Below are positions 1 through 64,000 of a stretch of 64,000 bases of DNA, one piece after another. The stretch comes from Achromobacter ruhlandii (GTDB lineage: Bacteria; Pseudomonadota; Gammaproteobacteria; Burkholderiales; Burkholderiaceae_B). A model generated the notes under the pieces. The model made no database searches, was not told the DNA's origin, and was given only the letters and a program-made list of their open reading frames with translations. Where the stretch lies: NCBI RefSeq assembly GCF_902859695.1, contig NZ_CADIJL010000001.1, forward strand, positions 372,001 through 436,000, written 5' to 3'. Positions within the stretch are counted from its first letter, which is position 1, and each line of letters starts with the position of its first letter. Made by a program: the position numbers and the translations under genes.

Positions 1-1008
1 CTGGAACTGGCCGTCCACCGTGTTGGCGAAGGCGCGCGCCAGGGCGCCGTTGGTGTCACGACGCAGCAGGGCGTCCCAGTCGCTGCCCCAGACCAGCTTG
101 ATGACGTTCCAGCCGGCGCCGGCGTACAGGGTTTCGAGTTCGTCGATGATGCGGCCGTTGCCGCGCACCGGGCCGTCCAGGCGCTGCAGGTTGCAGTTGA
201 CCACGAACACCAGGTTGTCGAGCTTTTCGCGCGCGGCCAGGGTCAGCGCGGCGATCGACTCCGGTTCGTCCATCTCGCCGTCGCCGAAGATGCCCCAGAC
301 CTTGCGGTCGCTCGCGGGCACCAGCGAGCGGTGCTCCAGGTAGCGCATGAAGCGCGCCTGGTAGATCGCGTTGATGGGGCCGATGCCCATCGAACCGGTG
401 GGGAACTGCCAGAAGTCCGGCATCAGCCAGGGATGCGGATACGACGACAGCCCGCGCAGGCCGCGCGCGGTGGCGGTGATTTCCTGGCGGAAGTGGGCCA
501 GGTCGTCGTCGCTGAGAAAGCCTTCGAGGTAGGCGCGGGCGTAGACGCCGGGCGCCGAATGCGGCTGCATGTAGACCAGATCGCCGGGACCGTCGGCCGT
601 GGCCGCGCGGAAGAAGTGGTTGAAGCCGACCTCGAACAGGTCGGCGGCCGAGGCGTAGCTGGCGATGTGGCCACCCAGCTCGCCATGGGCCTGGTTGGCG
701 CGCACCACCATGGCCAGGGCGTTCCAGCGGTTGATGCGGGCAATGCGTTCCTCGACCGCGAGGTTGCCGGGAAAGGGCGGCTCCTGGTCGGCGGGAATGG
801 TGTTCAGGTAGGCGGTGCGCGTCTGGCTGTTGGCGCGCAGGCCCAGCGTGGCGGCGTGTCCCAGCAGGTTGTCCAGCACATAGCCGGCCCGTTCGGCGCC
901 CGACGCTTCGACCAGGGATTGCAGGCCGTCGCGCCATTCGGCGGTTTCGGCGGGATCGGCATCCTGCCGGGGGACTGTCCCGGCGGGGGAATGGCTGGCA
1001 TCGCACAT
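1..1008 (-). CDS. aceE: Pyruvate dehydrogenase E1 component, 5' part (runs off left edge)
   Basis: This is the N-terminal 336 residues of the homodimeric E1 of the pyruvate dehydrogenase complex, the thiamine-diphosphate enzyme that decarboxylates pyruvate and acetylates the lipoyl E2. Recognisable stretches are NRWNALAMVVRANQ, GGHIASYASAADLFEVGFNH, PHPWLMPDFWQFPTGSMG and the ThDP/Mg-binding GDGEMDEPES. The ATG at 1008 was chosen because an AAGGAG sits about 11 bases upstream; it starts MCDASHSPAG. The C-terminal part lies outside the window. It is divergent from the OPT transporter, so the 296-base gap holds its promoter. Confidence 0.95.
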   Translation of the reverse strand, partial: MCDASHSPAGTVPRQDADPAETAEWRDGLQSLVEASGAERAGYVLDNLLGHAATLGLRANSQTRTAYLNTIPADQEPPFPGNLAVEERIARINRWNALAMVVRANQAHGELGGHIASYASAADLFEVGFNHFFRAATADGPGDLVYMQPHSAPGVYARAYLEGFLSDDDLAHFRQEITATARGLRGLSSYPHPWLMPDFWQFPTGSMGIGPINAIYQARFMRYLEHRSLVPASDRKVWGIFGDGEMDEPESIAALTLAAREKLDNLVFVVNCNLQRLDGPVRGNGRIIDELETLYAGAGWNVIKLVWGSDWDALLRRDTNGALARAFANTVDGQFQ

Positions 1009-1304
1009 GATGGTTTTGTCTCCTTGTAAGCGCCATGCTAGTCCTGTCGCTGGGGCATGGGTGATCAAAATGCCGGGAGGAAATCCAGGTTTTCAGCATA
1101 ATCGTTTGCCGATTAGGGTGGCGGCGGCAGGATCTGCCGCCTTGGGCCGCTTACCGGTGGTGACCACCTGTTGGACGCCAAGGCGCTAGAATCGCGCTTC
1201 ACAAAAAACAAACCGGCAACCAGACAGGGCGGCAACGCCCTGATAGCCGGGGCCGTCCCGCCCCAGCGGCGGGCTCGCGTCCCGGCCAGTAAAGGGAGAC
1301 TTCA
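1009..1304. promoter_or_regulatory. Divergent aceE / OPT transporter intergenic region
   Basis: This 296-base gap separates two divergent genes and must carry both promoters. It holds a near-perfect inverted repeat at 1156-1168 (GGTGGT, one base, ACCACC), which could be a regulator site. Its one-base spacing does not match the TGGT-3-ACCA layout known for PdhR, so no regulator is assigned. The AAAGGGAG at 1290-1297 is the ribosome binding site of the OPT gene. Confidence 0.45.
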
Positions 1305-3362
1305 ATGACTCAACCTACCAGCGTCCCGGCAGAGGTCACGCTACCGGAACTGACATTCCGCGGCGTGCTGCTGGGCGCGGTCATCACCATTATCTTCACC
1401 GCCTCCAACGTGTTCCTGGGGCTCAAGGTCGGCCTGACCTTCTCGTCGGCGATCCCGGCGGCGGTCATTTCGATGTCGGTGTTGCGCCTGTTCAAGGACG
1501 CCAACATCCTCGAGAACAACATGGTGCAGACGCAGGCCTCGGCGGCCGGCACGCTGTCGGCCATCATCTTCATCCTGCCCGCCCTGGTCATGATGGGCCA
1601 CTGGCAGGGCTTTCCGTTCTGGCAGACCCTGGGCATCTGCGCGGCCGGCGGCATGCTGGGCGTGATGTTCACGATTCCGCTGCGCCACGTGATGGTGGTG
1701 CAGAGCGACCTGCCGTACCCGGAGGGCGTGGCGGCCGCCGAGATCCTGCGGGTGGGCAGCGCCGAGCGCGCCCAGGACGCGGCCGAGGATTCCGCTGGGG
1801 CGCCGGCCAGGCCAGCGGCCACCGGCATGGGCGACATCGTCAGCGGCGGCGTGGTGGCGGCGGCAGTCAGCTTCGCGGCCAGCGGCCTGCGGGTGTTGGG
1901 CGACGGCGTCAGCGGCTGGTTTTCGCTGGGCGGCGCGGTGTTCCGGCTGCCGATGGGTTTTTCGCTGGCGCTGCTGGGCGCGGGTTACCTGATCGGCATC
2001 GTGGCGGGCCTGGCCATGCTGACGGGGCTGGTGATCTCGTGGGGCATCGCGGTGCCGATCCTGACTTCGATGGCCCAGATTCCCGCGGACATGTCGCTGG
2101 CGAAATTCGCCACCGGGCTGTGGTCGTCGCAGGTGCGGTTCATTGGAGCAGGCGTCATCGGCGTGGGCGCCATCTGGACGCTGGCGACGCTTTTCATGCC
2201 GATGGCGCGTGGCGTCAAGGCCTCGTTCTCGGCGTTGACGCGCACCGGCGCGGCGCGCGCGGGCAAGGCGCCGCGCACCGAGCGCGACCTGTCGGCGGGC
2301 TGGATCTCGGTCGTCACGCTGGTGCTGGTGGCGGTGCTGGTGATCACGTTCCAGGTGTTCCTGGCGGACGCGCCGCTGACGGCCGCCGCGGTCTGGAAAC
2401 TGGTGGCCTACGCTGTGCTGTTTGCTTTCGTCTTCGGTTTCCTGGTGGCGGCGGCCTGCGGTTACATGGCGGGTCTGGTGGGCACCTCGACCAGCCCGAT
2501 CTCGGGCGTGGGCATCGTTGCCATCGTGCTGGTGTCGCTGTTGCTGCTGGCGCTGGGCGGCGACCTGCTGGCGGTGCAGAACGGCGTGCAGATGACCATC
2601 GCGCTGGCGATCTTCAGCACGTCGGCGGTGGTGGCGGTGGCCTCGATCTCCAATGACAATCTGCAGGATCTGAAGACCGGCTGGTTGGTCGGCGCGACCC
2701 CGTGGCGCCAGCAGGTGGCGCTATTGATCGGTTGCGTCCTTGGCGCGGCGGTGATCTCGCCGGTGCTGGACCTGCTGTACAACGCCTACGGCTTCGCCGA
2801 TGCGATGCCGCGCGCAGGCATGGACCCGTCCCAGGCGTTGTCGGCGCCGCAGGCCACGCTGATGCTGGCGATCGCGCGCGGCATCTTCACGCATCAACTG
2901 AACTGGACCATGATCCTGATCGGCATGGCGGTGGGCGTGGGCCTGATCGTGGTGGACGAGATCCTCAAGCGCACCTGCAAGGTCGCCCGCATCCCGGTGC
3001 TGGCGGTGGGCATCGGCATCTACCTGCCGCCGACCGTGGCGGCGCCGATCGTGGTCGGCGCGCTGCTGGCCTGGCTGCTGGAGCGCGCGCTGCGTCGCCG
3101 CGCCGCGGCCGCCGGCAAGGACTATGAATCGTTCGCCGACGCCGCCAACCGGCGCGGCGTGCTGATCGCCTCGGGCCTGATCGTGGGCGAGAGCCTGGTG
3201 GGCGTGGTGATGGCCGCCATCATCGGCGCCGCCGGCACCGATGCGCCGCTGGCGATCGCGGGCGAGGAATTCGCGCGCACCGCCTCGTTCCTGGGGCTGG
3301 CGGTGTTCGCGCTGGTGGCGGTGCTGTTCTGGCGCCGCGTGACGCGGCTGGCGCAGCCATAG
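1305..3362 (+). CDS. OPT-family oligopeptide transporter
   Basis: This 685-residue inner-membrane protein belongs to the OPT family, whose members take up small peptides or metal-chelate compounds. It is almost wholly hydrophobic, with about 14-16 membrane helices. The family-typical N-terminal half contains ASNVFLGLKVGLTFSSAIPA, NNMVQTQASAAGT and SDLPYPEGVAAAEILRVG. Length matches bacterial OPT proteins of roughly 600-700 residues. The ATG follows AAAGGGAG by 7 bases. The gene stands alone and ends at a strong palindromic terminator. The substrate cannot be told from sequence. The neighbouring M20 hydrolase is convergent and not co-transcribed. Confidence 0.9.
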   Translation: MTQPTSVPAEVTLPELTFRGVLLGAVITIIFTASNVFLGLKVGLTFSSAIPAAVISMSVLRLFKDANILENNMVQTQASAAGTLSAIIFILPALVMMGHWQGFPFWQTLGICAAGGMLGVMFTIPLRHVMVVQSDLPYPEGVAAAEILRVGSAERAQDAAEDSAGAPARPAATGMGDIVSGGVVAAAVSFAASGLRVLGDGVSGWFSLGGAVFRLPMGFSLALLGAGYLIGIVAGLAMLTGLVISWGIAVPILTSMAQIPADMSLAKFATGLWSSQVRFIGAGVIGVGAIWTLATLFMPMARGVKASFSALTRTGAARAGKAPRTERDLSAGWISVVTLVLVAVLVITFQVFLADAPLTAAAVWKLVAYAVLFAFVFGFLVAAACGYMAGLVGTSTSPISGVGIVAIVLVSLLLLALGGDLLAVQNGVQMTIALAIFSTSAVVAVASISNDNLQDLKTGWLVGATPWRQQVALLIGCVLGAAVISPVLDLLYNAYGFADAMPRAGMDPSQALSAPQATLMLAIARGIFTHQLNWTMILIGMAVGVGLIVVDEILKRTCKVARIPVLAVGIGIYLPPTVAAPIVVGALLAWLLERALRRRAAAAGKDYESFADAANRRGVLIASGLIVGESLVGVVMAAIIGAAGTDAPLAIAGEEFARTASFLGLAVFALVAVLFWRRVTRLAQP

Positions 3363-3390
3363 GCCAGGCGTTGCGCCACGCACGGATCGA

Positions 3391-3420
3391 AAGGGCATGA
3401 CGCGCGTCATGCCCTTTTTT
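3391..3420. terminator. Bidirectional terminator between OPT gene and M20 hydrolase
   Basis: Positions 3391-3416 form a perfect 26-base palindrome (AAGGGCATGACGC and its complement) followed by a T run to 3420. It lies between the convergent OPT and M20 genes. The last T overlaps the M20 stop codon, and the A-rich other side lets it serve both strands. Confidence 0.85.
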
Positions 3421-4652
3421 CATGCCGGCCGCAGCAGGTCGGCCAGGGTTCGGGCGATGACCTTGGTGGCCCGCCGCAGGTCTTCCAGCACCACGCGTTC
3501 GTCGTTGCGCTTGGCGTGCGACTCCAGCACGGTGCGCGGGCCGGCGCCGTAGATCACGCCGGGAATGCCGGCCTCGGCGTACAGGCGCACGTCGGTGTAG
3601 AGCGGCGTGCCCATGGCGGGGATCGGCTCGCCGAACAGGTCCTGGCCATGCTTGCGGATGGCGTCGACCAGCGGCTGGTTGCCGGGCAGCGGCCGCATGG
3701 CGTTGGCCAGCAGCAGGCGCTTGATCTCGACGCGCAGGCCGGGCGTGGCGGCCGCGCCTTCTTCGATGATGCGGCGGATGTCGGCCTCGACCTCGGCCGC
3801 GTTCTCTTCCGGGATCATGCGGCGATCCAGCTTGAACACCACCTTGCCGGGCACCACGTTGGTGTTGGTGCCGCCTTCGATGCGGCCGATGTTCAGGTAG
3901 GGATGGCTGATGCCCTCGACCCGCGAAGTGATCTCGCGATAGCGCGCGTTCTGCGCGTACAGCGCGTTCATGATCGCGACCGCGCCCTGCAGCGCATCCA
4001 CGCCGGTGGCCGGAATGGCGGCGTGCGCCATCTTGCCGTGCACCGTGACCTCCATTTGCAGGCAGCCATTGTGGGCCGTCACGACTTCATAGCTGAAGCC
4101 GGCCGCGATCAGCAGGTCGGGTTTCGTCAGGCCCTGGCGCAGCAGCCAGCCGGGACCGAGCAGGCCGCCGAATTCCTCGTCGTAGGTGAAGTGCAGTTCG
4201 ACCGCGCCATGGCTCGGACGCGCCACGGCTTCCAGCGCCCGCAATGCGAAGGTGAAGCTGGCGAAGTCGCTCTTGCTGACCGCGGCGGCGCGCCCGTAGA
4301 GGCAGCCGTCCACGATCTCGGCGCCATACGGATCGTGCTCCCAGCCGTCGCCCGGCGGCACCACGTCGCCGTGGGCGTTGAGGGCGATGCGCCGGCCGCC
4401 GGCGCCGTATTCGCGGCGCACGATCAGGTTGGTGATGGACTCCATGCCGTAGGCGCGCACTTCGTCGGCGGGCACGGGATGGGACTCGGCCGGCAGGCCG
4501 AAACCTTGCAGCAGTTCCGCGGTGCGGACGGCGTGCGGGGCGTTGTTGCCCGGCGGCGTGTCGGTCGGCACGCGCACCAGTTCCTGCAGGAAGCGCACTT
4601 CTTCATCGAAGTGGGCGTCCACCCAGGCGTCGAGTCGGGCGTAGTCGGTCAT
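3420..4652 (-). CDS. M20-family amidohydrolase/peptidase with altered metal site
   Basis: This 410-residue protein has the ArgE/DapE/CPG2 fold: a catalytic domain interrupted by a lid domain near residues 195-310. Visible motifs are LNAHGDVVPPG (His94, Asp96), TYDEEFGG (Glu159, Glu160) and a C-terminal ESHAKRNDER (His379). The usual bridging-Asp motif GRGAxDxKG reads GRAAAVSKSD, with Val125 at the Asp position. The third acidic ligand, expected near residue 186, is also not evident. It begins 3 bases after the stop of the allantoate amidohydrolase fusion, so it is the third gene of the puuE operon. It probably acts on a purine-derived ureido or amido compound, but this is inference. Confidence 0.8.
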   Translation of the reverse strand: MTDYARLDAWVDAHFDEEVRFLQELVRVPTDTPPGNNAPHAVRTAELLQGFGLPAESHPVPADEVRAYGMESITNLIVRREYGAGGRRIALNAHGDVVPPGDGWEHDPYGAEIVDGCLYGRAAAVSKSDFASFTFALRALEAVARPSHGAVELHFTYDEEFGGLLGPGWLLRQGLTKPDLLIAAGFSYEVVTAHNGCLQMEVTVHGKMAHAAIPATGVDALQGAVAIMNALYAQNARYREITSRVEGISHPYLNIGRIEGGTNTNVVPGKVVFKLDRRMIPEENAAEVEADIRRIIEEGAAATPGLRVEIKRLLLANAMRPLPGNQPLVDAIRKHGQDLFGEPIPAMGTPLYTDVRLYAEAGIPGVIYGAGPRTVLESHAKRNDERVVLEDLRRATKVIARTLADLLRPA

Positions 4653-4655
4653 GGT

Positions 4656-6356
4656 TCAGCTCGTTGCTTCGTTGGCGAGATCGTCAAGCAGCCGCTGCAT
4701 TGCCTGCGCGGCCAGCTGCATGTCGTGGTTGGTGGTGGATTCGAGCGGATTGTGGCTGATGCCGGCGTTCTGGCCGCGCACGAACAGCATGGCCTGCGGC
4801 ATGATCTCGTGCAGCTTCATGGCATCGTGGCCGGCGCCGCTCGGCATGCAATGGACCGGCACGCCCAGGGCCTGCACGGCGCGTTCCCAGCGCTGCTGCC
4901 AGGCCGGCGCGCTGGGCGCGGCGGCGGCGCGCATGGTTTCCTCGAGCGTATAGCGCAGGCCGCGGCGCTGGCAGATCGCTTCCAATTCGGCCAGCACGTC
5001 GCTGGCCAGCGCATCGCGCTGCGGATCGCTGGGCGCGCGCAGGTCGAGGCTGAAGCGGCATTCGCCGGGCACCACGTTGATCGAGCCATTGGGCACTTCC
5101 AGCATGCCCACGGTGCCGACCGAGTCGCCGTCGCGCGCGGCGCGGCCTTCGACGAACACGATCAGCTCGGCCGTGGCCACGGCGGCGTCGCGGCGCCGGT
5201 CCATCGGCGTGGTGCCGGCATGGCAGGCCGTGCCGTGGATCCGCACGCGGTAGCGCACGCAGCCGTTGATTGACGTGACCACGCCGAGCGGCAGGCCCAT
5301 TTCGTTCAGCACGGGGCCCTGTTCGATATGCACTTCGACAAAGCCCAGATAGCGGGCCGGGTCGCGCTTGAGCTTGGGAATGTCGTCCACGCACAGCCCC
5401 GCGTGCGCCATGGCGTCGCGCATGCTGATGCCGTCAGCGTCCCGCTGTTCGAGCCAGCGCGGCTGGAAGTCGCCGATCAGCGCGCCGGAACCGAGGAAGG
5501 TGGCCGGATAGCGCTGGCCTTCCTCTTCGGAAAAAGCGACGACTTCGATCGCGTAGGGCAGGCGCCGACCCTGGCGGTGCAGCGCGCGCACGCAGGCCAT
5601 CGGCACGAAGATGCCGAGGCGACCATCGTACTTGCCGGCGTTGCGCACTGTGTCGTAATGGCTGCCGCTCATCAGGATAGGCGCGTCGGCGCGGTTGGCG
5701 TGATAGCGGCCGACCACGTTGCCGACCGCGTCAATGCCGACTTCGTCGAAGCCGCAATCGCGCATCCAGTGCGAGATGCGCTGGGCGCAGGCGCGGTGCG
5801 CGTCGGTCAGGTAGGTGACGGTGAGCTGGCCGTTCTCGGCGTAGCCCGGATCGCTGTGCGCGCTGAGTTTTTCCTGCCAGTCCCAGATGTCGTTGCCCAG
5901 GTCCGGTTCGACGCCGAAACGGTCGTAAAGCCGCACTTCGGCGTCACGGTGCAATTGGCGCAGGGCCTCGCGGCGTTCGTCGTCCGGCGCGTTGTGGCGG
6001 CGGCGTTCGAGCGCCTGGCGCCATTGCCCGTCTTGCGGGCCGGCGCCGCGCGGGCCGTATTGGGACAGGATGAAGGGAAAGCCGAAACGCGCGGCATAGT
6101 CGGCGGCCAGCGCGGCGGCGTCCGCCGCCGCGTCGAGCATGGCGACGGGCTGAGCGCGCAGCAGCGCCAATTGCGCGGCGGCGTCAGTGTCGTCCACCGC
6201 GCGCTGCAGGGCCAACTGCAACTGCGCCACGCTGTGCACCGGGCGCGCCCGCACCGCCTGTTCGGCGGCCCAGGGCGCGTGGGGATACAGGTCGGCCAGC
6301 ATGGCGGCGGCGTCTTGCGGCGCGGCGTCGTTGAATCGGGCGAGGGTAGGGGCCAT
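4656..6356 (-). CDS. OHCU decarboxylase-like / allantoate amidohydrolase fusion
   Basis: This 566-residue two-domain protein belongs to purine (urate to glyoxylate) catabolism. Residues 1-150 resemble OHCU decarboxylase (start LYPHAPW, end YAARFGFPFI). Residues about 155-566 are a Zn-dependent allantoate amidohydrolase of the AllC/hydantoinase-carbamoylase type, with metal motifs GSHYDTV (His233), GKYDGRLG (Asp244), FSEEEG, VEVHIEQGP (His343) and SHNPLE (His535). The decarboxylase half lacks the conserved HPxL and SxxEQ segments: the chain goes from LLRAQPVAM almost straight to the FGFPF motif. The ATG at 6356 was preferred over one 27 codons upstream, which would overlap puuE. It starts 11 bases after the puuE stop. 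Confidence 0.88.
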   Translation of the reverse strand: MAPTLARFNDAAPQDAAAMLADLYPHAPWAAEQAVRARPVHSVAQLQLALQRAVDDTDAAAQLALLRAQPVAMLDAAADAAALAADYAARFGFPFILSQYGPRGAGPQDGQWRQALERRRHNAPDDERREALRQLHRDAEVRLYDRFGVEPDLGNDIWDWQEKLSAHSDPGYAENGQLTVTYLTDAHRACAQRISHWMRDCGFDEVGIDAVGNVVGRYHANRADAPILMSGSHYDTVRNAGKYDGRLGIFVPMACVRALHRQGRRLPYAIEVVAFSEEEGQRYPATFLGSGALIGDFQPRWLEQRDADGISMRDAMAHAGLCVDDIPKLKRDPARYLGFVEVHIEQGPVLNEMGLPLGVVTSINGCVRYRVRIHGTACHAGTTPMDRRRDAAVATAELIVFVEGRAARDGDSVGTVGMLEVPNGSINVVPGECRFSLDLRAPSDPQRDALASDVLAELEAICQRRGLRYTLEETMRAAAAPSAPAWQQRWERAVQALGVPVHCMPSGAGHDAMKLHEIMPQAMLFVRGQNAGISHNPLESTTNHDMQLAAQAMQRLLDDLANEATS

Positions 6357-6367
6357 GGTTGCGCGGT

Positions 6368-7312
6368 TCAGGCAGCGGGTTGATAGGGATGGCGCGTCCG
6401 CCAGTGCCGGGCGATGTCCAGGCGGCGGCAGACCCACACGCGGTCATGGCGCGCGATGTGATCCAGGAAGCGTTGCAGGGCGACGATGCGGCCGGGCCGG
6501 CCCAGCAGGCGGCAATGCATGCCGATGCTGAGCATCTTGGGCGCCTCGTTGCCTTCCGCGTAGAGCGCGTCGAAGCTGTCTTTCAGGTACTGGAAGAACG
6601 GATCGGCGTGCGAATAGCCCTGCGGCAGCGCGAAGCGCATGTCGTTGCAGTCCAGCGTGTAGGGCACGATCAGTTGCGGCGCCACGCTGCCGTCGCTCTT
6701 TTGCACGCGCATCCAGAACGGCAGGTCGTCGCCGTAGTAGTCGCTGTCGTATTCGAAGCCGCCGTAGTCCGCCACCAGGCGGCGCGTGCGCGGGCTGTCG
6801 CGGCCGGTGTACCAGCCCAGCGGACGGGCGCCGGTCAGTTGCGTGATGGCCTCCATGCCCAGGCGCATGTGCTCGCGTTCGGTGGCTTCGTCCACGTTCT
6901 GGTAGTGCACCCAGCGCCAGCCGTGACAGGCGATCTCGTGGTCCAGCTCGACCAGCGCCGCGGCCAGCTCGGGGTGGCGCTGCAGCGCCATGCCGACGGC
7001 GAACACCGTCAGCGGCAGGCCGCGCTTTTCGAATTCACGCAGGATGCGCCAGACGCCCACGCGCGAGCCGTACTCGTAGATGCCTTCCATGCTCAGGTGG
7101 CGTTCCGGATAGCTGGCCGGATTGAACATCTCGGACAGGAACTGTTCGGACCCCGCGTCGCCATGCAGCACGCAGTTTTCGCCGCCTTCCTCGTAATTGA
7201 GCACGAACTGCACCGCGATGCGGGCGTTGCCGGGCCATTGCGCATGCGGCGGGTTGCGGCCGTAGCCGATCAGGTCACGCGGGTAGGGCTGGGTTGAGTC
7301 GTAGGTGCTCAT
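6368..7312 (-). CDS. puuE: Cofactor-independent allantoinase PuuE
   Basis: This 314-residue polysaccharide-deacetylase-fold protein is of the PuuE type, which hydrolyses allantoin to allantoate. Characteristic stretches are DLIGYGRNPPHAQWPG, LNYEEGGENCVLHGD, EYGSRVGVWRILREFE, HEIACHGWRWVHYQN and SIGMHCRLLGRPGR. Length fits the family (about 300-315). It is the first gene of a tight minus-strand operon with the allantoate amidohydrolase fusion and the M20 hydrolase, which supports the role: its product feeds the next enzyme. The upstream region carries an inverted repeat that may be an operator. Confidence 0.93.
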   Translation of the reverse strand: MSTYDSTQPYPRDLIGYGRNPPHAQWPGNARIAVQFVLNYEEGGENCVLHGDAGSEQFLSEMFNPASYPERHLSMEGIYEYGSRVGVWRILREFEKRGLPLTVFAVGMALQRHPELAAALVELDHEIACHGWRWVHYQNVDEATEREHMRLGMEAITQLTGARPLGWYTGRDSPRTRRLVADYGGFEYDSDYYGDDLPFWMRVQKSDGSVAPQLIVPYTLDCNDMRFALPQGYSHADPFFQYLKDSFDALYAEGNEAPKMLSIGMHCRLLGRPGRIVALQRFLDHIARHDRVWVCRRLDIARHWRTRHPYQPAA

Positions 7313-7330
7313 GACAAGGCGGGCGTGGAC

Positions 7331-7375
7331 ATCGTGTTCGACACGATAAGGTAAACCGCATTGTCTGTATACAAT
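7331..7375 (-). promoter_or_regulatory. Candidate operator/promoter region of the puuE operon
   Basis: Two inverted repeats lie just upstream of puuE. ATCGTGT-TCG-ACACGAT (7331-7347) is a perfect 7-base repeat with a 3-base centre. ATTGT-CTGTAT-ACAAT (7360-7375) has 5-base arms. The first is 18 bases from the puuE start, a typical place for a repressor site. No regulator gene is adjacent, so the binding protein is unknown. Confidence 0.5.
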
Positions 7376-7433
7376 TTATGTACATCATTAGTGATGACCC
7401 TAATACGCTAGGCAAGTCCGATCGCCATGAAGC

Positions 7434-7470
7434 GAACAACCCGCCGGCGTGCGCCGCCGGCGGGTTGTTC
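7434..7470. terminator. Strong stem-loop downstream of acdS
   Basis: A perfect 16-base stem, GAACAACCCGCCGGCG with its complement around a 5-base loop, lies between the acdS stop (7538) and the puuE promoter. It reads GTTC and then a mixed sequence on the minus strand, so it lacks a long U run. It probably still separates acdS transcription from the puuE operon. Confidence 0.6.
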
Positions 7471-7537
7471 CTGGGTATCGGCAAGAGCGGTTCAGCGCAG
7501 GTCGCCGCAGGGCCACCCGCTGGCGCCATAGCCGCCG

Positions 7538-8554
7538 TCAGCCGTTGCGGTAGAGAAAGCTGTAGGCGTTGATCGCCGGCACCCCCCCAAGATGCGCATA
7601 CAGCACCCGGGAACCGGCGGGGATTTCCCCGCGCCGCACGATGTCCATCATGCCCTGCATCGATTTGCCCTCGTAGACCGGGTCGGTCATCATCCCTTCG
7701 AGCCGCGCGCACAGGCGGATCGCCTCGTTGGTCTCGGCCGATGGCAGGCCATAGGCCGGGTAGGCATAGCGCGTATCCAGCACCACGTCGCCGTCCGTGA
7801 TGGGGCGCTCCAGGCCCACCATGTCGGCGGTGCGGCGCGCGATGCGCAGGATCTGCGCGCGGGTCTGGTCCGGCGTGGCCGAGGCGTCGATGCCGATGAC
7901 GCGGTCGGCGCGGCCGTCGGCGGCAAAGCCCACCACCATGCCGGCCTGCGTGCTGCCGGTGACGGCGCAGACCACGATGTAGTCGAACTTGAAGCCCAGC
8001 TCGGCCTCCTGCCGCCGCACTTCCTCGGCGAAGCCGACATAGCCCAGCCCGCCCAGCTCATGGTCGGAGGCGCCGGCCGGAATCGCGTACGGCTTGCCGC
8101 CGCGCTTGCGCACGTCCTCCAGCGCCTCTTCCCAACTACGGCGGAAGCCGATGTCGAAGCCCTGGTCCACCAGGCGCACGTCGGCGCCCATCAGCCGGCT
8201 CATCATGATGTTGCCGACCCGGTCATAGACCGCATCCGAGTAGTCCACCCAGTTTTCCTGCACCAGCACGCAGGCCAGGCCGAGCTTGGCGGCCACGGCC
8301 GCCACCATGCGGGTGTGGTTGGACTGGATGCCGCCGATGGTGACGAGCGTGTCGCAACCCTGTTCCAGCGCCTGGGGAATCAGGTATTCCAGCTTGCGCA
8401 GCTTGTTGCCGCCGAACGCCAGGCCGCTGTTGCAGTCCTCGCGCTTGGCGTAGATCTCGACCTTGCCGCCAAGGTGGGCGGACAGGCGCTCGAGCTTTTC
8501 GATGGGGGTGTCGCCGAAGGTCAGGCGGTGGCGGGGAAAGCGTTGCAGATCCAT
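7538..8554 (-). CDS. acdS: 1-aminocyclopropane-1-carboxylate (ACC) deaminase
   Basis: This 338-residue fold-II PLP enzyme converts ACC, the plant ethylene precursor, to 2-oxobutyrate and ammonia. Lys51 in [12 protein letters not shown] binds PLP and Ser78 lies in GGIQSNHT. Tyr294-Glu295 in DPVYEGKSM and Leu322 in AHLGG are the residues used to separate true ACC deaminases from D-cysteine desulfhydrases, which carry other residues at the last two positions. The start MDLQRFPR and exact 338-residue length match the family. It is divergent from an Lrp-type regulator, the usual acdR-acdS arrangement. Confidence 0.95.
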
Positions 8555-8743
8555 GCGGGCTCCTGGGGAAGGGATCCGGGCGGGCCGCCGCGGATGGAAA
8601 AATCATAGGAATCCGACGGATTGTTGGTCAATTGCGTATTTTTTTAATTTCTTCATTTTAAATTTTTAGGAAATACGATTTTTGGATCTAATATTTATGA
8701 ATAAAAAATAAAAGCCAAATTAAATTTTATAGGGACGCATTAA
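8555..8743. promoter_or_regulatory. acdS-acdR divergent control region
   Basis: The 189-base gap is sharply AT-rich between about 8635 and 8735 (runs such as TTTTTTAATTTC and AATAAAAAATAAAA) in otherwise GC-rich DNA. AT-rich, bendable DNA between divergent genes is typical of Lrp/AsnC-type control, and AcdR-like regulators act on acdS from such a region. Exact boxes were not assigned. The acdR ribosome binding site is ATAGGGA near 8729-8735. Confidence 0.6.
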
Positions 8744-9214
8744 ATGGCCGCCATCGCCGGGCTGGACCGCATCGACCGCCAGATCCTGCGCCTGCTGCAG
8801 CAGGACGCCCAGATCACCAACCTCGATCTGAGCGCGCGCGTGCACCTCAGTCCCGCCGCCTGCCTGCGGCGGGTGGAAAAGCTCAAAGCCGAGGGCATCA
8901 TCAGAAAGACGGTGGCGCTGCTCGAACCGGCCGAGGTCGAGATGGCCACGCTGGTGATCGTCGGCGTGGTGCTGGATCGCTCCACGCCGGAGTCCTTCAC
9001 CGACTTCGAGCAGGCCGCGCGCGGCATCAGCGGCTGCCTCGAGTGCCACCTGGTGGCGGGCGAGTTCGACTACTTCCTGATGCTGCGCATCCGCGACCTG
9101 GAACGCTTCAACAAGCTGCACGCGGGCGAGATCATCAAGCTGCCCGGCGTGCGCCAGATCCGCACTTTTTTCGTGCTGAAAGAGATCCTGTCGACCACCG
9201 AACTGCCGCTCTGA
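8744..9214 (+). CDS. acdR: Lrp/AsnC-family regulator of ACC deaminase
   Basis: This 156-residue protein has an N-terminal winged helix (LDRIDRQILRLLQQDAQI, then a recognition helix around LSPAACLRRVEKLKAEGII) and a C-terminal RAM ligand/oligomerisation domain from about residue 70. Placement directly divergent from acdS and the family match identify it as AcdR, which in studied bacteria activates acdS in response to ACC. It ends at a short stem-loop terminator. A general Lrp function is possible but less likely given the pairing. Confidence 0.9.
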   Translation: MAAIAGLDRIDRQILRLLQQDAQITNLDLSARVHLSPAACLRRVEKLKAEGIIRKTVALLEPAEVEMATLVIVGVVLDRSTPESFTDFEQAARGISGCLECHLVAGEFDYFLMLRIRDLERFNKLHAGEIIKLPGVRQIRTFFVLKEILSTTELPL

Positions 9215-9543
9215 CGAGGCAATTGCGCAACACCTCGCGCACGGATCGAAAAAAATGCCGCAATGCGGCATTTTTCGTTCGCGGGATTTGCGGGCGCGTA
9301 GACGGCGTAATTGCAGGGGTTGCATGGACATTCCAACGCCGCATGAAACCATTCCTGGCGCGCTTTTGCGTCACGCAATCGCAAAAAGACGCCCGTAAAC
9401 TCAAAGGGTTATACTTTCATGCATACGGCTTTCAAGGCTTGTACGCGCCTTCTGCCCCTGCTATCCGCTAAACGGGAAGCCCGTGTCGCGGAAGGTTTTC
9501 CTGCATCGTAATCGAGTGAAGCACTCGTAAAGGTGAAGCGATT
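9215..9543 (+). promoter_or_regulatory. acdR-sucA intergenic region: terminator and sucA promoter region
   Basis: This 329-base gap starts with the acdR terminator (9251-9275). The remainder is probably the leader and promoter of the sucA operon. A TATACT hexamer at 9410-9415 is a candidate -10 element, without a convincing -35 at standard spacing. AAAGGTGAAG just before 9544 is the sucA ribosome binding site. No RNA gene or ORF of note was seen. Confidence 0.5.
9251..9275 (+). terminator. Rho-independent terminator of acdR
   Basis: AAAAATGCCGC, a 3-base loop and GCGGCATTTTT form a perfect 11-base stem ending in five Ts, 36 bases after the acdR stop. Confidence 0.85.
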
Positions 9544-12411
9544 ATGTCTTCGGAAATAGAATCCCTATCCACGTCTTACTTGTTTGGGGGAAACGCCCCC
9601 TACGTTGAGGAGCTTTACGAAGCCTACCTCGACAACCCCGGTTCGGTACCTGACAACTGGCGCGAATACTTCGACCAGCTGCAGCACGCTCCCGCCACCG
9701 ATGGCCAGGAATCCACCCGCGACCAGGCCCACGCTCCCATCGTCGAATCGTTCGCCCAGCGCGCCAAGGCCAATGCCTTCGTGCAACGCGCCGCCGAACC
9801 CGACCTGAGCGTCGCCTCCAAGCAAGTCTCGGTGCAATCGCTGATCGCCGCCTACCGCTCGCTCGGTTCGCGCTGGGCCGACCTGGATCCGCTCAAGCGC
9901 CAGGAACGTCCGCCGATCCCCGAACTCGATCCGGCCTTCTACGGCCTGACCGAAGCCGACCTGGACCAGACCTACTCGGCCACCAACACCTACTTCACGA
10001 CCGCCAGCACCATGACGCTGCGCGACATCCTGAAGGCGCTGCGCGACACCTACTGCCGCAGCATCGGTGCCGAATTCACGCATATCTCCGACCCCGCCGC
10101 CAAGCGCTGGATCCAGGAACGCCTGGAAACCACGCTGGGCGCGCCGACCTACACGGCCGAAGAAAAGCGCCACATCCTGCAGCAGCTGACCGAGTCCGAA
10201 GGCCTCGAGCGTTTCCTGCACACCAAGTACGTCGGCCAAAAGCGCTTCTCGCTGGAAGGCGGCGAAAGCTTCATCGCCTCGATGGACGAAGTGGTGAACC
10301 ACGCCGGTGAAAATGGCGTCCAGGAAATCGTGGTCGGCATGGCCCACCGCGGCCGCCTGAACCTGCTCGTGAACATCATGGGCAAGATGCCCGGCGACCT
10401 GTTCGCCGAGTTCGAAGGCAAGCACGCCGAAGGCCTGACCGACGGCGACGTGAAGTACCACAACGGCTTCTCGAGCGACCTGTCGACCCGTGGCGGTCCG
10501 GTGCACCTGTCGCTGGCGTTCAACCCGTCCCACCTGGAAATCGTCAACCCCGTGGTCGAAGGCAGCGCGCGCGCTCGCCAGGAACGCCGCGGCGACGCCG
10601 AAGGCAAGCAAGTGCTGCCGGTGCTGGTGCACGGCGACGCGGCCTTCGCCGGCCAGGGCGTGGTGATGGAAACCCTGAACCTGGCCCAGACCCGCGGCTA
10701 TGGCACGGGCGGCACGCTGCACATCGTCATCAACAACCAGATCGGCTTCACCACGTCGGATCCGCGCGACTCGCGTTCCACGCTGTATTGCACCGACGTC
10801 GTCAAGATGATCGAAGCGCCGGTGTTCCACGTCAACGGCGACGATCCCGAAGCCGTCGTGTTCGTGACCAAGCTGGCCCTGGACTACCGCCTGCAATTCC
10901 GCCACGACGTCGTGGTCGACATCGTCTGCTTCCGCAAGCTGGGCCACAACGAGCAGGACACCCCGTCGCTGACGCAGCCGCTGATGTACAAGCGCATCGG
11001 CCATCACCCCGGCACGCGCAAGCTGTACGCCGACAAGCTGACCACGCAGGGCGTGCTGTCCGAAGGCGAAGCCGATCAACTGGTGAAGGACTACCGCCAG
11101 CTGATGGAAGACGGCCAGCGCACCATCGAACCGGTGCTGACCGACTACAAGAGCAAGTACGCGATCGACTGGTCGCCGTTCCTGGGCGCCAAGTGGACCG
11201 ACCAGGCCGACACCGCCGTGCCGCTGGCCGAGCTCAAGCGCATCGGCGAGCGCATCACCACGGTGCCGGAAGGCTTCACGGTGCACCCGCTGGTCGCCAA
11301 ACTGCTGAACGACCGCCGCACCATGGCCAAGGGCGAAATGAACCTGGACTGGGGCATGGGCGAACACCTGGCCTTTGCCACCCTGGTGTCGTCGGGCTAC
11401 GCCATCCGCATCACCGGCCAGGACTCGGGCCGTGGCACGTTCACGCACCGCCATGCCGTGCTGCACGACCAGAACCGCGAGCGCTGGAACGACGGCACCT
11501 ACATTCCGCTGCAGAACGTCTCGGAAGGCCAGGCCCCGTTCACCGTGATCGATTCGGTGCTGTCCGAAGAAGCCGTGCTGGGCTTCGAATACGGCTACTC
11601 GAGCGCCGAACCCAACACGCTGACCATCTGGGAAGGCCAGTTCGGTGACTTCGTCAACGGCGCCCAGGTCGTGATCGACCAGTTCATCAGCTCCGGCGAA
11701 GCCAAGTGGGGCCGCCAGTCGGGCCTGACCCTGATGCTGCCGCACGGCTACGAAGGCCAGGGCCCCGAGCACTCGTCGGGCCGCATCGAGCGCTTCCTGC
11801 AGCTGTGCGCCGACAACAACATGCAAGTGATCCAGCCGACCTCGGCCTCGCAGATCTTCCATGTGCTGCGCCGCCAGATGATCCGTCCGTTCCGCAAGCC
11901 GCTGGTGCTGTTCACGCCCAAGTCGCTGCTGCGCAACAAGGACGCCGGCTCGCCCCTGACCGAACTGGCCGGCGGCAGCTTCCGCCCGGTGATCGGCGAG
12001 GTCGACGAGGCCATCGACGCCGCCAAGGTCAAGCGCGTGCTGGCTTGCTCGGGCAAGGTCTACTACGATCTGGTCAATGCCCGCCGTGAACGTGGCGCCG
12101 ACAACGTCGCCATCGTCCGCGTCGAGCAGTTGTACCCGTTCGCGCACAAGTCGTTCGAAGCCGAACTGCGCAAGTACCCGAAGGCCACCGAAGTGATCTG
12201 GGTCCAGGACGAGCCGCAGAACCAGGGCCCGTGGTTCTACGTTCAGCATCACGTGTACGAGAACATGGTCGAAGGCCAGAAGCTGGGCTACGCCGGTCGC
12301 GCCGCGTCGGCTTCGCCGGCCGTGGGCTACCTGGCCAAGCACCAGGAGCAGCAGAAGGCGCTGATCGAAGCGGCTTTCGCGCCCAAGTTCAAGGCCATGC
12401 TGACCAAGTAA
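9544..12411 (+). CDS. sucA: 2-oxoglutarate dehydrogenase E1 component
   Basis: This 955-residue thiamine-diphosphate enzyme decarboxylates 2-oxoglutarate and succinylates the lipoyl group of SucB in the TCA cycle. Family marks are the N-terminal [79 protein letters not shown] and the C-terminal [17 protein letters not shown]. Length is normal for the family. It is the first gene of sucA-sucB-lpdA. The start follows AAAGGTGAAGCG. Confidence 0.98.
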
Positions 12412-12514
12412 CCCAACCCGATGCACGCGCGGCGTGCGGCAAGTTGCAGAAATCCGATTTCGAACTTTGCCCGCGCCGCGCGGTCCAGAACACACACTCT
12501 ACGGAATAAACAAA

Positions 12515-13747
12515 ATGGCTATCACCGACGTCGTCGTCCCCCAACTCTCCGAATCCGTTTCCGAAGCGACCCTGCTGACCTGGAAGAAGCAGCCCGGCGC
12601 TGCCGTCGAAGCGGACGAAATCCTGATCGAAGTCGAGACCGACAAGGTCGTGCTGGAAGTGCCGGCCCCCGCCTCGGGCGTGCTGGCTGAAATCGTCAAG
12701 GGCGATGGCAGCACCGTGACCTCGGGCGAAGTCCTGGCCCGTATCGACACCGCCGGCAAGGCCGCCGCCACCCCGGCCACCGCCCCCGCCGCCGAAGCGC
12801 CCAAGGCCGCCGCGCAAGCCGCCGCCGCCCCGGCCGCTCCCGCCTCGACCGCCGCCGCCGGCGTGGCTTCGCCCGCCGCCGCCAAGATCCTCGCCGAAAA
12901 GGGCGTGGACGCCGCCAACGTGGCCGGCACCGGCCGTGACGGCCGCGTCACCAAGGGCGACGCCCTGAACGCCAGCGCCCCCGCCGCCAAGGCCGCCCCG
13001 GCCAAGGCCCCGGCCGCCCCCGCCCCGACCACGCTGTCGCTGGACGGCCGTCCGGAACAGCGCGTGCCGATGAGCCGCCTGCGCGCTCGCATCGCCGAGC
13101 GCCTGCTGCAATCGCAACAGGAAAACGCGATCCTGACCACGTTCAACGAAGTGAACATGCAAGCGGTCATCGATCTGCGCAACAAGTACAAGGACAAGTT
13201 CGAGAAAGAGCACGGCATCAAGCTGGGCTTCATGTCGTTCTTCGTCAAGGCCGCCGTTGCCGCGCTGAAGAAGTTCCCGCTGATCAACGCCTCGATCGAC
13301 GGCAAGGACATCATCTACCACGGCTACTTCGACATCGGTATCGCTGTCGGCAGCCCGCGTGGCCTGGTGGTGCCGATCCTGCGCAACGCCGACCAGCTGT
13401 CCATCGCTGAAATCGAAAAGACCATCGCCGACTTCGGCCGCCGCGCCGCCGACGGCAAGCTGGGCATCGAAGAGATGACCGGCGGCACGTTCTCGATCTC
13501 CAACGGTGGCGTGTTCGGCTCGATGCTGTCGACCCCGATCATCAACCCGCCGCAATCGGCCATCCTGGGCGTGCACGCCACCAAGGATCGCGCCGTGGTG
13601 GAAAACGGCCAGATCGTCATCCGTCCGATGAACTACCTGGCCCTGTCCTACGACCACCGCATCATCGACGGCCGCGAAGCCGTGCTGGGCCTGGTCGCCA
13701 TGAAGGACGCCCTGGAAGATCCGCAGCGCCTGTTGCTGGACCTGTAA
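12515..13747 (+). CDS. sucB: Dihydrolipoyl succinyltransferase, E2 of 2-oxoglutarate dehydrogenase
   Basis: This 410-residue core enzyme transfers the succinyl group from lipoyl-lysine to CoA. An N-terminal lipoyl domain carries Lys44 in [11 protein letters not shown] long Ala/Pro-rich linker (about residues 80-120), a peripheral-subunit binding domain ([14 protein letters not shown]) and a Pro/Ala linker follow. The C-terminal catalytic domain ends with [11 protein letters not shown], holding the catalytic His and Asp. The ATG at 12515 gives the normal [11 protein letters not shown] start. The longer reading frame from 12434 adds an unrelated N-terminus and is rejected. Confidence 0.97.
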
Positions 13748-13799
13748 TCTCGGCGCCCTGAGCCCGGCGCCCGCGCGACCTGTGTGTCGGCGGCGCCCG

Positions 13800-13818
13800 G
13801 CCGGCCCCACGGGCCGGC
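13800..13818 (+). other. GC-rich stem-loop between sucB and lpdA
   Basis: GCCGGCCC-CAC-GGGCCGGC is a perfect 8-base stem in the 120-base sucB-lpdA gap. There is no U run after it. It could stabilise upstream mRNA or tune lpdA expression relative to sucAB, which is inference from position. Confidence 0.4.
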
Positions 13819-13867
13819 TCGCGCGGGCCGGGGCGAGTTTCACTCCCTCCTCATTCGCGAGAACACT

Positions 13868-15295
<1,428 letters not shown>

Positions 15296-15322
15296 TCCGC
15301 TACGCTGCGGCTCTGCCAAAGG

Positions 15323-15349
15323 GGGCGGGTTTTCGGACCCGCCCTTTTT
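15323..15349 (+). terminator. Terminator after lpdA
   Basis: GGGCGGGT-TTTCGG-ACCCGCCC forms an 8-base stem followed by five Ts, 27 bases after the lpdA stop. It ends the sucAB-lpdA transcript before zapE. Confidence 0.85.
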
Positions 15350-15369
15350 CTTCTGCCTGTGTCATCTCC

Positions 15370-16461
15370 ATGAACGTCCGCGAATACTACGAACACGCCC
15401 TGGCCGAACGCGGCTACAAGCCCGATGAAGCCCAGAAGAAGGCGATCGACCGGCTGCAGCGCTATTACGACGAGTGGGTCAAGTTCAAGGCGATGCGCTC
15501 GAACGCCCTGAAGAAGCTGCTGAACCGTCCCGATGTGCCGCGTGGCGTCTATCTGTGGGGCGGGGTGGGGCGCGGCAAGAGCTTCCTGATGGACGCCTTC
15601 TATGCCACCGTGCCGGTGGTGCGCAAGACGCGCCTGCACTTTCACGAATTCATGCGCGGCGTGCATCGCGAGCTGGAGGAAGTGAAGGGCATGCAGGATC
15701 CGCTGGACGAAGTGGCCAGGCGCGTGGCCAAGCGCTACCGCCTGATCTGTTTCGACGAGTTCCACGTGTCGGACGTGGCGGATGCGATGATCCTGCACCG
15801 CCTGTTGCTCAAGCTGTTCGAATACGGCACCTCGTTCGTGATGACCTCCAACTACGAGCCGTCGACGCTGTATCCCGACGGCCTGCACCGCGACCGCGTG
15901 CTGCCGGCGATCGAGTTGATCCAGGCGCGCATGGACGTGATGAACGTGGACGCCGGCGTCGATTACCGCCGCCGCTCGCTCGAGCAGGTGCAGTGCTATC
16001 ACACGCCGCTGGACGAGCGCGCGCAACAGGCCTTGCAGCAGGCCTTCGACAGCCTGGCCGACACGCCGCCACAGGAGCCGCTGCTGCATATCGAGCATCG
16101 CGAGATCCGCGCGCTGGCGCTGGCCGGTTCGGTGGTGTGGTTCGACTTCGCCACGCTTTGCGGCGGCCCGCGTTCGCAGAACGATTACCTGGAGCTGGCC
16201 AACCGCTTCCATGCGGTGATCCTGTCCGGCGTGCCACGGATGGGGCCGCGCCAGGCTTCCGAGGCGCGCCGCTTCACCTGGCTGATCGACGTGTTCTACG
16301 ACCATCGCGTCAAGCTGATCATGTCGGCCGAATGCGAGCCGGAAGAGATCTACACCGAAGGCGCGCTGGCCAATGAGTTCCATCGCACGGTGTCGCGCAT
16401 CCTGGAAATGCAGTCGCGCGAATACCTCGAGTCGGAACGCCGCCTGACCGTAACGTTGTAG
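15370..16461 (+). CDS. zapE: Cell division ATPase ZapE (AFG1 family)
   Basis: This 363-residue P-loop ATPase belongs to the AFG1/ZapE family, associated with the FtsZ ring during constriction under stress. The Walker A is GGVGRGKS (64-71), the Walker B region is LICFDEFHVSDVADAM, and MTSNYEPSTLYPDGLHRDR is a typical sensor stretch. Length fits bacterial ZapE (360-380). The gene lies just behind the lpdA terminator, and the sequence upstream of its ATG (GTCATCTCC) has no clear ribosome binding site. Confidence 0.93.
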   Translation: MNVREYYEHALAERGYKPDEAQKKAIDRLQRYYDEWVKFKAMRSNALKKLLNRPDVPRGVYLWGGVGRGKSFLMDAFYATVPVVRKTRLHFHEFMRGVHRELEEVKGMQDPLDEVARRVAKRYRLICFDEFHVSDVADAMILHRLLLKLFEYGTSFVMTSNYEPSTLYPDGLHRDRVLPAIELIQARMDVMNVDAGVDYRRRSLEQVQCYHTPLDERAQQALQQAFDSLADTPPQEPLLHIEHREIRALALAGSVVWFDFATLCGGPRSQNDYLELANRFHAVILSGVPRMGPRQASEARRFTWLIDVFYDHRVKLIMSAECEPEEIYTEGALANEFHRTVSRILEMQSREYLESERRLTVTL

Positions 16462-16519
16462 TTATGCCGCAAGCGTCCGCCCGCGGGGCGGACGTGGCGC
16501 AATTTGCGTCATTTGCATT

Positions 16520-16538
16520 GGTAATGCAAGTCATTATC
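16520..16538 (+). promoter_or_regulatory. Fur box upstream of the FecI-type sigma factor
   Basis: The 19 bases GGTAATGCAAGTCATTATC match the classical 19-base Fur consensus at 15 positions by direct comparison. They sit 43 bases before the GTG of the sigma factor gene, so iron-replete repression of the fecI-fecR-receptor unit is expected. Confidence 0.75.
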
Positions 16539-16581
16539 AATTAACATCCGAAGACTTCTGGTCCCGCGCCGCAGTCTTCCC

Positions 16582-17115
16582 GTGTCTTCCCCCCTCCTTT
16601 CGTCTCCGGCCTCTTGCGCCGATGCGCCCGCCACGCAGGTCGATGGCCTGTACCGGGATCATCGGCCGTGGCTGTTCGGATGGCTGCGCCGCAAGCTCGG
16701 CTGTGCGCATCGCGCCGAAGACCTGGCGCAAGACGTGTTCGTGCGCGTGATCCAGGGCCGCAAGACGGTTCGCGCGACCGAGGCCCGGGCGTTGCTGACC
16801 ACCATCGCCAAGGGGCTGGTGATCGACCACCAGCGCCACGCGGCGTTGGAGCATGCCTATCTGGCTTATCTGGCCGCCTTGCCCGAGGTCCATGCGCCGT
16901 CGCCCGAAACGCAGGCCGAGCAGATGCAGGCCCTGGTGCGGCTCGATCGCCTGCTCGACCGCCTGCCGGCCAAGGCGCGCTCGGCGTTCCTGCTGTCGCA
17001 GCTGGACGGCCTGACCTATCCCGAGATTGCCCAGCGGCTGGGCGTGTCGCTCAGTTCGGTGCAGCAGTACATGGTGCGCGCCATGTCGGCCTGCTATGCC
17101 GCGCTTTATGACTAG
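16582..17115 (+). CDS. FecI-type ECF sigma factor
   Basis: This 177-residue sigma-70 family protein has region 2 near residues 25-90 (AEDLAQDVFVRVI is typical of FecI) and region 4 near 120-175 (LPAKARSAFLLSQLDGLTYP and a helix-turn-helix around YPEIAQRLGVSLSSVQQYM). FecI proteins direct RNA polymerase to a TonB receptor gene when the matching siderophore binds. The GTG at 16582 is the only reasonable in-frame start. It overlaps the fecR-like gene by 8 bases and is preceded by a Fur box. Confidence 0.92.
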   Translation: MSSPLLSSPASCADAPATQVDGLYRDHRPWLFGWLRRKLGCAHRAEDLAQDVFVRVIQGRKTVRATEARALLTTIAKGLVIDHQRHAALEHAYLAYLAALPEVHAPSPETQAEQMQALVRLDRLLDRLPAKARSAFLLSQLDGLTYPEIAQRLGVSLSSVQQYMVRAMSACYAALYD

Positions 17116-18064
17116 CGCCGCCACGCCGCCCGATGCCGTGGTGCGCCAGGCCATCGCCTGGTGGGCGCGCCTGCAGTCGGGCATAGCCGATGCCGGCGAG
17201 CGCGAGGCCTGTCAGGCCTGGCTGGCGCAGGATCCGGCGCATCGCAAGGCGTGGGAGCGGCTGGAAACGATCGGCCGCGATGCGCGCCGCGTGCCGGCGG
17301 CGCTGGCGCATACGGCGCTGGACGGCCCGGCGACGCCCGGCCGCCGCGTGGCCCTGCGCAATTTGCTGACGCTGGCTGGGGTGGGCGTGGCGGGTTGGGC
17401 TGGCTACCGGCATGCGCCGTGGCAGCGCCTGGCCGCCGATGTCAGCACCGGCATCGGCGAACGGCGCGCGGTGGCGGTGGCCGACGGCCTGCACGTCACC
17501 CTGAACAGCGACAGCGCGCTGCGGCTGCGGCGGGCAAGCGGCGCGCGCGGCGTCCTCCTGTTGCGCGGCGAGATCCTGGTCAGCGCGCAGGCGCGACCAG
17601 GCGCCGCCCCGGTGCGCGTGGACACCGGCCATGGTGTGCTGCTGGCGGACAACGCGCGTTTCGACGTGCGCCGCACGCCGGGTGGCGCACAGTTGGGTGT
17701 CTACGAGGGCAGTGTCGCCTTGCTGCGCGATGGCGCGTCGACGCAGGCCGCCGAAGCGGGCGAACGCCTGAGCTACGACGACCTGGGTGGGGTCGAGCGG
17801 CAGGCGGCCGATCCGGATCGCCTGGCCTGGGTCGACGGCCTGGTTGTGGCCAAGGACTGGCGCCTGGACCATTTCGCCGATTACCTGGCGCGCCAGCGAG
17901 TCGGCGTGATCCGGGTGGACCCGGCGGTGGCGGGCCTGCGGCTGTCGGGCGTGTTCCCGCTGGACGACGCCGAGCGCGCGCTCCGGGCGCTGGAGCCGGC
18001 GCTGCCCATCGTGGTGACGCGCCACACACAGTACTGGCTGCAGGTCGGGCCACGCGCGGCCTGA
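17108..18064 (+). CDS. FecR-type anti-sigma / signal transducer
   Basis: This 318-residue protein has an N-terminal cytoplasmic FecR domain (DUF4880-like, AIAWWARLQSG and CQAWLAQDPAHRKAWERLE), a hydrophobic segment around residues 82-96 and a periplasmic FecR domain (GERRAVAVADGLHVTLNSDS, RFDVRRTPGGAQLGVYEGSV). It passes the signal from the outer-membrane receptor to the adjacent sigma factor. The ATG at 17108 overlaps the sigma-factor stop, a translationally coupled pair. The start at 17027 seen in a longer frame lies inside the sigma gene and is rejected. Confidence 0.92.
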   Translation: MTSAATPPDAVVRQAIAWWARLQSGIADAGEREACQAWLAQDPAHRKAWERLETIGRDARRVPAALAHTALDGPATPGRRVALRNLLTLAGVGVAGWAGYRHAPWQRLAADVSTGIGERRAVAVADGLHVTLNSDSALRLRRASGARGVLLLRGEILVSAQARPGAAPVRVDTGHGVLLADNARFDVRRTPGGAQLGVYEGSVALLRDGASTQAAEAGERLSYDDLGGVERQAADPDRLAWVDGLVVAKDWRLDHFADYLARQRVGVIRVDPAVAGLRLSGVFPLDDAERALRALEPALPIVVTRHTQYWLQVGPRAA

Positions 18065-18154
18065 GCGTTACAAATTTCCTGATCAATGCATTGCAGGTTT
18101 TCCTTCCTGGTACGGAAAGGCAGACATAGAGACCTACGTACAAGGGAGTTTTTC

Positions 18155-20656
18155 GTGTCCGCTTCATCTTGCCCGCGCCTGGGCGCATCGTTGACCGCTG
18201 GCCGTCTGGCCGTGCTTGCCGCCACTTGCGCCGGCGCCTGGCTGGCCGCCGCGCCCGCCGCCTGGGCGCAAGCCTCGCCCGCCGCGGCCCAGGCGCCGCG
18301 CACTTATCAGATCGCCGCCGGTCCGTTGGGCGATGCGCTGACTCAATTCGCGCGCAGCGCGGGCGTGGTGCTGTCGTTCGATCCGGCGCAGGTGCGCGGC
18401 CTGCGGTCCGAAGGCCTGAACGGCGCCTATCCGGTGGGCGCCGGCTTCGCCCGCATCCTGGCTGGCAGTGGCCTGCAGGCGCGGGCCCAGGCGGGCAATT
18501 CCTGGACGCTGGTGGCGGCGCCCTCCGGCGACACGCTGACGCTGGCGCCGGTGACGGTGTCGGCCAATTCCCTGAGCGCCTTCGCGCCGACCGTGGGCTA
18601 CGTGGCCGGCGCCAGCGTCAGCGCCACCAAGACCGACACCCCGCTGATCGAGACGCCGCAATCCGTGTCCGTGGTCACGCGCGAGCAGATCGCGGAGCAG
18701 GGCGCGCAGACGTTGAACCAGGTGTTGCGCTACACGCCCGGCGTGGCGACCGAAACGCGCGGCGCGACCGCCACGCGGCTGGACCAGTTCAGCGTGCGCG
18801 GCTTCTCCGCATCGACCTACCTGGACGGCCTGCGTGTGTTCGGCGGGCGCGATGCCTTGCCACAGGTGGACGCCTATCGTCTGGAGCGTGTCGATGTGCT
18901 GAAAGGGCCGGCCTCGGTGATGTACGGGCAGGGCGGCCCCGGCGGCGTGGTCAACCAGGTCAGCAAGCGGCCGCTGGAAGAAGCGCTGCATGAAGTCGAG
19001 CTTCAGGTTGGCAACTACGATTACCGGCGCGCCAACTTCGACTTCGGCGGCCCGCTGGACGCAGAGGGCAAGTACCTGTATCGCCTGGTGGGATCGGGCT
19101 ACATGTCCGACGGCCAGATCGACCACACCAAGGAGCGCCGCTACTTCGTCTCGCCGGCCTTCACCTGGAAGCCCAACGGCGACACCTCGCTCACCGTGCT
19201 GACGAACTTCCAACGCGATCCCGACATGGGGTCGTATGGCGCCGCGCCGCCGATGCGCACGCTGCTGTCGGCGCCGGACGGCATCCGCCTGTCGCCACGC
19301 TACTACGACGGCGACGCCAATTTCGAGAAGAGCGACCGCAAGAGCTATTCGCTCGGCTACGTGCTGGACCACCGTTTCAGCGATGCCCTGAAGGCGACGC
19401 AGAGCCTGCGCTGGACCCATTCCGACGCCAAGTACCGCAGCATCTATGGCGCGTCCAGCCGCTTCTATGGCTACACCGACAGCCGTTACCTGTACCAGCA
19501 GCGTGCCGCGATCGCCACCGATGTCGAGGTCGGCGCCCTGACTATCGACAACAACCTGCAGGCGCGTTTCAACACCGGCGCCTTTGGCCACACCGTGCTG
19601 CTGGGCCTGGACTACCAGCATGTCAAGACCGACACGCTGTCCGGCTTCGGCAGCGCGCCCGCGCTGAATGTGATGAACCCCGACAACCACCAGGACATCC
19701 CGGTGCCGGCGTTTTCCACCGATGCCACCACCACGCAATATCAGACCGGTCTGTACTTACAGGACCAGATCAAGATCGACCGCCTGTCGGTATTGCTGGG
19801 AGGGCGCTACGACTGGTCGCGCAACGTCGGCGAAAGCACCGCCATCGCCACCGGCCGCACCACGCCCTCGTCGTTGCGCGCGCAGGCCTTCACCGGCCGT
19901 TTCGGCGTGATCTACAACTTCGACAACGGCGTGGCGCCGTACTTCAGCTACTCCGAATCGTTCGAGCCGCAGTCGGGCACGGGCTGGAACAACGCGCTGT
20001 TCAAGCCGATCGAGGGCAACCAGTACGAGGTCGGCATCAAGTACCAGCCACCGGGCAGCGCGACCCTGCTGTCGGTGGCCGCCTTCGACATCCGCCGCGA
20101 GAACATGCTGACCACCGACCCGGATCCGACGCACCTGTGCGGCACGTCGAACGCGCGCTGCCAGATCCAGTCGGGCGAATTGCGCACGCAGGGCATCGAG
20201 CTCGAAGCCAAGACCGAACCGCTGCGCGGGCTGACGCTGATGGCGGGCTATTCACTGCTGGACAACGCCTATTCCAAGTCCAACCCCGGCACCACGGGGC
20301 TGAACCTCAAGGGCAAGGCGCCGGTGGGCGTGCCATCGCAGCAGGCTTCGGCCTGGGCCCGCTACCAGTTGCAGGGCGGTCCGCTGGCCGGCCTGGGCGT
20401 GGGCGGCGGCGTGCGCTACATCGGTTCGTCGTACGGGGATGAAGCCAACACCATGAAGGTGCCGTCGGTGACGCTGTTCGACCTGATGCTGGACTACGAC
20501 ATGGGCCGCGTGTCGCCGTCGCTCAAGGGCATGCAGGTGGCGCTAAACGTGCAGAACCTGTTCGACAAGGAATATATCGCGTCGTGCTCGGGCGATTCGT
20601 GGTGCTGGTACGGCTACCAGCGCTCGATCAAGGCCAGCCTGCGTTATCGCTGGTAG
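18155..20656 (+). CDS. TonB-dependent siderophore receptor with N-terminal signalling (STN) domain
   Basis: This roughly 833-residue outer-membrane receptor is of the FecA/FpvA class. A signal peptide ends near AAWAQA. A secretin/TonB STN signalling domain follows (TYQIAAGPLGDALTQFARSA), then the plug (ETPQSVSVVTREQI, VERVDVLKGPASVMYGQGGP-type motif) and a 22-strand barrel ending in the aromatic residue of ASLRYRW. The STN domain fits the FecI-FecR pair upstream. The GTG at 18155 after CAAGGGAG was chosen because it gives a clean signal peptide. The substrate is probably a hydroxamate or similar ferric siderophore, but this is not determined by sequence. Confidence 0.92.
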   Translation: MSASSCPRLGASLTAGRLAVLAATCAGAWLAAAPAAWAQASPAAAQAPRTYQIAAGPLGDALTQFARSAGVVLSFDPAQVRGLRSEGLNGAYPVGAGFARILAGSGLQARAQAGNSWTLVAAPSGDTLTLAPVTVSANSLSAFAPTVGYVAGASVSATKTDTPLIETPQSVSVVTREQIAEQGAQTLNQVLRYTPGVATETRGATATRLDQFSVRGFSASTYLDGLRVFGGRDALPQVDAYRLERVDVLKGPASVMYGQGGPGGVVNQVSKRPLEEALHEVELQVGNYDYRRANFDFGGPLDAEGKYLYRLVGSGYMSDGQIDHTKERRYFVSPAFTWKPNGDTSLTVLTNFQRDPDMGSYGAAPPMRTLLSAPDGIRLSPRYYDGDANFEKSDRKSYSLGYVLDHRFSDALKATQSLRWTHSDAKYRSIYGASSRFYGYTDSRYLYQQRAAIATDVEVGALTIDNNLQARFNTGAFGHTVLLGLDYQHVKTDTLSGFGSAPALNVMNPDNHQDIPVPAFSTDATTTQYQTGLYLQDQIKIDRLSVLLGGRYDWSRNVGESTAIATGRTTPSSLRAQAFTGRFGVIYNFDNGVAPYFSYSESFEPQSGTGWNNALFKPIEGNQYEVGIKYQPPGSATLLSVAAFDIRRENMLTTDPDPTHLCGTSNARCQIQSGELRTQGIELEAKTEPLRGLTLMAGYSLLDNAYSKSNPGTTGLNLKGKAPVGVPSQQASAWARYQLQGGPLAGLGVGGGVRYIGSSYGDEANTMKVPSVTLFDLMLDYDMGRVSPSLKGMQVALNVQNLFDKEYIASCSGDSWCWYGYQRSIKASLRYRW

Positions 20657-20715
20657 ACAGGACGGCCCGTCCGCGGCGCAACCGTGGACGGGCAGGCACG
20701 CAAAGCCTCACGTCG

Positions 20716-20737
20716 TAGTGAGAATGGTTATAATTCA
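20716..20737 (+). promoter_or_regulatory. Promoter with Fur-like sequence before the DUF4198 gene
   Basis: A TATAAT at 20729-20734 is a good -10 element. It is embedded in TAGTGAGAATGGTTATAATT, which resembles a Fur 7-1-7 site imperfectly. It suggests that the DUF4198-DUF3649-PepSY-DUF3325 genes can be transcribed separately from the receptor, under iron control. Confidence 0.5.
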
Positions 20738-20804
20738 GACCCTTGCCGAGAGAGAGCCGTCGCGGGGCGGTTCCAGAGCGGCATTCACAACAGGAAAATC
20801 GACA

Positions 20805-21437
20805 ATGAAATTCGCAAGGACTTTGGCAGCCATGGCGCTGCTGGGCAGCGCCGGCGCGGCGCAGGCGCACTTCGTCTGGCTCGAGCGGGCCGACCAGGGC
20901 CCGGCAAAGGCGTACTTCGGCGAATGGGCGGACGACCTGCGTGAAAAGCGCGACGGCCTGCTGGGCAAGGTCCTGGTGGCGCCGGTGGTGACCGGCGCCG
21001 ACGGCAAGGCGCTCAAGGCGTCGGCCGAGGGCGCGGATTTCGTCGAGTTCGCCGCCAGCGGCAAGGGCGACGTGCGTCTGTCGCAGCCGATCCAGTTCAA
21101 GGACACGCTGATGCAGTACGGCGCCAAGGCCGGCCGCGAAGACACCCAGGGCAAGCTCGACCTGGAACTGGTGCCGGCCGCCGCGGGCAGCAACACCTTC
21201 GTGCTGCAGTTCAAGGGCAAGCCGCTCGCCAAGACCGAAGTCACCGTGTTCGGCCCGCCCAAGTGGGAAAAGCGTTTCCGTAGCGACGAGAACGGCCGCA
21301 TCGAGATCACCACGCCGTGGCCGGGCCAGTACGTGCTGGAAGCCGCCCACGTCGAGGACAAGGCCGGCGAGGCCGATGGCAAGGCCTACGCCAAGGTCCG
21401 CTACGTTTCCACCCTGACCTTCAACGTGACCAAGTGA
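20805..21437 (+). CDS. DUF4198-like periplasmic protein
   Basis: This 210-residue protein has a signal peptide (KFARTLAAMALLGSAGAAQA, then HFVWLE). The mature part begins with the HFVWLE stretch typical of DUF4198/NikM-like periplasmic proteins found beside metal transport genes. The C-terminal half looks like an Ig-type domain (LAKTEVTVFGPPKWEKRF). It begins the inner-membrane part of the iron operon: the next gene starts at a GTG overlapping its stop. The molecular role is not known; metal or siderophore handling is inferred from context. Confidence 0.8.
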   Translation: MKFARTLAAMALLGSAGAAQAHFVWLERADQGPAKAYFGEWADDLREKRDGLLGKVLVAPVVTGADGKALKASAEGADFVEFAASGKGDVRLSQPIQFKDTLMQYGAKAGREDTQGKLDLELVPAAAGSNTFVLQFKGKPLAKTEVTVFGPPKWEKRFRSDENGRIEITTPWPGQYVLEAAHVEDKAGEADGKAYAKVRYVSTLTFNVTK

Positions 21438-21742
21438 AAGCTCCCGCAGCCGGCGCAGGCATGATGCGCTACCGTCTGGCCGTGGCCTCGCGGGCCCTGG
21501 CCGCCATCCTCGGCGGCTACGGCCTGGCCTCGGCGGCCGCGGCCTGCCTGGCCGTCTGGCTGCCCATGCAGCGCGCCGACGCCGTCGTCACGGCGCAGAT
21601 GTCGGCCTTCGTGGTCTACACCTGTGGCGTCATCTGGGTGTTCGCCACCCGCAACGCCTGGCGCGCCTGGGCCGGCATCCTGTTGCCGGCGGCGCTATTC
21701 GGCGGCCTGTTCCTGATCGGCCGCATGGTGGGGGCGGCATGA
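21434..21742 (+). CDS. DUF3649 small membrane protein (iron uptake associated)
   Basis: This protein of about 102 residues has three likely membrane helices (LAAILGGYGLASAAAACLAV, AFVVYTCGVIWVFATR, AGILLPAALFGGLFLIG). It matches the DUF3649 family, which accompanies PepSY and DUF3325 genes in iron-uptake operons. The GTG at 21434 overlaps the previous stop (GTGA), suggesting coupling. An ATG at 21461 is an alternative start that loses nine residues. Its stop overlaps the next start (ATGA). Confidence 0.8.
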   Translation: MKAPAAGAGMMRYRLAVASRALAAILGGYGLASAAAACLAVWLPMQRADAVVTAQMSAFVVYTCGVIWVFATRNAWRAWAGILLPAALFGGLFLIGRMVGAA

Positions 21743-23448
21743 AACCTGCCAAAGGAAAAGCGCAAGGCGAAGAAGGCCTGCGCCAATCCATGTCGTGGCT
21801 GCACACCTGGTCGGGCTTGATCTTCGGCTGGGTGCTGTTCGCGATGTTCCTGACCGGCACGCTGTCGTTCTTCCGTCCCGAGATCACCCGCTGGATGCAG
21901 CCCGAGATCCAGGCGCAGGCCGCGCCCACGCTCGAATCCGTGGCCATGGCCCAGCGCTACCTGACCGAGCACGCGCCCGACGCCAAGCGCTGGTTCATCA
22001 CGCCGCCAACCGATCGCGAACCGCTGATCCAGCTGCTGTACCAGGCGCCCAAGCCCAAGCCGGGCGAGCGCGGCTTCGTGCGCGTCAAGCTCGACCCGCG
22101 GACCGGCCAGGCCGTCGCCGGGCGCGAGACGCGCGGCGGCGATTTCTTCTACCGCTTCCATTTCGAACTCGAAACGGCCTTTCCGTGGGGGCGCTGGCTC
22201 GCCAGCATCGCCGGCATGTTCATGCTGGTGGCCATCATCAGCGGCATCATCACGCACAAGAAGATCTTCGCCGACTTCTTCACCTTCCGCCCGAAGAAGG
22301 GCGGCCAGCGGGCCTGGATGGACGGCCACAACGCGCTGTCGGTGCTGGGATTGCCGTTTCACCTGATGATCACCTTCAGCGGGCTGGTGCTGTTCATGGC
22401 CATGCTGATGCCCGCCGGCATCATGGCGGTCTATGAAAACCCGCGACAGTATTCCGACGACGTGTTCGCGGCCTTCAAGGTCACGCCGCCGCGCAACGAG
22501 GCCGCGCCCCTCGTCGCGCTTGCGCCGCTGGTGGATCAGGTGCAGCAGCGCTGGCATGGCCGCGTGGGCCGCGTGACCGTCAACAACCCGGGCGATGCCG
22601 GCGCCACCGTCACCTTGACGCGCGATGCGGCGGACGGCGTGTCGTACGGCCGGCTCGCGCCCTATGCGCGCTTTGATGGCGTCACCGGCGCCTTCCTGGA
22701 AGGGCAGGACGAACTGAGCCCCACCGTGCGCACCGCCGGCGTGGTCGTCGGCCTGCACCTGGGCCTGTTCGCCGAGCCGCTGCTGCGCTGGTTCTATTTC
22801 CTGGTCAGCCTGGCGGGCACTGGCATGGTCGGTTCCGGCCTGGTGCTGTGGATCGCCAAGCGCCGCCAGAAGGCGCGTCCCGGCGCGCGCGAGGCTTTCT
22901 CGCTGCGCCTGGTGGACGGCCTGAACGCCGGCACCATCGCCGGCCTGTTCATCGCGGTGGCCGCGTTCTTCTGGGCCAACCGGTTGGTGCCGGCCGACCT
23001 GCCGGGCCGCCAGCTGTGGGAAGTGCGTGCGTTCTTCGCCGCCTGGGGCCTGTCGTTGGTGTATGCGTTCCTGTTCCACAGGCGCAAGTGGGTTGATCTG
23101 CTCACGATTGCCGCCGCCTCGCTGGCGCTGGTGCCGGTGGTCAATGCCCTGACCACCTCGCGTCACCTCGGCGTGTCGCTGCCGGCGGGCGATTGGGTCA
23201 TGGCCGGGTTCGACCTGACCTGCCTGGCTGGCGCGCTGTTGCTGGGCTGGATGGCACGCCGGGCGGCCCGGGCGCGCAAGGCGCCGGCCAAGGGCGCCAC
23301 CAAGACGCCGGCCCGGGCGCGGGCCGCGACGCCCGCCGCCGTGCCCGTACCGGCCCAGGCCCAGGCCCAGGCCCAGGCGCGCCGCCGCGCCGCCACCGCG
23401 CTGGAGCCGCCGCCTTCTCCTTCCGATGCCGCTTATGAACCAAGGTGA
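21739..23448 (+). CDS. PepSY-associated membrane protein (PiuB-like)
   Basis: This 569-residue inner-membrane protein has four core PepSY_TM helices plus extra C-terminal helices. Marks are SWLHTWSGLIFGWVLFAMF, DFFYRFHFELE, GIITHKKIFADFFTFRP and WMDGHNALSVLGLPFHL. Such proteins are found in siderophore operons and some act as ferric-siderophore reductases with haem bound by conserved His; those His are visible in the LHTW, FHFEL, THKK and FHLM segments. The last 60 residues are a low-complexity Ala/Pro/Arg/Gln tail encoded by a short tandem repeat. It overlaps its upstream neighbour by 4 bases. Confidence 0.85.
   Translation: MKPAKGKAQGEEGLRQSMSWLHTWSGLIFGWVLFAMFLTGTLSFFRPEITRWMQPEIQAQAAPTLESVAMAQRYLTEHAPDAKRWFITPPTDREPLIQLLYQAPKPKPGERGFVRVKLDPRTGQAVAGRETRGGDFFYRFHFELETAFPWGRWLASIAGMFMLVAIISGIITHKKIFADFFTFRPKKGGQRAWMDGHNALSVLGLPFHLMITFSGLVLFMAMLMPAGIMAVYENPRQYSDDVFAAFKVTPPRNEAAPLVALAPLVDQVQQRWHGRVGRVTVNNPGDAGATVTLTRDAADGVSYGRLAPYARFDGVTGAFLEGQDELSPTVRTAGVVVGLHLGLFAEPLLRWFYFLVSLAGTGMVGSGLVLWIAKRRQKARPGAREAFSLRLVDGLNAGTIAGLFIAVAAFFWANRLVPADLPGRQLWEVRAFFAAWGLSLVYAFLFHRRKWVDLLTIAAASLALVPVVNALTTSRHLGVSLPAGDWVMAGFDLTCLAGALLLGWMARRAARARKAPAKGATKTPARARAATPAAVPVPAQAQAQAQARRRAATALEPPPSPSDAAYEPR
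23355..23378 (+). repeat. Four tandem CCAGGC hexamers in the PepSY gene tail
   Basis: Four exact copies of CCAGGC encode an Ala-Gln repeat in the disordered C-terminus. Such hexamer tracts can change copy number by slippage without shifting the frame. Confidence 0.75.
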
Positions 23449-23454
23449 TATGCC

Positions 23455-23778
23455 ATGACGCTAGCCGCCTTCTGCCTGGCCTATGCGGGGTTTTCCGCCC
23501 TCTGCCTGGGCATGGATCGTCACTACGAAGACTTGTTCGACCGCGCGCTGCCACGCCGTCATCGCGTGCCGTTGCGGGCCTTCGGCTGGCTGGCGCTCGC
23601 CCTCTCTCTGTGCGCCTCGGCCGCGGTCTGGGGCTGGAGCTATGGCACCGTTGAATGGATCGGCATTCTCAGCATCGCCGGCCTGTTGCTGATCTGGTTC
23701 CTGACTTTCCGGCCCCGTGCCGCGCTGACGGCGGGCGGGCTGTGCGCGGTGGCCGCGCCGCTGCTGGCCGTGCTGTAG
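23455..23778 (+). CDS. DUF3325 small membrane protein (iron uptake associated)
   Basis: This 107-residue protein has three to four hydrophobic segments. It contains the family-typical GMDRHYEDLF near residue 20, between the first two helices. It lies 6 bases after the PepSY gene and closes the iron-uptake set. The function is unknown; association with PepSY and DUF3649 is a repeated genomic pattern. Confidence 0.8.
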   Translation: MTLAAFCLAYAGFSALCLGMDRHYEDLFDRALPRRHRVPLRAFGWLALALSLCASAAVWGWSYGTVEWIGILSIAGLLLIWFLTFRPRAALTAGGLCAVAAPLLAVL

Positions 23779-23916
23779 GCGCACCGTGGGCAGGGCGCCC
23801 GCGCCGCGGGCCGGCCGGGCGCGCTTGCGCCAGGTCCGGGCGCTGCCCGCGCCATCCGGGTGTCGCGCGCGGCACGTTACACTGGGCGTTTCTCCAAGCA
23901 AACGGCTTCATCGTCC

Positions 23917-25269
23917 ATGAACACCCGCGTCCTCACTGGCATCACCACCTCCGGAACCCCTCACCTCGGCAACTACGCTGGCGCGATCCGCCCGGCGGTC
24001 CAAGCCAGCACGCAACCGGGTGTCGACGCGTTTTTCTTCCTGGCCGACTACCACGCCCTGATCAAGTGCGATGATCCGGCCCGCGTGGCCCGCTCGCGCC
24101 TCGAAATCGCCGCCACCTGGCTGGCGGTGGGGCTGGACCCCGAACGCGTGACCTTCTACCGTCAGTCGGATATCCCCGAGATCCCCGAATTGAGCTGGCT
24201 GCTGACCTGCGTCACGGCCAAGGGCCTGATGAACCGCGCGCACGCCTACAAGGCTTCGGTCGACCAGAATACGGCCAAGGGCGTGGACCCGGACGACGGC
24301 GTGACCATGGGCCTGTTCTCGTACCCCATCCTGATGGCCGCGGACATCGTCATGTTCAACGCCAACAAGGTGCCGGTGGGCCGCGACCAGATCCAGCATC
24401 TGGAGATGGCGCGCGACATCGCCCAGCGCTTCAATCACCTGTACGGCCGCGACTACTTCACGCTGCCCGAAGTCGCCATCGAAGAGGACGTGGCCACCTT
24501 GCCGGGCCTGGATGGCCGCAAGATGTCCAAGAGCTACAACAACACCATCCCGCTGTTCGAGGGCGGCGCCAAGGCGCTGCGCGCCTCGATCATGCGCATC
24601 GTCACCGATTCGCGCGAACCGGGCGAGCCCAAGGACGCCGAAGGCTCGCACCTGTACACCATCTACCGCGCCTTCGCCACGCATGAACAGGCCGCGGCGT
24701 TCCGCAAGCAGCTCGAGGACGGCCTGGGCTGGGGCGAGGCCAAGCAGGCGCTCTACGACCACCTGGAGAACCTGCTGGCGCCGATGCGTGAACGCTACTT
24801 CGACCTGATGGCCAACCCCGGCCGGATCGAAGACGTGCTGCAGGCTGGCGCCGCCAAGGCGCGCAAGCTGGCCGTGCCGATGATGCGCGAGCTGCGCGAG
24901 GCCGTCGGCCTGCGCAATCTGAATGCGCAGGCGCCGGGCAAGCAGGCGCAGGCCAAGAAGGAAAAGGGCAAGGGCGCGCGCTTTGTCAGCTTCCGCGACG
25001 AAGACGGCGGTTTCCGTTTCCGCCTGCTGGCGGCCGATGGCGAGGAACTGCTGCTGTCGCAGCGCTTTGCCGATCCCAAGGAAGCCGGGGCCCTGATGCG
25101 CCGCCTGCAATCGGAAGCGCCCGAGGCCCTGCTGCAGGCCACCGCGCAGGGCGTGGCGGCGGTGCTCGATGGGGTAGCCGTGGCGACGGCGCCCGCTGGC
25201 GCCCAGGGCGACGCGCAGGCGCAGTTGGCCAAGGCGAGCGAAGCGCTGGCCTCGATGTCGCAGGAGTAG
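23917..25269 (+). CDS. trpS: Tryptophanyl-tRNA synthetase with C-terminal extension
   Basis: This 450-residue class I aminoacyl-tRNA synthetase has a HIGH-type motif TSGTPHLGN (11-19) and a KMSKS loop in [10 protein letters not shown]. The core ends near residue 335. It is followed by a basic linker rich in Lys ([14 protein letters not shown]) and a further domain of about 100 residues ([20 protein letters not shown], then [19 protein letters not shown]) that resembles the small DUF1508/YegP fold. The ATG at 23917 matches the family start [13 protein letters not shown]. The tail is absent in E. coli TrpRS (334 residues). Confidence 0.95.
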
Positions 25270-25315
25270 CGCGACGCGGGCGGCGCGCGCGCCGCCTCTC
25301 TTGCGTGATGGAATC

Positions 25316-25345
25316 GCCCGGCCACTGTGCCGGGCATGCTTTTTT
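25316..25345 (+). terminator. Terminator after trpS
   Basis: GCCCGGC-CACTGT-GCCGGGC forms a 7-base stem followed by ATGC and six Ts, 46 bases past the trpS stop. It touches the stop codon of the convergent unknown gene. Confidence 0.75.
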
Positions 25346-25848
25346 CAGCGACGCGCGCTCGATACGATGCGGCCGTCCTGCACCTGGAAGCGCTGGGCGC
25401 TGCCCTGGCCGGCGATCTCGAGCAGGTCGCCTTCCGAATAACCGGTGACGGTCGGACAATCCAGCCATTCGGGGTTGATGAACGGGAAGTACTTGAGCGC
25501 GCCGCTGCCCTGGCTGACGAAATCGAAGGTGGTGTTGGCGACCACTTCCGGATCCCACTGGCTGGCGTCGAAGGTCAGTGCGCAGCCGGCCCCGATACGG
25601 TAGACGATGCTGGCGCCCATGCTGGCAAAGCCAAGCGCGCCGACGTGCAATTGCGCGCCGTTGGTCAGTTCGATGACGCGGCTGCCCAGGCGTTCCAGAG
25701 TGATGTGCTTGAAGGTGACTTCGGCGCCATCCACGGTCAGGTGAGCGTATTGACCCAGGGTGACTTCGTTGTAGGCGCCGCTCAGGCTGGCTTCTTTTTC
25801 GGTAATGGTTGCCGTTTCGTTGGCGGCAAGCGTAATCGTATTGCGCAT
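25345..25848 (-). CDS. Unrecognised beta-rich protein
   Basis: This 167-residue protein is not recognised. It has no signal peptide or membrane segment. The first 100 residues alternate hydrophobic and polar residues in short repeats (VTLGQYAHLTVDGAEVTF, ITLERLGSRVIELTNGAQLHV), as in beta-helix or beta-solenoid proteins. The second half includes TFDFVSQGSGALKYFPF and VTGYSEGDLLEIAGQG, which recalls the GDxLxIxG turns of secreted adhesins and RTX-type proteins. It stands alone between trpS and tex. Base composition is slightly lower in GC than its neighbours. Confidence 0.65.
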   Translation of the reverse strand: MRNTITLAANETATITEKEASLSGAYNEVTLGQYAHLTVDGAEVTFKHITLERLGSRVIELTNGAQLHVGALGFASMGASIVYRIGAGCALTFDASQWDPEVVANTTFDFVSQGSGALKYFPFINPEWLDCPTVTGYSEGDLLEIAGQGSAQRFQVQDGRIVSSARR

Positions 25849-26159
25849 GGCGGACGGATCTCCGGTCTCTCAGGGGATGGCGCTGTTTTTCTAGTGCTTC
25901 TACCCGATAGACGCTTGCGCCGCAGCTCGCCTGATCATGGGTTTGCCTTCGCCGTGCGTGCCCGACTTCGCCGGCTTTTATTATTTGGACACAATTCGAT
26001 ATTTTCCCTTGTTTTTGTTGCGTCCGGCTTGCGGCATCGCAAGGAAAACGGGCAATTGCGGGAAAGTCCCTAGTTGAATGACAACCGGCGCCTGAGGCGC
26101 CGGTCGGGGACTTGCAAGAGGCGCCTGGCCGGCTCCGGAGGAAGCGGCCAGGGCGGCGC
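25849..26159. other. Intergenic region upstream of the unknown beta-rich gene
   Basis: This 311-base gap holds the promoter side of the unknown gene, a locally AT-rich stretch (about 25978-26025) and a stem-loop downstream of tex. No ORF or RNA gene is supported. Confidence 0.5.
26084..26104 (-). terminator. Stem-loop downstream of tex
   Basis: ACCGGCGCC-TGA-GGCGCCGGT is a perfect 9-base stem 56 bases past the tex stop on the minus strand, followed by TGTCATT rather than a full U run. A probable tex terminator. Confidence 0.6.
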
Positions 26160-28538
<2,379 letters not shown>

Positions 28539-28765
28539 CTCGATACGACGGCAAAAAGGAAAAACAAGGGGCGGATTGTGCCATAAGCCGCTGTTACAAA
28601 AAGTGCCAACCGGGATGCATCCGTCCCCATCGACTGTGCCGTTTGCGACGCGTTCGCCGTAAAAGGGCAGCGCCAGCGGGTATCATTTGATCCTTTCCCA
28701 CCCTATCAGGGCCTGGCGCCCCCGCCGTCGACCCGCGCGGTCGATCGCGACGCCCGGCTGTTTCC

Positions 28766-30847
28766 ATGCTGGACCTGGACATCTCCGAATTCTTCGCCGA
28801 GGACGGCCCGCTCGCGTCGGCCTTGCCCGGCTACAAGCCGCGCCCTTCCCAAGTGGAACTGGCCCAGGCCATCGGCCAGGCCATCCAGGACCGCGCCACG
28901 CTGGTGGCCGAGGCCGGCACCGGCATCGGCAAGACCTGGGCCTATCTTGTACCCGCCTTCATCCAGGGCGGCAAGGTGCTGATCTCCACCGGTACCCGCA
29001 CCCTGCAGGACCAGTTGTTCACGCGCGACCTGCCGCGCGTGCGGGCGGCGCTGGCCGCGCCGGTGACGGCCGCCTTGCTCAAGGGCCGCGGCAACTACGT
29101 CTGCCATTACCACCTGGAACGCCTGCAGGGCGACGAACGCGCCTTGAAGTCGCGCACCGAGATCCAGCAGTTGCGCCAGATCCAGGTGTTCGCCGGCATT
29201 TCCAAGACCGGCGACCGTGGCGATCTGGCGCAGGTGCCCGAAGACGCCGACATCTGGCAGCGCGTCACCTCGACCCGCGAAAACTGCCTGGGCCAGGAAT
29301 GCCCCCGCATTCGCGACTGCTTCGTGGTCAAGGCCCGCCGCCAGGCCCAGGAGGCCGACGTGGTGGTGGTCAACCACGCCCTGTTCATGGCCGACCTGGT
29401 GCTGCGCGAAGAAGGCGTCACCGACCTGCTGCCCGAGGCCGACACCGTCATCTTCGACGAAGCCCATCAGTTGCCCGACACCGCCACCCGCTTCCTGGGC
29501 AGCAGCGTGTCGACCCACCAATTGCTGGACTTCGGCCGGGCGCTGGAGGCCGCCGGCCTGGCCTATGCGCGCGAAGCGACCAAATGGAGCGACGTGGCGC
29601 GTCACCTGGAAACGGCGGCGCGCGAATTGCGCCTGGTCTGTGCGCCGCTGGACCGCATGCCGGGCCGCAAGGCCACCTTCGAGGCCATTCCCAATCCCGA
29701 GGAATTCGATGCCGCGCTGGCGGTGCTGCGCGAAGCGATCGACGTCGCCACCAACGCGCTAGGCTCGGTAGCCGAACGCCATCCCGACCTGGTGGCCGCC
29801 GCGCGCAGCGGCGCCGAAATCGCCGTGCGCCTGAAGCGCTGGGCCACGCCGGCGCGCGATGCATCGGGTGTCGACGATGAAGGCTGGGGCCGCGACGACC
29901 AGGCGCCCGGGCTGCCCGCGGCGCTGGGCGATGGCCTGTCGACGCCGGTCGCGATCCTTGAAGGCGCGGCGGCGGCGGGCGAATGGACCGGCCCGGCCGT
30001 GCGTTGGGTCGAACACGGCCAGCACCACGTGCGCCTGCACTCCGCGCCGCTGTCGGTGGCGCAGGCCTTCTCCAAGTACCGCAAGCCGGGCCAGGCCTGG
30101 ATCATGACCTCGGCCACCCTGTCGGTGAATGGCGAATTCACCCACTTCACCGGCCAGTTGGGCCTGGATCAGGCCCGCACCGGCAAGTGGGAGTCGCCGT
30201 TCGATTATCCCGAGCAGGCGCTGCTGTTCGTGCCGCGCGGCATGCCCGAACCGCAATCGCCGCAGTTCCTGGACCGCTTCGTGCAGACGCTGCTGCCGCT
30301 GCTGGAGGCCAGTCCGGGCGGCACGCTGGTGCTGTGTACGACGCTGCGCGCCGTGGACAAGGTCGCCAACCTGCTGGCCGACGCGTTCGATGACGCCGGC
30401 CACGACTGGCCGCTGCTCAAGCAGGGCGAAGGCACGCGCCGCGACCTGCTGGACCGCTTCTGCAAGTTGACCCATCCGGTGCTGGTGGGCAGCGCCAGTT
30501 TCTGGGAGGGCATCGACCTGCCCGGCGACGTGCTGACGCTGGTGGCGATCGACAAGCTGCCGTTCGCGCCGCCGGACGATCCGGTGATCGAGGCTCGCCT
30601 GCGGGCCTGTCGCGCCCAGGGCGGCAATCCGTTCTCGGAATACCAGCTGCCCGAGGCCGCCATTTCGCTCAAGCAGGGCGCCGGCCGCCTGATCCGCACG
30701 GAATCGGACTGGGGCGTGCTGATGGTGGGCGATGCGCGCCTGGTCGAAAAGCCCTACGGCAAGCGCCTGTGGCGCGGCCTGCCGCCGTTCGCGCGCACGC
30801 GCGAACTGGAGGAAGTGCTGGCGTTCTACCGTCGCAAGCAGGCATAG
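28766..30847 (+). CDS. DinG/YoaA-type ATP-dependent DNA helicase
   Basis: This 693-residue superfamily 2 XPD-like helicase has a Walker A GTGIGKT (51-57) and a DEAH box in VIFDEAHQLPDTA. Four Cys suit a 4Fe-4S cluster: one in GNYVCHYHLE and three in ENCLGQECPRIRDCFV. C-terminal helicase motifs include LVGSASFWEGIDLPGD and QGAGRLIRTESDWG. The enzyme would unwind DNA 5' to 3' in repair. Length and the start MLDLDISEFF are closer to YoaA than to E. coli DinG. It is divergent from tex. Confidence 0.93.
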   Translation: MLDLDISEFFAEDGPLASALPGYKPRPSQVELAQAIGQAIQDRATLVAEAGTGIGKTWAYLVPAFIQGGKVLISTGTRTLQDQLFTRDLPRVRAALAAPVTAALLKGRGNYVCHYHLERLQGDERALKSRTEIQQLRQIQVFAGISKTGDRGDLAQVPEDADIWQRVTSTRENCLGQECPRIRDCFVVKARRQAQEADVVVVNHALFMADLVLREEGVTDLLPEADTVIFDEAHQLPDTATRFLGSSVSTHQLLDFGRALEAAGLAYAREATKWSDVARHLETAARELRLVCAPLDRMPGRKATFEAIPNPEEFDAALAVLREAIDVATNALGSVAERHPDLVAAARSGAEIAVRLKRWATPARDASGVDDEGWGRDDQAPGLPAALGDGLSTPVAILEGAAAAGEWTGPAVRWVEHGQHHVRLHSAPLSVAQAFSKYRKPGQAWIMTSATLSVNGEFTHFTGQLGLDQARTGKWESPFDYPEQALLFVPRGMPEPQSPQFLDRFVQTLLPLLEASPGGTLVLCTTLRAVDKVANLLADAFDDAGHDWPLLKQGEGTRRDLLDRFCKLTHPVLVGSASFWEGIDLPGDVLTLVAIDKLPFAPPDDPVIEARLRACRAQGGNPFSEYQLPEAAISLKQGAGRLIRTESDWGVLMVGDARLVEKPYGKRLWRGLPPFARTRELEEVLAFYRRKQA

Positions 30848-30880
30848 CGCCGCCAGTCGCCACCACGACCGCCAGCCAAC

Positions 30881-30912
30881 AAAAAGCCCCTCGATTGCTC
30901 GAGGGGCTTTTT
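30881..30912. terminator. Bidirectional terminator between the helicase and bamD
   Basis: AAAAAGCCCCTCGA-TTGC-TCGAGGGGCTTTTT is a perfect 14-base stem with A and T flanks, so it works on both strands between two convergent genes. Confidence 0.9.
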
Positions 30913-30933
30913 CCCATGCGGTGGCCGGTCAGG

Positions 30934-31776
30934 TCAGTTGAACGGATTCCACCAGCTCTTGTCGGCCTTCAGGCCCTTGTTCTTGAACGTGCTGTTGGGG
31001 AAGTTCTTGTCGAGCACGCGTTCCGAGTCGTTCTTCAGCTCGGTCATGCCGAGCTTGTCGTACGAGGCGACCATCAGGTACAGCGCTTCCTCGGTGGCGG
31101 GCGCGCCTTCGAAGTCGGTGATGACCGTCTGCGCCCGGTTGGCCGCGGCCACGTAGGCGCCGCGCTCGAAGTAGTAGCGGGCCACGTGCACTTCGTTCAT
31201 GGCGATGGTGTTGACCAGCCAGGCCACGCGCTTTTCGGCGTCCGGGGTGTACTTGCTGTCCGGGTAGCGCTTGATCAGCTCGTTGAAGGCGTCGTACGAC
31301 GCGCGCAGGCCCTTGGGATCGCGCTCGGCGGGATCCTGGCCGGTGATGCTGCTCATGAAGGCGCTGGCCGGCGTGAAATTGATCAGGCCCTTCAGGTACA
31401 GCGCGTAGTCGGTTCCCGGATGGTTGGGATAGAGCTGCTGGAAGCGGTCGATCGCGGCCAGCGCCTGTTCGTTTTCGCCGTCCTTCCAGTTGACGTAGGC
31501 CAGTTCGAGCAGGGCTTGCTGGGCGTAGACGCCGAACGGATAGCGGCTTTCGATGGCGGTCAGGCGCTCGCGGGCTTCCTTCCAGCCCCCCGAGGAGATT
31601 TCGGCCTTGGCGTCGGCGTAGAGCTGTTCGGCGCTCCAGTTGGCGGTCTTGTCGTATTTGCTGTTGGTCGAACCGCAACCGGCGATCGCGATGACGGCAA
31701 ATAGCGCGATAACCACGCGCAAGACCGACCCGCTTCGGGAGGCGGGGTTCGTGGGAGCTGCGGGGTGGTGAATCAC
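30934..31776 (-). CDS. bamD: Outer membrane assembly lipoprotein BamD
   Basis: This 280-residue lipoprotein is a member of the BAM complex that inserts beta-barrels in the outer membrane. The signal sequence ends with lipobox IAGC (Cys34), followed by TPR repeats (YADAKAEISSGGWKEARERL, FGVYAQQALLELAYVNWKDG, YPNHPGTDYALYLKGLINF). The family-typical RDPKGLRASYDAFNELI is present. The N-terminal 20 residues before the hydrophobic stretch are long, so a shorter start is possible. It is divergent from rluD, as in many proteobacteria. Confidence 0.95.
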   Translation of the reverse strand: MIHHPAAPTNPASRSGSVLRVVIALFAVIAIAGCGSTNSKYDKTANWSAEQLYADAKAEISSGGWKEARERLTAIESRYPFGVYAQQALLELAYVNWKDGENEQALAAIDRFQQLYPNHPGTDYALYLKGLINFTPASAFMSSITGQDPAERDPKGLRASYDAFNELIKRYPDSKYTPDAEKRVAWLVNTIAMNEVHVARYYFERGAYVAAANRAQTVITDFEGAPATEEALYLMVASYDKLGMTELKNDSERVLDKNFPNSTFKNKGLKADKSWWNPFN

Positions 31777-31829
31777 GAGAATCGTATCCTTGGTGGTAGC
31801 ATGGCAGGCTGATTATATGATTTGTCTCC

Positions 31830-32864
31830 ATGTCCGCTACAGCCTTCAGCGCAGATCTCGTTTCCGACGATGAACTCCTGGACCTTTCCGATGGTGATTC
31901 CGGCGAAAACCCAGGTGGAAAATCGCGCGGCGGGTCGCTTGAAAACGCGCAACTTGTAACGGTGCCCGTGGGCACCCGGGCCGACCGGCTCGACAAGGTG
32001 CTGGCCGGCCTATTGCCAGACCACTCCCGCAGCCGTCTGCAGGGCTGGATCGAAGCCGGCAACGTCCATGTCAACGGCGCGCCCGGCAAGGTGCGCCAGA
32101 CGGTCGGCCCGGGCGACGAGATCGCCGTCTGGCCCCAGCCCGCGCCGGAATCGCTGGCATTCGCGCCCGAACCCATCGACTTTCCGGTGGTGGACGAAAG
32201 CCCCGACTGGATCGTGGTGAACAAACCCGCCGGCCTGGTGGTGCATCCGGGCGCCGGCAACTGGCGCGGCACGCTGCTCAACGGCCTGTTGCACCGCTAC
32301 CCGGAATTGGCCCAGGTGGCGCGCGCCGGCATCGTTCACCGGCTGGACAAGGACACCTCCGGCCTGATGGTGGTGGCGCGCAACGAAATCGCGCAGACCC
32401 ACCTGGTGCGCCAGTTGCAGGCCCGCAGCATGGGCCGCGAATACGTGGCGCTGGCGCACGGCTGGCTGCCCGCCGCCGGCCGGGTCGACCGCGCCATCGG
32501 CCGCGATCCGCGCGTGCCGGTGCGCATGAGCGTCGAGCGTCCCGTGGCGCCCAAGCCGGCCGTCACCCACTACGCTCCCGCGCGGCGCGGCCAGGTCGAC
32601 CCCGGCGGCCGCGTCAGCGAGGTGGTCTGTCGCCTGGAAACCGGCCGCACCCACCAGATCCGGGTGCACCTGGCCAGCCTGGGGCACCCACTGCTGGCCG
32701 ACACCCTCTATGGCGGCAAGAACATCGCGGGCGCGCAGCGGCAGATGCTGCACGCCCGCGCCCTGCATTTCGACGATCCGGGCGGGCGTGGCGAGGTCCA
32801 GTTCGCCGCGCCGGTGCCGGCCGACATGACCCTGGTCCAGGAAGCGATCGCATGGAACGCGTGA
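31830..32864 (+). CDS. rluD: 23S rRNA pseudouridine synthase RluD
   Basis: This 344-residue protein has an N-terminal S4 domain (ADRLDKVLAGLLPDHSRSRL) and a pseudouridine synthase domain with catalytic Asp173 in IVHRLDKDTSG. It is expected to modify U1911, U1915 and U1917 in helix 69 of 23S rRNA. The C-terminal RQMLHARALHF is typical. It is followed by pgeF with a 13-base overlap, a widely conserved pair. The N-terminal 40 acidic residues before the S4 domain are a lineage-specific extension. Confidence 0.93.
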   Translation: MSATAFSADLVSDDELLDLSDGDSGENPGGKSRGGSLENAQLVTVPVGTRADRLDKVLAGLLPDHSRSRLQGWIEAGNVHVNGAPGKVRQTVGPGDEIAVWPQPAPESLAFAPEPIDFPVVDESPDWIVVNKPAGLVVHPGAGNWRGTLLNGLLHRYPELAQVARAGIVHRLDKDTSGLMVVARNEIAQTHLVRQLQARSMGREYVALAHGWLPAAGRVDRAIGRDPRVPVRMSVERPVAPKPAVTHYAPARRGQVDPGGRVSEVVCRLETGRTHQIRVHLASLGHPLLADTLYGGKNIAGAQRQMLHARALHFDDPGGRGEVQFAAPVPADMTLVQEAIAWNA

Positions 32865-33616
32865 CGCAAGGCTTGCCCGTGGTGACCGGTCCCGCGTGGC
32901 CGGGCGTCAACTATTTCTGCACCACCCGCGCCGGTGGCGTGGGCGTGGCCCCGCACGACACGCTGAATCTCGGCCGCCGCGCCGGCGATAATCCCGACGC
33001 CGTGGCAGAGAACCGCCGCCGCCTGCGCGCGGCGCTGCCGGCCGAACCGCTGTGGCTGCGCCAGGTGCACGGCAGCGAGGTGGTCGACGCCGATGCCGCC
33101 GACCTGCCGGACGAGCCCGCGCTGGACGCCAGTGTCACCGCGCGTCCCGGCCGGGTGCTGGCGGTGATGGTGGCCGACTGCCTGCCGGTGGTCATTGCCG
33201 ACGCCGACGGCCGGGTCCTGGGCGCCGCGCACGCCGGCTGGCGCGGCCTGTCCGGCGGCGTGCTGGAACACACCCTGGCGGCGATGCGCGCCAAGGCGCC
33301 GCAGGCCACCGCCTGGCGCGCCTGGGTCGGTCCCGGCATCGGGCCGGACGCCTTCGAGGTCGGGCGCGACGTGCTGGACGCCTTCCTGGGCGACGATCCC
33401 GCCGCCGAACGTTATTTCCGGCCGCGGCCCGGCGTGCCCGGAAAATGGCTGGCCGACCTGGCCGGCCTGGCCGAATTCCGCCTGCGCCGCGCCGGGGTGG
33501 AGGACGTCACCCTGAGTCGCCTGTGCACGGTCACGGACGCGGCGCGCTTCTTTTCCTACCGCCGCGACGGTGAAACCGGGCGGATGGCATTGCTGGCCTG
33601 GCTGGATCCGGCTTGA
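32852..33616 (+). CDS. pgeF: Peptidoglycan editing factor PgeF (YfiH/DUF152)
   Basis: This 254-residue protein has the Cys/His active site of the family: VMVADCLPVVI and GAAHAGWRGLSGG, with RQVHGSEV upstream. PgeF removes wrongly incorporated amino acids from cell-wall precursors; older names call it a laccase or polyphenol oxidase. The start lies within the rluD end, indicating coupling. TRAGGVGVAPHDTLNLG is the usual N-terminal signature. Confidence 0.93.
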   Translation: MERVTQGLPVVTGPAWPGVNYFCTTRAGGVGVAPHDTLNLGRRAGDNPDAVAENRRRLRAALPAEPLWLRQVHGSEVVDADAADLPDEPALDASVTARPGRVLAVMVADCLPVVIADADGRVLGAAHAGWRGLSGGVLEHTLAAMRAKAPQATAWRAWVGPGIGPDAFEVGRDVLDAFLGDDPAAERYFRPRPGVPGKWLADLAGLAEFRLRRAGVEDVTLSRLCTVTDAARFFSYRRDGETGRMALLAWLDPA

Positions 33617-33620
33617 TCCC

Positions 33621-33648
33621 GCGCAAGGCGGCCGCAAATGCCTTGCGC
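33621..33648 (+). terminator. Possible terminator after pgeF
   Basis: GCGCAAGGC and GCCTTGCGC form a 9-base stem with a 10-base loop, 5 bases after the pgeF stop. No U run follows, so termination may be partial. Confidence 0.5.
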
Positions 33649-33667
33649 CCCTCATTGAATACCCGCA

Positions 33668-33696
33668 TTGACAGCCCTTAACCCGACATGCAACAT
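33668..33696 (+). promoter_or_regulatory. Candidate phaC promoter
   Basis: A perfect -35 hexamer TTGACA (33668-33673) is followed after 17 bases by CAACAT, a weak -10. It is 33 bases before the phaC start. Confidence 0.45.
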
Positions 33697-33728
33697 CAAT
33701 CGGGAAGTCTCGATAACAAGGTGTCGAA

Positions 33729-35366
33729 GTGAATGCCAATCTCTCCGCTTCAGGGCCCCATCCGGTGAGCGTGGCTCCGGACGTCCTGGCCGATATCCAG
33801 GCTGAATTCTCGCGCGAATGGCAACGGCTGTGCGACGACGCCCGCCGTGGCGCGCTGGCTCCGCCGGCCGACCGCCGCTTCGCCGGCGCGGCCTGGGCCG
33901 CCAATGGCCAGCATCTGCTGATGGCGCACACCTACCTGCTGTCGGCCCGCGCCATGTCGCGCATGGTCGACGCGGCGCAGGTCAGCGAGCCGATGCGCGA
34001 CCGCCTGCGGTTCTCGATCATGCAATGGGTCGACGCGCTGTCGCCGTCGAACTTCCTGGCGCTCAACCCCGATGCCCAGCAATCCATCGTCGAAAGCGCC
34101 GGCCGCGCCCTGAACGAAGGGCTGGCCAATCTGCTGGGCGACGTCAAGAAAGGCCGCATCACCCAGACCGACGAGACCCAGTTCGAGATCGGCCGCAACG
34201 TGGCGGTGACGCCCGGCGACGTGGTGTTCGAAAATGCGCTGTTCCAGCTGATCCAGTACAAGCCCGCCACCGCCACGGTGCACGAGCGGCCGCTGGTGAT
34301 CGTGCCGCCGAACATCAACAAGTTCTATATCCTCGACCTGCAACCCGACAACTCGTTCGTGCGCCACGCGGTCGAGCAGGGCTTCACGGTGTTCCTGATC
34401 TCCTGGCGCAACCCGCTGGCCAGCGATACCGACGGCATCGATCGCGCGACCTGGTCCGACTACCTCGACGACGCGGTGCTGCAGGCCCTGCGCGTGGCCA
34501 GCGACATCTCCGGCCAGCCGCAGGTCAACGCGCTCGGCTTCTGTGTCGGCGGCACCATGCTGGCCTCGGCGCTGGCGCTGGCCGAAGCGCGCGGCGAGCA
34601 TCCGGTGGCGGCGCTGACGCTGCTGACCTCGCTGCTCGATTTCCACGATACCGGCATCCTCAACGTCTTCGTCGACGAGGCCCACGCGCTGCTGCGCGAC
34701 CATCAACTGGGCAACGGCGGCCTGATGCCCGGACGCGACCTTGCCACCACTTTCTCGTTCCTGCGGCCTAATGAACTGGTCTGGAACTACGTCGTCGGCA
34801 ACTACCTGAAAGGCCAGAAGCCGCCAGCCTTCGACCTGCTGTTCTGGAACGGCGACAGCACCAATCTGCCGGGCCCGTTCTTTTCCTGGTACTTCCGCAA
34901 CACGTATCTCGAAAACAACCTGAAGGTGCCCGGCCGCGCCCAGGCCGCCGGCCTGCCGCTGGACCTGACGCGCCTGTCGATGCCGGCGTATATTTTCGGT
35001 TCACGCGAAGACCATATCGTGCCGTGGGTGTCGGCCTATGCTTCCACCCAGGTGCTGCGCGGTCCGCAGCGCTTCGTGCTGGGCGCCTCGGGCCATATCG
35101 CCGGCGTGGTGAATCCGCCCGCCAAGAAGCGCCGCAGCTACTGGGTGGCGGACAATCTGGGCGGCGCCGGCCAGCCGCTGCCGGGCGACCCCAACGCCTG
35201 GCTGGAGCAGGCGCAGGAAATACCGGGCAGCTGGTGGCCCGATTGGGCCGCCTGGCTGGCGGGGCATTCCGGCAAGCAGGTCAAGGCGCGTGCAAAATCA
35301 GGTAACGCCCGGTATCGGCCGATAGAGCCGGCGCCGGGCAGGTATGTGAAGGTCAGGGCTGCCTGA
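33729..35366 (+). CDS. phaC: Class I polyhydroxyalkanoate synthase
   Basis: This 545-residue alpha/beta-hydrolase-fold enzyme polymerises (R)-3-hydroxyacyl-CoA into PHA granules. The lipase-like box GFCVGG holds the catalytic Cys272; Asp428 in GSREDHIVPW and His456 in ASGHIAGVVNPP complete the triad. Class I features (single subunit, DNSFVRHAVEQGFTVFLISW, LLDFHDTGILNVFVDE) are clear. The GTG at 33729 follows a weak AAGGTG. The ATG four bases later is out of frame. It is slightly shorter at the N-terminus than many class I synthases. phaB and phaR follow; phaA is not at this locus. Confidence 0.95.
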   Translation: MNANLSASGPHPVSVAPDVLADIQAEFSREWQRLCDDARRGALAPPADRRFAGAAWAANGQHLLMAHTYLLSARAMSRMVDAAQVSEPMRDRLRFSIMQWVDALSPSNFLALNPDAQQSIVESAGRALNEGLANLLGDVKKGRITQTDETQFEIGRNVAVTPGDVVFENALFQLIQYKPATATVHERPLVIVPPNINKFYILDLQPDNSFVRHAVEQGFTVFLISWRNPLASDTDGIDRATWSDYLDDAVLQALRVASDISGQPQVNALGFCVGGTMLASALALAEARGEHPVAALTLLTSLLDFHDTGILNVFVDEAHALLRDHQLGNGGLMPGRDLATTFSFLRPNELVWNYVVGNYLKGQKPPAFDLLFWNGDSTNLPGPFFSWYFRNTYLENNLKVPGRAQAAGLPLDLTRLSMPAYIFGSREDHIVPWVSAYASTQVLRGPQRFVLGASGHIAGVVNPPAKKRRSYWVADNLGGAGQPLPGDPNAWLEQAQEIPGSWWPDWAAWLAGHSGKQVKARAKSGNARYRPIEPAPGRYVKVRAA

Positions 35367-35441
35367 AGCCGCGCACGCGGTGGGCCCAGGCCAATAAGAA
35401 GTCAATCAACGAGGCGTCCGTCGCACACAGGAGGAAGTCCA

Positions 35442-36179
35442 ATGAGCGGAAAACTGGCTTACGTTACAGGCGGGATGGGCGGGATCGGCACCTCTATTTG
35501 CCAACGCCTGGCCAAAGAAGGCTTTCGCGTCGTGGCAGGCTGCGGCCCGAGCCGCAATTACCAGCAATGGCTGGATGAGCAGGCGGCGCAGGGATATACC
35601 TTCCATGCTTCCGTCGGCAATGTGTCCGACTGGGATTCCACCGTGGCCGCGTTCGAGCGCGTCACGGCGGAACTCGGCCCGGTCGACGTGCTGGTCAATA
35701 ATGCGGGCATCACCCGCGACGGGCTGTTCCGCAAGATGACCGCCGACGATTGGCGCGCGGTCATCGACACCAACCTGAACAGCCTGTTCAACGTAACCAA
35801 GCAGGTCATCGACGGCATGGTCGAGCGCCAGTGGGGGCGCATCATCAACATCAGCTCGGTGAACGGGCAGAAAGGCCAGTTCGGCCAGACCAACTACTCC
35901 ACCGCCAAGGCCGGCATCCACGGCTTCACCATGGCGCTGGCGCAGGAAGTCGCCAGCAAGGGCGTCACCGTCAACACCATCTCGCCCGGCTACATCGGGA
36001 CCGACATGGTGCGCGCCATCCGTCCGGACGTGCTGGAAAAGATCGTCGCCACCATCCCGGTGCGCCGCCTGGGCACGCCCGAGGAAATCGCGTCGATGAC
36101 GGCGTGGCTGGCTTCGGATGAATCCGGTTTTTCCACCGGGGCGGATTTCTCGCTCAACGGCGGCCTGCACATGGGCTGA
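35442..36179 (+). CDS. phaB: Acetoacetyl-CoA reductase
   Basis: This 245-residue short-chain dehydrogenase has the NADPH-binding TGGMGGIG (9-16), NNAGI, Ser139 in INISSVNGQKGQFGQTNYS, and Tyr152/Lys156 in NYSTAKAG. It reduces acetoacetyl-CoA to (R)-3-hydroxybutyryl-CoA for the neighbouring phaC. The stretch VNGQKGQFGQTNYSTAKAG separates PhaB from FabG. A good ribosome binding site (AGGAGGAAG) precedes the ATG. Confidence 0.94.
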   Translation: MSGKLAYVTGGMGGIGTSICQRLAKEGFRVVAGCGPSRNYQQWLDEQAAQGYTFHASVGNVSDWDSTVAAFERVTAELGPVDVLVNNAGITRDGLFRKMTADDWRAVIDTNLNSLFNVTKQVIDGMVERQWGRIINISSVNGQKGQFGQTNYSTAKAGIHGFTMALAQEVASKGVTVNTISPGYIGTDMVRAIRPDVLEKIVATIPVRRLGTPEEIASMTAWLASDESGFSTGADFSLNGGLHMG

Positions 36180-36299
36180 CGCCTCGCGGGCCGCCCGGCG
36201 GGCGGCCCTTCCGCGCCGCGGTGCCTCGGGGAGACGGCGTCGCGGCATTACACTTCACCCTATTCGAAGTCTTAGAGATCGCCCGATCCGGGGACAACC

Positions 36300-36869
36300 A
36301 TGACGCAAGCACAAACCGGCGCCAGCCTGCGCCTGATTAAAAAGTACCCCAACCGTCGTCTGTACGACACCCGGACCAGCACCTACATCACCCTGGCGGA
36401 TGTCAAGCAACTGGTTCTGGCCAACGAAGAATTCCAGGTGGTCGACGCCAAGAGCGCCGAAGACCTCACGCGCAGCATCCTGCTGCAGATCATTCTTGAA
36501 GAAGAAAGCGGCGGCATGCCCATGTTTTCGTCGAACATGCTGTCGCAGATCATCCGTTTCTACGGCCACGCGATGCAGGGCATCATGGGCTCGTACCTGG
36601 AAAAGAACATCCAGGCCTTCATGGAGATCCAGCAGCGCATGGCCGAGCAGTCCAAGGGCCTGTATGGCAGCCAGTTCGGTCCCGAAGCCTGGGCCCAGTT
36701 CATGAACGTGCAGACGCCGATGCTGCAGAACATGATGAACAACTACATCGACCAGAGCAAAAACCTGTTCGTGCAGATGCAGGACCAGATGCAGGACCAG
36801 ACGCGCGCCATGTTCTCGAACTTCCCCTTCAACCCCGGGGGCGTGCAAGGCGGCGGACGCAAGTCGTAA
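36300..36869 (+). CDS. phaR: PHA synthesis repressor PhaR
   Basis: This 189-residue regulator has an N-terminal DNA-binding domain (LIKKYPNRRLYDTRTSTYIT and a following VKQLVLANEEFQVVDAKS) and a C-terminal PHB-accumulation domain. The tail is rich in Gln and Met. PhaR binds PHA granules and DNA, repressing phasin genes until polymer is present. Its place after phaC-phaB fits betaproteobacterial order. A terminator follows at 36909. Confidence 0.94.
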   Translation: MTQAQTGASLRLIKKYPNRRLYDTRTSTYITLADVKQLVLANEEFQVVDAKSAEDLTRSILLQIILEEESGGMPMFSSNMLSQIIRFYGHAMQGIMGSYLEKNIQAFMEIQQRMAEQSKGLYGSQFGPEAWAQFMNVQTPMLQNMMNNYIDQSKNLFVQMQDQMQDQTRAMFSNFPFNPGGVQGGGRKS

Positions 36870-36908
36870 AAAGGGAAGCGCGGCATTGCCGCGGATCCCA
36901 CCTTAGTC

Positions 36909-36937
36909 AGCCGGCGTGGCATTGCCCGCCGGCTTTT
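36909..36937 (+). terminator. Terminator after phaR
   Basis: AGCCGGCG and CGCCGGCT form an 8-base stem with a 10-base loop, followed by TTTGTTT, 40 bases after the phaR stop. Confidence 0.75.
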
Positions 36938-37082
36938 GTTTGGCTTGATGGGACGCAAAAAACAGAGAATTTCAGACTGATGTGATTCAGGGAGATGTCA
37001 GATTTTTTCGTTACATTAATGCAAACGGTTCTTGTTTATGTTTTTAGAATCCGTCGTTTCAATCGAGCTTCGAGGATACCCA

Positions 37083-37619
37083 ATGATGAAGAAAGCCTTG
37101 GCCCTGGCCATTGTCGCTTTGAGCGTGTCCGCCGCCCAAGCGGCTGAATACCCCATCGGCAAGCCGGTGGAAAAGGGCGGCATGGAGATCGGCGCGGTCT
37201 ACCTGCAGCCGATCGAAATGGACCCGCCGGGCATGATGCGTCCCGCCAAGGATTCCGACATCCACCTCGAAGCCGACATCCACGCCACGGCCGGCAATCC
37301 CACCGGTTTTCCCGAAGGCGAGTGGATGCCCTACCTGGTCGTGAAATACGAAATCCAGAAGGTCGGCAGCCAGAACGTGCAGAAGGGCACCTTCATGCCC
37401 ATGGTCGCCAATGATGGCCCGCATTATGGCGAGAACATCAAGCTCGAAGGCCCGGGCAAGTACAAGCTGAAGTACACCATCCTGCCGCCGACCGCCGACA
37501 AGATGAGCCACTTCGGTCGTCACATCGACAAAGAAACCGGCGTGGGCGACTGGTTCCAGCCGTTCGACCTCGAATATGAATTCGTCTATGCCGGCACCGG
37601 CAAGAAGGGCGGCTACTGA
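37083..37619 (+). CDS. ftrA: Periplasmic iron-binding protein FtrA (P19 family)
   Basis: This 178-residue exported protein (signal peptide ending SAAQA) belongs to the P19/Tp34 family, which binds copper and iron and delivers iron to an FTR1-type permease. Ligand-rich segments are GGMEIGAVYLQPIEMDPPGM, DSDIHLEADIHAT and NDGPHYGENI. It is the first gene of ftrABCD, the ferrous-iron uptake system described in Bordetella. The ATG at 37083 begins MMKKALALA; an upstream in-frame start at 37032 is rejected because it buries the signal peptide. Confidence 0.92.
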   Translation: MMKKALALAIVALSVSAAQAAEYPIGKPVEKGGMEIGAVYLQPIEMDPPGMMRPAKDSDIHLEADIHATAGNPTGFPEGEWMPYLVVKYEIQKVGSQNVQKGTFMPMVANDGPHYGENIKLEGPGKYKLKYTILPPTADKMSHFGRHIDKETGVGDWFQPFDLEYEFVYAGTGKKGGY

Positions 37620-37621
37620 TC

Positions 37622-37981
37622 GTGCATAGCATGCGTCCCCTGCGCCGCCTCTGCGTAGCGCTGCTGATCGGCCTGGCGGGCATGGCCGGCGCGCCCGCGC
37701 AGGCGGACGAACTGCCCACGTTCACGCTGACGTTCAAGCCCAATGGCACGTTTGAACCGGCCACGCTGGAAGTCCCGGCTGGCCGCTTCAAGATCGAACT
37801 GATCAACGAAAGCAACGAGCCGGTCGAATTCGAAAGCATTCCGCTGCGCAAGGAAAAAGTCCTGGGCCCCGGGGTCAAGTCGTTCGTGGTCATCACCATC
37901 TCGCGTCCGGGCGAGTATCCCTTCTTCGATGACTTTCACCAATCGGTGAAAGGCACGCTGATCGTCAAGCCCAAGGAATAG
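37622..37981 (+). CDS. ftrB: Cupredoxin-like protein FtrB
   Basis: This 119-residue exported protein (signal ending AGAPAQA) has a cupredoxin-like fold (FTLTFKPNGTFEPATLEVPA, GEYPFFDDFHQSVKGTLIV). In the FtrABCD model it oxidises ferrous iron before transport. The gene starts 2 bases after ftrA. GTG at 37622 or ATG at 37631 are both possible starts, and the choice changes only three residues. Confidence 0.9.
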   Translation: MHSMRPLRRLCVALLIGLAGMAGAPAQADELPTFTLTFKPNGTFEPATLEVPAGRFKIELINESNEPVEFESIPLRKEKVLGPGVKSFVVITISRPGEYPFFDDFHQSVKGTLIVKPKE

Positions 37982-37994
37982 GCAGCCGCATTTC

Positions 37995-38840
37995 ATGGAA
38001 CAGGTTCTTTTCATCGTCTGGCGCGAAAGCGTCGAAGCCATGCTGGTGGTGGGCATTCTGTACACCTGGCTGCGCTCGACGCCGGAAGGCAAACGCGGAC
38101 TGAAGTATCTGTGGGGTGGGGTGGGCGCCGGCCTGGCGCTGGCGATCGCGCTGGCGCTGGTGCTGCTGGGCGTGTCCACCTGGCTCAGCGACGAGGGCCA
38201 GGAATGGTTCCAGGCCATCATGTCGCTGGCGGCGTGCGCGCTGGTGGTGCAGATGGTCGTGTGGATGAAAAAGCACGGCCGCACGCTCAAGGGCGAGCTT
38301 GAAAGCGGCGCCCGCTCGTCGGTGGCCAACGACAACTGGTGGGGCCTGTTCTTGCTGGTGGCCATCGCGGTGGCCCGCGAAGGCAGCGAAACCGTGGTGT
38401 TCCTGTACGGCACAGTGGCGGCGGGCGAAGGCGGCAGCAACATGCTGATGCTGGCGCTGGCCGGCGTGGCGGGTTTCGTGGTGGCCCTGCTGACCTTCTG
38501 GCTGCTGCAGCTGGGCGGAAAGCTCATCACCTGGCGCCGTTTTTTCCGCGTCACCGAAATCCTGCTGCTGCTGCTGGCCGGTTCGCTGCTGGTGGGCGGG
38601 CTGGATCACCTGATCTCGCTGGACGTGCTGCCGACCATCATCGATCCGGTCTGGGACAGCTCGTGGCTGCTGAGCGACAGCACGGGCGTGGGCAAGATTC
38701 TGGCTGATTTCGCTGGCTATCGCGCCCTGCCGGCCCTGATCTCGGTACTGTTGTGGGTTGCTTACTGGATCGTGGTGTGGGCGATGCTGCGCTGGGTGGG
38801 CGGCAAGCCCGCTCCGGCGGCGGCGCGCGCCACGTCCTGA
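37995..38840 (+). CDS. ftrC: FTR1-family iron permease FtrC
   Basis: This 281-residue inner-membrane protein has about seven helices and the two iron-binding motifs of the family: RESVE in helix 1 (Arg10-Glu14) and REGSE (128-132). It moves oxidised iron into the cytoplasm. It stands between the cupredoxin and polyferredoxin genes. The start MEQVLFIVWRESVEAML is typical. Confidence 0.94.
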   Translation: MEQVLFIVWRESVEAMLVVGILYTWLRSTPEGKRGLKYLWGGVGAGLALAIALALVLLGVSTWLSDEGQEWFQAIMSLAACALVVQMVVWMKKHGRTLKGELESGARSSVANDNWWGLFLLVAIAVAREGSETVVFLYGTVAAGEGGSNMLMLALAGVAGFVVALLTFWLLQLGGKLITWRRFFRVTEILLLLLAGSLLVGGLDHLISLDVLPTIIDPVWDSSWLLSDSTGVGKILADFAGYRALPALISVLLWVAYWIVVWAMLRWVGGKPAPAAARATS

Positions 38841-38888
38841 TCGCGAAAACCGACGCATTCATCGGATTGAATTAATGAAGGTTTGACC

Positions 38889-40286
38889 ATGGCAGCTGCA
38901 CTCGGGAGGGCAACCTCCCGTATCGCCGACTTTCTCCGAGACCATGCCCCGCTGTTGCGCAAGCTGCAGTGGGGCATTGTTGCGATATACGCTTTCCTCC
39001 TGATCGTGCCGGCCATCATGCCGCTGCCGGACAATTCGGCCTCGGTATTCAACAACCTGACCATCGTGGCGCAGTTCGCGTTCTGGGGCGTGTGGTGGCC
39101 GTTCGTGCTGGTCTCCATGCCCATTCTGGGACGGGCATGGTGCGGTTGGTTCTGTCCGGAGGGCATGCTCACCGAGTGGGCCAGCGAACGCGGTCAGGGG
39201 CATGCCATTCCCAAATGGATGCGCTGGGGCGGCTGGCCCTTCGTGGCCTTCGCGCTGACTACCATCTATGGCCAGTTGGTCAGCGTCTACCAGTATCCGT
39301 TGGCGGTGCTCGCCGTGCTGGGCGGCTCCACGGTGGCGGCCATGATCGTCGGCTGGCGCTACGGCCGCAGCAAGCGGGTCTGGTGCAAGTACCTGTGTCC
39401 GGTCAATGGCGTGTTCAACCTGCTGGCCAAGCTGGCGCCCTGGCACTTCAAAGTGGACGAGGAAAAGTGGCGTCACCCGGTCATCCGCATCGAACCCATC
39501 AACTGTGCGCCGCTGGTGCCCTTGCGACACATGAAGGGCGCCGGCGACTGTCACGTATGCGGCCGTTGCAGCGGCTATCGCGGTGCCATTGCCTTGACGC
39601 CGCGCTCGCCCGAGGAAGAAGTCGTCAGCGTCACCGACGGCGAACCGTGGCAGACCGTGCTGCTGTGCTTTGGCCTGATGGGCATCGCCATGGGGGCCTT
39701 CCTGTGGAGCGCCAGTCCGTGGTACGTGACCGCCAAGCAATGGGCGGCGACCTGGCTGGTCGAGCACGACATCATGTGGCCGCTGCTGGACAATGCGCCG
39801 TGGTTCATCCTGACGCATTATCCGGAAGTGAACGACAGCTTCTCGTGGCTGGATGGCGCGGGCATCCTGATGTTCGTGGTCGGCGCCACCGTGTGCGTGG
39901 GCGGTGCCACTTTCCTGTCCTTGTGGATCGCCGACCGGCTGGCGCCGGCGGCCCCGGTGGACGGGCAGCCTGCGGGCGGTTGGTTCCGTCCAGGCCTGCA
40001 CAAGCTGGCCCAGGGGCTGATTCCTTCGGCCGGCATCGGCGTATTCCTGGGCCTGTCCGCCACCACCATCAACCTGCTCAAGCACGAAGGCGTGCGCGCC
40101 GCGTGGGCCACGCCAGTGCGTTTCACGCTGCTGACGCTGGCGGTGCTGTGGACCCTGCGCCTGTTCGCGCGCCTGTTGAACCAGCGTCCGGTCGGCATGG
40201 TCAGGAAGACCACCGCATGGCTGGTGCTGGCGGCCGGCCTGGTGCCTTTCTGTTGGTCCTGGGTGCTGTTCTTCGCCATCTGGTAA
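38889..40286 (+). CDS. ftrD: Polyferredoxin-like membrane protein FtrD
   Basis: This protein of about 465 residues has several membrane helices and Fe-S cluster motifs (CGWFCPEG, CKYLCPVNG, CHVCGRCSGYRG), as in NapH/CcoG-like polyferredoxins. In FtrABCD it is thought to accept electrons from FtrB. The ATG at 38889 was chosen because GAAGG lies 7 bases upstream; a TTG two codons earlier is less likely. It closes the operon. Confidence 0.92.
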   Translation: MAAALGRATSRIADFLRDHAPLLRKLQWGIVAIYAFLLIVPAIMPLPDNSASVFNNLTIVAQFAFWGVWWPFVLVSMPILGRAWCGWFCPEGMLTEWASERGQGHAIPKWMRWGGWPFVAFALTTIYGQLVSVYQYPLAVLAVLGGSTVAAMIVGWRYGRSKRVWCKYLCPVNGVFNLLAKLAPWHFKVDEEKWRHPVIRIEPINCAPLVPLRHMKGAGDCHVCGRCSGYRGAIALTPRSPEEEVVSVTDGEPWQTVLLCFGLMGIAMGAFLWSASPWYVTAKQWAATWLVEHDIMWPLLDNAPWFILTHYPEVNDSFSWLDGAGILMFVVGATVCVGGATFLSLWIADRLAPAAPVDGQPAGGWFRPGLHKLAQGLIPSAGIGVFLGLSATTINLLKHEGVRAAWATPVRFTLLTLAVLWTLRLFARLLNQRPVGMVRKTTAWLVLAAGLVPFCWSWVLFFAIW

Positions 40287-40381
40287 CGCCCGCGAGATAA
40301 CAAGATCGCAGGCGAAAGCTACGTCCACACGGGTGATGGCGCACGAGCAGCATCTGACGCGTGGTGGTCCTGGCATCTAGA

Positions 40382-40543
40382 GGCGAGGCCTCTTTCCCGA
40401 GGGATCAGGCCGCCATCAAGCTGCTATGGCTGGCGCGACTCAACGTGCTGGCCAAGTCCGCCAGAGCGACCTTCGACTGGAAAGTCGCCATGAACCAGTT
40501 TGCTATTCTGTTCGGCGAACGATTTACCGCGGCGCGGAAATAA
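40382..40543 (+). pseudogene. IS256-family transposase C-terminal remnant
   Basis: Only the last 53 codons remain. The segments AAIKLLWLARLNVLAKS and DWKVAMNQFAILFGER match the conserved C-terminus of IS256/Mutator transposases, which ends with a Trp-rich helix and a NQFAILF motif. The catalytic DDE core is gone, and no terminal inverted repeats were identified. It is a leftover of an insertion between ftrD and the PhzF gene. Confidence 0.75.
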
Positions 40544-40589
40544 CAACTTTTAGAATGCCTCATCCACAAAAATGCGGACAGGCTCGATG

Positions 40590-40615
40590 CGTTGGGTAGA
40601 AACGTTGGGTAGAAA
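40590..40615 (+). repeat. Tandem duplication of a 13-base unit
   Basis: CGTTGGGTAGAAA occurs twice head to tail, close downstream of the transposase remnant. It may be a scar of insertion or slippage. The rest of the 425-base ftrD-PhzF gap shows no other feature. Confidence 0.7.
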
Positions 40616-40711
40616 CAGACGATAGACCGTGCAGCACTGGGAGCGCCTCTTGCCCCGCCCATTGCGATAAAGTAATGGCCTTCCTCCCCACGGCAACTCC
40701 CCCCCCAGCCC

Positions 40712-41584
40712 ATGGCCACCTACGCATTCCGTCTTCTCAACGTCTTCGCCTCCAGCACCTTCACCGGCAACCCCCTCTGTGTATTCGAAGACGCGCGTGG
40801 CATGGACGACGCCACCATGCGCGAGCTGGCGGCGCAGTTCAATCTTTCCGAAACCACTTTCATCCTGCCGTCCGACGTGGCCGATGCGCGGGTGCGCATT
40901 TTCACGCCTGGCTTCGAGATGGGTTTCGCGGGCCATCCGACCATCGGCACGTCGCAGGTGGTGCGCGACCTGCTCAAGCGCGGCGATGCGTTGACGCTGG
41001 AATTCAAGGCCGGCGTCGTGCCGGTCACCGCGCAGGGTGACGCCTGGACTTTCACCGCGCCTTGCCCGAATGGCGTGCGCACGGCGGCGCCGACGCTGCC
41101 GGCCACTGATATTGCCGCACTGATGGGGCTGGACCTGGATGACCTGGCGGATGATCCCCTCTGGGTGGATACGGGCGCGGACCAGCTACTGGTGCCGCTC
41201 AAGAATGTCGACGCGTTGCGGCGCGCGAATCCGGATGCCTCGCGGCTGGATCGCTGGCAGGCCAACAGCCTGGGGCGCAAGGTCTGCTATCTGTTCGCCT
41301 TCGACCCGAACCGCCGGCAGGACGGGCGCGATGTCGTGGTGACGCGTTATTTCTACGCCAAGCCCGGCGGCGGGGTGCAGGAAGATGCCGGCACCGGATC
41401 GGCCTGCGCCAACCTGGGCGGCTGGCTGCGGCATCGGCAGCATGCGCTGCCCGCCAGTTTCCTGGTGGAGCAGGGCGACCAGATGGGCCGTCCTTGCCGG
41501 TTGCTGCTGGATGTGCAGGCCGATGGCCGCATCCAGGTGGGCGGCCGCGCGCTGGAGATCGGGCGCGGCACGGTGGACGTCTGA
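40712..41584 (+). CDS. PhzF family isomerase/epimerase-like protein
   Basis: This 290-residue protein has the diaminopimelate-epimerase-like fold of PhzF. Marks are the N-terminal NVFASSTFTGNPLCVFED, Glu47 in NLSETTFIL, the GFAGHPTIGT phosphate or carboxylate loop, and EDAGTGSACANLGGW. PhzF isomerises a dihydro-hydroxyanthranilate in phenazine synthesis. No other phenazine gene is nearby, so this is a paralogue of unknown substrate. A strong bidirectional terminator follows. Confidence 0.85.
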   Translation: MATYAFRLLNVFASSTFTGNPLCVFEDARGMDDATMRELAAQFNLSETTFILPSDVADARVRIFTPGFEMGFAGHPTIGTSQVVRDLLKRGDALTLEFKAGVVPVTAQGDAWTFTAPCPNGVRTAAPTLPATDIAALMGLDLDDLADDPLWVDTGADQLLVPLKNVDALRRANPDASRLDRWQANSLGRKVCYLFAFDPNRRQDGRDVVVTRYFYAKPGGGVQEDAGTGSACANLGGWLRHRQHALPASFLVEQGDQMGRPCRLLLDVQADGRIQVGGRALEIGRGTVDV

Positions 41585-41692
41585 GTGTGCGCGCGGGTCC
41601 GGCATGACCGGGCTGTGCCTGTCACGCGGGCCGCGGCGCCGCTGGCGGCAGAGCGGTCCGGTGCGGACTCTGGGCTGTCGGCTTCCCGCGCG

Positions 41693-41740
41693 CAATGAAA
41701 AACGGCGCCTGTGTGTGAGCACAGGCGCCGTTTTTCATTG
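41693..41740. terminator. Very strong bidirectional terminator
   Basis: A 21-base perfect stem (arms 41693-41713 and 41720-41740) with a 6-base loop and A/T flanks lies between the convergent PhzF and BON-domain genes. Confidence 0.9.
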
Positions 41741-41763
41741 CATGGCCATCAAGGCCCGGCGGG

Positions 41764-42102
41764 TTACTTCTTGTTCTTGGCCGGGTCGACCTTGATGTTG
41801 TTCATCACCTGCTTCACGCCCTCGACGCCGCGGGCGACGGTGGCGGCGTGGTCGGCTTCGGCGGCGGTGCCGACGGTGCCGGTCAGCTTGGCCACGCCAT
41901 CGGTGGTTTCAACGGCGATGTCCAGCGCGCTCAGTTGCTTGTCGGCCACAAAGGCGGCCTTGACCTTGGTGGTCACGGTCGCGTCGGAGGCGTATTCGCC
42001 CACGGATTGCTTGGGCTTGCCGTCATTGGCGGCAAAGGCCATGGAAGTGAAGACAGCGCCCGTACCCAGTGCGGCGGCGGCGATCAGCTTGCGAAATTCC
42101 AT
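41764..42102 (-). CDS. Periplasmic BON-domain protein (OsmY-like)
   Basis: This 112-residue protein has a signal peptide (ending SMAFA) and one BON domain (DATVTTKVKAAFVADKQL, IAVETTDGVAKLTGTV). BON proteins bind membranes and are often induced by osmotic or stationary-phase stress. It lies in the same orientation as a DUF1328 gene and a CsbD-like gene, a common stress cluster. Confidence 0.88.
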   Translation of the reverse strand: MEFRKLIAAAALGTGAVFTSMAFAANDGKPKQSVGEYASDATVTTKVKAAFVADKQLSALDIAVETTDGVAKLTGTVGTAAEADHAATVARGVEGVKQVMNNIKVDPAKNKK

Positions 42103-42186
42103 AGTTGTGCTCCTTATGTATGTGGTTTTCAGCGCGTTCAGGACGCAACGGCTAAGCGAAAGTTCTTTGGGTGCGATGTTCTTCTT

Positions 42187-42351
42187 CTATTTCTTGCGGA
42201 ATGCGCCGCCCAGAATGGACAGCAGCGCCAGAACCAGGAAGACGAAGAACAGGATCTTGGCGATGCCCGCGGCGCCGGCGGCGATGCCGCCGAAGCCCAG
42301 GACCGCCGCGATGATCGCAATGACGAAGAAAACTACGGCGTAGTGCAACAT
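42187..42351 (-). CDS. DUF1328 small membrane protein (YtjA-like)
   Basis: This 54-residue protein is nearly all hydrophobic, with two helices ([20 protein letters not shown] and [20 protein letters not shown]) and a basic C-terminus. This pattern is typical of DUF1328/YtjA. It sits between the BON and CsbD genes. The function is unknown; members respond to stress. Confidence 0.85.
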
Positions 42352-42376
42352 GTCGGCTTCTCCTGGTGGCTCGGGA

Positions 42377-42577
42377 TCAGGGGTTGCGATCGAAGAAATC
42401 GCGCACTTCCTTTTCCGCCTGTTCCTTGGTCTTGCCGTAGCGCTCCTGGATCAGGCCAGCGAGGCGTTCGGCGTTGCCTTCGGTACGGGTCAATTCGTCG
42501 TCGGTGAGTTCACCCCAGGCCGCCTTGGCCTTACCGGTCAGTTGCTTCCACTTGCCAGCGATGATGTCGTTATTCAT
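42377..42577 (-). CDS. CsbD-family stress protein
   Basis: This 66-residue protein ([20 protein letters not shown], ending VRDFFDRNP) has the CsbD core of a helical hydrophilic protein. The ATG at 42577 is chosen over one 19 codons upstream because it gives the family-typical start and follows AGAGGTC. Stress induction is known for members, but the molecular role is not. Confidence 0.88.
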
Positions 42578-42985
42578 GGTGACCTCTCTTCTGTGGGGCG
42601 AATGCCGGGGCTTATGGCCGATAAGCTTGTGCATTCGCGGTTGAGTTGGACACTGATCAGCTTGGGTTCAAGGTACAGGGCGGCCGCGAGCCCTGTCAAA
42701 GGACGCTGTGGGTAAATGTAACTGCCGGGGACGGGGCAAATCGCGCGTCCTTCGACGAGGGGTAGCGCAGGCGTACCAAGAGCGGGAGTTACATCTGAGC
42801 AACGTATTGAGGCGTTTTGAGCGGGGCTGGTAACGGGACCTATACGCGTTTGGCGAGGCGGATCGTGAAGCCGTGCCGCGCATCGCGCCGCTGGTTGCGT
42901 GGCGGGCGCAACGGTATAGTCGAGGCACGTGCCGGCCATGGTCTCGTGGCCCGCGCGGCCAGGCGATTTCACTCAAAGGACAGGC
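42578..42985. other. Intergenic region between csbD-like gene and the small lipoprotein
   Basis: This 408-base stretch holds the promoter of the minus-strand stress cluster and the leader of the plus-strand small lipoprotein gene. No ORF, tRNA or clear terminator is supported in it. Confidence 0.4.
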
Positions 42986-43105
42986 ATGACGCAACGATTC
43001 CTCGGCACGATCCTGCTGGCGCTGGCGTTGGTGGCCGCGCAGGGATGCACGCACGTGACGGACCGCTACCAGGCAGCCGCGCCGGACGCCCCGGCCCACG
43101 GCTAG
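42986..43105 (+). CDS. Small putative lipoprotein (39 residues)
   Basis: This short ORF encodes a basic start (MTQRF), a hydrophobic stretch (LGTILLALALVAA) and a QGC near-lipobox with Cys21, then a short polar tail. An AAAGGA sits 7 bases before the ATG, and a terminator follows. The layout suggests a tiny lipoprotein of the entericidin or lysis-protein kind. No family match is claimed. Confidence 0.55.
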   Translation: MTQRFLGTILLALALVAAQGCTHVTDRYQAAAPDAPAHG

Positions 43106-43125
43106 GCGTTATCGGCGGGCAGAAA

Positions 43126-43153
43126 AAAACGGGGAGCTTGCGCGCCCCGTTTT
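43126..43153. terminator. Bidirectional terminator between small lipoprotein and cphA
   Basis: AAAACGGGG and CCCCGTTTT form a 9-base stem with a 10-base loop, between convergent genes. Confidence 0.8.
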
Positions 43154-43175
43154 CACATTCGAGCCGCTGACGGAC

Positions 43176-45746
43176 TCAGGCTTCGCGGATGCGTTGGGCG
43201 ATGTGTTCCAGCGCCTCTTCCACCTGGTCGACCAGGATCAGGCAGAGATCGCCCGCATTCAGGCGCGCCAATGCCTTGTCGATCGCCAGGAATTCGCCGT
43301 GGATCTCTTCGATGTGGCGGGCGCGGCTGGCGTTGACCAGGCCTTGCTGCAGCAGCGCCAGCACTTCGCCGTCGGCGCGGCCGCGCTGGCATTGGTCCTG
43401 GTACAGCAGCACGTCGTCGAAGGCCTCGCCGAGGATCTCGGTCTGCATGCGGATGTCTTCATCGCGCCGGTCGCCGGCGCCGCTGATGACCACCGAGCGG
43501 CGCTTGGCGGGCATGGCATCGACCGCGCGCACCAGGGCCTGGATGGCATCGGGGTTGTGGCCGTAGTCCGCGATCACGGTGGCGCCGCGGTAGTCGAACA
43601 CGTTGAAGCGGCCGGGCGCGGTCTGGGCGTCGTTGACGAAAGTCGCCAGGGCCCGGCGGACGATGCTCCAGTCCAGGTTCAGCGCCCAGGCCGCGGCGAT
43701 CGAGGCCATGGCGTTTTCGACCTGGAAGACGATGGTGCCATTGCGCGTGAGCGGAATCTCGGCCAGCGGGAACCGGGTTTCCTCGCTGCCCTGGGCCGCG
43801 ACGATGGCGTCGCCATCACGATAGACCACGCGCAGCCCCTGGGCCCGGTGCGTCGCCATGATCGGATGGTTGCGATCCTCGGCGAAGTAGGTGACTGAAC
43901 CGGGGCAGCTGGAGGCCATCTCCGCCACGATGGGGTCGGCGGCGTTGAGCACGGCGGTGCCGCTCGGATGCACGTGTTGCACGATGACGCGCTTGACCAC
44001 GGCCAGGTCCTCGACGGTGCTGATGTAGCCCAGGCCGAGGTGGTCGCCCATGCCGATGTTGGTGACGATGGCGACGTTGCAGCGATCGAAGGCGAGGCCT
44101 TCGCGCAGGATGCCGCCCCGCGCGGTTTCGAACACCGCCGCATCGACGTCCGGATGCATCAGCACGCTGCGGGCGCTGCGCGGGCCGCTGCAGTCGCCGG
44201 TGTCGATGCGCAGGTTGTCGACGTAGACGCCGTCGGAGTTGGTCATGCCGACGCGGTTGCCGGCCACGCCGAGGATATGGGCGGTCAGGCGCACGGTGGT
44301 GGTCTTGCCGTTGGTGCCGGCCACCGCCACCAGCGGAATGCGGCCGTCCTCGCCGTCGGCGAACATGTTGGCGATGATGGCTTCGCCCACGGCGCGGCCC
44401 TTGCCGAACGAGGGGTTCAGGTGCATGCGCAGGCCGGGCGCGGCGTTGACTTCGACCACGCCGCCGTTCTGCTCTTCGAGCGGGTAGTGCACGCTTTCGG
44501 CCACCACGTCTACGCCGCAGATGTCCAGGCCGATCATGCGCGCGGCCGAAACGGCGCGCGCCGCCATCTCCGGATGGACCTCGTCCGTGACGTCCGTTGC
44601 CGATCCGCCCGTGCTGAGGTTGGCGTTGTTGCGCAGGAAGATCAGGGTGCCCGGCGCGGGCACGGACTCGGCATCGAAGCCTTGTTTTTTCAGCGTCGCG
44701 AGCGCGATGTCGTCGAAGCGGATCTTGGTCAGCGAGGTGGCGTGGCCATCGCCCCGCAGCGGGTCGGCGTTGACCTGCTCGACCAGCTGGCGGATGGTGT
44801 GCACGCCGTCGCCGGTGACCTGCGGCGGATCGCGGCGCGAGGCCGCGACCAGCGCGCCGCCTACCACCAGCAGGCGGAAGTCGTGGCCGGGAATGTAGCG
44901 CTCGACGATGACTTCGGAACTGATTTCCTCGGCCACTTCAAAAGCCTGGATCACGCGTTCACGCGTCTCGATATTGACCGCCACCCCGCGGCCCTGGCTG
45001 CCATCGCGCGGCTTGACCACGACCGGGCCGCCCAGTTCCTGGGCCGCGGCCCAGGCGTCTTCTGCGGTGGTGACCGAGCGGCCCAGCGGCACCGGCACGC
45101 CGGCGGCGTCCAGCAGCATCTTGGTCAGGTCCTTGTCCTGCGCGATCGATTCGGAGATGGCGCTGGTCAGGTCGGTCTCGGCGGCCTGGATGCGGCGCTG
45201 CTTGCTGCCCCAGCCGAACTGCACCATGCTGCCTTGTGTCAGGCGGCGGTACGGGATGTTGCGGGCGGTGGCGGCGTTGACGATGGCGCCGGTGCTGGGG
45301 CCCAGGCGCACGTCTTCGTCCAGTTCGCGCAGGCGCTTGAGGGCGTCGGCCAGGTCGAACGGCGTGTCGTCCAGCGCGGCCTGCACCAGCTGCTGCGCCA
45401 GATCCATGGCGAGACGGCCGACTTCTTCTTCGCTGTATTCCACCACCACCTGGAACACGCCGGGTTCGATGGTGGACGAGGCGCGGCCGAAGGTGACGGG
45501 GCAGCCGGCGTAGGCCTGCAGCGTCAACGCGACGATCTGCAGCACGTGCGCGATGGACACCGCGCCCTGGTGGCCCTCGGGGCGCAGCAGGCCGGTCTGG
45601 GGCAGGCGCGCGCGCAGGCGGGCTTCAAAGTCGGGCAGGTTGTCGATCGAGCATTCGGCGTCGGCGCACGACACGATGGCTTCGATCGCGGTGTTCTTGC
45701 TCCACAGATTGGGGCCGCGCAGCGCTCGGATACGGGAAACTTCCAT
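43176..45746 (-). CDS. cphA: Cyanophycin synthetase, 856-residue paralogue
   Basis: This enzyme makes multi-L-arginyl-poly-L-aspartate. It has an N domain (1-160), an ATP-grasp G domain (VVVKPRDGSQGRGV near 242-255, VEVNAAPGLRMHLNPS near 431) and a Mur-ligase-like M domain with P-loop GTNGKTTT (477-484), ETARGGILREG, Lys585 in the position of the carbamylated Mur lysine, GRF (Arg713) and DYGHNP (727-732). The N domain lacks the EHxCSPG/GHxxEHxxLE motif linked to primer formation in cyanobacterial CphA1. It lies 59 bases after the 871-residue paralogue in the same direction. Confidence 0.93.
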   Translation of the reverse strand: MEVSRIRALRGPNLWSKNTAIEAIVSCADAECSIDNLPDFEARLRARLPQTGLLRPEGHQGAVSIAHVLQIVALTLQAYAGCPVTFGRASSTIEPGVFQVVVEYSEEEVGRLAMDLAQQLVQAALDDTPFDLADALKRLRELDEDVRLGPSTGAIVNAATARNIPYRRLTQGSMVQFGWGSKQRRIQAAETDLTSAISESIAQDKDLTKMLLDAAGVPVPLGRSVTTAEDAWAAAQELGGPVVVKPRDGSQGRGVAVNIETRERVIQAFEVAEEISSEVIVERYIPGHDFRLLVVGGALVAASRRDPPQVTGDGVHTIRQLVEQVNADPLRGDGHATSLTKIRFDDIALATLKKQGFDAESVPAPGTLIFLRNNANLSTGGSATDVTDEVHPEMAARAVSAARMIGLDICGVDVVAESVHYPLEEQNGGVVEVNAAPGLRMHLNPSFGKGRAVGEAIIANMFADGEDGRIPLVAVAGTNGKTTTVRLTAHILGVAGNRVGMTNSDGVYVDNLRIDTGDCSGPRSARSVLMHPDVDAAVFETARGGILREGLAFDRCNVAIVTNIGMGDHLGLGYISTVEDLAVVKRVIVQHVHPSGTAVLNAADPIVAEMASSCPGSVTYFAEDRNHPIMATHRAQGLRVVYRDGDAIVAAQGSEETRFPLAEIPLTRNGTIVFQVENAMASIAAAWALNLDWSIVRRALATFVNDAQTAPGRFNVFDYRGATVIADYGHNPDAIQALVRAVDAMPAKRRSVVISGAGDRRDEDIRMQTEILGEAFDDVLLYQDQCQRGRADGEVLALLQQGLVNASRARHIEEIHGEFLAIDKALARLNAGDLCLILVDQVEEALEHIAQRIREA

Positions 45747-45805
45747 GGCAGGTATTCCTGTCTAGCTTAGGCGCGCCGCGGCGATGAGCGCGGCGCGCGG
45801 TGATG

Positions 45806-48421
45806 TCAGTGTTGCTGGATCCAGCGGCGGACGAGATCGATGGTGGGGCCGGAAAATGCTTCGTCGGATTGCAGCAGCACGAAGTCGCCCGCGGCGATGC
45901 CGGACAGCTGGCTCTCGATGGCCTTGCCGTGGTCTGGCTCGTCGATGATCTGCTTGACGCGGCTGCCTTGCTCCAGCCCCCGGCGCAGCAGCGCGCGCGC
46001 CTGGCCGGCGGGACGCTTGCTGGTGACGGTGGTGTCGTCGTACAGCACGACGCGGTCGAAGGCGTCGCCCAGCAGCTTGCCCTGTTCGATCAGGTCCACG
46101 TCGCGGCGGTCGGCGCCGGCCGAATAGACGGCGGCGCTGGTGGTCGACGGGAACTGGTCGATGGCGGTGATCAGCGGACGCAGCGCGGAGGCGTTGTGGA
46201 CGTCGTCCACCACCACGGTACTGCCGTTGCGTTCGAACAGCGTGAACTGCCAGGGCGCGTCGGCCTGGTCGATGTCGAAGGTCTCGATGCCGGCGCGGAT
46301 CAGCTCGACGGGGATGTCGAGCGCCCAGGCGGCGCCGACCGCGGCCAGCACGTTCTCGACCTGGAAGGCGACGCGGCCGCCATGCGTCAGCGGGATCGCG
46401 GCGACGTCGGCCAGGCGTTCTTCGTGCGCGCCCCGCGCCAGCACGATGGCGCCGTCGCGCACGAACACCGCGCGGCCCTCCTGTTGCAGGTGGGCGGTGA
46501 TGGCGGGCAGGGCGGGATCGATGCCGAAGAAGATCACGGCGCCGTCGGACAGCTCGGCCATTTCGACCACGCGCGGGTCGCGCGCATTGAGCACGGCGGC
46601 GCCGGTCGGCAGCACCACGTCGACCTGGGTGCGGAACACATTGAACATGCGCTCCGTTTCGTTGATGTCGAAATCGCCGAGGTGGTCGGCGTCGTCGATG
46701 TTGGTGACCACGCCGACCTGGCAGCGGTCGTAGGCCAGGCCCTGGCCGAGGATGACGCCGCTGTCGTTCTCGATGACGGCGGCGTCGACGTTGCGGTTCA
46801 TCAGCACGCGAGTGCCGGACGCGAAATCGGCGCGGTCGCCCTTCTGCACCAGGCGGCGGTCGAGGTACAGGCCTTCGCTGCAGGCCAGGCCGGTGCGCTT
46901 GCCGGACAGGTGCAGCAGGCGCGCCACCAGGCGCGCGACCACGGTCTTGCCGTTGGTGCCGGTGACGCCGACGATCGGGATGCGGCCGGCATCGCCTTCG
47001 GGGAACAGGTGGTCGACAATGGCGCGGCCGACCGGGCGCGGGGTGCCGTCGGCAGGCTTGAGGTGCATCAGCAGGCCGGGGCCGGCATTGACCTCGACAA
47101 TGGCGCCGCGCTGTTCGTCCAGCGGTCGCGAAATGTCCTCGGCCACCAGGTCGACACCGGCGATGTCCAGGCCGACCACGCGGGCCGCCAGGGTCACGGT
47201 AGCGGCGACGCTGGGGTGCACGCGGTCGGTGACGTCGAAGGCGACGTTGCCGCTGCGCTGCACCAGCACGCGCTGGCCGTCGGCCGGCACGCTGTCTTCC
47301 GACAGGCCCTGGCGGGCGATCTCGAGGCGCGCGGCCGAATCCAGCCGCACCGGATTGAGCGGATGGTTTTCGGTGCGGCCGCGGCGCGGGTCGGTGTTGA
47401 TCTGGCTGTCGATCAGTTCGGTGATGGTGGACTTGCCGTCGCCCGTGACCCAGGCCGGCTCGCCGGCGGCGGCGGCCACCATGCGGTTGCCGACCACCAG
47501 CAGGCGGTGTTCGTTGCCGAGCACGAAGCGCTCGACGATGACGCCGCTGCCTTCGTCGACCGCGACGCGGTAGGCGGAAACCACTTCCTCGCGCGTGGTC
47601 AGGTTGGTGAATACGCCGCGGCCGTGGTTGCCGTCATACGGCTTGACCACCACCGGCAGGCCGATGTCCTCGGCGGCCGACCAGGCGTCGTCCTCGCTGT
47701 CGACCAGACGGCCTTCCGGCACCGGCACGCCGCAGGTCGAGAGCAGTTCCTTGGTCAGGTCCTTGTCGCGCGAAATGCCTTCGGCGATGGCGCTGGTGCG
47801 GTCGGTCTCGGCCGTCCAGATGCGGCGCTGGCGCGAGCCGTAGCCGAACTGCACCAGGTTGCCTTCGAACAGGCGGATGTAGGGGATGTCGCGGTCATCG
47901 GCGGCATCGACGATGCAGGCGGTGCTGGGGCCCAGGCAGTGCTTGTCGACCAGCCGGCGCAGGCGCGCCACGGCGGCGTCGACGTCGAACGGACGGTCTT
48001 CGATCGCGGCCATCACCAGGTCGCGGCCTTCGTTCAGGGCGGTGCGGGTGACCTGTTCCTGCCAGGCGCGCACGACGACTTTATACACGCCGCGGGTGGA
48101 GGTTTCACGGGCCTTGCCGAAGCCGCCGCGCAGGCCGGCCAGGTTCTGCAGCTCAAGGGTGACATGTTCGAGAATGTGGCCGGGCCAGGTGCCTTCCTTG
48201 ACGCGGGACAGGAAGCCGCCGCGCACGCCCGGGCTGCAGCGGTGCTCGATCAGGGTCGGCAGCCAGGCAGTCAGCCGTTCGTAGAAGCCGGGGATCGTGT
48301 TGGAGGGGTAGTCCTCCAGCTCGCCGATATCCACCCACGCCTCAAGTACCGGACGGTACGTCCAAATGTTCGGGCCGCGCAAAGCCACGACATCGAGGAA
48401 TTCAATGTCTTTCTTTTTCAT
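45806..48421 (-). CDS. cphA: Cyanophycin synthetase, 871-residue paralogue with degenerate M domain
   Basis: This is the first gene of the cyanophycin pair. The N domain keeps EHRCSPGVRGGF (59-70) and GHILEHVTLELQ (81-92), the motif of the primer-generating hydrolytic site in CphA1. The ATP-grasp domain is intact (VVVKPYDGNHGRGV, VEVNAGPGLLMHL). The Mur-ligase-like domain keeps P-loop GTNGKT (488-493). However, it has Phe596 where the paralogue has Lys585, Gln725 for Arg713, DDVHNA (739-744) for DYGHNP, and ENDSGVILG for ETARGGILR. It probably works with the 856-residue partner rather than alone; this is inference. Confidence 0.92.
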   Translation of the reverse strand: MKKKDIEFLDVVALRGPNIWTYRPVLEAWVDIGELEDYPSNTIPGFYERLTAWLPTLIEHRCSPGVRGGFLSRVKEGTWPGHILEHVTLELQNLAGLRGGFGKARETSTRGVYKVVVRAWQEQVTRTALNEGRDLVMAAIEDRPFDVDAAVARLRRLVDKHCLGPSTACIVDAADDRDIPYIRLFEGNLVQFGYGSRQRRIWTAETDRTSAIAEGISRDKDLTKELLSTCGVPVPEGRLVDSEDDAWSAAEDIGLPVVVKPYDGNHGRGVFTNLTTREEVVSAYRVAVDEGSGVIVERFVLGNEHRLLVVGNRMVAAAAGEPAWVTGDGKSTITELIDSQINTDPRRGRTENHPLNPVRLDSAARLEIARQGLSEDSVPADGQRVLVQRSGNVAFDVTDRVHPSVAATVTLAARVVGLDIAGVDLVAEDISRPLDEQRGAIVEVNAGPGLLMHLKPADGTPRPVGRAIVDHLFPEGDAGRIPIVGVTGTNGKTVVARLVARLLHLSGKRTGLACSEGLYLDRRLVQKGDRADFASGTRVLMNRNVDAAVIENDSGVILGQGLAYDRCQVGVVTNIDDADHLGDFDINETERMFNVFRTQVDVVLPTGAAVLNARDPRVVEMAELSDGAVIFFGIDPALPAITAHLQQEGRAVFVRDGAIVLARGAHEERLADVAAIPLTHGGRVAFQVENVLAAVGAAWALDIPVELIRAGIETFDIDQADAPWQFTLFERNGSTVVVDDVHNASALRPLITAIDQFPSTTSAAVYSAGADRRDVDLIEQGKLLGDAFDRVVLYDDTTVTSKRPAGQARALLRRGLEQGSRVKQIIDEPDHGKAIESQLSGIAAGDFVLLQSDEAFSGPTIDLVRRWIQQH

Positions 48422-48681
48422 GTTTTAATTTACTTGAGAAGCAGGTTGGCACGCGCGGACGCCCCTATGCAAGACCGCGAATTTATTGGGGTTGCGCCTT
48501 AAGAATAATGCCAACGAGTGGGGGATCCCAGATATTCCTAATTAGAAAAATCGGCTGATACTATACGACGCCTTCAAAGGCGTGAACTCGTTGTGTTGTA
48601 AGGAAGGGACACGTTGCCGGCCTCGGGCCGGCAGCCCGTCGCCGCCTTGTAGGGCAGAGTCCTGGCCCGGTATGCGTTCTA
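48422..48681. promoter_or_regulatory. Divergent promoter region, cyanophycin synthetases / ABC transporter
   Basis: This 260-base AT-richer gap must hold promoters for both directions. TATACG at 48563-48568, inside GATACTATACGACG, is a candidate -10 for the transporter gene. A small stem ACGCCTT-CA-AAGGCGT (48568-48583) follows. No specific regulator site was recognised. Confidence 0.45.
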
Positions 48682-50967
48682 ATGAAAAAACCACACCTGC
48701 TTTCCGGCCTAGCCGAAGCCTTTCCCGCCCGCTGGCGGGATGACATCCGCGCGGAACTCGCGCAGGATGAGACTCTGCTGGCCTGGCTCGAAATAGACCT
48801 GGACCAGCGGCTGAAGTTCCAGCCCGGGTTGGTCGCGGTCACCGACCGCCGCCTGATCGCCCGCAATCCGGCCGATACCGGCTGGGAATCCTGGGCCTAC
48901 GGTCCCCAACTGTCCCTGAATCTTTCCGACCACGCTGGCGCCGCCGTGCTGGAATTGCACGACGACAGCGCGCGCCTGGGCATCTGGCGCTTCACGCTGG
49001 CCTGCAACCCGGCGGCGCTGCGGCTGCTGGGTCAGTTCGAGGCCCAGCAGGCGATCCGCCTGTCCGGCCAGCCGCAAGCCGAGGCGGGCGAGCGCCAGTG
49101 CACCATTTGCAACAACGCCATTCCCGCGGGCCAGGACGAATGCCCCACCTGCAACCAGGAACAGGCGGCGCCGTCCACCACCTGGGCGCTGCTGCGCCTG
49201 TGGCGTTTCGCGCGGCCCTACCGCCTGCCGTTGCTGGCCGGTTTCCTGCTGACCCTGATGGGGACGGCGGCGGCCCTGGTGCCGCCGTACCTGACCATGC
49301 CGCTGATGGACGACGTGCTGATCCCGTTCCAGAACGGCGCGCCCATCGACTACAGCAAGGTTCGCCTGTACCTGGGCGGGCTGCTCGGTTCGGCCTTCCT
49401 GGCCTGGGGACTGGGCTGGGCCCGCACCTACATCCTGGCCTGGGTCAGCGAGCGCATCGGCGCCGACCTGCGCACCACCACGTATGAACACCTGCAGCAG
49501 CTGTCGCTGGAGTATTTCGGCGGCAAGCGCACTGGCGACCTGATTTCCCGCATCGGCAGCGAGACCGATCGCATCTGCGTGTTCCTGTCGCTGCACCTGC
49601 TGGACTTCGCCAACGACATCCTGATGATCGCCATGACCGCCGCGATCCTGGTGTCGATCAATCCGTGGCTGGCGCTGGTCACGCTGGTGCCGCTGCCGTT
49701 CATCATCTGGATGATCCACGCGGTGCGCGACCGCCTGCGCCATGGCTTCGAGAAGGTCGACCGGATCTGGTCGGAGATCACCAACGTGCTGGCCGATACC
49801 ATTCCCGGCATTCGCGTGGTCAAGGCGTTTGCCCAGGAAAAGCGCGAAGTGGCGCGCTTTCGCGAGGCCAACAACCGCAACCTGGAAGTGAACGACCGGG
49901 TCAATACCACGTGGTCGCTGTTTTCGCCCACCGTCACGCTGCTGACCGAGGTCGGGCTGCTGGTGGTGTGGATCTTCGGCATCTGGCAGGTCTCGCAGAA
50001 GCAGATCACGGTCGGGGTGCTGGCGGCGTTCCTGGCGTACATCGGGCGCTTCTACACGCGGCTGGATTCGATGAGCCGCATTGTGTCGGTGACGCAGAAG
50101 GCGGCCGCCGGCGCCAAGCGCATCTTCGACATCCTGGACCACGTTTCGAGCGTGCCGGAGCCGCAGAACCCGGCCAAGCTGCCGCAGATCAATGGCCGCA
50201 TCGAATTGCGCGACGTCGGCTTCCGCTACGGCAACCGCCAGGTCATCCGCGGCCTGGACCTGAGCATCGCGCCCGGCGAAATGATCGGCCTGGTGGGGCA
50301 TAGCGGTTCGGGCAAGAGCACCCTGATCAACCTGATCTGCCGCTTCTACGACGTGTCGGAAGGCGCGATCCTGGTGGACGGCGCCGACATCCGCTCGGTG
50401 CGGGTGGCGGATTACCGCCGCAACATCGGGCTGGTGCTGCAGGAACCTTTCCTGTTCTTCGGCACCATCGCCGAGAACATCGCCTACGGCAAGCCCAACG
50501 CCACCCGCGACGAGATCGTGGCCGCCGCGCGCGCCGCCCATGCCCATGAATTCATCCTGCGTCTGCCGCATGGCTACGACTCGCTGGTCGGCGAGCGCGG
50601 CCAGGCGCTGTCCGGCGGCGAGCGCCAGCGCATCTCGATCGCGCGCGCGCTGCTGATCGACCCGCGCATCCTGATCCTGGATGAAGCCACCTCGTCGGTG
50701 GACACCACCACCGAGAAGGAAATCCAGAAGGCGCTCGACAACCTGGTGCGCGGCCGCACCACCATCGCCATCGCCCACCGCCTGAGCACCTTGCGCAAGG
50801 CCGACCGGCTGGTGGTGCTGGACCGTGGCCAGATCGTCGAGCAGGGGCCGCACGAGGATCTGATGGCGCGCGAGGGCGCCTACTACCGGCTGTACCAGGC
50901 GCAGGCGCGCCAGAATGAGGCGGACGCGCAGTCCTCCGGCAGCGAAGACATGGCCGCCGTGGCCTGA
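48682..50967 (+). CDS. ABC exporter with N-terminal PH-like and zinc-ribbon segments (cyanophycin-associated)
   Basis: This 761-residue half-transporter begins with about 130 residues of a PH-like beta domain (LVAVTDRRLIARNPADTG) and a four-Cys ribbon (CTIC near 143 and CPTC about 15 residues on). A six-helix exporter domain and a nucleotide-binding domain follow, with Walker A GHSGSGKST, signature LSGGERQR, Walker B ILILDEATSS and H-loop AHRLS. It forms a transcription unit with the DUF1854 gene and is divergent from the two cphA genes. Families of this type are named as cyanophycin-metabolism associated. The cargo is unknown. Confidence 0.92.
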   Translation: MKKPHLLSGLAEAFPARWRDDIRAELAQDETLLAWLEIDLDQRLKFQPGLVAVTDRRLIARNPADTGWESWAYGPQLSLNLSDHAGAAVLELHDDSARLGIWRFTLACNPAALRLLGQFEAQQAIRLSGQPQAEAGERQCTICNNAIPAGQDECPTCNQEQAAPSTTWALLRLWRFARPYRLPLLAGFLLTLMGTAAALVPPYLTMPLMDDVLIPFQNGAPIDYSKVRLYLGGLLGSAFLAWGLGWARTYILAWVSERIGADLRTTTYEHLQQLSLEYFGGKRTGDLISRIGSETDRICVFLSLHLLDFANDILMIAMTAAILVSINPWLALVTLVPLPFIIWMIHAVRDRLRHGFEKVDRIWSEITNVLADTIPGIRVVKAFAQEKREVARFREANNRNLEVNDRVNTTWSLFSPTVTLLTEVGLLVVWIFGIWQVSQKQITVGVLAAFLAYIGRFYTRLDSMSRIVSVTQKAAAGAKRIFDILDHVSSVPEPQNPAKLPQINGRIELRDVGFRYGNRQVIRGLDLSIAPGEMIGLVGHSGSGKSTLINLICRFYDVSEGAILVDGADIRSVRVADYRRNIGLVLQEPFLFFGTIAENIAYGKPNATRDEIVAAARAAHAHEFILRLPHGYDSLVGERGQALSGGERQRISIARALLIDPRILILDEATSSVDTTTEKEIQKALDNLVRGRTTIAIAHRLSTLRKADRLVVLDRGQIVEQGPHEDLMAREGAYYRLYQAQARQNEADAQSSGSEDMAAVA

Positions 50968-50981
50968 GCGAGATAACCGTC

Positions 50982-51452
50982 ATGACGCTTCCCGTTTTTC
51001 AGCTGCGACGCAATGCGTTCGGGCGTTTGGTGTTCCAGGGCGCCGACGGCGTCGCGCACGAAGGCGTGATTCCGGTGCGGGCCTTTCCGATCAGCGAGGC
51101 CGATCGCGGGCTGTCGCTGGTGACCGGAGAAGGCCGCGAGCTGCTGTGGATCGAAAGGCTGGCCGACGTGCCCGCCGCCGAGCGCGCGCTGATCGAAGAA
51201 GAACTGGCCGGGCGTGAATTCATGCCCGAGATCCGCAAGCTCGCCAGCGTGTCGACCTTCGCCACGCCCAGCGTCTGGAAGGTGGAGACCGACCGCGGGG
51301 CCACCAGCTTCACGTTGCGGGGCGAGGAGGACATCCGCCGCCTGAGCCCGCAGACGCTGCTGATCGCCGACAGCCACGGCATTTTCTACCTGGTGCGCGA
51401 TATCCTGTCGCTCGACAAGCACAGCCGCAAGCTGCTGGATCGCTTCCTCTGA
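50982..51452 (+). CDS. DUF1854 protein (cyanophycin-associated)
   Basis: This 156-residue cytoplasmic protein of the DUF1854 family has FQLRRNAFGRLVFQGADG at the start, then GVIPVRAFPIS, ELLWIERLADVP and the C-terminal IFYLVRDILSLDKHSRKLLDRFL. It starts 14 bases after the ABC transporter. DUF1854 genes are repeatedly found beside this transporter and cyanophycin synthetase, but no biochemical role is known. Confidence 0.88.
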   Translation: MTLPVFQLRRNAFGRLVFQGADGVAHEGVIPVRAFPISEADRGLSLVTGEGRELLWIERLADVPAAERALIEEELAGREFMPEIRKLASVSTFATPSVWKVETDRGATSFTLRGEEDIRRLSPQTLLIADSHGIFYLVRDILSLDKHSRKLLDRFL

Positions 51453-51456
51453 CCGG

Positions 51457-52596
51457 TCAGTCCGGGGCCGCGCGCTTGAATGGCGTGTGGGCCTCGAGTT
51501 CGCCCAGGTAATCGTCCACGGCGGCGGTTTCCTCATCCAGAAAATGCTGGATCGCTGCCGCGAAGCGCGCGTCGGCGACCCAGTGCGCCGACCAGGTGGG
51601 CGTGGGCAGCAGCCCGCGCGCCATTTTGTGTTCCCCTTGCGCGCCGCCCTCGAAGCGCGTCATGCCATGGGCAATGCAATAGGCGATGGCCTGCAGGTAG
51701 CAGGTTTCGAAATGCAGCCCCGGCACGTATTCCGTCGCGCCCCAATAGCGCCCGTACAGCGTGTCGCCGCCCGCCAGGTTCAGGGCGGCGGCCACCGGCT
51801 GGCCGTCGCGCTCGGCCAGGATGAGCACGAAGGCATCGGGCTGGTCGCGATAGGCGCGCAGGAAGAACTCGCGGCTCAGGTAGGGCGGATTGCCGTGGTT
51901 GAAGTAGGTATGGCAATAGCACTGGTAGAAAAAATCCAGGTCGGCCGCCTCGATCTGCCCGCCGCGCAGCCAGCGGAACGCCAGCCCGGCCTGCGCCACC
52001 TTCTTGCGGTCCTGGCGGATCTTCTTGCGCTTGTCGTGGCTCATCGTGGCCAGGAAGGCGTCGAAGTCGGCGTAACCCGGGTTGGTCCAGTGGAACTGGA
52101 CGCTTTCGCGCACCATGAAACCGGCCTCGCGCAAAGCGCGCAGATCGGCCGCGGCGGGAAACAGCAGGTGCAGCGAGGACACCTGGATCTCTTCGGCGAA
52201 GGCCACCAGCCCGCGCACCAGCGTATCGCGGTCTTCGTCGCTGGCGGCCAGCAGGCGCGGGCCCGAGACCGGGGTGAACGGCACGGCCGCCAGCAGCTTG
52301 GGATAGTAGCGCAGGCCATGGCGCTCGAAGGCGTCGGCCCAGGCGTAGTCGAATACGTACTCGCCGCGCGAATGCGATTTCAGATAGAGCGGCACGGCGC
52401 CGGCCAGCGCGGCGCCGCGCCACAGCATCAGGTAGTGCGGCGACCAGCCGGTGCGCGGCGCCGCGCAGCCGCTGTCGTGCAGGGCGTGCAGGAAGGCGTG
52501 CCGCAGGAACGGCTGGTCGCCGGCCAGCGCGTCCCACTGGCTGGCGTCGACGCGGGCAAGGTCGGTCTCGATGGTCAGGCGGAGCGGCGAATCCAT
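51457..52596 (-). CDS. GNAT-like acyltransferase (DUF482, FemAB-like fold)
   Basis: This 379-residue protein belongs to the DUF482/peptidogalycan-biosynthesis-like family with a FemAB-type double GNAT fold. Marks are FLRHAFLHALHDSGCA, GEYVFDYAWADAFERHGLRYYPKL, SHDKRKKIRQDRKKV and FEGGAQGEHKMARGLLPTPTWS. The ATG at 52596 (MDSPLRLTIE) is the family start. The longer frame from 52833 runs through the promoter region of the divergent DUF455 gene. The substrate is unknown. It ends 5 bases from the convergent DUF1854 stop. Confidence 0.85.
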   Translation of the reverse strand: MDSPLRLTIETDLARVDASQWDALAGDQPFLRHAFLHALHDSGCAAPRTGWSPHYLMLWRGAALAGAVPLYLKSHSRGEYVFDYAWADAFERHGLRYYPKLLAAVPFTPVSGPRLLAASDEDRDTLVRGLVAFAEEIQVSSLHLLFPAAADLRALREAGFMVRESVQFHWTNPGYADFDAFLATMSHDKRKKIRQDRKKVAQAGLAFRWLRGGQIEAADLDFFYQCYCHTYFNHGNPPYLSREFFLRAYRDQPDAFVLILAERDGQPVAAALNLAGGDTLYGRYWGATEYVPGLHFETCYLQAIAYCIAHGMTRFEGGAQGEHKMARGLLPTPTWSAHWVADARFAAAIQHFLDEETAAVDDYLGELEAHTPFKRAAPD

Positions 52597-52702
52597 GGAC
52601 GAATGATAAAGTCTTCGTTGGCGCGTGGCGCACCGCGCCCGATGAGTGCGCAGGGTTATTGTCTTGCGGGCGGCGCGGGGTCGCCACGCAGCGGAAATTC
52701 TC

Positions 52703-53533
52703 ATGGACAGCAATTCGATCCTTTCCCCGGGCGGGAGCGGCCCGGACGGCGGCGCGGCCTGCCTGCGGGCGCAGGCGCTGCAAGCGCTGGCCGCCACCGG
52801 CTGGGCGGACAAGCTGGCGCGGGTGCGCGCCATCGGCGCCGATGCGCCGCTGGATGGCGCGCGGCGCTACGTCGCGCATGCCGCCCTGCCGGGGCGGCCC
52901 GCCGCGCCCGCGCTGGTATCGCCGGCCGAGGTGCCGCAGCGTTCCATGGCCACGCTCGAGGGCCGCGCCGCGCTGCTGCACGCCTTGGCGCATATCGAGT
53001 TCAACGCGGTGAACCTGGCGCTGGATATTCTCTGGCGCTTCGCGGGGATGCCGGATGCCTTCTACCGCGACTGGTTGCGCGTGGCGCATGAAGAGGCCAG
53101 CCATTTCGAACTGCTGAACCGGCGCCTGGCCGACCTGGGGTACGCCTATGGCGATTTTCCCGGCCACAACGGCTTGTGGGAAATGGCCGAGCGCACCTGT
53201 GACGACCTGCTGGCGCGGCTGGCGCTGGTGCCGCGCACACTGGAGGCGCGCGGGCTGGATGCTTCGCCGCTGATCCGCAACAAGCTGGCGGGCGCCGGTG
53301 ATGCGCAGAGCGCGGCCATTGTCGACATCATCCTGCGCGACGAGATCGGCCATGTGGCGATCGGCAATCATTGGTACAAGCATCTTTGCGCCGAGCAGGG
53401 CAGGGAGCCCGTGGCCTGCTATGCCGAACTGGCCGCGCGCTACAAGGCGCCACGCCTGCGCGGACCCTTTAACCTGCAGGCGCGGCGCGCCGCCGGCTTC
53501 GACGAGGCCGAGCTGGCCGCGTTGCTGGCTTGA
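52703..53533 (+). CDS. DUF455 ferritin-like protein
   Basis: This 276-residue protein has a helical-bundle ferritin-like fold with Glu/His pairs that could bind a di-iron centre: LAHIEFNAVNLALD, AHEEASHFELLNRRL and DEIGHVAIGNHWYK. It matches DUF455 (MiaE-like). The ATG at 52703 is chosen because it follows GGAAATTCTC; an upstream start at 52646 is less likely. A MOSC gene follows 12 bases later. Confidence 0.85.
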   Translation: MDSNSILSPGGSGPDGGAACLRAQALQALAATGWADKLARVRAIGADAPLDGARRYVAHAALPGRPAAPALVSPAEVPQRSMATLEGRAALLHALAHIEFNAVNLALDILWRFAGMPDAFYRDWLRVAHEEASHFELLNRRLADLGYAYGDFPGHNGLWEMAERTCDDLLARLALVPRTLEARGLDASPLIRNKLAGAGDAQSAAIVDIILRDEIGHVAIGNHWYKHLCAEQGREPVACYAELAARYKAPRLRGPFNLQARRAAGFDEAELAALLA

Positions 53534-53545
53534 GGACGCACGCGC

Positions 53546-54262
53546 ATGGAAATCGTGATCGATGCGCTGCTGACGGGCGCGGTGCGCCCGCTGGGCGATT
53601 CCGGCCGCGACAGCGGCATCGACAAGCATCCGGCGGCCGCGCCGCTGTGGCTCGGCGCGCACGGGCTGCGCGGCGATGAACAGGCCGACCGGCGCTTCCA
53701 CGGCGGCCCCGAGAAGGCGCTGCACCACTACGCGCGGGAACACTATGCGGCCTGGCTGCGCGACCTGGGTGAACGCGCCGTGTTGCGTGCGCCGGGCGCG
53801 TTTGGCGAGAACCTTTCCACCACGGGCATGACCGAGCATGACGTCTGCGTCGGCGACACCTATGCCGTGGGCCAGGCCCTGATCCAGGTGTCGCAGGCGC
53901 GCCAGCCGTGCTGGAAGCTGAACCACCGTTTCGACCACGCCGGCATGTCGGCCCGGGTGCAGGCCAGCGGCAGGACCGGTTGGTACTACCGCGTGCTGCG
54001 CGAGGGCTGGCTGGCGCCGGGCGATACGCTGTCGCTGCGTGACCGGCCCTATCCCCAATGGACGCTGGCCCGCATCCAGGACGTTCTCAACCGCCGGGTG
54101 CTGGACGTGCCCACGCTGACCGAGCTGGCCGCGCTGCCGGCGCTGTCTCCCAACTGGCGCGCGCTGTTCGAGAAGCGCGCCAGGCTGGGCCAGGTCGAAG
54201 ACTGGCAACGGCGCCTGCAAGGCGACGCGGCCGATCCCTCCACAGGAACCTCCACGACATGA
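53546..54262 (+). CDS. MOSC-domain protein (YiiM-like)
   Basis: This 238-residue protein has the MOSC beta-barrel, the C-terminal domain of molybdenum cofactor sulfurases, and a C-terminal helical extension (3-alpha). Marks are GLRGDEQADRRFHGGPEKALHHY, FGENLSTTGM and the conserved Cys in ARQPCWKLNHRF. YiiM-type proteins use molybdenum cofactor to reduce N-hydroxylated compounds. It ends at an ATGA overlap with the transglycosylase gene. Confidence 0.9.
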   Translation: MEIVIDALLTGAVRPLGDSGRDSGIDKHPAAAPLWLGAHGLRGDEQADRRFHGGPEKALHHYAREHYAAWLRDLGERAVLRAPGAFGENLSTTGMTEHDVCVGDTYAVGQALIQVSQARQPCWKLNHRFDHAGMSARVQASGRTGWYYRVLREGWLAPGDTLSLRDRPYPQWTLARIQDVLNRRVLDVPTLTELAALPALSPNWRALFEKRARLGQVEDWQRRLQGDAADPSTGTSTT

Positions 54263-55455
54263 AAATCCGCTACACCGCGTCCCTGGCGGTCTTCGCCCTG
54301 GCGCTGTCCAGCGGCGCCGCGCAGGCCGCGGACGCCTTCGCGACCTGCCTGGCGGGCCTGCGCGCGCCCGCGGCCAAGGCCGGCGTGTCCGGCGCCACGT
54401 TCGACAGGCACACCGCCAGCCTGGCGCCCGACATGGCGGTGATCGGCCTGCTTGATGCCCAGCCCGAATTCAAGACGCCGATCTGGGATTACATGGCGGC
54501 CCTGGTCGATGACGAGCGTGTCGCCGACGGCAAGGACAGCATCGCGCGCTGGCGCGCCGAGCTCGATCGCGCCGCCTCGCGCTACGGCGTGGATCCCGCC
54601 ACCATCGCGGCGGTGTGGGGCGTGGAGAGCAATTACGGCCGTACCCTGGGCGGACGGCCGCTGCTGACGTCGTTGTCGACGCTGTCGTGCTTCGGCCGCC
54701 GCCAGGCGTATTTTCGCGGCGAGTTCTACGCCACGCTCAAGATCATCCAGGACGAGCATATCGATCCGGACAAGCTCAAGGGCTCGTGGGCCGGGGCCTT
54801 TGGCCAGACCCAGTTCATGCCGTCCACCTATCTGCGGCTGGCGGTGGATTTCGACGGCGACGGCCGGCGCGATCTGATCGACAGCGTGCCGGACGCGCTG
54901 GCGTCCACGGCCAATTTCCTCAAGCGCGCCGGTTGGAACAGCGGGCTGGACTGGGGCTACGAGGTCAGGCTGCCGCCCGGCCTGGGCACCGCCGGCGCGG
55001 GACGCAAGAACAAGCGCCCGCTGGCATTCTGGCGCGGCCAGGGCGTGACGCGCGCCGATGGCACGCCGCTGCCGCCGGGCGAGACGCCGGCCGGCCTGCT
55101 GCTGCCGGCCGGCCCCCAGGGGCCGGCCTTCCTGGTGACGCGCAACTTCGACGCGCTCTACTCGTACAACGCGGCCGAGAGCTACGCGCTGGCGATCGCG
55201 CACCTGTCCGATCGCCTGCGCGGCGGCGGGCCGCTGGCGCAGGCCTGGCCAACTGACGATCCGGGCCTGTCGCGGGCCGAGCGGCGCGAGCTGCAGCGGC
55301 TGCTGATTGCCCGTGGCTATGAACTGGGCGAACCCGATGGCATGATTGGTGAGCGCACCCGCGAGGCCTTGCGCGCGGCGCAGCGCGCGCTGGGCCTGCC
55401 CGCCGACGGCCGCGCCGGCCAGAAGGCATTGCAGGCGCTGCGCGGCGCGGGCTGA
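54259..55455 (+). CDS. Lytic murein transglycosylase B family protein
   Basis: This 398-residue exported protein (signal ending GAAQA) cleaves peptidoglycan. The catalytic Glu123 lies in WGVESNYGR, and FGQTQFMPSTYLRLAVDFDG is typical of the MltB/SltB group. A C-terminal peptidoglycan-binding domain (about 335-398: LLIARGYELGEPDGMIGERT) is present. There is no lipobox, so it is probably soluble in the periplasm. It overlaps the MOSC gene by 4 bases. Confidence 0.9.
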   Translation: MKIRYTASLAVFALALSSGAAQAADAFATCLAGLRAPAAKAGVSGATFDRHTASLAPDMAVIGLLDAQPEFKTPIWDYMAALVDDERVADGKDSIARWRAELDRAASRYGVDPATIAAVWGVESNYGRTLGGRPLLTSLSTLSCFGRRQAYFRGEFYATLKIIQDEHIDPDKLKGSWAGAFGQTQFMPSTYLRLAVDFDGDGRRDLIDSVPDALASTANFLKRAGWNSGLDWGYEVRLPPGLGTAGAGRKNKRPLAFWRGQGVTRADGTPLPPGETPAGLLLPAGPQGPAFLVTRNFDALYSYNAAESYALAIAHLSDRLRGGGPLAQAWPTDDPGLSRAERRELQRLLIARGYELGEPDGMIGERTREALRAAQRALGLPADGRAGQKALQALRGAG

Positions 55456-55577
55456 GGCGCAGGCCAGTCCGCGGCAAAGGACAAGTTTTGCAAAGATCGG
55501 GGCCGGTATCCGTTGGATGACGGTGTCCGCGGCGCCATGGGCCTATACTGGATTTCCGATTTTCCTGGAGTACGGCG

Positions 55578-55991
55578 ATGAGTCTATTGGATACCTTGGC
55601 CTCGATGGCCGGAGGCGGTCAGCAAGGGGGCTCGGCCTCGTTGCTGCCGGCCCTGATCGAACAACTGAACAAATACCCGGGCGGCCTGTCGGGCCTGATC
55701 GCCAGCTTCCAGCAGGGCGGCCTGGGGGAAATCGTCGCATCGTGGATTGGCAAGGGCCAGAACCTGCCGGTCAGCGCCGACCAGCTCGGCCAGGTGCTGG
55801 ATCCGGGCGTGGTCAACGAACTGGCCGCCAAGACCGGCCAGGACACCGGTTCGGTGCTGGGCTCGCTGTCCTCGCTGTTGCCGCAACTGATCGACAAGGC
55901 CACGCCCGAAGGCGCCGTCCAGCCGGGCCAGTCCTTCAACCCGACCGACCTGCTGGCATCGCTGTCGGGCCTGTTCGGCAATCGCGGCTGA
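55578..55991 (+). CDS. YidB-like DUF937 protein
   Basis: This 137-residue protein of low complexity is rich in Gly, Leu and Ser, with the YidB pattern (LLPALIEQLNKYPGGLSGLI, GQNLPVSADQLGQVL, LLPQLIDKATPEG). The function is unknown. A TATACT at 55544-55549 is a candidate -10 for its own promoter. TGGAGT precedes the ATG. Confidence 0.85.
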   Translation: MSLLDTLASMAGGGQQGGSASLLPALIEQLNKYPGGLSGLIASFQQGGLGEIVASWIGKGQNLPVSADQLGQVLDPGVVNELAAKTGQDTGSVLGSLSSLLPQLIDKATPEGAVQPGQSFNPTDLLASLSGLFGNRG

Positions 55992-56011
55992 TTCCGGCAA
56001 GGATTGTTCCC

Positions 56012-57001
56012 CTGACGCGCCCGCGGCTTCAATCCCTCGCGCGCCGCCGCCTGCTGCAGGCGGCGGCGCTGGGCGCGCTCATCCCGCTGGCGGCCTGTGC
56101 GCCGCCCATCTCGCTGAATGCGACTTTCCTGCAACTGTGGCTCAGCCACCGGGACCTGACGCGTGACGAATGGCGCCGCCGCCTCGCCGCTTGCCGGCGG
56201 CTGGGCTGCCGCGAGCTGTTCCTGCAGTGGGTCGGCCTGGAAGGCGGCCGGCCGGATGACTGGATGGCGCCGCCATCGATGCTGGACATCATCTTCGAGG
56301 AAGCCGACCACAACGGCCTGGGTGTGCACGTGGGCCTGCCCTATGACCAGCGCTGGTGGAACGTGCTGGCCGCGCCCGACGACACGGCGCTGGCGTCCTA
56401 CCTGGACCATACCCGCGACCGTGGCGTGGCCTACATGCGCACCGCCGCCTGGCCCAAGCGCCGCAATTTCCGCGGCTGGTACGTGCCGTACGAGCTGGAG
56501 CAATACAACTGGGCCCGGCCCGAGCGCCAGGCGCTGCTGGTGCCGTGGCTGGACGCTTTCACCCGCGCCTCGCTGGCCAGTTGTCATCGCATTCCGTCCA
56601 TTTCGACCTACCACAGCCGGCTTGCCGGCGACGGCTCGTTGATGCAGCTATGGTCGCGGGTGCTGGACGCGGTGCGCATCCACCCCATGATCCAGGACGG
56701 CGTGGGCGTGGCGGGCCTGGCCAACTACCGGGCGCTGGAGCCGCTGCACGACATGCTGCTCAAGCGCCGCGCCTCGTTCGACCTGATCATGGAGCTGTTC
56801 GAGGAACTGCCCTCGGGCAGCACGGACGGCACCACGTTCAAGGCGCGTTCCGCCGATTTCGGCCGGGTCAAGCAGCAGTGGGATGTGGCGCGCGGCTATG
56901 GCGCCAAGCGCATCGTGGCATTCACGATGGACCCGTGGGTGATCGGCGATACGCCCGAGGCCCGCGCGCTCAGGGATGCCTGGATGGCGGCGCGCGTCTG
57001 A
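56012..57001 (+). CDS. DUF4434-like lipoprotein, probable non-ATG start
   Basis: This protein of about 329 residues resembles TIM-barrel DUF4434 proteins (LFLQWVGLEGGRPDDWMAPP, MLDIIFEEADHNGLGVHVGL, RGVAYMRTAAWPKRRNFRGW). A signal with RRR, a hydrophobic run and lipobox LAAC makes it an exported lipoprotein. No ATG, GTG or TTG lies in frame between the YidB stop and the signal sequence. A CTG at 56012, 8 bases after AAGGA, is the best start and reads as M-T-R-P-R. An ATT at 56003 is the other option. A link to polysaccharide handling is suggested by the fold, not shown. Confidence 0.75.
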   Translation: MTRPRLQSLARRRLLQAAALGALIPLAACAPPISLNATFLQLWLSHRDLTRDEWRRRLAACRRLGCRELFLQWVGLEGGRPDDWMAPPSMLDIIFEEADHNGLGVHVGLPYDQRWWNVLAAPDDTALASYLDHTRDRGVAYMRTAAWPKRRNFRGWYVPYELEQYNWARPERQALLVPWLDAFTRASLASCHRIPSISTYHSRLAGDGSLMQLWSRVLDAVRIHPMIQDGVGVAGLANYRALEPLHDMLLKRRASFDLIMELFEELPSGSTDGTTFKARSADFGRVKQQWDVARGYGAKRIVAFTMDPWVIGDTPEARALRDAWMAARV

Positions 57002-57013
57002 GCCCGCGGGCGC

Positions 57014-58144
57014 TCAGAGGAAGCTGCGGCCGATGATTTCCCGCATGATTTCGCTGGTGCCGCCGAAGATGCGCAGCGCGCGCGCATCGACCCAGGCGCG
57101 GCCGATGCCGTATTCGGCCATGTAGCCATAGCCGCCGTACAGCTGCAGCAGGTCGTCCAGCACCGCGCCCTGCATTTCGGTGGCGTTGAGCTTGGCGATG
57201 GCGGCGCTGGTGGCGTCGAGTTCACCCGCCATGTGGCGCGCCAGGCAATCGTCCAGGAACACCCGCAGCATGGTGCTCTGGGCGCGCGCGCTGGCCAGCT
57301 TGAAGCGCGAGTTCTGGTAGTCGAACACCCGGCGGCCGAATACCTTGCGGTTGCGGGTGTATTCGGCGGCCTCGTCCAGCATGCCCTCGAGCGAGGCCCC
57401 GGCGCGCAGTGCGATCGCCAGGCGTTCGCGCGCGAGTTCCTGCGTCAGGTATTCGAAAGCGCCATTTTCCTGGCCCAGCAGGCAATCGGCGGGCAGGCGC
57501 ACGTCATCGAAGTACAGCTCGCAGGTGTCCTGGCAGTGCTGGCCGATCTTGTTCAAGGCCGCGCCCTTGGTGTAGCCGGGCAGGTTTTCCTCGACGCAGA
57601 ACAGCGACAGGCCGCGCGCGCCGAGGTCGGGGTCGGTGCTGGCCAGCACGATCGCCAGGCCGGCGTTGACGCCGTTGGTGATGAAGGTCTTCTGGCCGTT
57701 CAGGATGTAGTGGTCGCCCTCACGGCGGGCACGCGTGCGCACCGCCTTCAGGTCGCTGCCCGCGTCGGGTTCGGTCAGGGCGATGGCGCCGATGATGTCG
57801 CCGCGTGTCATGGCGGGCAGCCAGCGTTCCTTTTGCGCGGTCGTGCCGAAGGCGTTCAGATAGGGCGCGACCATGTCGGAATGGATCGAGAAGCCGATGC
57901 CCAGGAAATTGGCGCGCGCCAGTTCCTCGATCACCACGACGGCATGGCCGAAGTCGCCGCCGAGCCCGTAGGGCTCGGGCAGGGCGCAGTTGAGCAGGCC
58001 TTCCTCGCCGGCGCGGCGCCACAGCGCGCGCGGCACGATGCCGGCCTTTTCCCACTCGGCGTAGTGTGGCGCGATCTCCTCGGCGACGAAGCGCCGCACC
58101 TGGTCGCGAAAGAGTTCGTGGTCGTCCCGGAATACGCGGCGCAT
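57014..58144 (-). CDS. Acyl-CoA dehydrogenase family protein
   Basis: This 376-residue flavoprotein has the standard fold with FAD/substrate motifs ALTEPDAGSDLKAVRTRA and LYGGYGYMAEYGIGRAWVD. The C-terminal position that holds the catalytic Glu in medium-chain enzymes is Gly (FGGTSEIMREI). Glu240 in ELARERLAIA matches the base position of long-chain and isovaleryl types. It begins 9 bases after the stop of the AlgF-like gene, so it is the last gene of the ligase/carrier/MBOAT operon. It may act on an ordinary acyl-CoA, or on the carrier-bound acid made by this operon. Confidence 0.9.
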   Translation of the reverse strand: MRRVFRDDHELFRDQVRRFVAEEIAPHYAEWEKAGIVPRALWRRAGEEGLLNCALPEPYGLGGDFGHAVVVIEELARANFLGIGFSIHSDMVAPYLNAFGTTAQKERWLPAMTRGDIIGAIALTEPDAGSDLKAVRTRARREGDHYILNGQKTFITNGVNAGLAIVLASTDPDLGARGLSLFCVEENLPGYTKGAALNKIGQHCQDTCELYFDDVRLPADCLLGQENGAFEYLTQELARERLAIALRAGASLEGMLDEAAEYTRNRKVFGRRVFDYQNSRFKLASARAQSTMLRVFLDDCLARHMAGELDATSAAIAKLNATEMQGAVLDDLLQLYGGYGYMAEYGIGRAWVDARALRIFGGTSEIMREIIGRSFL

Positions 58145-58153
58145 GCGGCCTCC

Positions 58154-58834
58154 TTACTTGCTATAGGGGTCGGTGGCGCTGGTCTGGCCGTGCAGCGTGG
58201 GCGCGGTGGCGCTGCCGGTGAGGAACAGGCTGTAGTGGTCGCCAGGCTGCAGGGCCGGCAGCGCCAGCGAGGGCGACAGCACCGTGCCGCAGCCGGCCGC
58301 CAGCGTGGCGCTGACCGGGTTGATGGCCCGCGCCGCCGAGGCGCCCGGTTTGATGTCCTGGAACAGCACGGGCCCGGTCGGGCTGACTTCGAGCCTGGCG
58401 CCGGGGCAAGCGGCCGCCAGGTTGTAGAAACGCAGTTCGGCCTTGAGCGCGTCCTGCGCGCCGTTGCTGTCGTCGATCGCCACATAGGTCACGTTGACGC
58501 CGTCGCGGCGCACCACCAGCGAAGTGAACGTATCCGGCTTGACCTGCAGGCTGGCGGCCGGCTTGCCGTCGATCAGCAGGTTGAACGGCTGGTTGCCCTT
58601 GACGATGGCGTAGGTGCTGGCGGGCTGGGTCGGGCTGATCTCCTGCGACGGGCCGTTGGCGATCTGCACGCGCACGGGGCCGGTTTCGGGATTGATGACG
58701 CGCACGAACGACGAGCCCGCCGGAGGGCGGGCGGCATACAGTTGGGCGAGCACGCCTTCGGCCTGGGTGGCGCCAGCGGCGGTGGCCAATGCCAGCGCCA
58801 ATGCCATGGCGGGGAAAGGGATGCGACGGGTCAT
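58154..58834 (-). CDS. AlgF-like periplasmic protein
   Basis: This 226-residue exported protein has a signal peptide (ALALALATAAGATQA) and the AlgF pattern: LAQLYAARPPAGSSFVRVIN at the mature N-terminus and FYNLAAACPGARLEVSPTGP, then RAINPVSATLAAG. AlgF is a periplasmic part of the alginate O-acetylation complex with AlgI, AlgJ and AlgX. Its ATG overlaps the ligase stop (ATGA), so it belongs to this operon. No alginate synthesis gene is in the window. Confidence 0.85.
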   Translation of the reverse strand: MTRRIPFPAMALALALATAAGATQAEGVLAQLYAARPPAGSSFVRVINPETGPVRVQIANGPSQEISPTQPASTYAIVKGNQPFNLLIDGKPAASLQVKPDTFTSLVVRRDGVNVTYVAIDDSNGAQDALKAELRFYNLAAACPGARLEVSPTGPVLFQDIKPGASAARAINPVSATLAAGCGTVLSPSLALPALQPGDHYSLFLTGSATAPTLHGQTSATDPYSK

Positions 58835-60306
58835 GCTTGCGGCTCCGGTTTCTTGCTGAGGCGGGCGTCGAGGTACATGCGCTCGAGCTGTTTGCGGTCC
58901 GCCTTGTCGGTGCTGGTCGTCGGGAAGCGATGGCAGGCTATCAGCTCGGACGGGATCATGTAGGGGGGCAGCCGGCGGCCCAGTACGGCCTTCCAGTCGG
59001 CCAGCGTCGCGGGCAGGGGCTGCAGGCCCTCGGGGCCGGCTTCGGCCGGTTCGACGAATCCTATGAGACGGATGATAGCGCCATCGGGCCGCCGCAGCGC
59101 GACGGTGGCCCCGGCGCGCGCGCCCGGCAGGGCGGCGACGGCGGCGTCGATCTCGGCCAGTTCGATGCGGTAGCCGTGCAGCTTGATCTGATCGTCGATG
59201 CGGCCGCGGAACGTCACCAGCCCGCGCGCGTCGATGTCGCCGAGGTCGCCGCTGCGGTACCCGCGCTTGCCGTTGCGCGTGAACATGCGCGAGGCATTCA
59301 GGTCAGGACGGTTGAGGTAACCGCGCATGACGTGGTCGCCGGCGATGCTGATCTCGCCGTTCTCGATGAAGACCTCGGCATACGGCTTGGCGCGGCCGAT
59401 GGGGAAGGGGTTGGGCGCCTCGGCGCGCAGGGCCCGGTCGATCTCGACCCAGGTGGTGGAGCAGGTCGCCTCGGTGGGGCCGTACGAATTGATGATGCGC
59501 ACATCGGGAAAGCGCTGCCATAGCTCCTCGGCCAGCGTCGGCGTGAGCGACTCGGCGCCGAACACGAAGACGCGCAGCCGCGGCAGATGGGCGTGGTCGA
59601 AGTCCGGGTTGAACAGCTGCTGGCGCACGAACGACGGGGTCGAGGCCCAGACATTGATGTGCGTGTCGGCCAGATATTGCACGAAGCGGTCGCGCTGGGC
59701 GATGGTCTCGCGCGGACACAGGACGCAGGCGCCCCCCAGTTCCAGCGCGCCGACCCAGTTGAACAGCGAGAAGTCGAAGCTGAACAGCATCTGGTCCATG
59801 AATGCGGGCGCCGCGCCCAGGTCCAGGCAGTCGCGGATCCAGCCGGCGAAGAGGCTGACGCTTTCGCGTCCGATCTGCACGCCCTTTGGATCGCCCGTGC
59901 TGCCGGAGGTGAACATGATGTAGGCCAGGCCGGCCTCGGCCAGCGGCGCGGGGCTGGCGCAGCCGGCGGCGAAGGTGCGGGCCTGGGCGTCATAGCGAAG
60001 GCCGGCGCGCACCAGTTCGCCGATGCGGGCGATGCGTTCGGGCGGGTTGATGACGTCGACCGGCACGAAAGGCACCCGCAACCGCAGGCAGCCCAGGATC
60101 GCCACCAGGAAGGCCGCTTCCTTGTGGCCGGAAATCACCAATGGCACGCCGGCGGTGACGCCGGCGCGCAAGGCTTCCTGCTCCCAGGCCAGCGTGGCGG
60201 CCCGCAGCGCGCCCCAGGTCAGCGCGCCCTGCGCGTCGACCACCGCGATGGCATCGGCGCCGACGGCCGTGTCGGCGAAATCGTAGGCATTGAAATCGAA
60301 ACGCAT
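58831..60306 (-). CDS. DltA-like amino acid/acyl adenylating ligase
   Basis: This 491-residue ANL-family enzyme loads an acid onto a carrier protein via an adenylate. Motifs are TSGSTGDPKG (133-142), SYGPTEA (274-280), SGDL (Asp354), FRGRIDDQIKLHGYRIEL and the C-terminal lysine in TDKADRK (Lys468). Asp178 in SFDFSLF sits where adenylation domains bind the substrate alpha-amine, so an amino acid is likely. In Bacillus DltA a Cys follows in FLFCGE; here the stretch reads VFVFGAES, with Gly250 there. It lies 22 bases downstream of the carrier protein gene. Confidence 0.88.
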   Translation of the reverse strand: MRFDFNAYDFADTAVGADAIAVVDAQGALTWGALRAATLAWEQEALRAGVTAGVPLVISGHKEAAFLVAILGCLRLRVPFVPVDVINPPERIARIGELVRAGLRYDAQARTFAAGCASPAPLAEAGLAYIMFTSGSTGDPKGVQIGRESVSLFAGWIRDCLDLGAAPAFMDQMLFSFDFSLFNWVGALELGGACVLCPRETIAQRDRFVQYLADTHINVWASTPSFVRQQLFNPDFDHAHLPRLRVFVFGAESLTPTLAEELWQRFPDVRIINSYGPTEATCSTTWVEIDRALRAEAPNPFPIGRAKPYAEVFIENGEISIAGDHVMRGYLNRPDLNASRMFTRNGKRGYRSGDLGDIDARGLVTFRGRIDDQIKLHGYRIELAEIDAAVAALPGARAGATVALRRPDGAIIRLIGFVEPAEAGPEGLQPLPATLADWKAVLGRRLPPYMIPSELIACHRFPTTSTDKADRKQLERMYLDARLSKKPEPQA

Positions 60307-60328
60307 GGTGCTGCCCCCAGGAGAATCG

Positions 60329-60568
60329 TCAGGCGCGGGCGCGCTCCGCGATGAACGTGGCCAGCGTGTGCACCGATTCCAGGTGCACGTCGATCTCGGT
60401 CGGCGGGATCTTGCAGCCGAACTGGCGTTCCACCGCCAGCGCCACGTCCACGGCGGCCAGCGAGTCCACCAGGCCGGAATCGATCAGCAGGGTGTCGGGA
60501 TCGACTTTGGTGAGGATGATGCCTTCGATGAGGTCGGCCACCTTGGTTTCGATTTCTTTGATGTCCAT
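60329..60568 (-). CDS. Acyl/peptidyl carrier protein (DltC-like)
   Basis: This 79-residue carrier protein has the phosphopantetheine attachment Ser36 in GLVDSLAAVDVAL. Acidic helices and length fit DltC-type carriers. Its gene lies between the MBOAT gene (25 bases) and the ligase gene, so it is the likely substrate shuttle between the two. Confidence 0.9.
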   Translation of the reverse strand: MDIKEIETKVADLIEGIILTKVDPDTLLIDSGLVDSLAAVDVALAVERQFGCKIPPTEIDVHLESVHTLATFIAERARA

Positions 60569-60593
60569 CGCGTACTCCGCGACCGCGTCGCGG

Positions 60594-62174
60594 TCAGAAT
60601 TGGAAATAGAGGAACCGGGTTTCCTTGTGCAGGTTAACCAGGCAGAAGAACAGCAGCGCCAGCATCACGCCCAGCCAGGCCAGGTTGGGGCGCCAGCGCA
60701 TCCAGGGCGAGGGCGCTTCCTGGGGCTTGAACAGCGCGGGCGAGTAACGGCCCAGGATCTGGTGCGCGTTCGGCGCGAACCAGGCGATGCCCAGCAGCAC
60801 CACAGCATAGATCAACTGCAGGTGATGGCCGACCAGCACGCGCCAGGCATCGCCCCAGGCCAGGCCGCTGACGTGGGTGGCCAGGTCCAGCGTTTCCACG
60901 CCGCGCAGCCCGATCATGCCCTGCATCAGCAGCATGGCGTCGCCGACGCCGTGGGCGCGGAAGAAGGCCTGCGCCACCAGCACCGCCACAAAGGTCAGCA
61001 GCACGCAGGCGGCACGCTTGACCACGTTCAGGTTGCGCGCGGCGGCGGGCTTGCGGCCGACCACGAAGATGCGCCAGGCGTGGTTCACCGACAGGTACAT
61101 GGCATGGAGCAGGCCGAACACCAGGAACTGGAAACCGGCGCCGTGCCACACGCCCGCCAGCGCCATCGTGAACAGCGTCGGGGTGACGATGCTGGCCAGG
61201 AAGCCGCCCGCCGTGGCCACGCCCTGGGCGCCGACCGGCAGGTTGCGGTCGGTGCGCCACTTCGAGACGGCCATGGCCACCGGATAGTAGAGATAGGCGG
61301 TCAGGTAGCGCGTCAGCGTCATATGCCAGCGGGCCCAGAACTCGATGATGCTGCCGGCCTTGTAGGGCGAGTTGAAGTTCAGCGGGAAGCGGATGCCGAA
61401 CATCTTGGCCAGGCCCAGCGCCATGTCCGAATAGCCGGAGAAGTCGAAATACAGCTGCAAGGCGTAGCACAGGCTGGCGCCCCACGAGCCCCAGAACTGC
61501 AACTCGCCCGGCGCGGCGAAACCGGCGTCGGCGTAGGGCGCGATACCGTCGGCCAGCAGCACCTTCTTGGCCAGTCCGATCACGAACAGCATCCCGCCCA
61601 CCGACAGGTTCTCGGCCTTGAAGCGGTAATTCTCGGGTTGCGCGAACTGCGGCATCATCTCCTTGTGATGCAGAATCGGGCCGGCGATCAGATGCGGGAA
61701 GAAGGTCACGAACAACACGTAGCTGAGCAGGCTGCGTTCCTTGACCACGCCGGCGCGGCAATCCAGCAGATAGCCGATCTGCGTGAAGGTGAAGAACGAA
61801 ATGCCCAGCGGCAGGATGATCGCGTCCATGGTCGAACTGGTCATGCCCAGGTCGGTCAGGAAATTGAGCAGCGTGGCAAAGTACTTGTAGTGGAACAGCA
61901 GCGCCAGGTCGGCGCCCACGCCCAGGCCCGTGATCAGCCCCTGCAGCTTCGGCCGCGCCGCCGTGTGCAGGATCAGCAGGCTGACCAGGAAGTTGAAGGC
62001 GATCGAGCCCGCCAGCAGCACCACGAATTGCGGATTCCACCAGCCGTAGAACACGAAGGACGTCAGGCACAGCCACAGCGCCGCCAGCCGCAGGTTGAAG
62101 CGGCCCGCGCCGTAGTACACGGCCAGCGTGACGGGCAGGAAGATCAGCAGGAACAGATAAGAGTTGAATAGCAT
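60594..62174 (-). CDS. MBOAT-family acyltransferase (DltB/AlgI-like)
   Basis: This 526-residue polytopic protein has about 11-12 helices and the MBOAT active-site motif GVWHGAGFQFLVFGLLHA (His344), with FWARWHMTLTRYL (His284) upstream. LYFDFSGYSDMALGLAKMFG is common to AlgI and DltB. MBOATs of this kind move an acyl group from a cytoplasmic donor to a periplasmic partner. It starts 6 bases after the AlgX-like gene stop. The name AlgI would over-specify the donor, because a ligase-carrier pair is present here. Confidence 0.92.
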   Translation of the reverse strand: MLFNSYLFLLIFLPVTLAVYYGAGRFNLRLAALWLCLTSFVFYGWWNPQFVVLLAGSIAFNFLVSLLILHTAARPKLQGLITGLGVGADLALLFHYKYFATLLNFLTDLGMTSSTMDAIILPLGISFFTFTQIGYLLDCRAGVVKERSLLSYVLFVTFFPHLIAGPILHHKEMMPQFAQPENYRFKAENLSVGGMLFVIGLAKKVLLADGIAPYADAGFAAPGELQFWGSWGASLCYALQLYFDFSGYSDMALGLAKMFGIRFPLNFNSPYKAGSIIEFWARWHMTLTRYLTAYLYYPVAMAVSKWRTDRNLPVGAQGVATAGGFLASIVTPTLFTMALAGVWHGAGFQFLVFGLLHAMYLSVNHAWRIFVVGRKPAAARNLNVVKRAACVLLTFVAVLVAQAFFRAHGVGDAMLLMQGMIGLRGVETLDLATHVSGLAWGDAWRVLVGHHLQLIYAVVLLGIAWFAPNAHQILGRYSPALFKPQEAPSPWMRWRPNLAWLGVMLALLFFCLVNLHKETRFLYFQF

Positions 62175-62180
62175 CTCGGG

Positions 62181-63281
62181 TCAGGGCAGTCGGGCCAGCA
62201 CGGATTTTTCGTCGTCGGTCAGCGGCAGCGACAGCGCCATTTCCGAAAACTCCCAGATCACCAGCTTCAGGCTCTTGGGCCATTGCTCGCGCTGCTTGAG
62301 CGCCACCAGCAAAGCCCCGGAAAACTGCCCGCCATCCAGGCTCAGGTTCCAGACCTCGCGGCCCAGCCCCATGCCCAGCCGCTCGGCGAAATTGCTGCGA
62401 CGGCCGTTGGAGCTGCCGGCCAGCAACACTTCCACCGGTGGCGTGTCGTCGAGCAGCCCGCCGCCGCGCACCGGTTCGATCTTCTGCGGCGCGGCCAGGT
62501 CCAGCTCGGGACGCCAGCCAGGCCGCGCCTGTTCCAGCCCGGCCAGCACGATCAGGTCGCCCATGCGCGGCCGCGGCGCGCCCGCCGGATCTTCCTTGAA
62601 GGCCTGGGCGCCCGCGCCGCCCAGCAGCGGCAGCGCGGCTTGCGCCACGCGCGCGGCGGCGGCCTGCGCGCCGGTGGCGTTCATGTGCACGTCTGTGCGG
62701 AAGTAGCGCGGCGCCTCGGCCTGCGCCAGGGCATCGCGCAGATCGACGAACGGCACGCCCTGCGCGCGCAGCGCGGCCTGCCAGTCGTCCAGCGTGCGTC
62801 GCATCGGCAACGATACGGTCTGGCCGCACAGGTGATCGGCCTCGATGCGAGATTTGTCGGGCACGGCGACCACCAGCACCTGCACCTGACGCTGGCGCAG
62901 TTGGTCGACCCAGTGGCGCATCAGGCGCAGGCGTTCGTTGAATACATGCACACCGGGTTGCGGGCGCAGGCCATCACGATAGAACAGCCATTGCGGGCAG
63001 CCCATCGCGACCTGGTCGCCCAGGTCACCGAGCACACGGTAGCGGATCGCCGCGTTCCAGGTGTTGACCGCGCCCTGCGCCGGCAGGCGCAGCGACTGGT
63101 TCAACGCGGTCCCCGCGGTGCCGTTCATCCAGGCGGCGGGCGCGACATCGGCGGCGCTCAGCCTGGCCTGCGCCAGGCACCAGGCGCCCCAGCCCAGGCC
63201 GAGCGCCAGCAGCACGCCGATCACGATCGCGTTGCGCCGATGGCCCGATTCGGGCGGCGCGGTCTTCTCCGCTTGCGCCAC
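62181..63281 (-). CDS. AlgX/AlgJ-like SGNH acyltransferase, second copy
   Basis: This 366-residue protein has one N-terminal membrane anchor (residues 19-38) and a periplasmic SGNH-like domain. The catalytic Asp/His pair is in RTDVHMNATG (Asp197, His199) and the Ser in LLAGSSNGRRSNF (Ser290 or 291). AlgX/AlgJ proteins transfer acetyl groups to alginate. A GTG at 63281 is the start, 4 bases after the stop of the upstream homologue. The motif around Ser differs from the GHS of the other copy, so the two may have different steps or acceptors. Confidence 0.85.
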   Translation of the reverse strand: MAQAEKTAPPESGHRRNAIVIGVLLALGLGWGAWCLAQARLSAADVAPAAWMNGTAGTALNQSLRLPAQGAVNTWNAAIRYRVLGDLGDQVAMGCPQWLFYRDGLRPQPGVHVFNERLRLMRHWVDQLRQRQVQVLVVAVPDKSRIEADHLCGQTVSLPMRRTLDDWQAALRAQGVPFVDLRDALAQAEAPRYFRTDVHMNATGAQAAAARVAQAALPLLGGAGAQAFKEDPAGAPRPRMGDLIVLAGLEQARPGWRPELDLAAPQKIEPVRGGGLLDDTPPVEVLLAGSSNGRRSNFAERLGMGLGREVWNLSLDGGQFSGALLVALKQREQWPKSLKLVIWEFSEMALSLPLTDDEKSVLARLP

Positions 63282-63285
63282 GGCG

Positions 63286-64000
63286 TTATTGCCCCACCGC
63301 CGCCTTCATGCGGCCGCGCCAGGCGTCGGCGGTCATGATGGAGGCGTTGTCCCACAACCCCTTGGCGTCAGGACCCTGCGCATAGGTGGGCTCGAACATC
63401 TGCCATACCAGCACCTGCGGCTTGTTCTGCTTGAAGGCGGGCGATTCCAGGTACTCCAGCAGCATGATCCAGTGGCCGACGTTGCCCGGTTTCCAGTTCA
63501 CTGAAACGGGCCGGTCCAGCACGTTGGACAGTTTCTGCGGAAAGCCGAAGTACGGCTGCACCATACTGTGGCCGGTCACGTGCACGGGGGCGGGCGCGTC
63601 GTCGATCAGGCTCTGGTTGTCGGCCTGGCGGCGCACGGTGAAGGTCTCGCGCCCGGCCTGCTTGCGCTGGTCGGGCGTCAAGAACAGCTCGGCCAGGTCG
63701 CCATAGCGGCGTTCATTGACCACGCTGCCCAGCGCCATGCCGGTGCCCGGCTTGCCGGCCAGCGTCTTCACGTCCTGCTTGATGCGCTGGGCCAGGGCCT
63801 CGGCGGTGGCGTCGGCGGCGGCCTGGGTCCAGTGCTGGTCGGTGCGGTAGAACACGTCCTGGCCGCCATCCTTCAGGCGGCGCAGCACCGCCTCGTCGTC
63901 GATGGTGGAGATGCCGGCGGCCTTGAGCTTGTCCTGGATGGTCTGGTAGCGCTTCTTGACCTCGGCGCTCAGCGCCGTGCCGTCCGGCAGCTTGTCCTGG
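63286..64000 (-). CDS. AlgX/AlgJ-like SGNH acyltransferase, first copy (runs off right edge)
   Basis: The visible 238 residues hold the Asp/His motif FYRTDQHWTQAA and the Ser motif HVTGHSMVQPYFGFP, both typical of AlgJ/AlgX proteins. The chain continues to VWQMFEPTYAQGPDA and ends RMKAAVGQ. The N-terminus and any anchor lie beyond 64000. It is the most upstream visible gene of the operon, so the promoter is outside the window. Confidence 0.85.
   Translation of the reverse strand, partial: QDKLPDGTALSAEVKKRYQTIQDKLKAAGISTIDDEAVLRRLKDGGQDVFYRTDQHWTQAAADATAEALAQRIKQDVKTLAGKPGTGMALGSVVNERRYGDLAELFLTPDQRKQAGRETFTVRRQADNQSLIDDAPAPVHVTGHSMVQPYFGFPQKLSNVLDRPVSVNWKPGNVGHWIMLLEYLESPAFKQNKPQVLVWQMFEPTYAQGPDAKGLWDNASIMTADAWRGRMKAAVGQ

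Follow-up and report, generated by a model that had tools for sequence, protein, structure and literature searches.

Which group is attached, and to which polymer, by a locus that encodes alginate-type transfer proteins beside a ligase and a carrier of the Dlt type? We analyzed this question for an operon at the end of a 64,000-nucleotide stretch of Achromobacter ruhlandii DNA (hereafter, the window). Very probably, its products make a polysaccharide for the bacterial surface and attach to it a group supplied by a carrier protein. The best candidate for this group is an amino acid, though not D-alanine, and the parts involved belong to two types of machine that are separate in described systems.

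Gene content and conservation of the unit

A sequence-only reading had described seven close-packed minus-strand genes. All seven open reading frames were present, with Pfam domains above the cut-offs and distances of 4–25 nt or overlaps:

56012..57001, plus strand: DUF4434 protein gene, convergent neighbour (PF14488, 187 bits; start codon uncertain)
57014..58144, minus strand: ACAD-family flavoenzyme gene (Pfam; nearest is LCAD; catalytic-type Glu kept)
58154..58834, minus strand: AlgF-like periplasmic protein gene (PF11182, 41.7 bits, cut-off 34.4)
58831..60306, minus strand: DltA-like AMP-forming ligase gene (Pfam AMP-binding, 162 bits, cut-off 29.9)
60329..60568, minus strand: DltC-like carrier gene with DSL phosphopantetheine site (PF00550, 34.4 bits, cut-off 20.8)
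60594..62174, minus strand: MBOAT gene with fused C-terminal FLYFQF (F521, Y523, F526) and catalytic-type H344 (PF03062, 77.7 bits, cut-off 27)
62181..63281, minus strand: SGNH2 gene, AlgX-domain, N-terminal membrane anchor (by eye), AlgJ-like topology (PF16822, 225 bits, cut-off 26.5; DVH and GSS motifs)
63286..64000, minus strand: SGNH1 gene, AlgX-domain, signal peptide (by eye), soluble and AlgX-like (PF16822; DQH and GHS motifs)

Based on the ORF coordinates, the distances are 9 nt between the ACAD and AlgF genes, an overlap of 4 nt between AlgF and ligase, and 22, 25, 6 and 4 nt for ligase/carrier, carrier/MBOAT, MBOAT/SGNH2 and SGNH2/SGNH1, respectively. The ALGX domain (PF16822) was matched twice in the window, with 225 and 176 bits (cut-off 26.5), and the ACAD gave PF00441 (124 bits) together with PF02771 and PF02770. 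The SGNH1 gene crosses the window edge, with its start at about 64302 in window numbering (8303 in locus L003). The seven genes are the tail of an 11-gene unit; the first four (wecB, bcsB-like, nfrB, nfrA) lie beyond the window, with a gap of about 23 nt at nfrA, an overlap of 4 nt at nfrB, a gap of 18 nt at the bcsB-like gene and an overlap of 1 nt at wecB. A scan for promoters and terminators returned 12 terminator-like sites versus 9.3 expected and 0 promoter-like sites versus 1.1 expected. The convergent DUF4434 gene adjoins the operon in 18 of 21 locus rows compared, and its product might, at a guess, be a polysaccharide hydrolase. A twin-Arg-like signal and a lipobox were both recognized by eye in this protein.

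Within the genus, 19 loci bearing the ligase gene were examined. The eleven-gene order was the same in all 18 that were fully covered, which indicates that the arrangement did not arise by chance; the 19th (L038) ends with its contig and shows the genes from MBOAT to ACAD. In L042, the nfrA match was split into two pieces. The core of the unit was also present in Pandoraea, Stenotrophomonas, Pseudomonas and Cupriavidus records. Each of the 31 distinct loci that encode a ligase of the window type has the carrier and ligase genes directly behind the MBOAT gene. The dehydrogenase, which had been put forward as a new element, does belong to the unit but is optional (28/31 distinct loci). Pfam domains and the conserved gene order thus bear out the proposal that a single unit combines parts of the Alg type with parts of the Dlt type.

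The polysaccharide context

The genes at the head of the unit point to its target. The nfrB product matched NF012033 (952 bits, cut-off 537) and the c-di-GMP-binding MshE motif (52 bits, cut-off 38) but missed the NfrB equivalog cut-off (NF008411, 579 vs 1170 bits); the nfrA product matched NfrA_C (96 bits, cut-off 25), and WecB was also recognized. The unit hence contains the Nfr/NGR gene set, namely NfrA, WecB and an NfrB synthase that carries the MshE c-di-GMP domain. Since wecB, bcsB-like, nfrB and nfrA head the unit, the decorated polymer is, by analogy, probably of the ManNAc-containing Nfr/NGR type, the NGR structure being unproven even in E. coli. This polysaccharide, whose genes sit just outside the window, is a more likely target than LPS, which the sequence-only reading had listed among the polymers to analyze. 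Thirteen congeneric genomes carry nfr genes unaccompanied by any decoration gene, so the polymer does not need the decoration.

Related clusters have been reported. In the main text of Sellner et al, 2021 (PMC8669472), A. xylosoxidans nfrA, nfrB and wecB are described with BcsB and O-acetyltransferase homologues, and that of PMC8669469 notes acetyltransferase homologues in the Simplicispira suum nfr cluster. Both clusters very probably correspond to the locus studied here or to close relatives of it, so the cluster had already been noted as acetyltransferase-like. Neither main text contains the terms "ligase" or "carrier protein".

Transfer proteins, ligase pocket and donor group

The FLYFQF motif ended the MBOAT in 31/31 operon MBOAT rows, and F521, Y523, F526 and H344 were invariant in 50/50 aligned homologues. 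No separate DltX peptide was found in L003, where the MBOAT was the sole frame ending in an FXYXXF motif, and the MBOAT missed the DltB equivalog cut-off (170 vs 375 bits). The fused C-terminal acyl-tyrosine motif is known from acyl-CoA-fed systems. Passages of a 2025 paper (PMC12148441) give the acyl-Tyr mechanism and describe MBOAT/SGNH pathways other than Dlt as having no carrier, evidently because acyl-CoA is used. The unit shares with these Alg/Wss-type systems the MBOAT with C-terminal FXYXXF, the SGNH partners and AlgF, but carrier and ligase genes lie within it, at odds with their carrier-free pattern and, putatively, with an acyl-CoA donor.

Could the group nevertheless be acetyl? An acetyl-CoA-fed MBOAT might act as in alginate or peptidoglycan O-acetylation, with the ligase/carrier pair serving another target. 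The Alg-type gene set and the fused motif would fit this, fused-motif MBOATs being shown or presumed acetyl-CoA users, as would the acetyltransferase-like label in the main texts cited above. In Xylophilus (L108/L206), moreover, ligase and carrier were not seen beside the MBOAT set, on a short contig that stops about 130 bp after AlgF. We nonetheless regard plain acetylation as improbable, given the carrier and ligase right behind the MBOAT in every one of the 31 loci. Furthermore, the operon MBOAT is present in ten genomes of another family, none of which yielded a DltD and only one a second MBOAT; nine of the ten have ligase and carrier at the locus, and in 8/9 no other MBOAT was found. The one relative with FkbH (G017) likewise has a carrier gene. 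With carrier and ligase in the unit, a carrier-bound donor rather than acetyl(-CoA), as the sequence-only reading had it, remains the best reading of the genes.

At 69 more distant MBOAT loci (L113–L181, some short, among the best 80 loci listed), there was no ligase match of at least 35% identity; six (L120, L148, L152, L170, L174, L179) gave weak ligase matches of 21–32% identity. In L152, weak carrier (31%), ligase (32%) and ACAD (34%) matches lie together, about 5 kb from the MBOAT. The ligase match of G589 (L205) falls in two frames, and the gene may be broken.

The ligase pocket residues are D F F A V G S C S. The Asp197 equivalent is kept. Gly replaces the Cys269 equivalent in 32/32 operon-type rows, and at the Leu198 position Phe stands in 31/32 (Arg in L199). 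The nine-residue code was identical in 28/32 rows; three differ at one position and L111 at three. The code weakly resembles Thr or Val codes, and the amino acid is not assignable from it. In passages of PMC4176424 and PMC11253843, Asp197 is assigned to amine binding and Cys269 to D-Ala selection. The operon-type ligases lack this Cys, whereas dra ligases keep it in 13/13 rows. The predicted ligase substrate is hence an alpha-amino acid, and probably glycine or one of the L-amino acids instead of D-Ala.

In model searches, DltA was the best NCBIfam match of the ligase (318 bits, under the cut-off of 560), and among structural relatives DltA scored 238 bits versus 131 bits for prolyl ligases. 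LgrA was the top structural match by a score summed over several domains and was rejected, DltA being best for a single-domain chain. The carrier reached no NCBIfam cut-off (generic carrier 30.0 bits, DltC 29.2 bits; DltC equivalog 24.8 vs 52.4 bits), and the entry of its best solved relative, 6cxt_A, also contains an ACAD-family chain. In the ligase tree, 17 operon-type ligases formed one clade (support 100/100); the DltA branch is very long, and the 17 are joined to the Comamonadaceae-type ligases by branches that are long on both sides, which makes the rooting and this join unsafe.

The same genome has a separate dra locus with DltD (PF04914, 201 bits), a DltB-like MBOAT without C-terminal motif and a DltA-like ligase. 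Contigs C11 and C10 carry the DltD matches of the genome, with none at the operon. A DltX-like peptide ending in EFQYQQF was present in 7/7 dra loci examined, and the dra MBOAT C-terminus was SGRSPI in the three read. Given the separate locus, 55% identity between the two ligases and different pockets, the window unit is not a dra variant; the DltX-like peptide of the dra locus and the ligase clade argue against this as well. For the Bordetella dra locus, suggested earlier as a possible relative, the comparison was made through the genome's own dra locus.

Donor modules are swapped between relatives. G017 has FkbH (323 bits, cut-off 147) and a carrier instead of the window-type donor genes, and five distinct Comamonadaceae-type loci have a convergent ACAD2-carrier-ligase module whose ligases keep Cys and a D-Ala-like pocket (6/6 rows from these loci). 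The latter pocket and the DltA model match would suit D-alanylation of the polymer as in Dlt/dra. For the window-type unit we think this rather unlikely, considering its Gly and Phe substitutions, the dra locus already in the genome and a dehydrogenase that would have no obvious role.

Prodigiosin-type pathways use the same trio of ligase, carrier and dehydrogenase, and conversion of proline to a pyrrole-2-carboxyl group for transfer to the polymer was considered accordingly. The RedW and PigA models do match the ACAD, but far below their cut-offs (205 vs 650 and 188 vs 500 bits). The ACAD scores 367 bits with LCAD but 164 bits with the prolyl-ACP dehydrogenase 4irn, the ligase is closer to DltA than to prolyl ligases, and the dehydrogenase is missing in three of the 31 loci. 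Judged by the model scores and the closest structural relatives, this route is very improbable and was set aside. ACAD paralogues in the same genome are only 34–39% identical.

Proposed pathway and comparison with known systems

The observations concern the genes and how they are ordered and conserved, the motifs, the pocket of the ligase and the donor swaps; from these we infer the reactions, the polymer and the acyl group. The explanation that we favour, with reasonable confidence, is that the seven genes are the decoration half of an Nfr/NGR-type operon and add a carrier-fed amino-acyl ester. In this exopolysaccharide operon, presumably under c-di-GMP control, UDP-ManNAc from WecB would be polymerized by NfrB and the chain exported by NfrA, by analogy with E. 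coli. The DltA-like ligase would activate an amino acid and load it onto the carrier, and in most genomes the ACAD-family flavoenzyme may next alter the carrier-bound group. On the periplasmic side, the MBOAT would take over the carrier-borne group at Tyr523 in its fused C-terminal hexapeptide, from where the two AlgX/AlgJ-type SGNH proteins, aided by the AlgF-like protein, would transfer it to the polymer as an ester. A more specific version is tentative. While on the carrier, an amino acid that is not D-Ala, and thus a group other than acetyl, might be oxidized by a dedicated ACAD, giving a dehydroamino acyl or a 2-oxo acyl group; the fused-motif MBOAT would then move it to the NGR-type polymer, which would yield a new kind of polysaccharide ester. 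Species would share the transfer chassis and exchange the donor modules that feed it (ligase, FkbH glyceryl-type, D-Ala-type).

With its fused-motif MBOAT beside carrier and ligase, the operon is an apparent exception to the rule, in passages of PMC12148441, that non-Dlt MBOAT/SGNH systems have no carrier. If the proposed pathway is true, polymer-acylating machines take interchangeable donor modules, and some exopolysaccharides read as acetylated bear other groups. This may be relevant to surface recognition by N4-like phages and to biofilm chemistry in Achromobacter and relatives.

In comparison with known systems, Dlt/dra shares the DltA-like ligase, DltC-like carrier, MBOAT and SGNH step, but its substrate is D-Ala and it includes DltD as well as a DltX-type peptide of its own, in contrast to the fused motif, the altered pocket and a unit without DltD here. 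O-acetylation of alginate (AlgIJFX) and cellulose (WssFGHI) shares the fused-motif MBOAT, the AlgX/AlgJ-type SGNH proteins and the AlgF-type protein; the donor there is acetyl, and ligase or carrier, both present here, are not described in the portions of the literature covered. The AlmE system belongs to a Gram-negative organism and has a transferase unlike that here. Its target, lipid A, also differs; the common element is a DltA-like ligase feeding a surface modification, AlmE being a glycyl ligase in passages of PMC11253843. Finally, E. coli nfrBA-ybcH with wecB, the N4 phage receptor system, shares the NfrB-type synthase with c-di-GMP motif, the NfrA exporter, WecB and a periplasmic protein in the BcsB/YbcH position. 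Compared with the E. coli operon, given in the main text of PMC8669469 as nfrB, nfrA and ybcH without decoration genes, seven decoration genes are added here.

Gene content and distribution of the Nfr/NGR operon with its proposed decoration genes

The seven tightly packed minus-strand genes described in the sequence-only reading were all present, with gaps of 4–25 nt or an overlap of 4 nt, and each of the seven assignments scored above its curated cut-off in a Pfam search. The window spans G000:C1:372001-436000, G000 being the own genome. The first gene of the block was truncated at the window edge, beyond which four further genes followed in the same orientation (L003, the locus extending the window). 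These were nfrA, whose product contains TPR and NfrA_C (96 bits vs cut-off 25), nfrB (NF012033, 952 bits vs cut-off 537), whose product also has an MshE-related c-di-GMP motif (52 bits vs cut-off 38), a gene for a 749-aa BcsB-like protein with a weak match (21.8 bits vs cut-off 21), and wecB. With these nfr-type genes ahead of it, the block makes up the latter part of a predicted Nfr/NGR exopolysaccharide operon. In E. coli, the surface glycan that phage N4 uses requires NfrB, NfrA and WecB, and a ManNAc content has been proposed for this receptor glycan (PMC8669472, PMC8669469). A DUF4434 protein (window 56012-57001, plus strand), perhaps a polymer hydrolase, is convergent with the operon and was its neighbour in 18 of 21 locus rows. 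A tmRNA gene lies about 1.5 kb upstream of wecB (L003 17695-18083, minus strand); tmRNA genes are a common site for island insertion.

Within the genus, the window-type ligase was found at an identity of at least 84% in 20 of 43 genomes (own genome counted) and NfrB in 33 of 43. A second ligase, 53–55% identical and a dra/dlt member in the loci inspected, occurred in 42 of 43. We took in 19 of the 20 ligase loci (that of G028, on a 3.3-kb contig, was left out) and all 14 NfrB loci lacking this ligase. All eleven genes were present in one order in 18 of the 19 ligase loci, the other (L038) being truncated by a contig end with the genes from MBOAT to ACAD visible. Decoration genes gave no match in 13 of the 14 ligase-less loci; bcsB-like, nfrB and nfrA were matched at every one of these bare loci, and wecB at all but L086 (12 of 13). 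The remaining locus, L099 of G017, had a different putative donor module.

NfrA (L003 8327-11056, minus strand), predicted to be both the exporter and the receptor of N4-type phages, was far more divergent where the cassette was missing, with a median identity to the window of 86% in 17 cassette loci vs 58% in 13 bare loci, the latter splitting into four at 77–79% and nine at 57–59%. NfrB did not differ in this way (91% vs 90%). The pattern fits an NfrA adapted to exporting a polymer that bears decorations; the same divergence could also result from phage pressure or common ancestry. The nfrA of L042 matches in two pieces.

For other genera, we used the best 80 named loci from an MBOAT alignment search. 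NfrB adjoined the MBOAT in all of the nearest 11 (identity at least 61%), from Achromobacter, Pandoraea, Stenotrophomonas (2), Pseudomonas cremoricolorata, Cupriavidus, Xylophilus, Pseudacidovorax (3) and an Alcaligenaceae MAG, and had no match in the other 69, some of them short. In overlapping whole-genome samples (E <= 1e-150), this MBOAT type was rare: 4/399 in the order, 10/349 in the family of G191 and 3/398 in the phylum. A distant relative of the MBOAT in an Accumulibacter MAG has, at about 5 kb, weak carrier, ligase and ACAD matches that adjoin one another (L152 1948-3788, plus strand). An nfr cluster with acetyltransferase-like genes has already been noted in A. xylosoxidans (PMC8669472) and Simplicispira (PMC8669469). 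A ligase and carrier joined to an Alg-type MBOAT set was not found in the literature searched, which is weak evidence of absence, since most subscription papers were outside the search.

Ligase pocket, dehydrogenase and donor modules

The dra ligase was aligned to B. cereus DltA, and the window ligase was placed on that alignment by shared motifs. The window ligase retains the amine-binding Asp197 and has Phe for Leu198, Phe for Met201 (numbered M200 in the papers) and Gly for Cys269. Cys269 is described as a major determinant of D-Ala choice, which C269A relaxes (PMC4176424, PMC8972799, PMC11253843). The nine-letter pocket code DFFAVGSCS was shared unchanged by 28 of the 32 operon-type rows. 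Of the other four, L037 and L106 vary at position 299, L199 carries Arg where DltA has Leu198, and L111 has three deviations but retains Gly. The dra pocket read DLYVLCTVA in 13/13 rows, and Cys was retained in six of six rows of Comamonadaceae-type ligases. We infer that the window ligase would use an L-amino acid or glycine, a range within which the pocket does not name the residue.

In a structural-relative search, the ACAD was closest to LCAD (367 bits), and it has Glu at the position of the catalytic Glu of the LCAD ERL motif; its paralogues in the own genome are 34–39% identical. Among the 31 distinct loci bearing a window-type ligase, it was found in 28 and not seen in Pandoraea L103, S. 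daejeonensis L107 and MAG L111. Given these three loci, the ACAD would be inessential to the machine, while probably altering its product in most lineages. An AT3-type acyltransferase (PF01757; L103 15377-16519, minus strand) lies near the Pandoraea operon. The best solved relative of the carrier, 6cxt_A (E 1.8e-7), shares its structure entry with the ACAD-family chain 6cxt_B, a co-occurrence that offers a lead towards a possible carrier–ACAD pairing.

Other putative donor modules were found at two kinds of nfr loci:

L099 5457-7594, minus strand: FkbH-domain protein and carrier, in place of the ligase in the nfr operon of G017
L200 13297-16218, minus strand: module of ACAD-like, carrier and ligase genes, convergent with the adjoining nfr operon, its ligase pocket D-Ala-like

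In G017, AlgF, two SGNH proteins and the MBOAT are 42–60% identical to the window chassis, and the place of the ligase is taken by the FkbH-domain protein (TIGR01686, 323 bits vs cut-off 147) together with a carrier (PF00550, 23.3 bits vs cut-off 20.8). Proteins of the FkbH type attach glyceryl groups to carriers. Next come the MBOAT and a protein that resembles epimerases (TIGR03081, 48.5 bits, under the cut-off). The second module, on the opposite strand and convergent with AlgF, was seen at five separate loci of Comamonadaceae type (L200, L207, L208 (= L112), L109 and L110). Its ACAD-like enzyme scores best with the NCBIfam model FadE16 (107 bits for L200, 126 bits for L208, against a cut-off of 600) and is assigned to a subfamily other than that of the window ACAD. 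No ligase was visible in Xylophilus (L108, L206), where the contig stops about 130 bp after AlgF and the locus is incomplete.

The proposed carrier–MBOAT partnership and comparison with Dlt

Among ten genomes bearing the operon MBOAT in the family of G191, DltD (PF04914) was found in none and a second MBOAT in only one (G619). Ligase and carrier lay at the locus in nine of the ten, and eight of these nine had no other MBOAT. With no DltD in ten and no other MBOAT in eight of nine, the ligase–carrier pair is unlikely to be part of an unseen dlt system in these genomes; it may serve a transferase from a different family. Carrier-fed amino-acyl decoration would have the pair serve the operon MBOAT. 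In G589, two overlapping frames match the ligase (L205 5251-6659), and the gene or the assembly appears broken.

A 2025 study of PatA showed that an MBOAT hands the acyl group to the Tyr of an FXYXXF peptide at its own C-terminus (PMC12148441). Dlt has this peptide as a protein of its own, DltX, and draws the acyl group from a carrier protein. According to the same study, other MBOAT/SGNH pathways, evidently acyl-CoA users, have the peptide fused to the MBOAT and lack a carrier. The window MBOAT ends in FLYFQF, as do all 31 operon MBOAT rows (L043 and L102 among them probably represent a single contig). An alignment of 50 homologues has F521, Y523, F526 and H344 in every one. The dra locus of the own genome consists of a carrier (a visual assignment), DltD, a peptide of 68 aa that ends in EFQYQQF, a DltB-like MBOAT and a DltA-like ligase. 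The peptide type was present in seven of seven dra loci examined, and its DltX-like name is based on motif and position, not on a family search. A further DltD-like match, split in two inside an 821-aa frame, lies away from dra (G000:C10:173235-174155, plus strand). Whereas the dra MBOAT has no motif of its own and the motif sits on a separate peptide, the window MBOAT carries it fused. The window MBOAT shares this fused FXYXXF with the non-Dlt MBOAT/SGNH pathways (PMC12148441), but differs from them in having carrier and ligase genes directly behind it.
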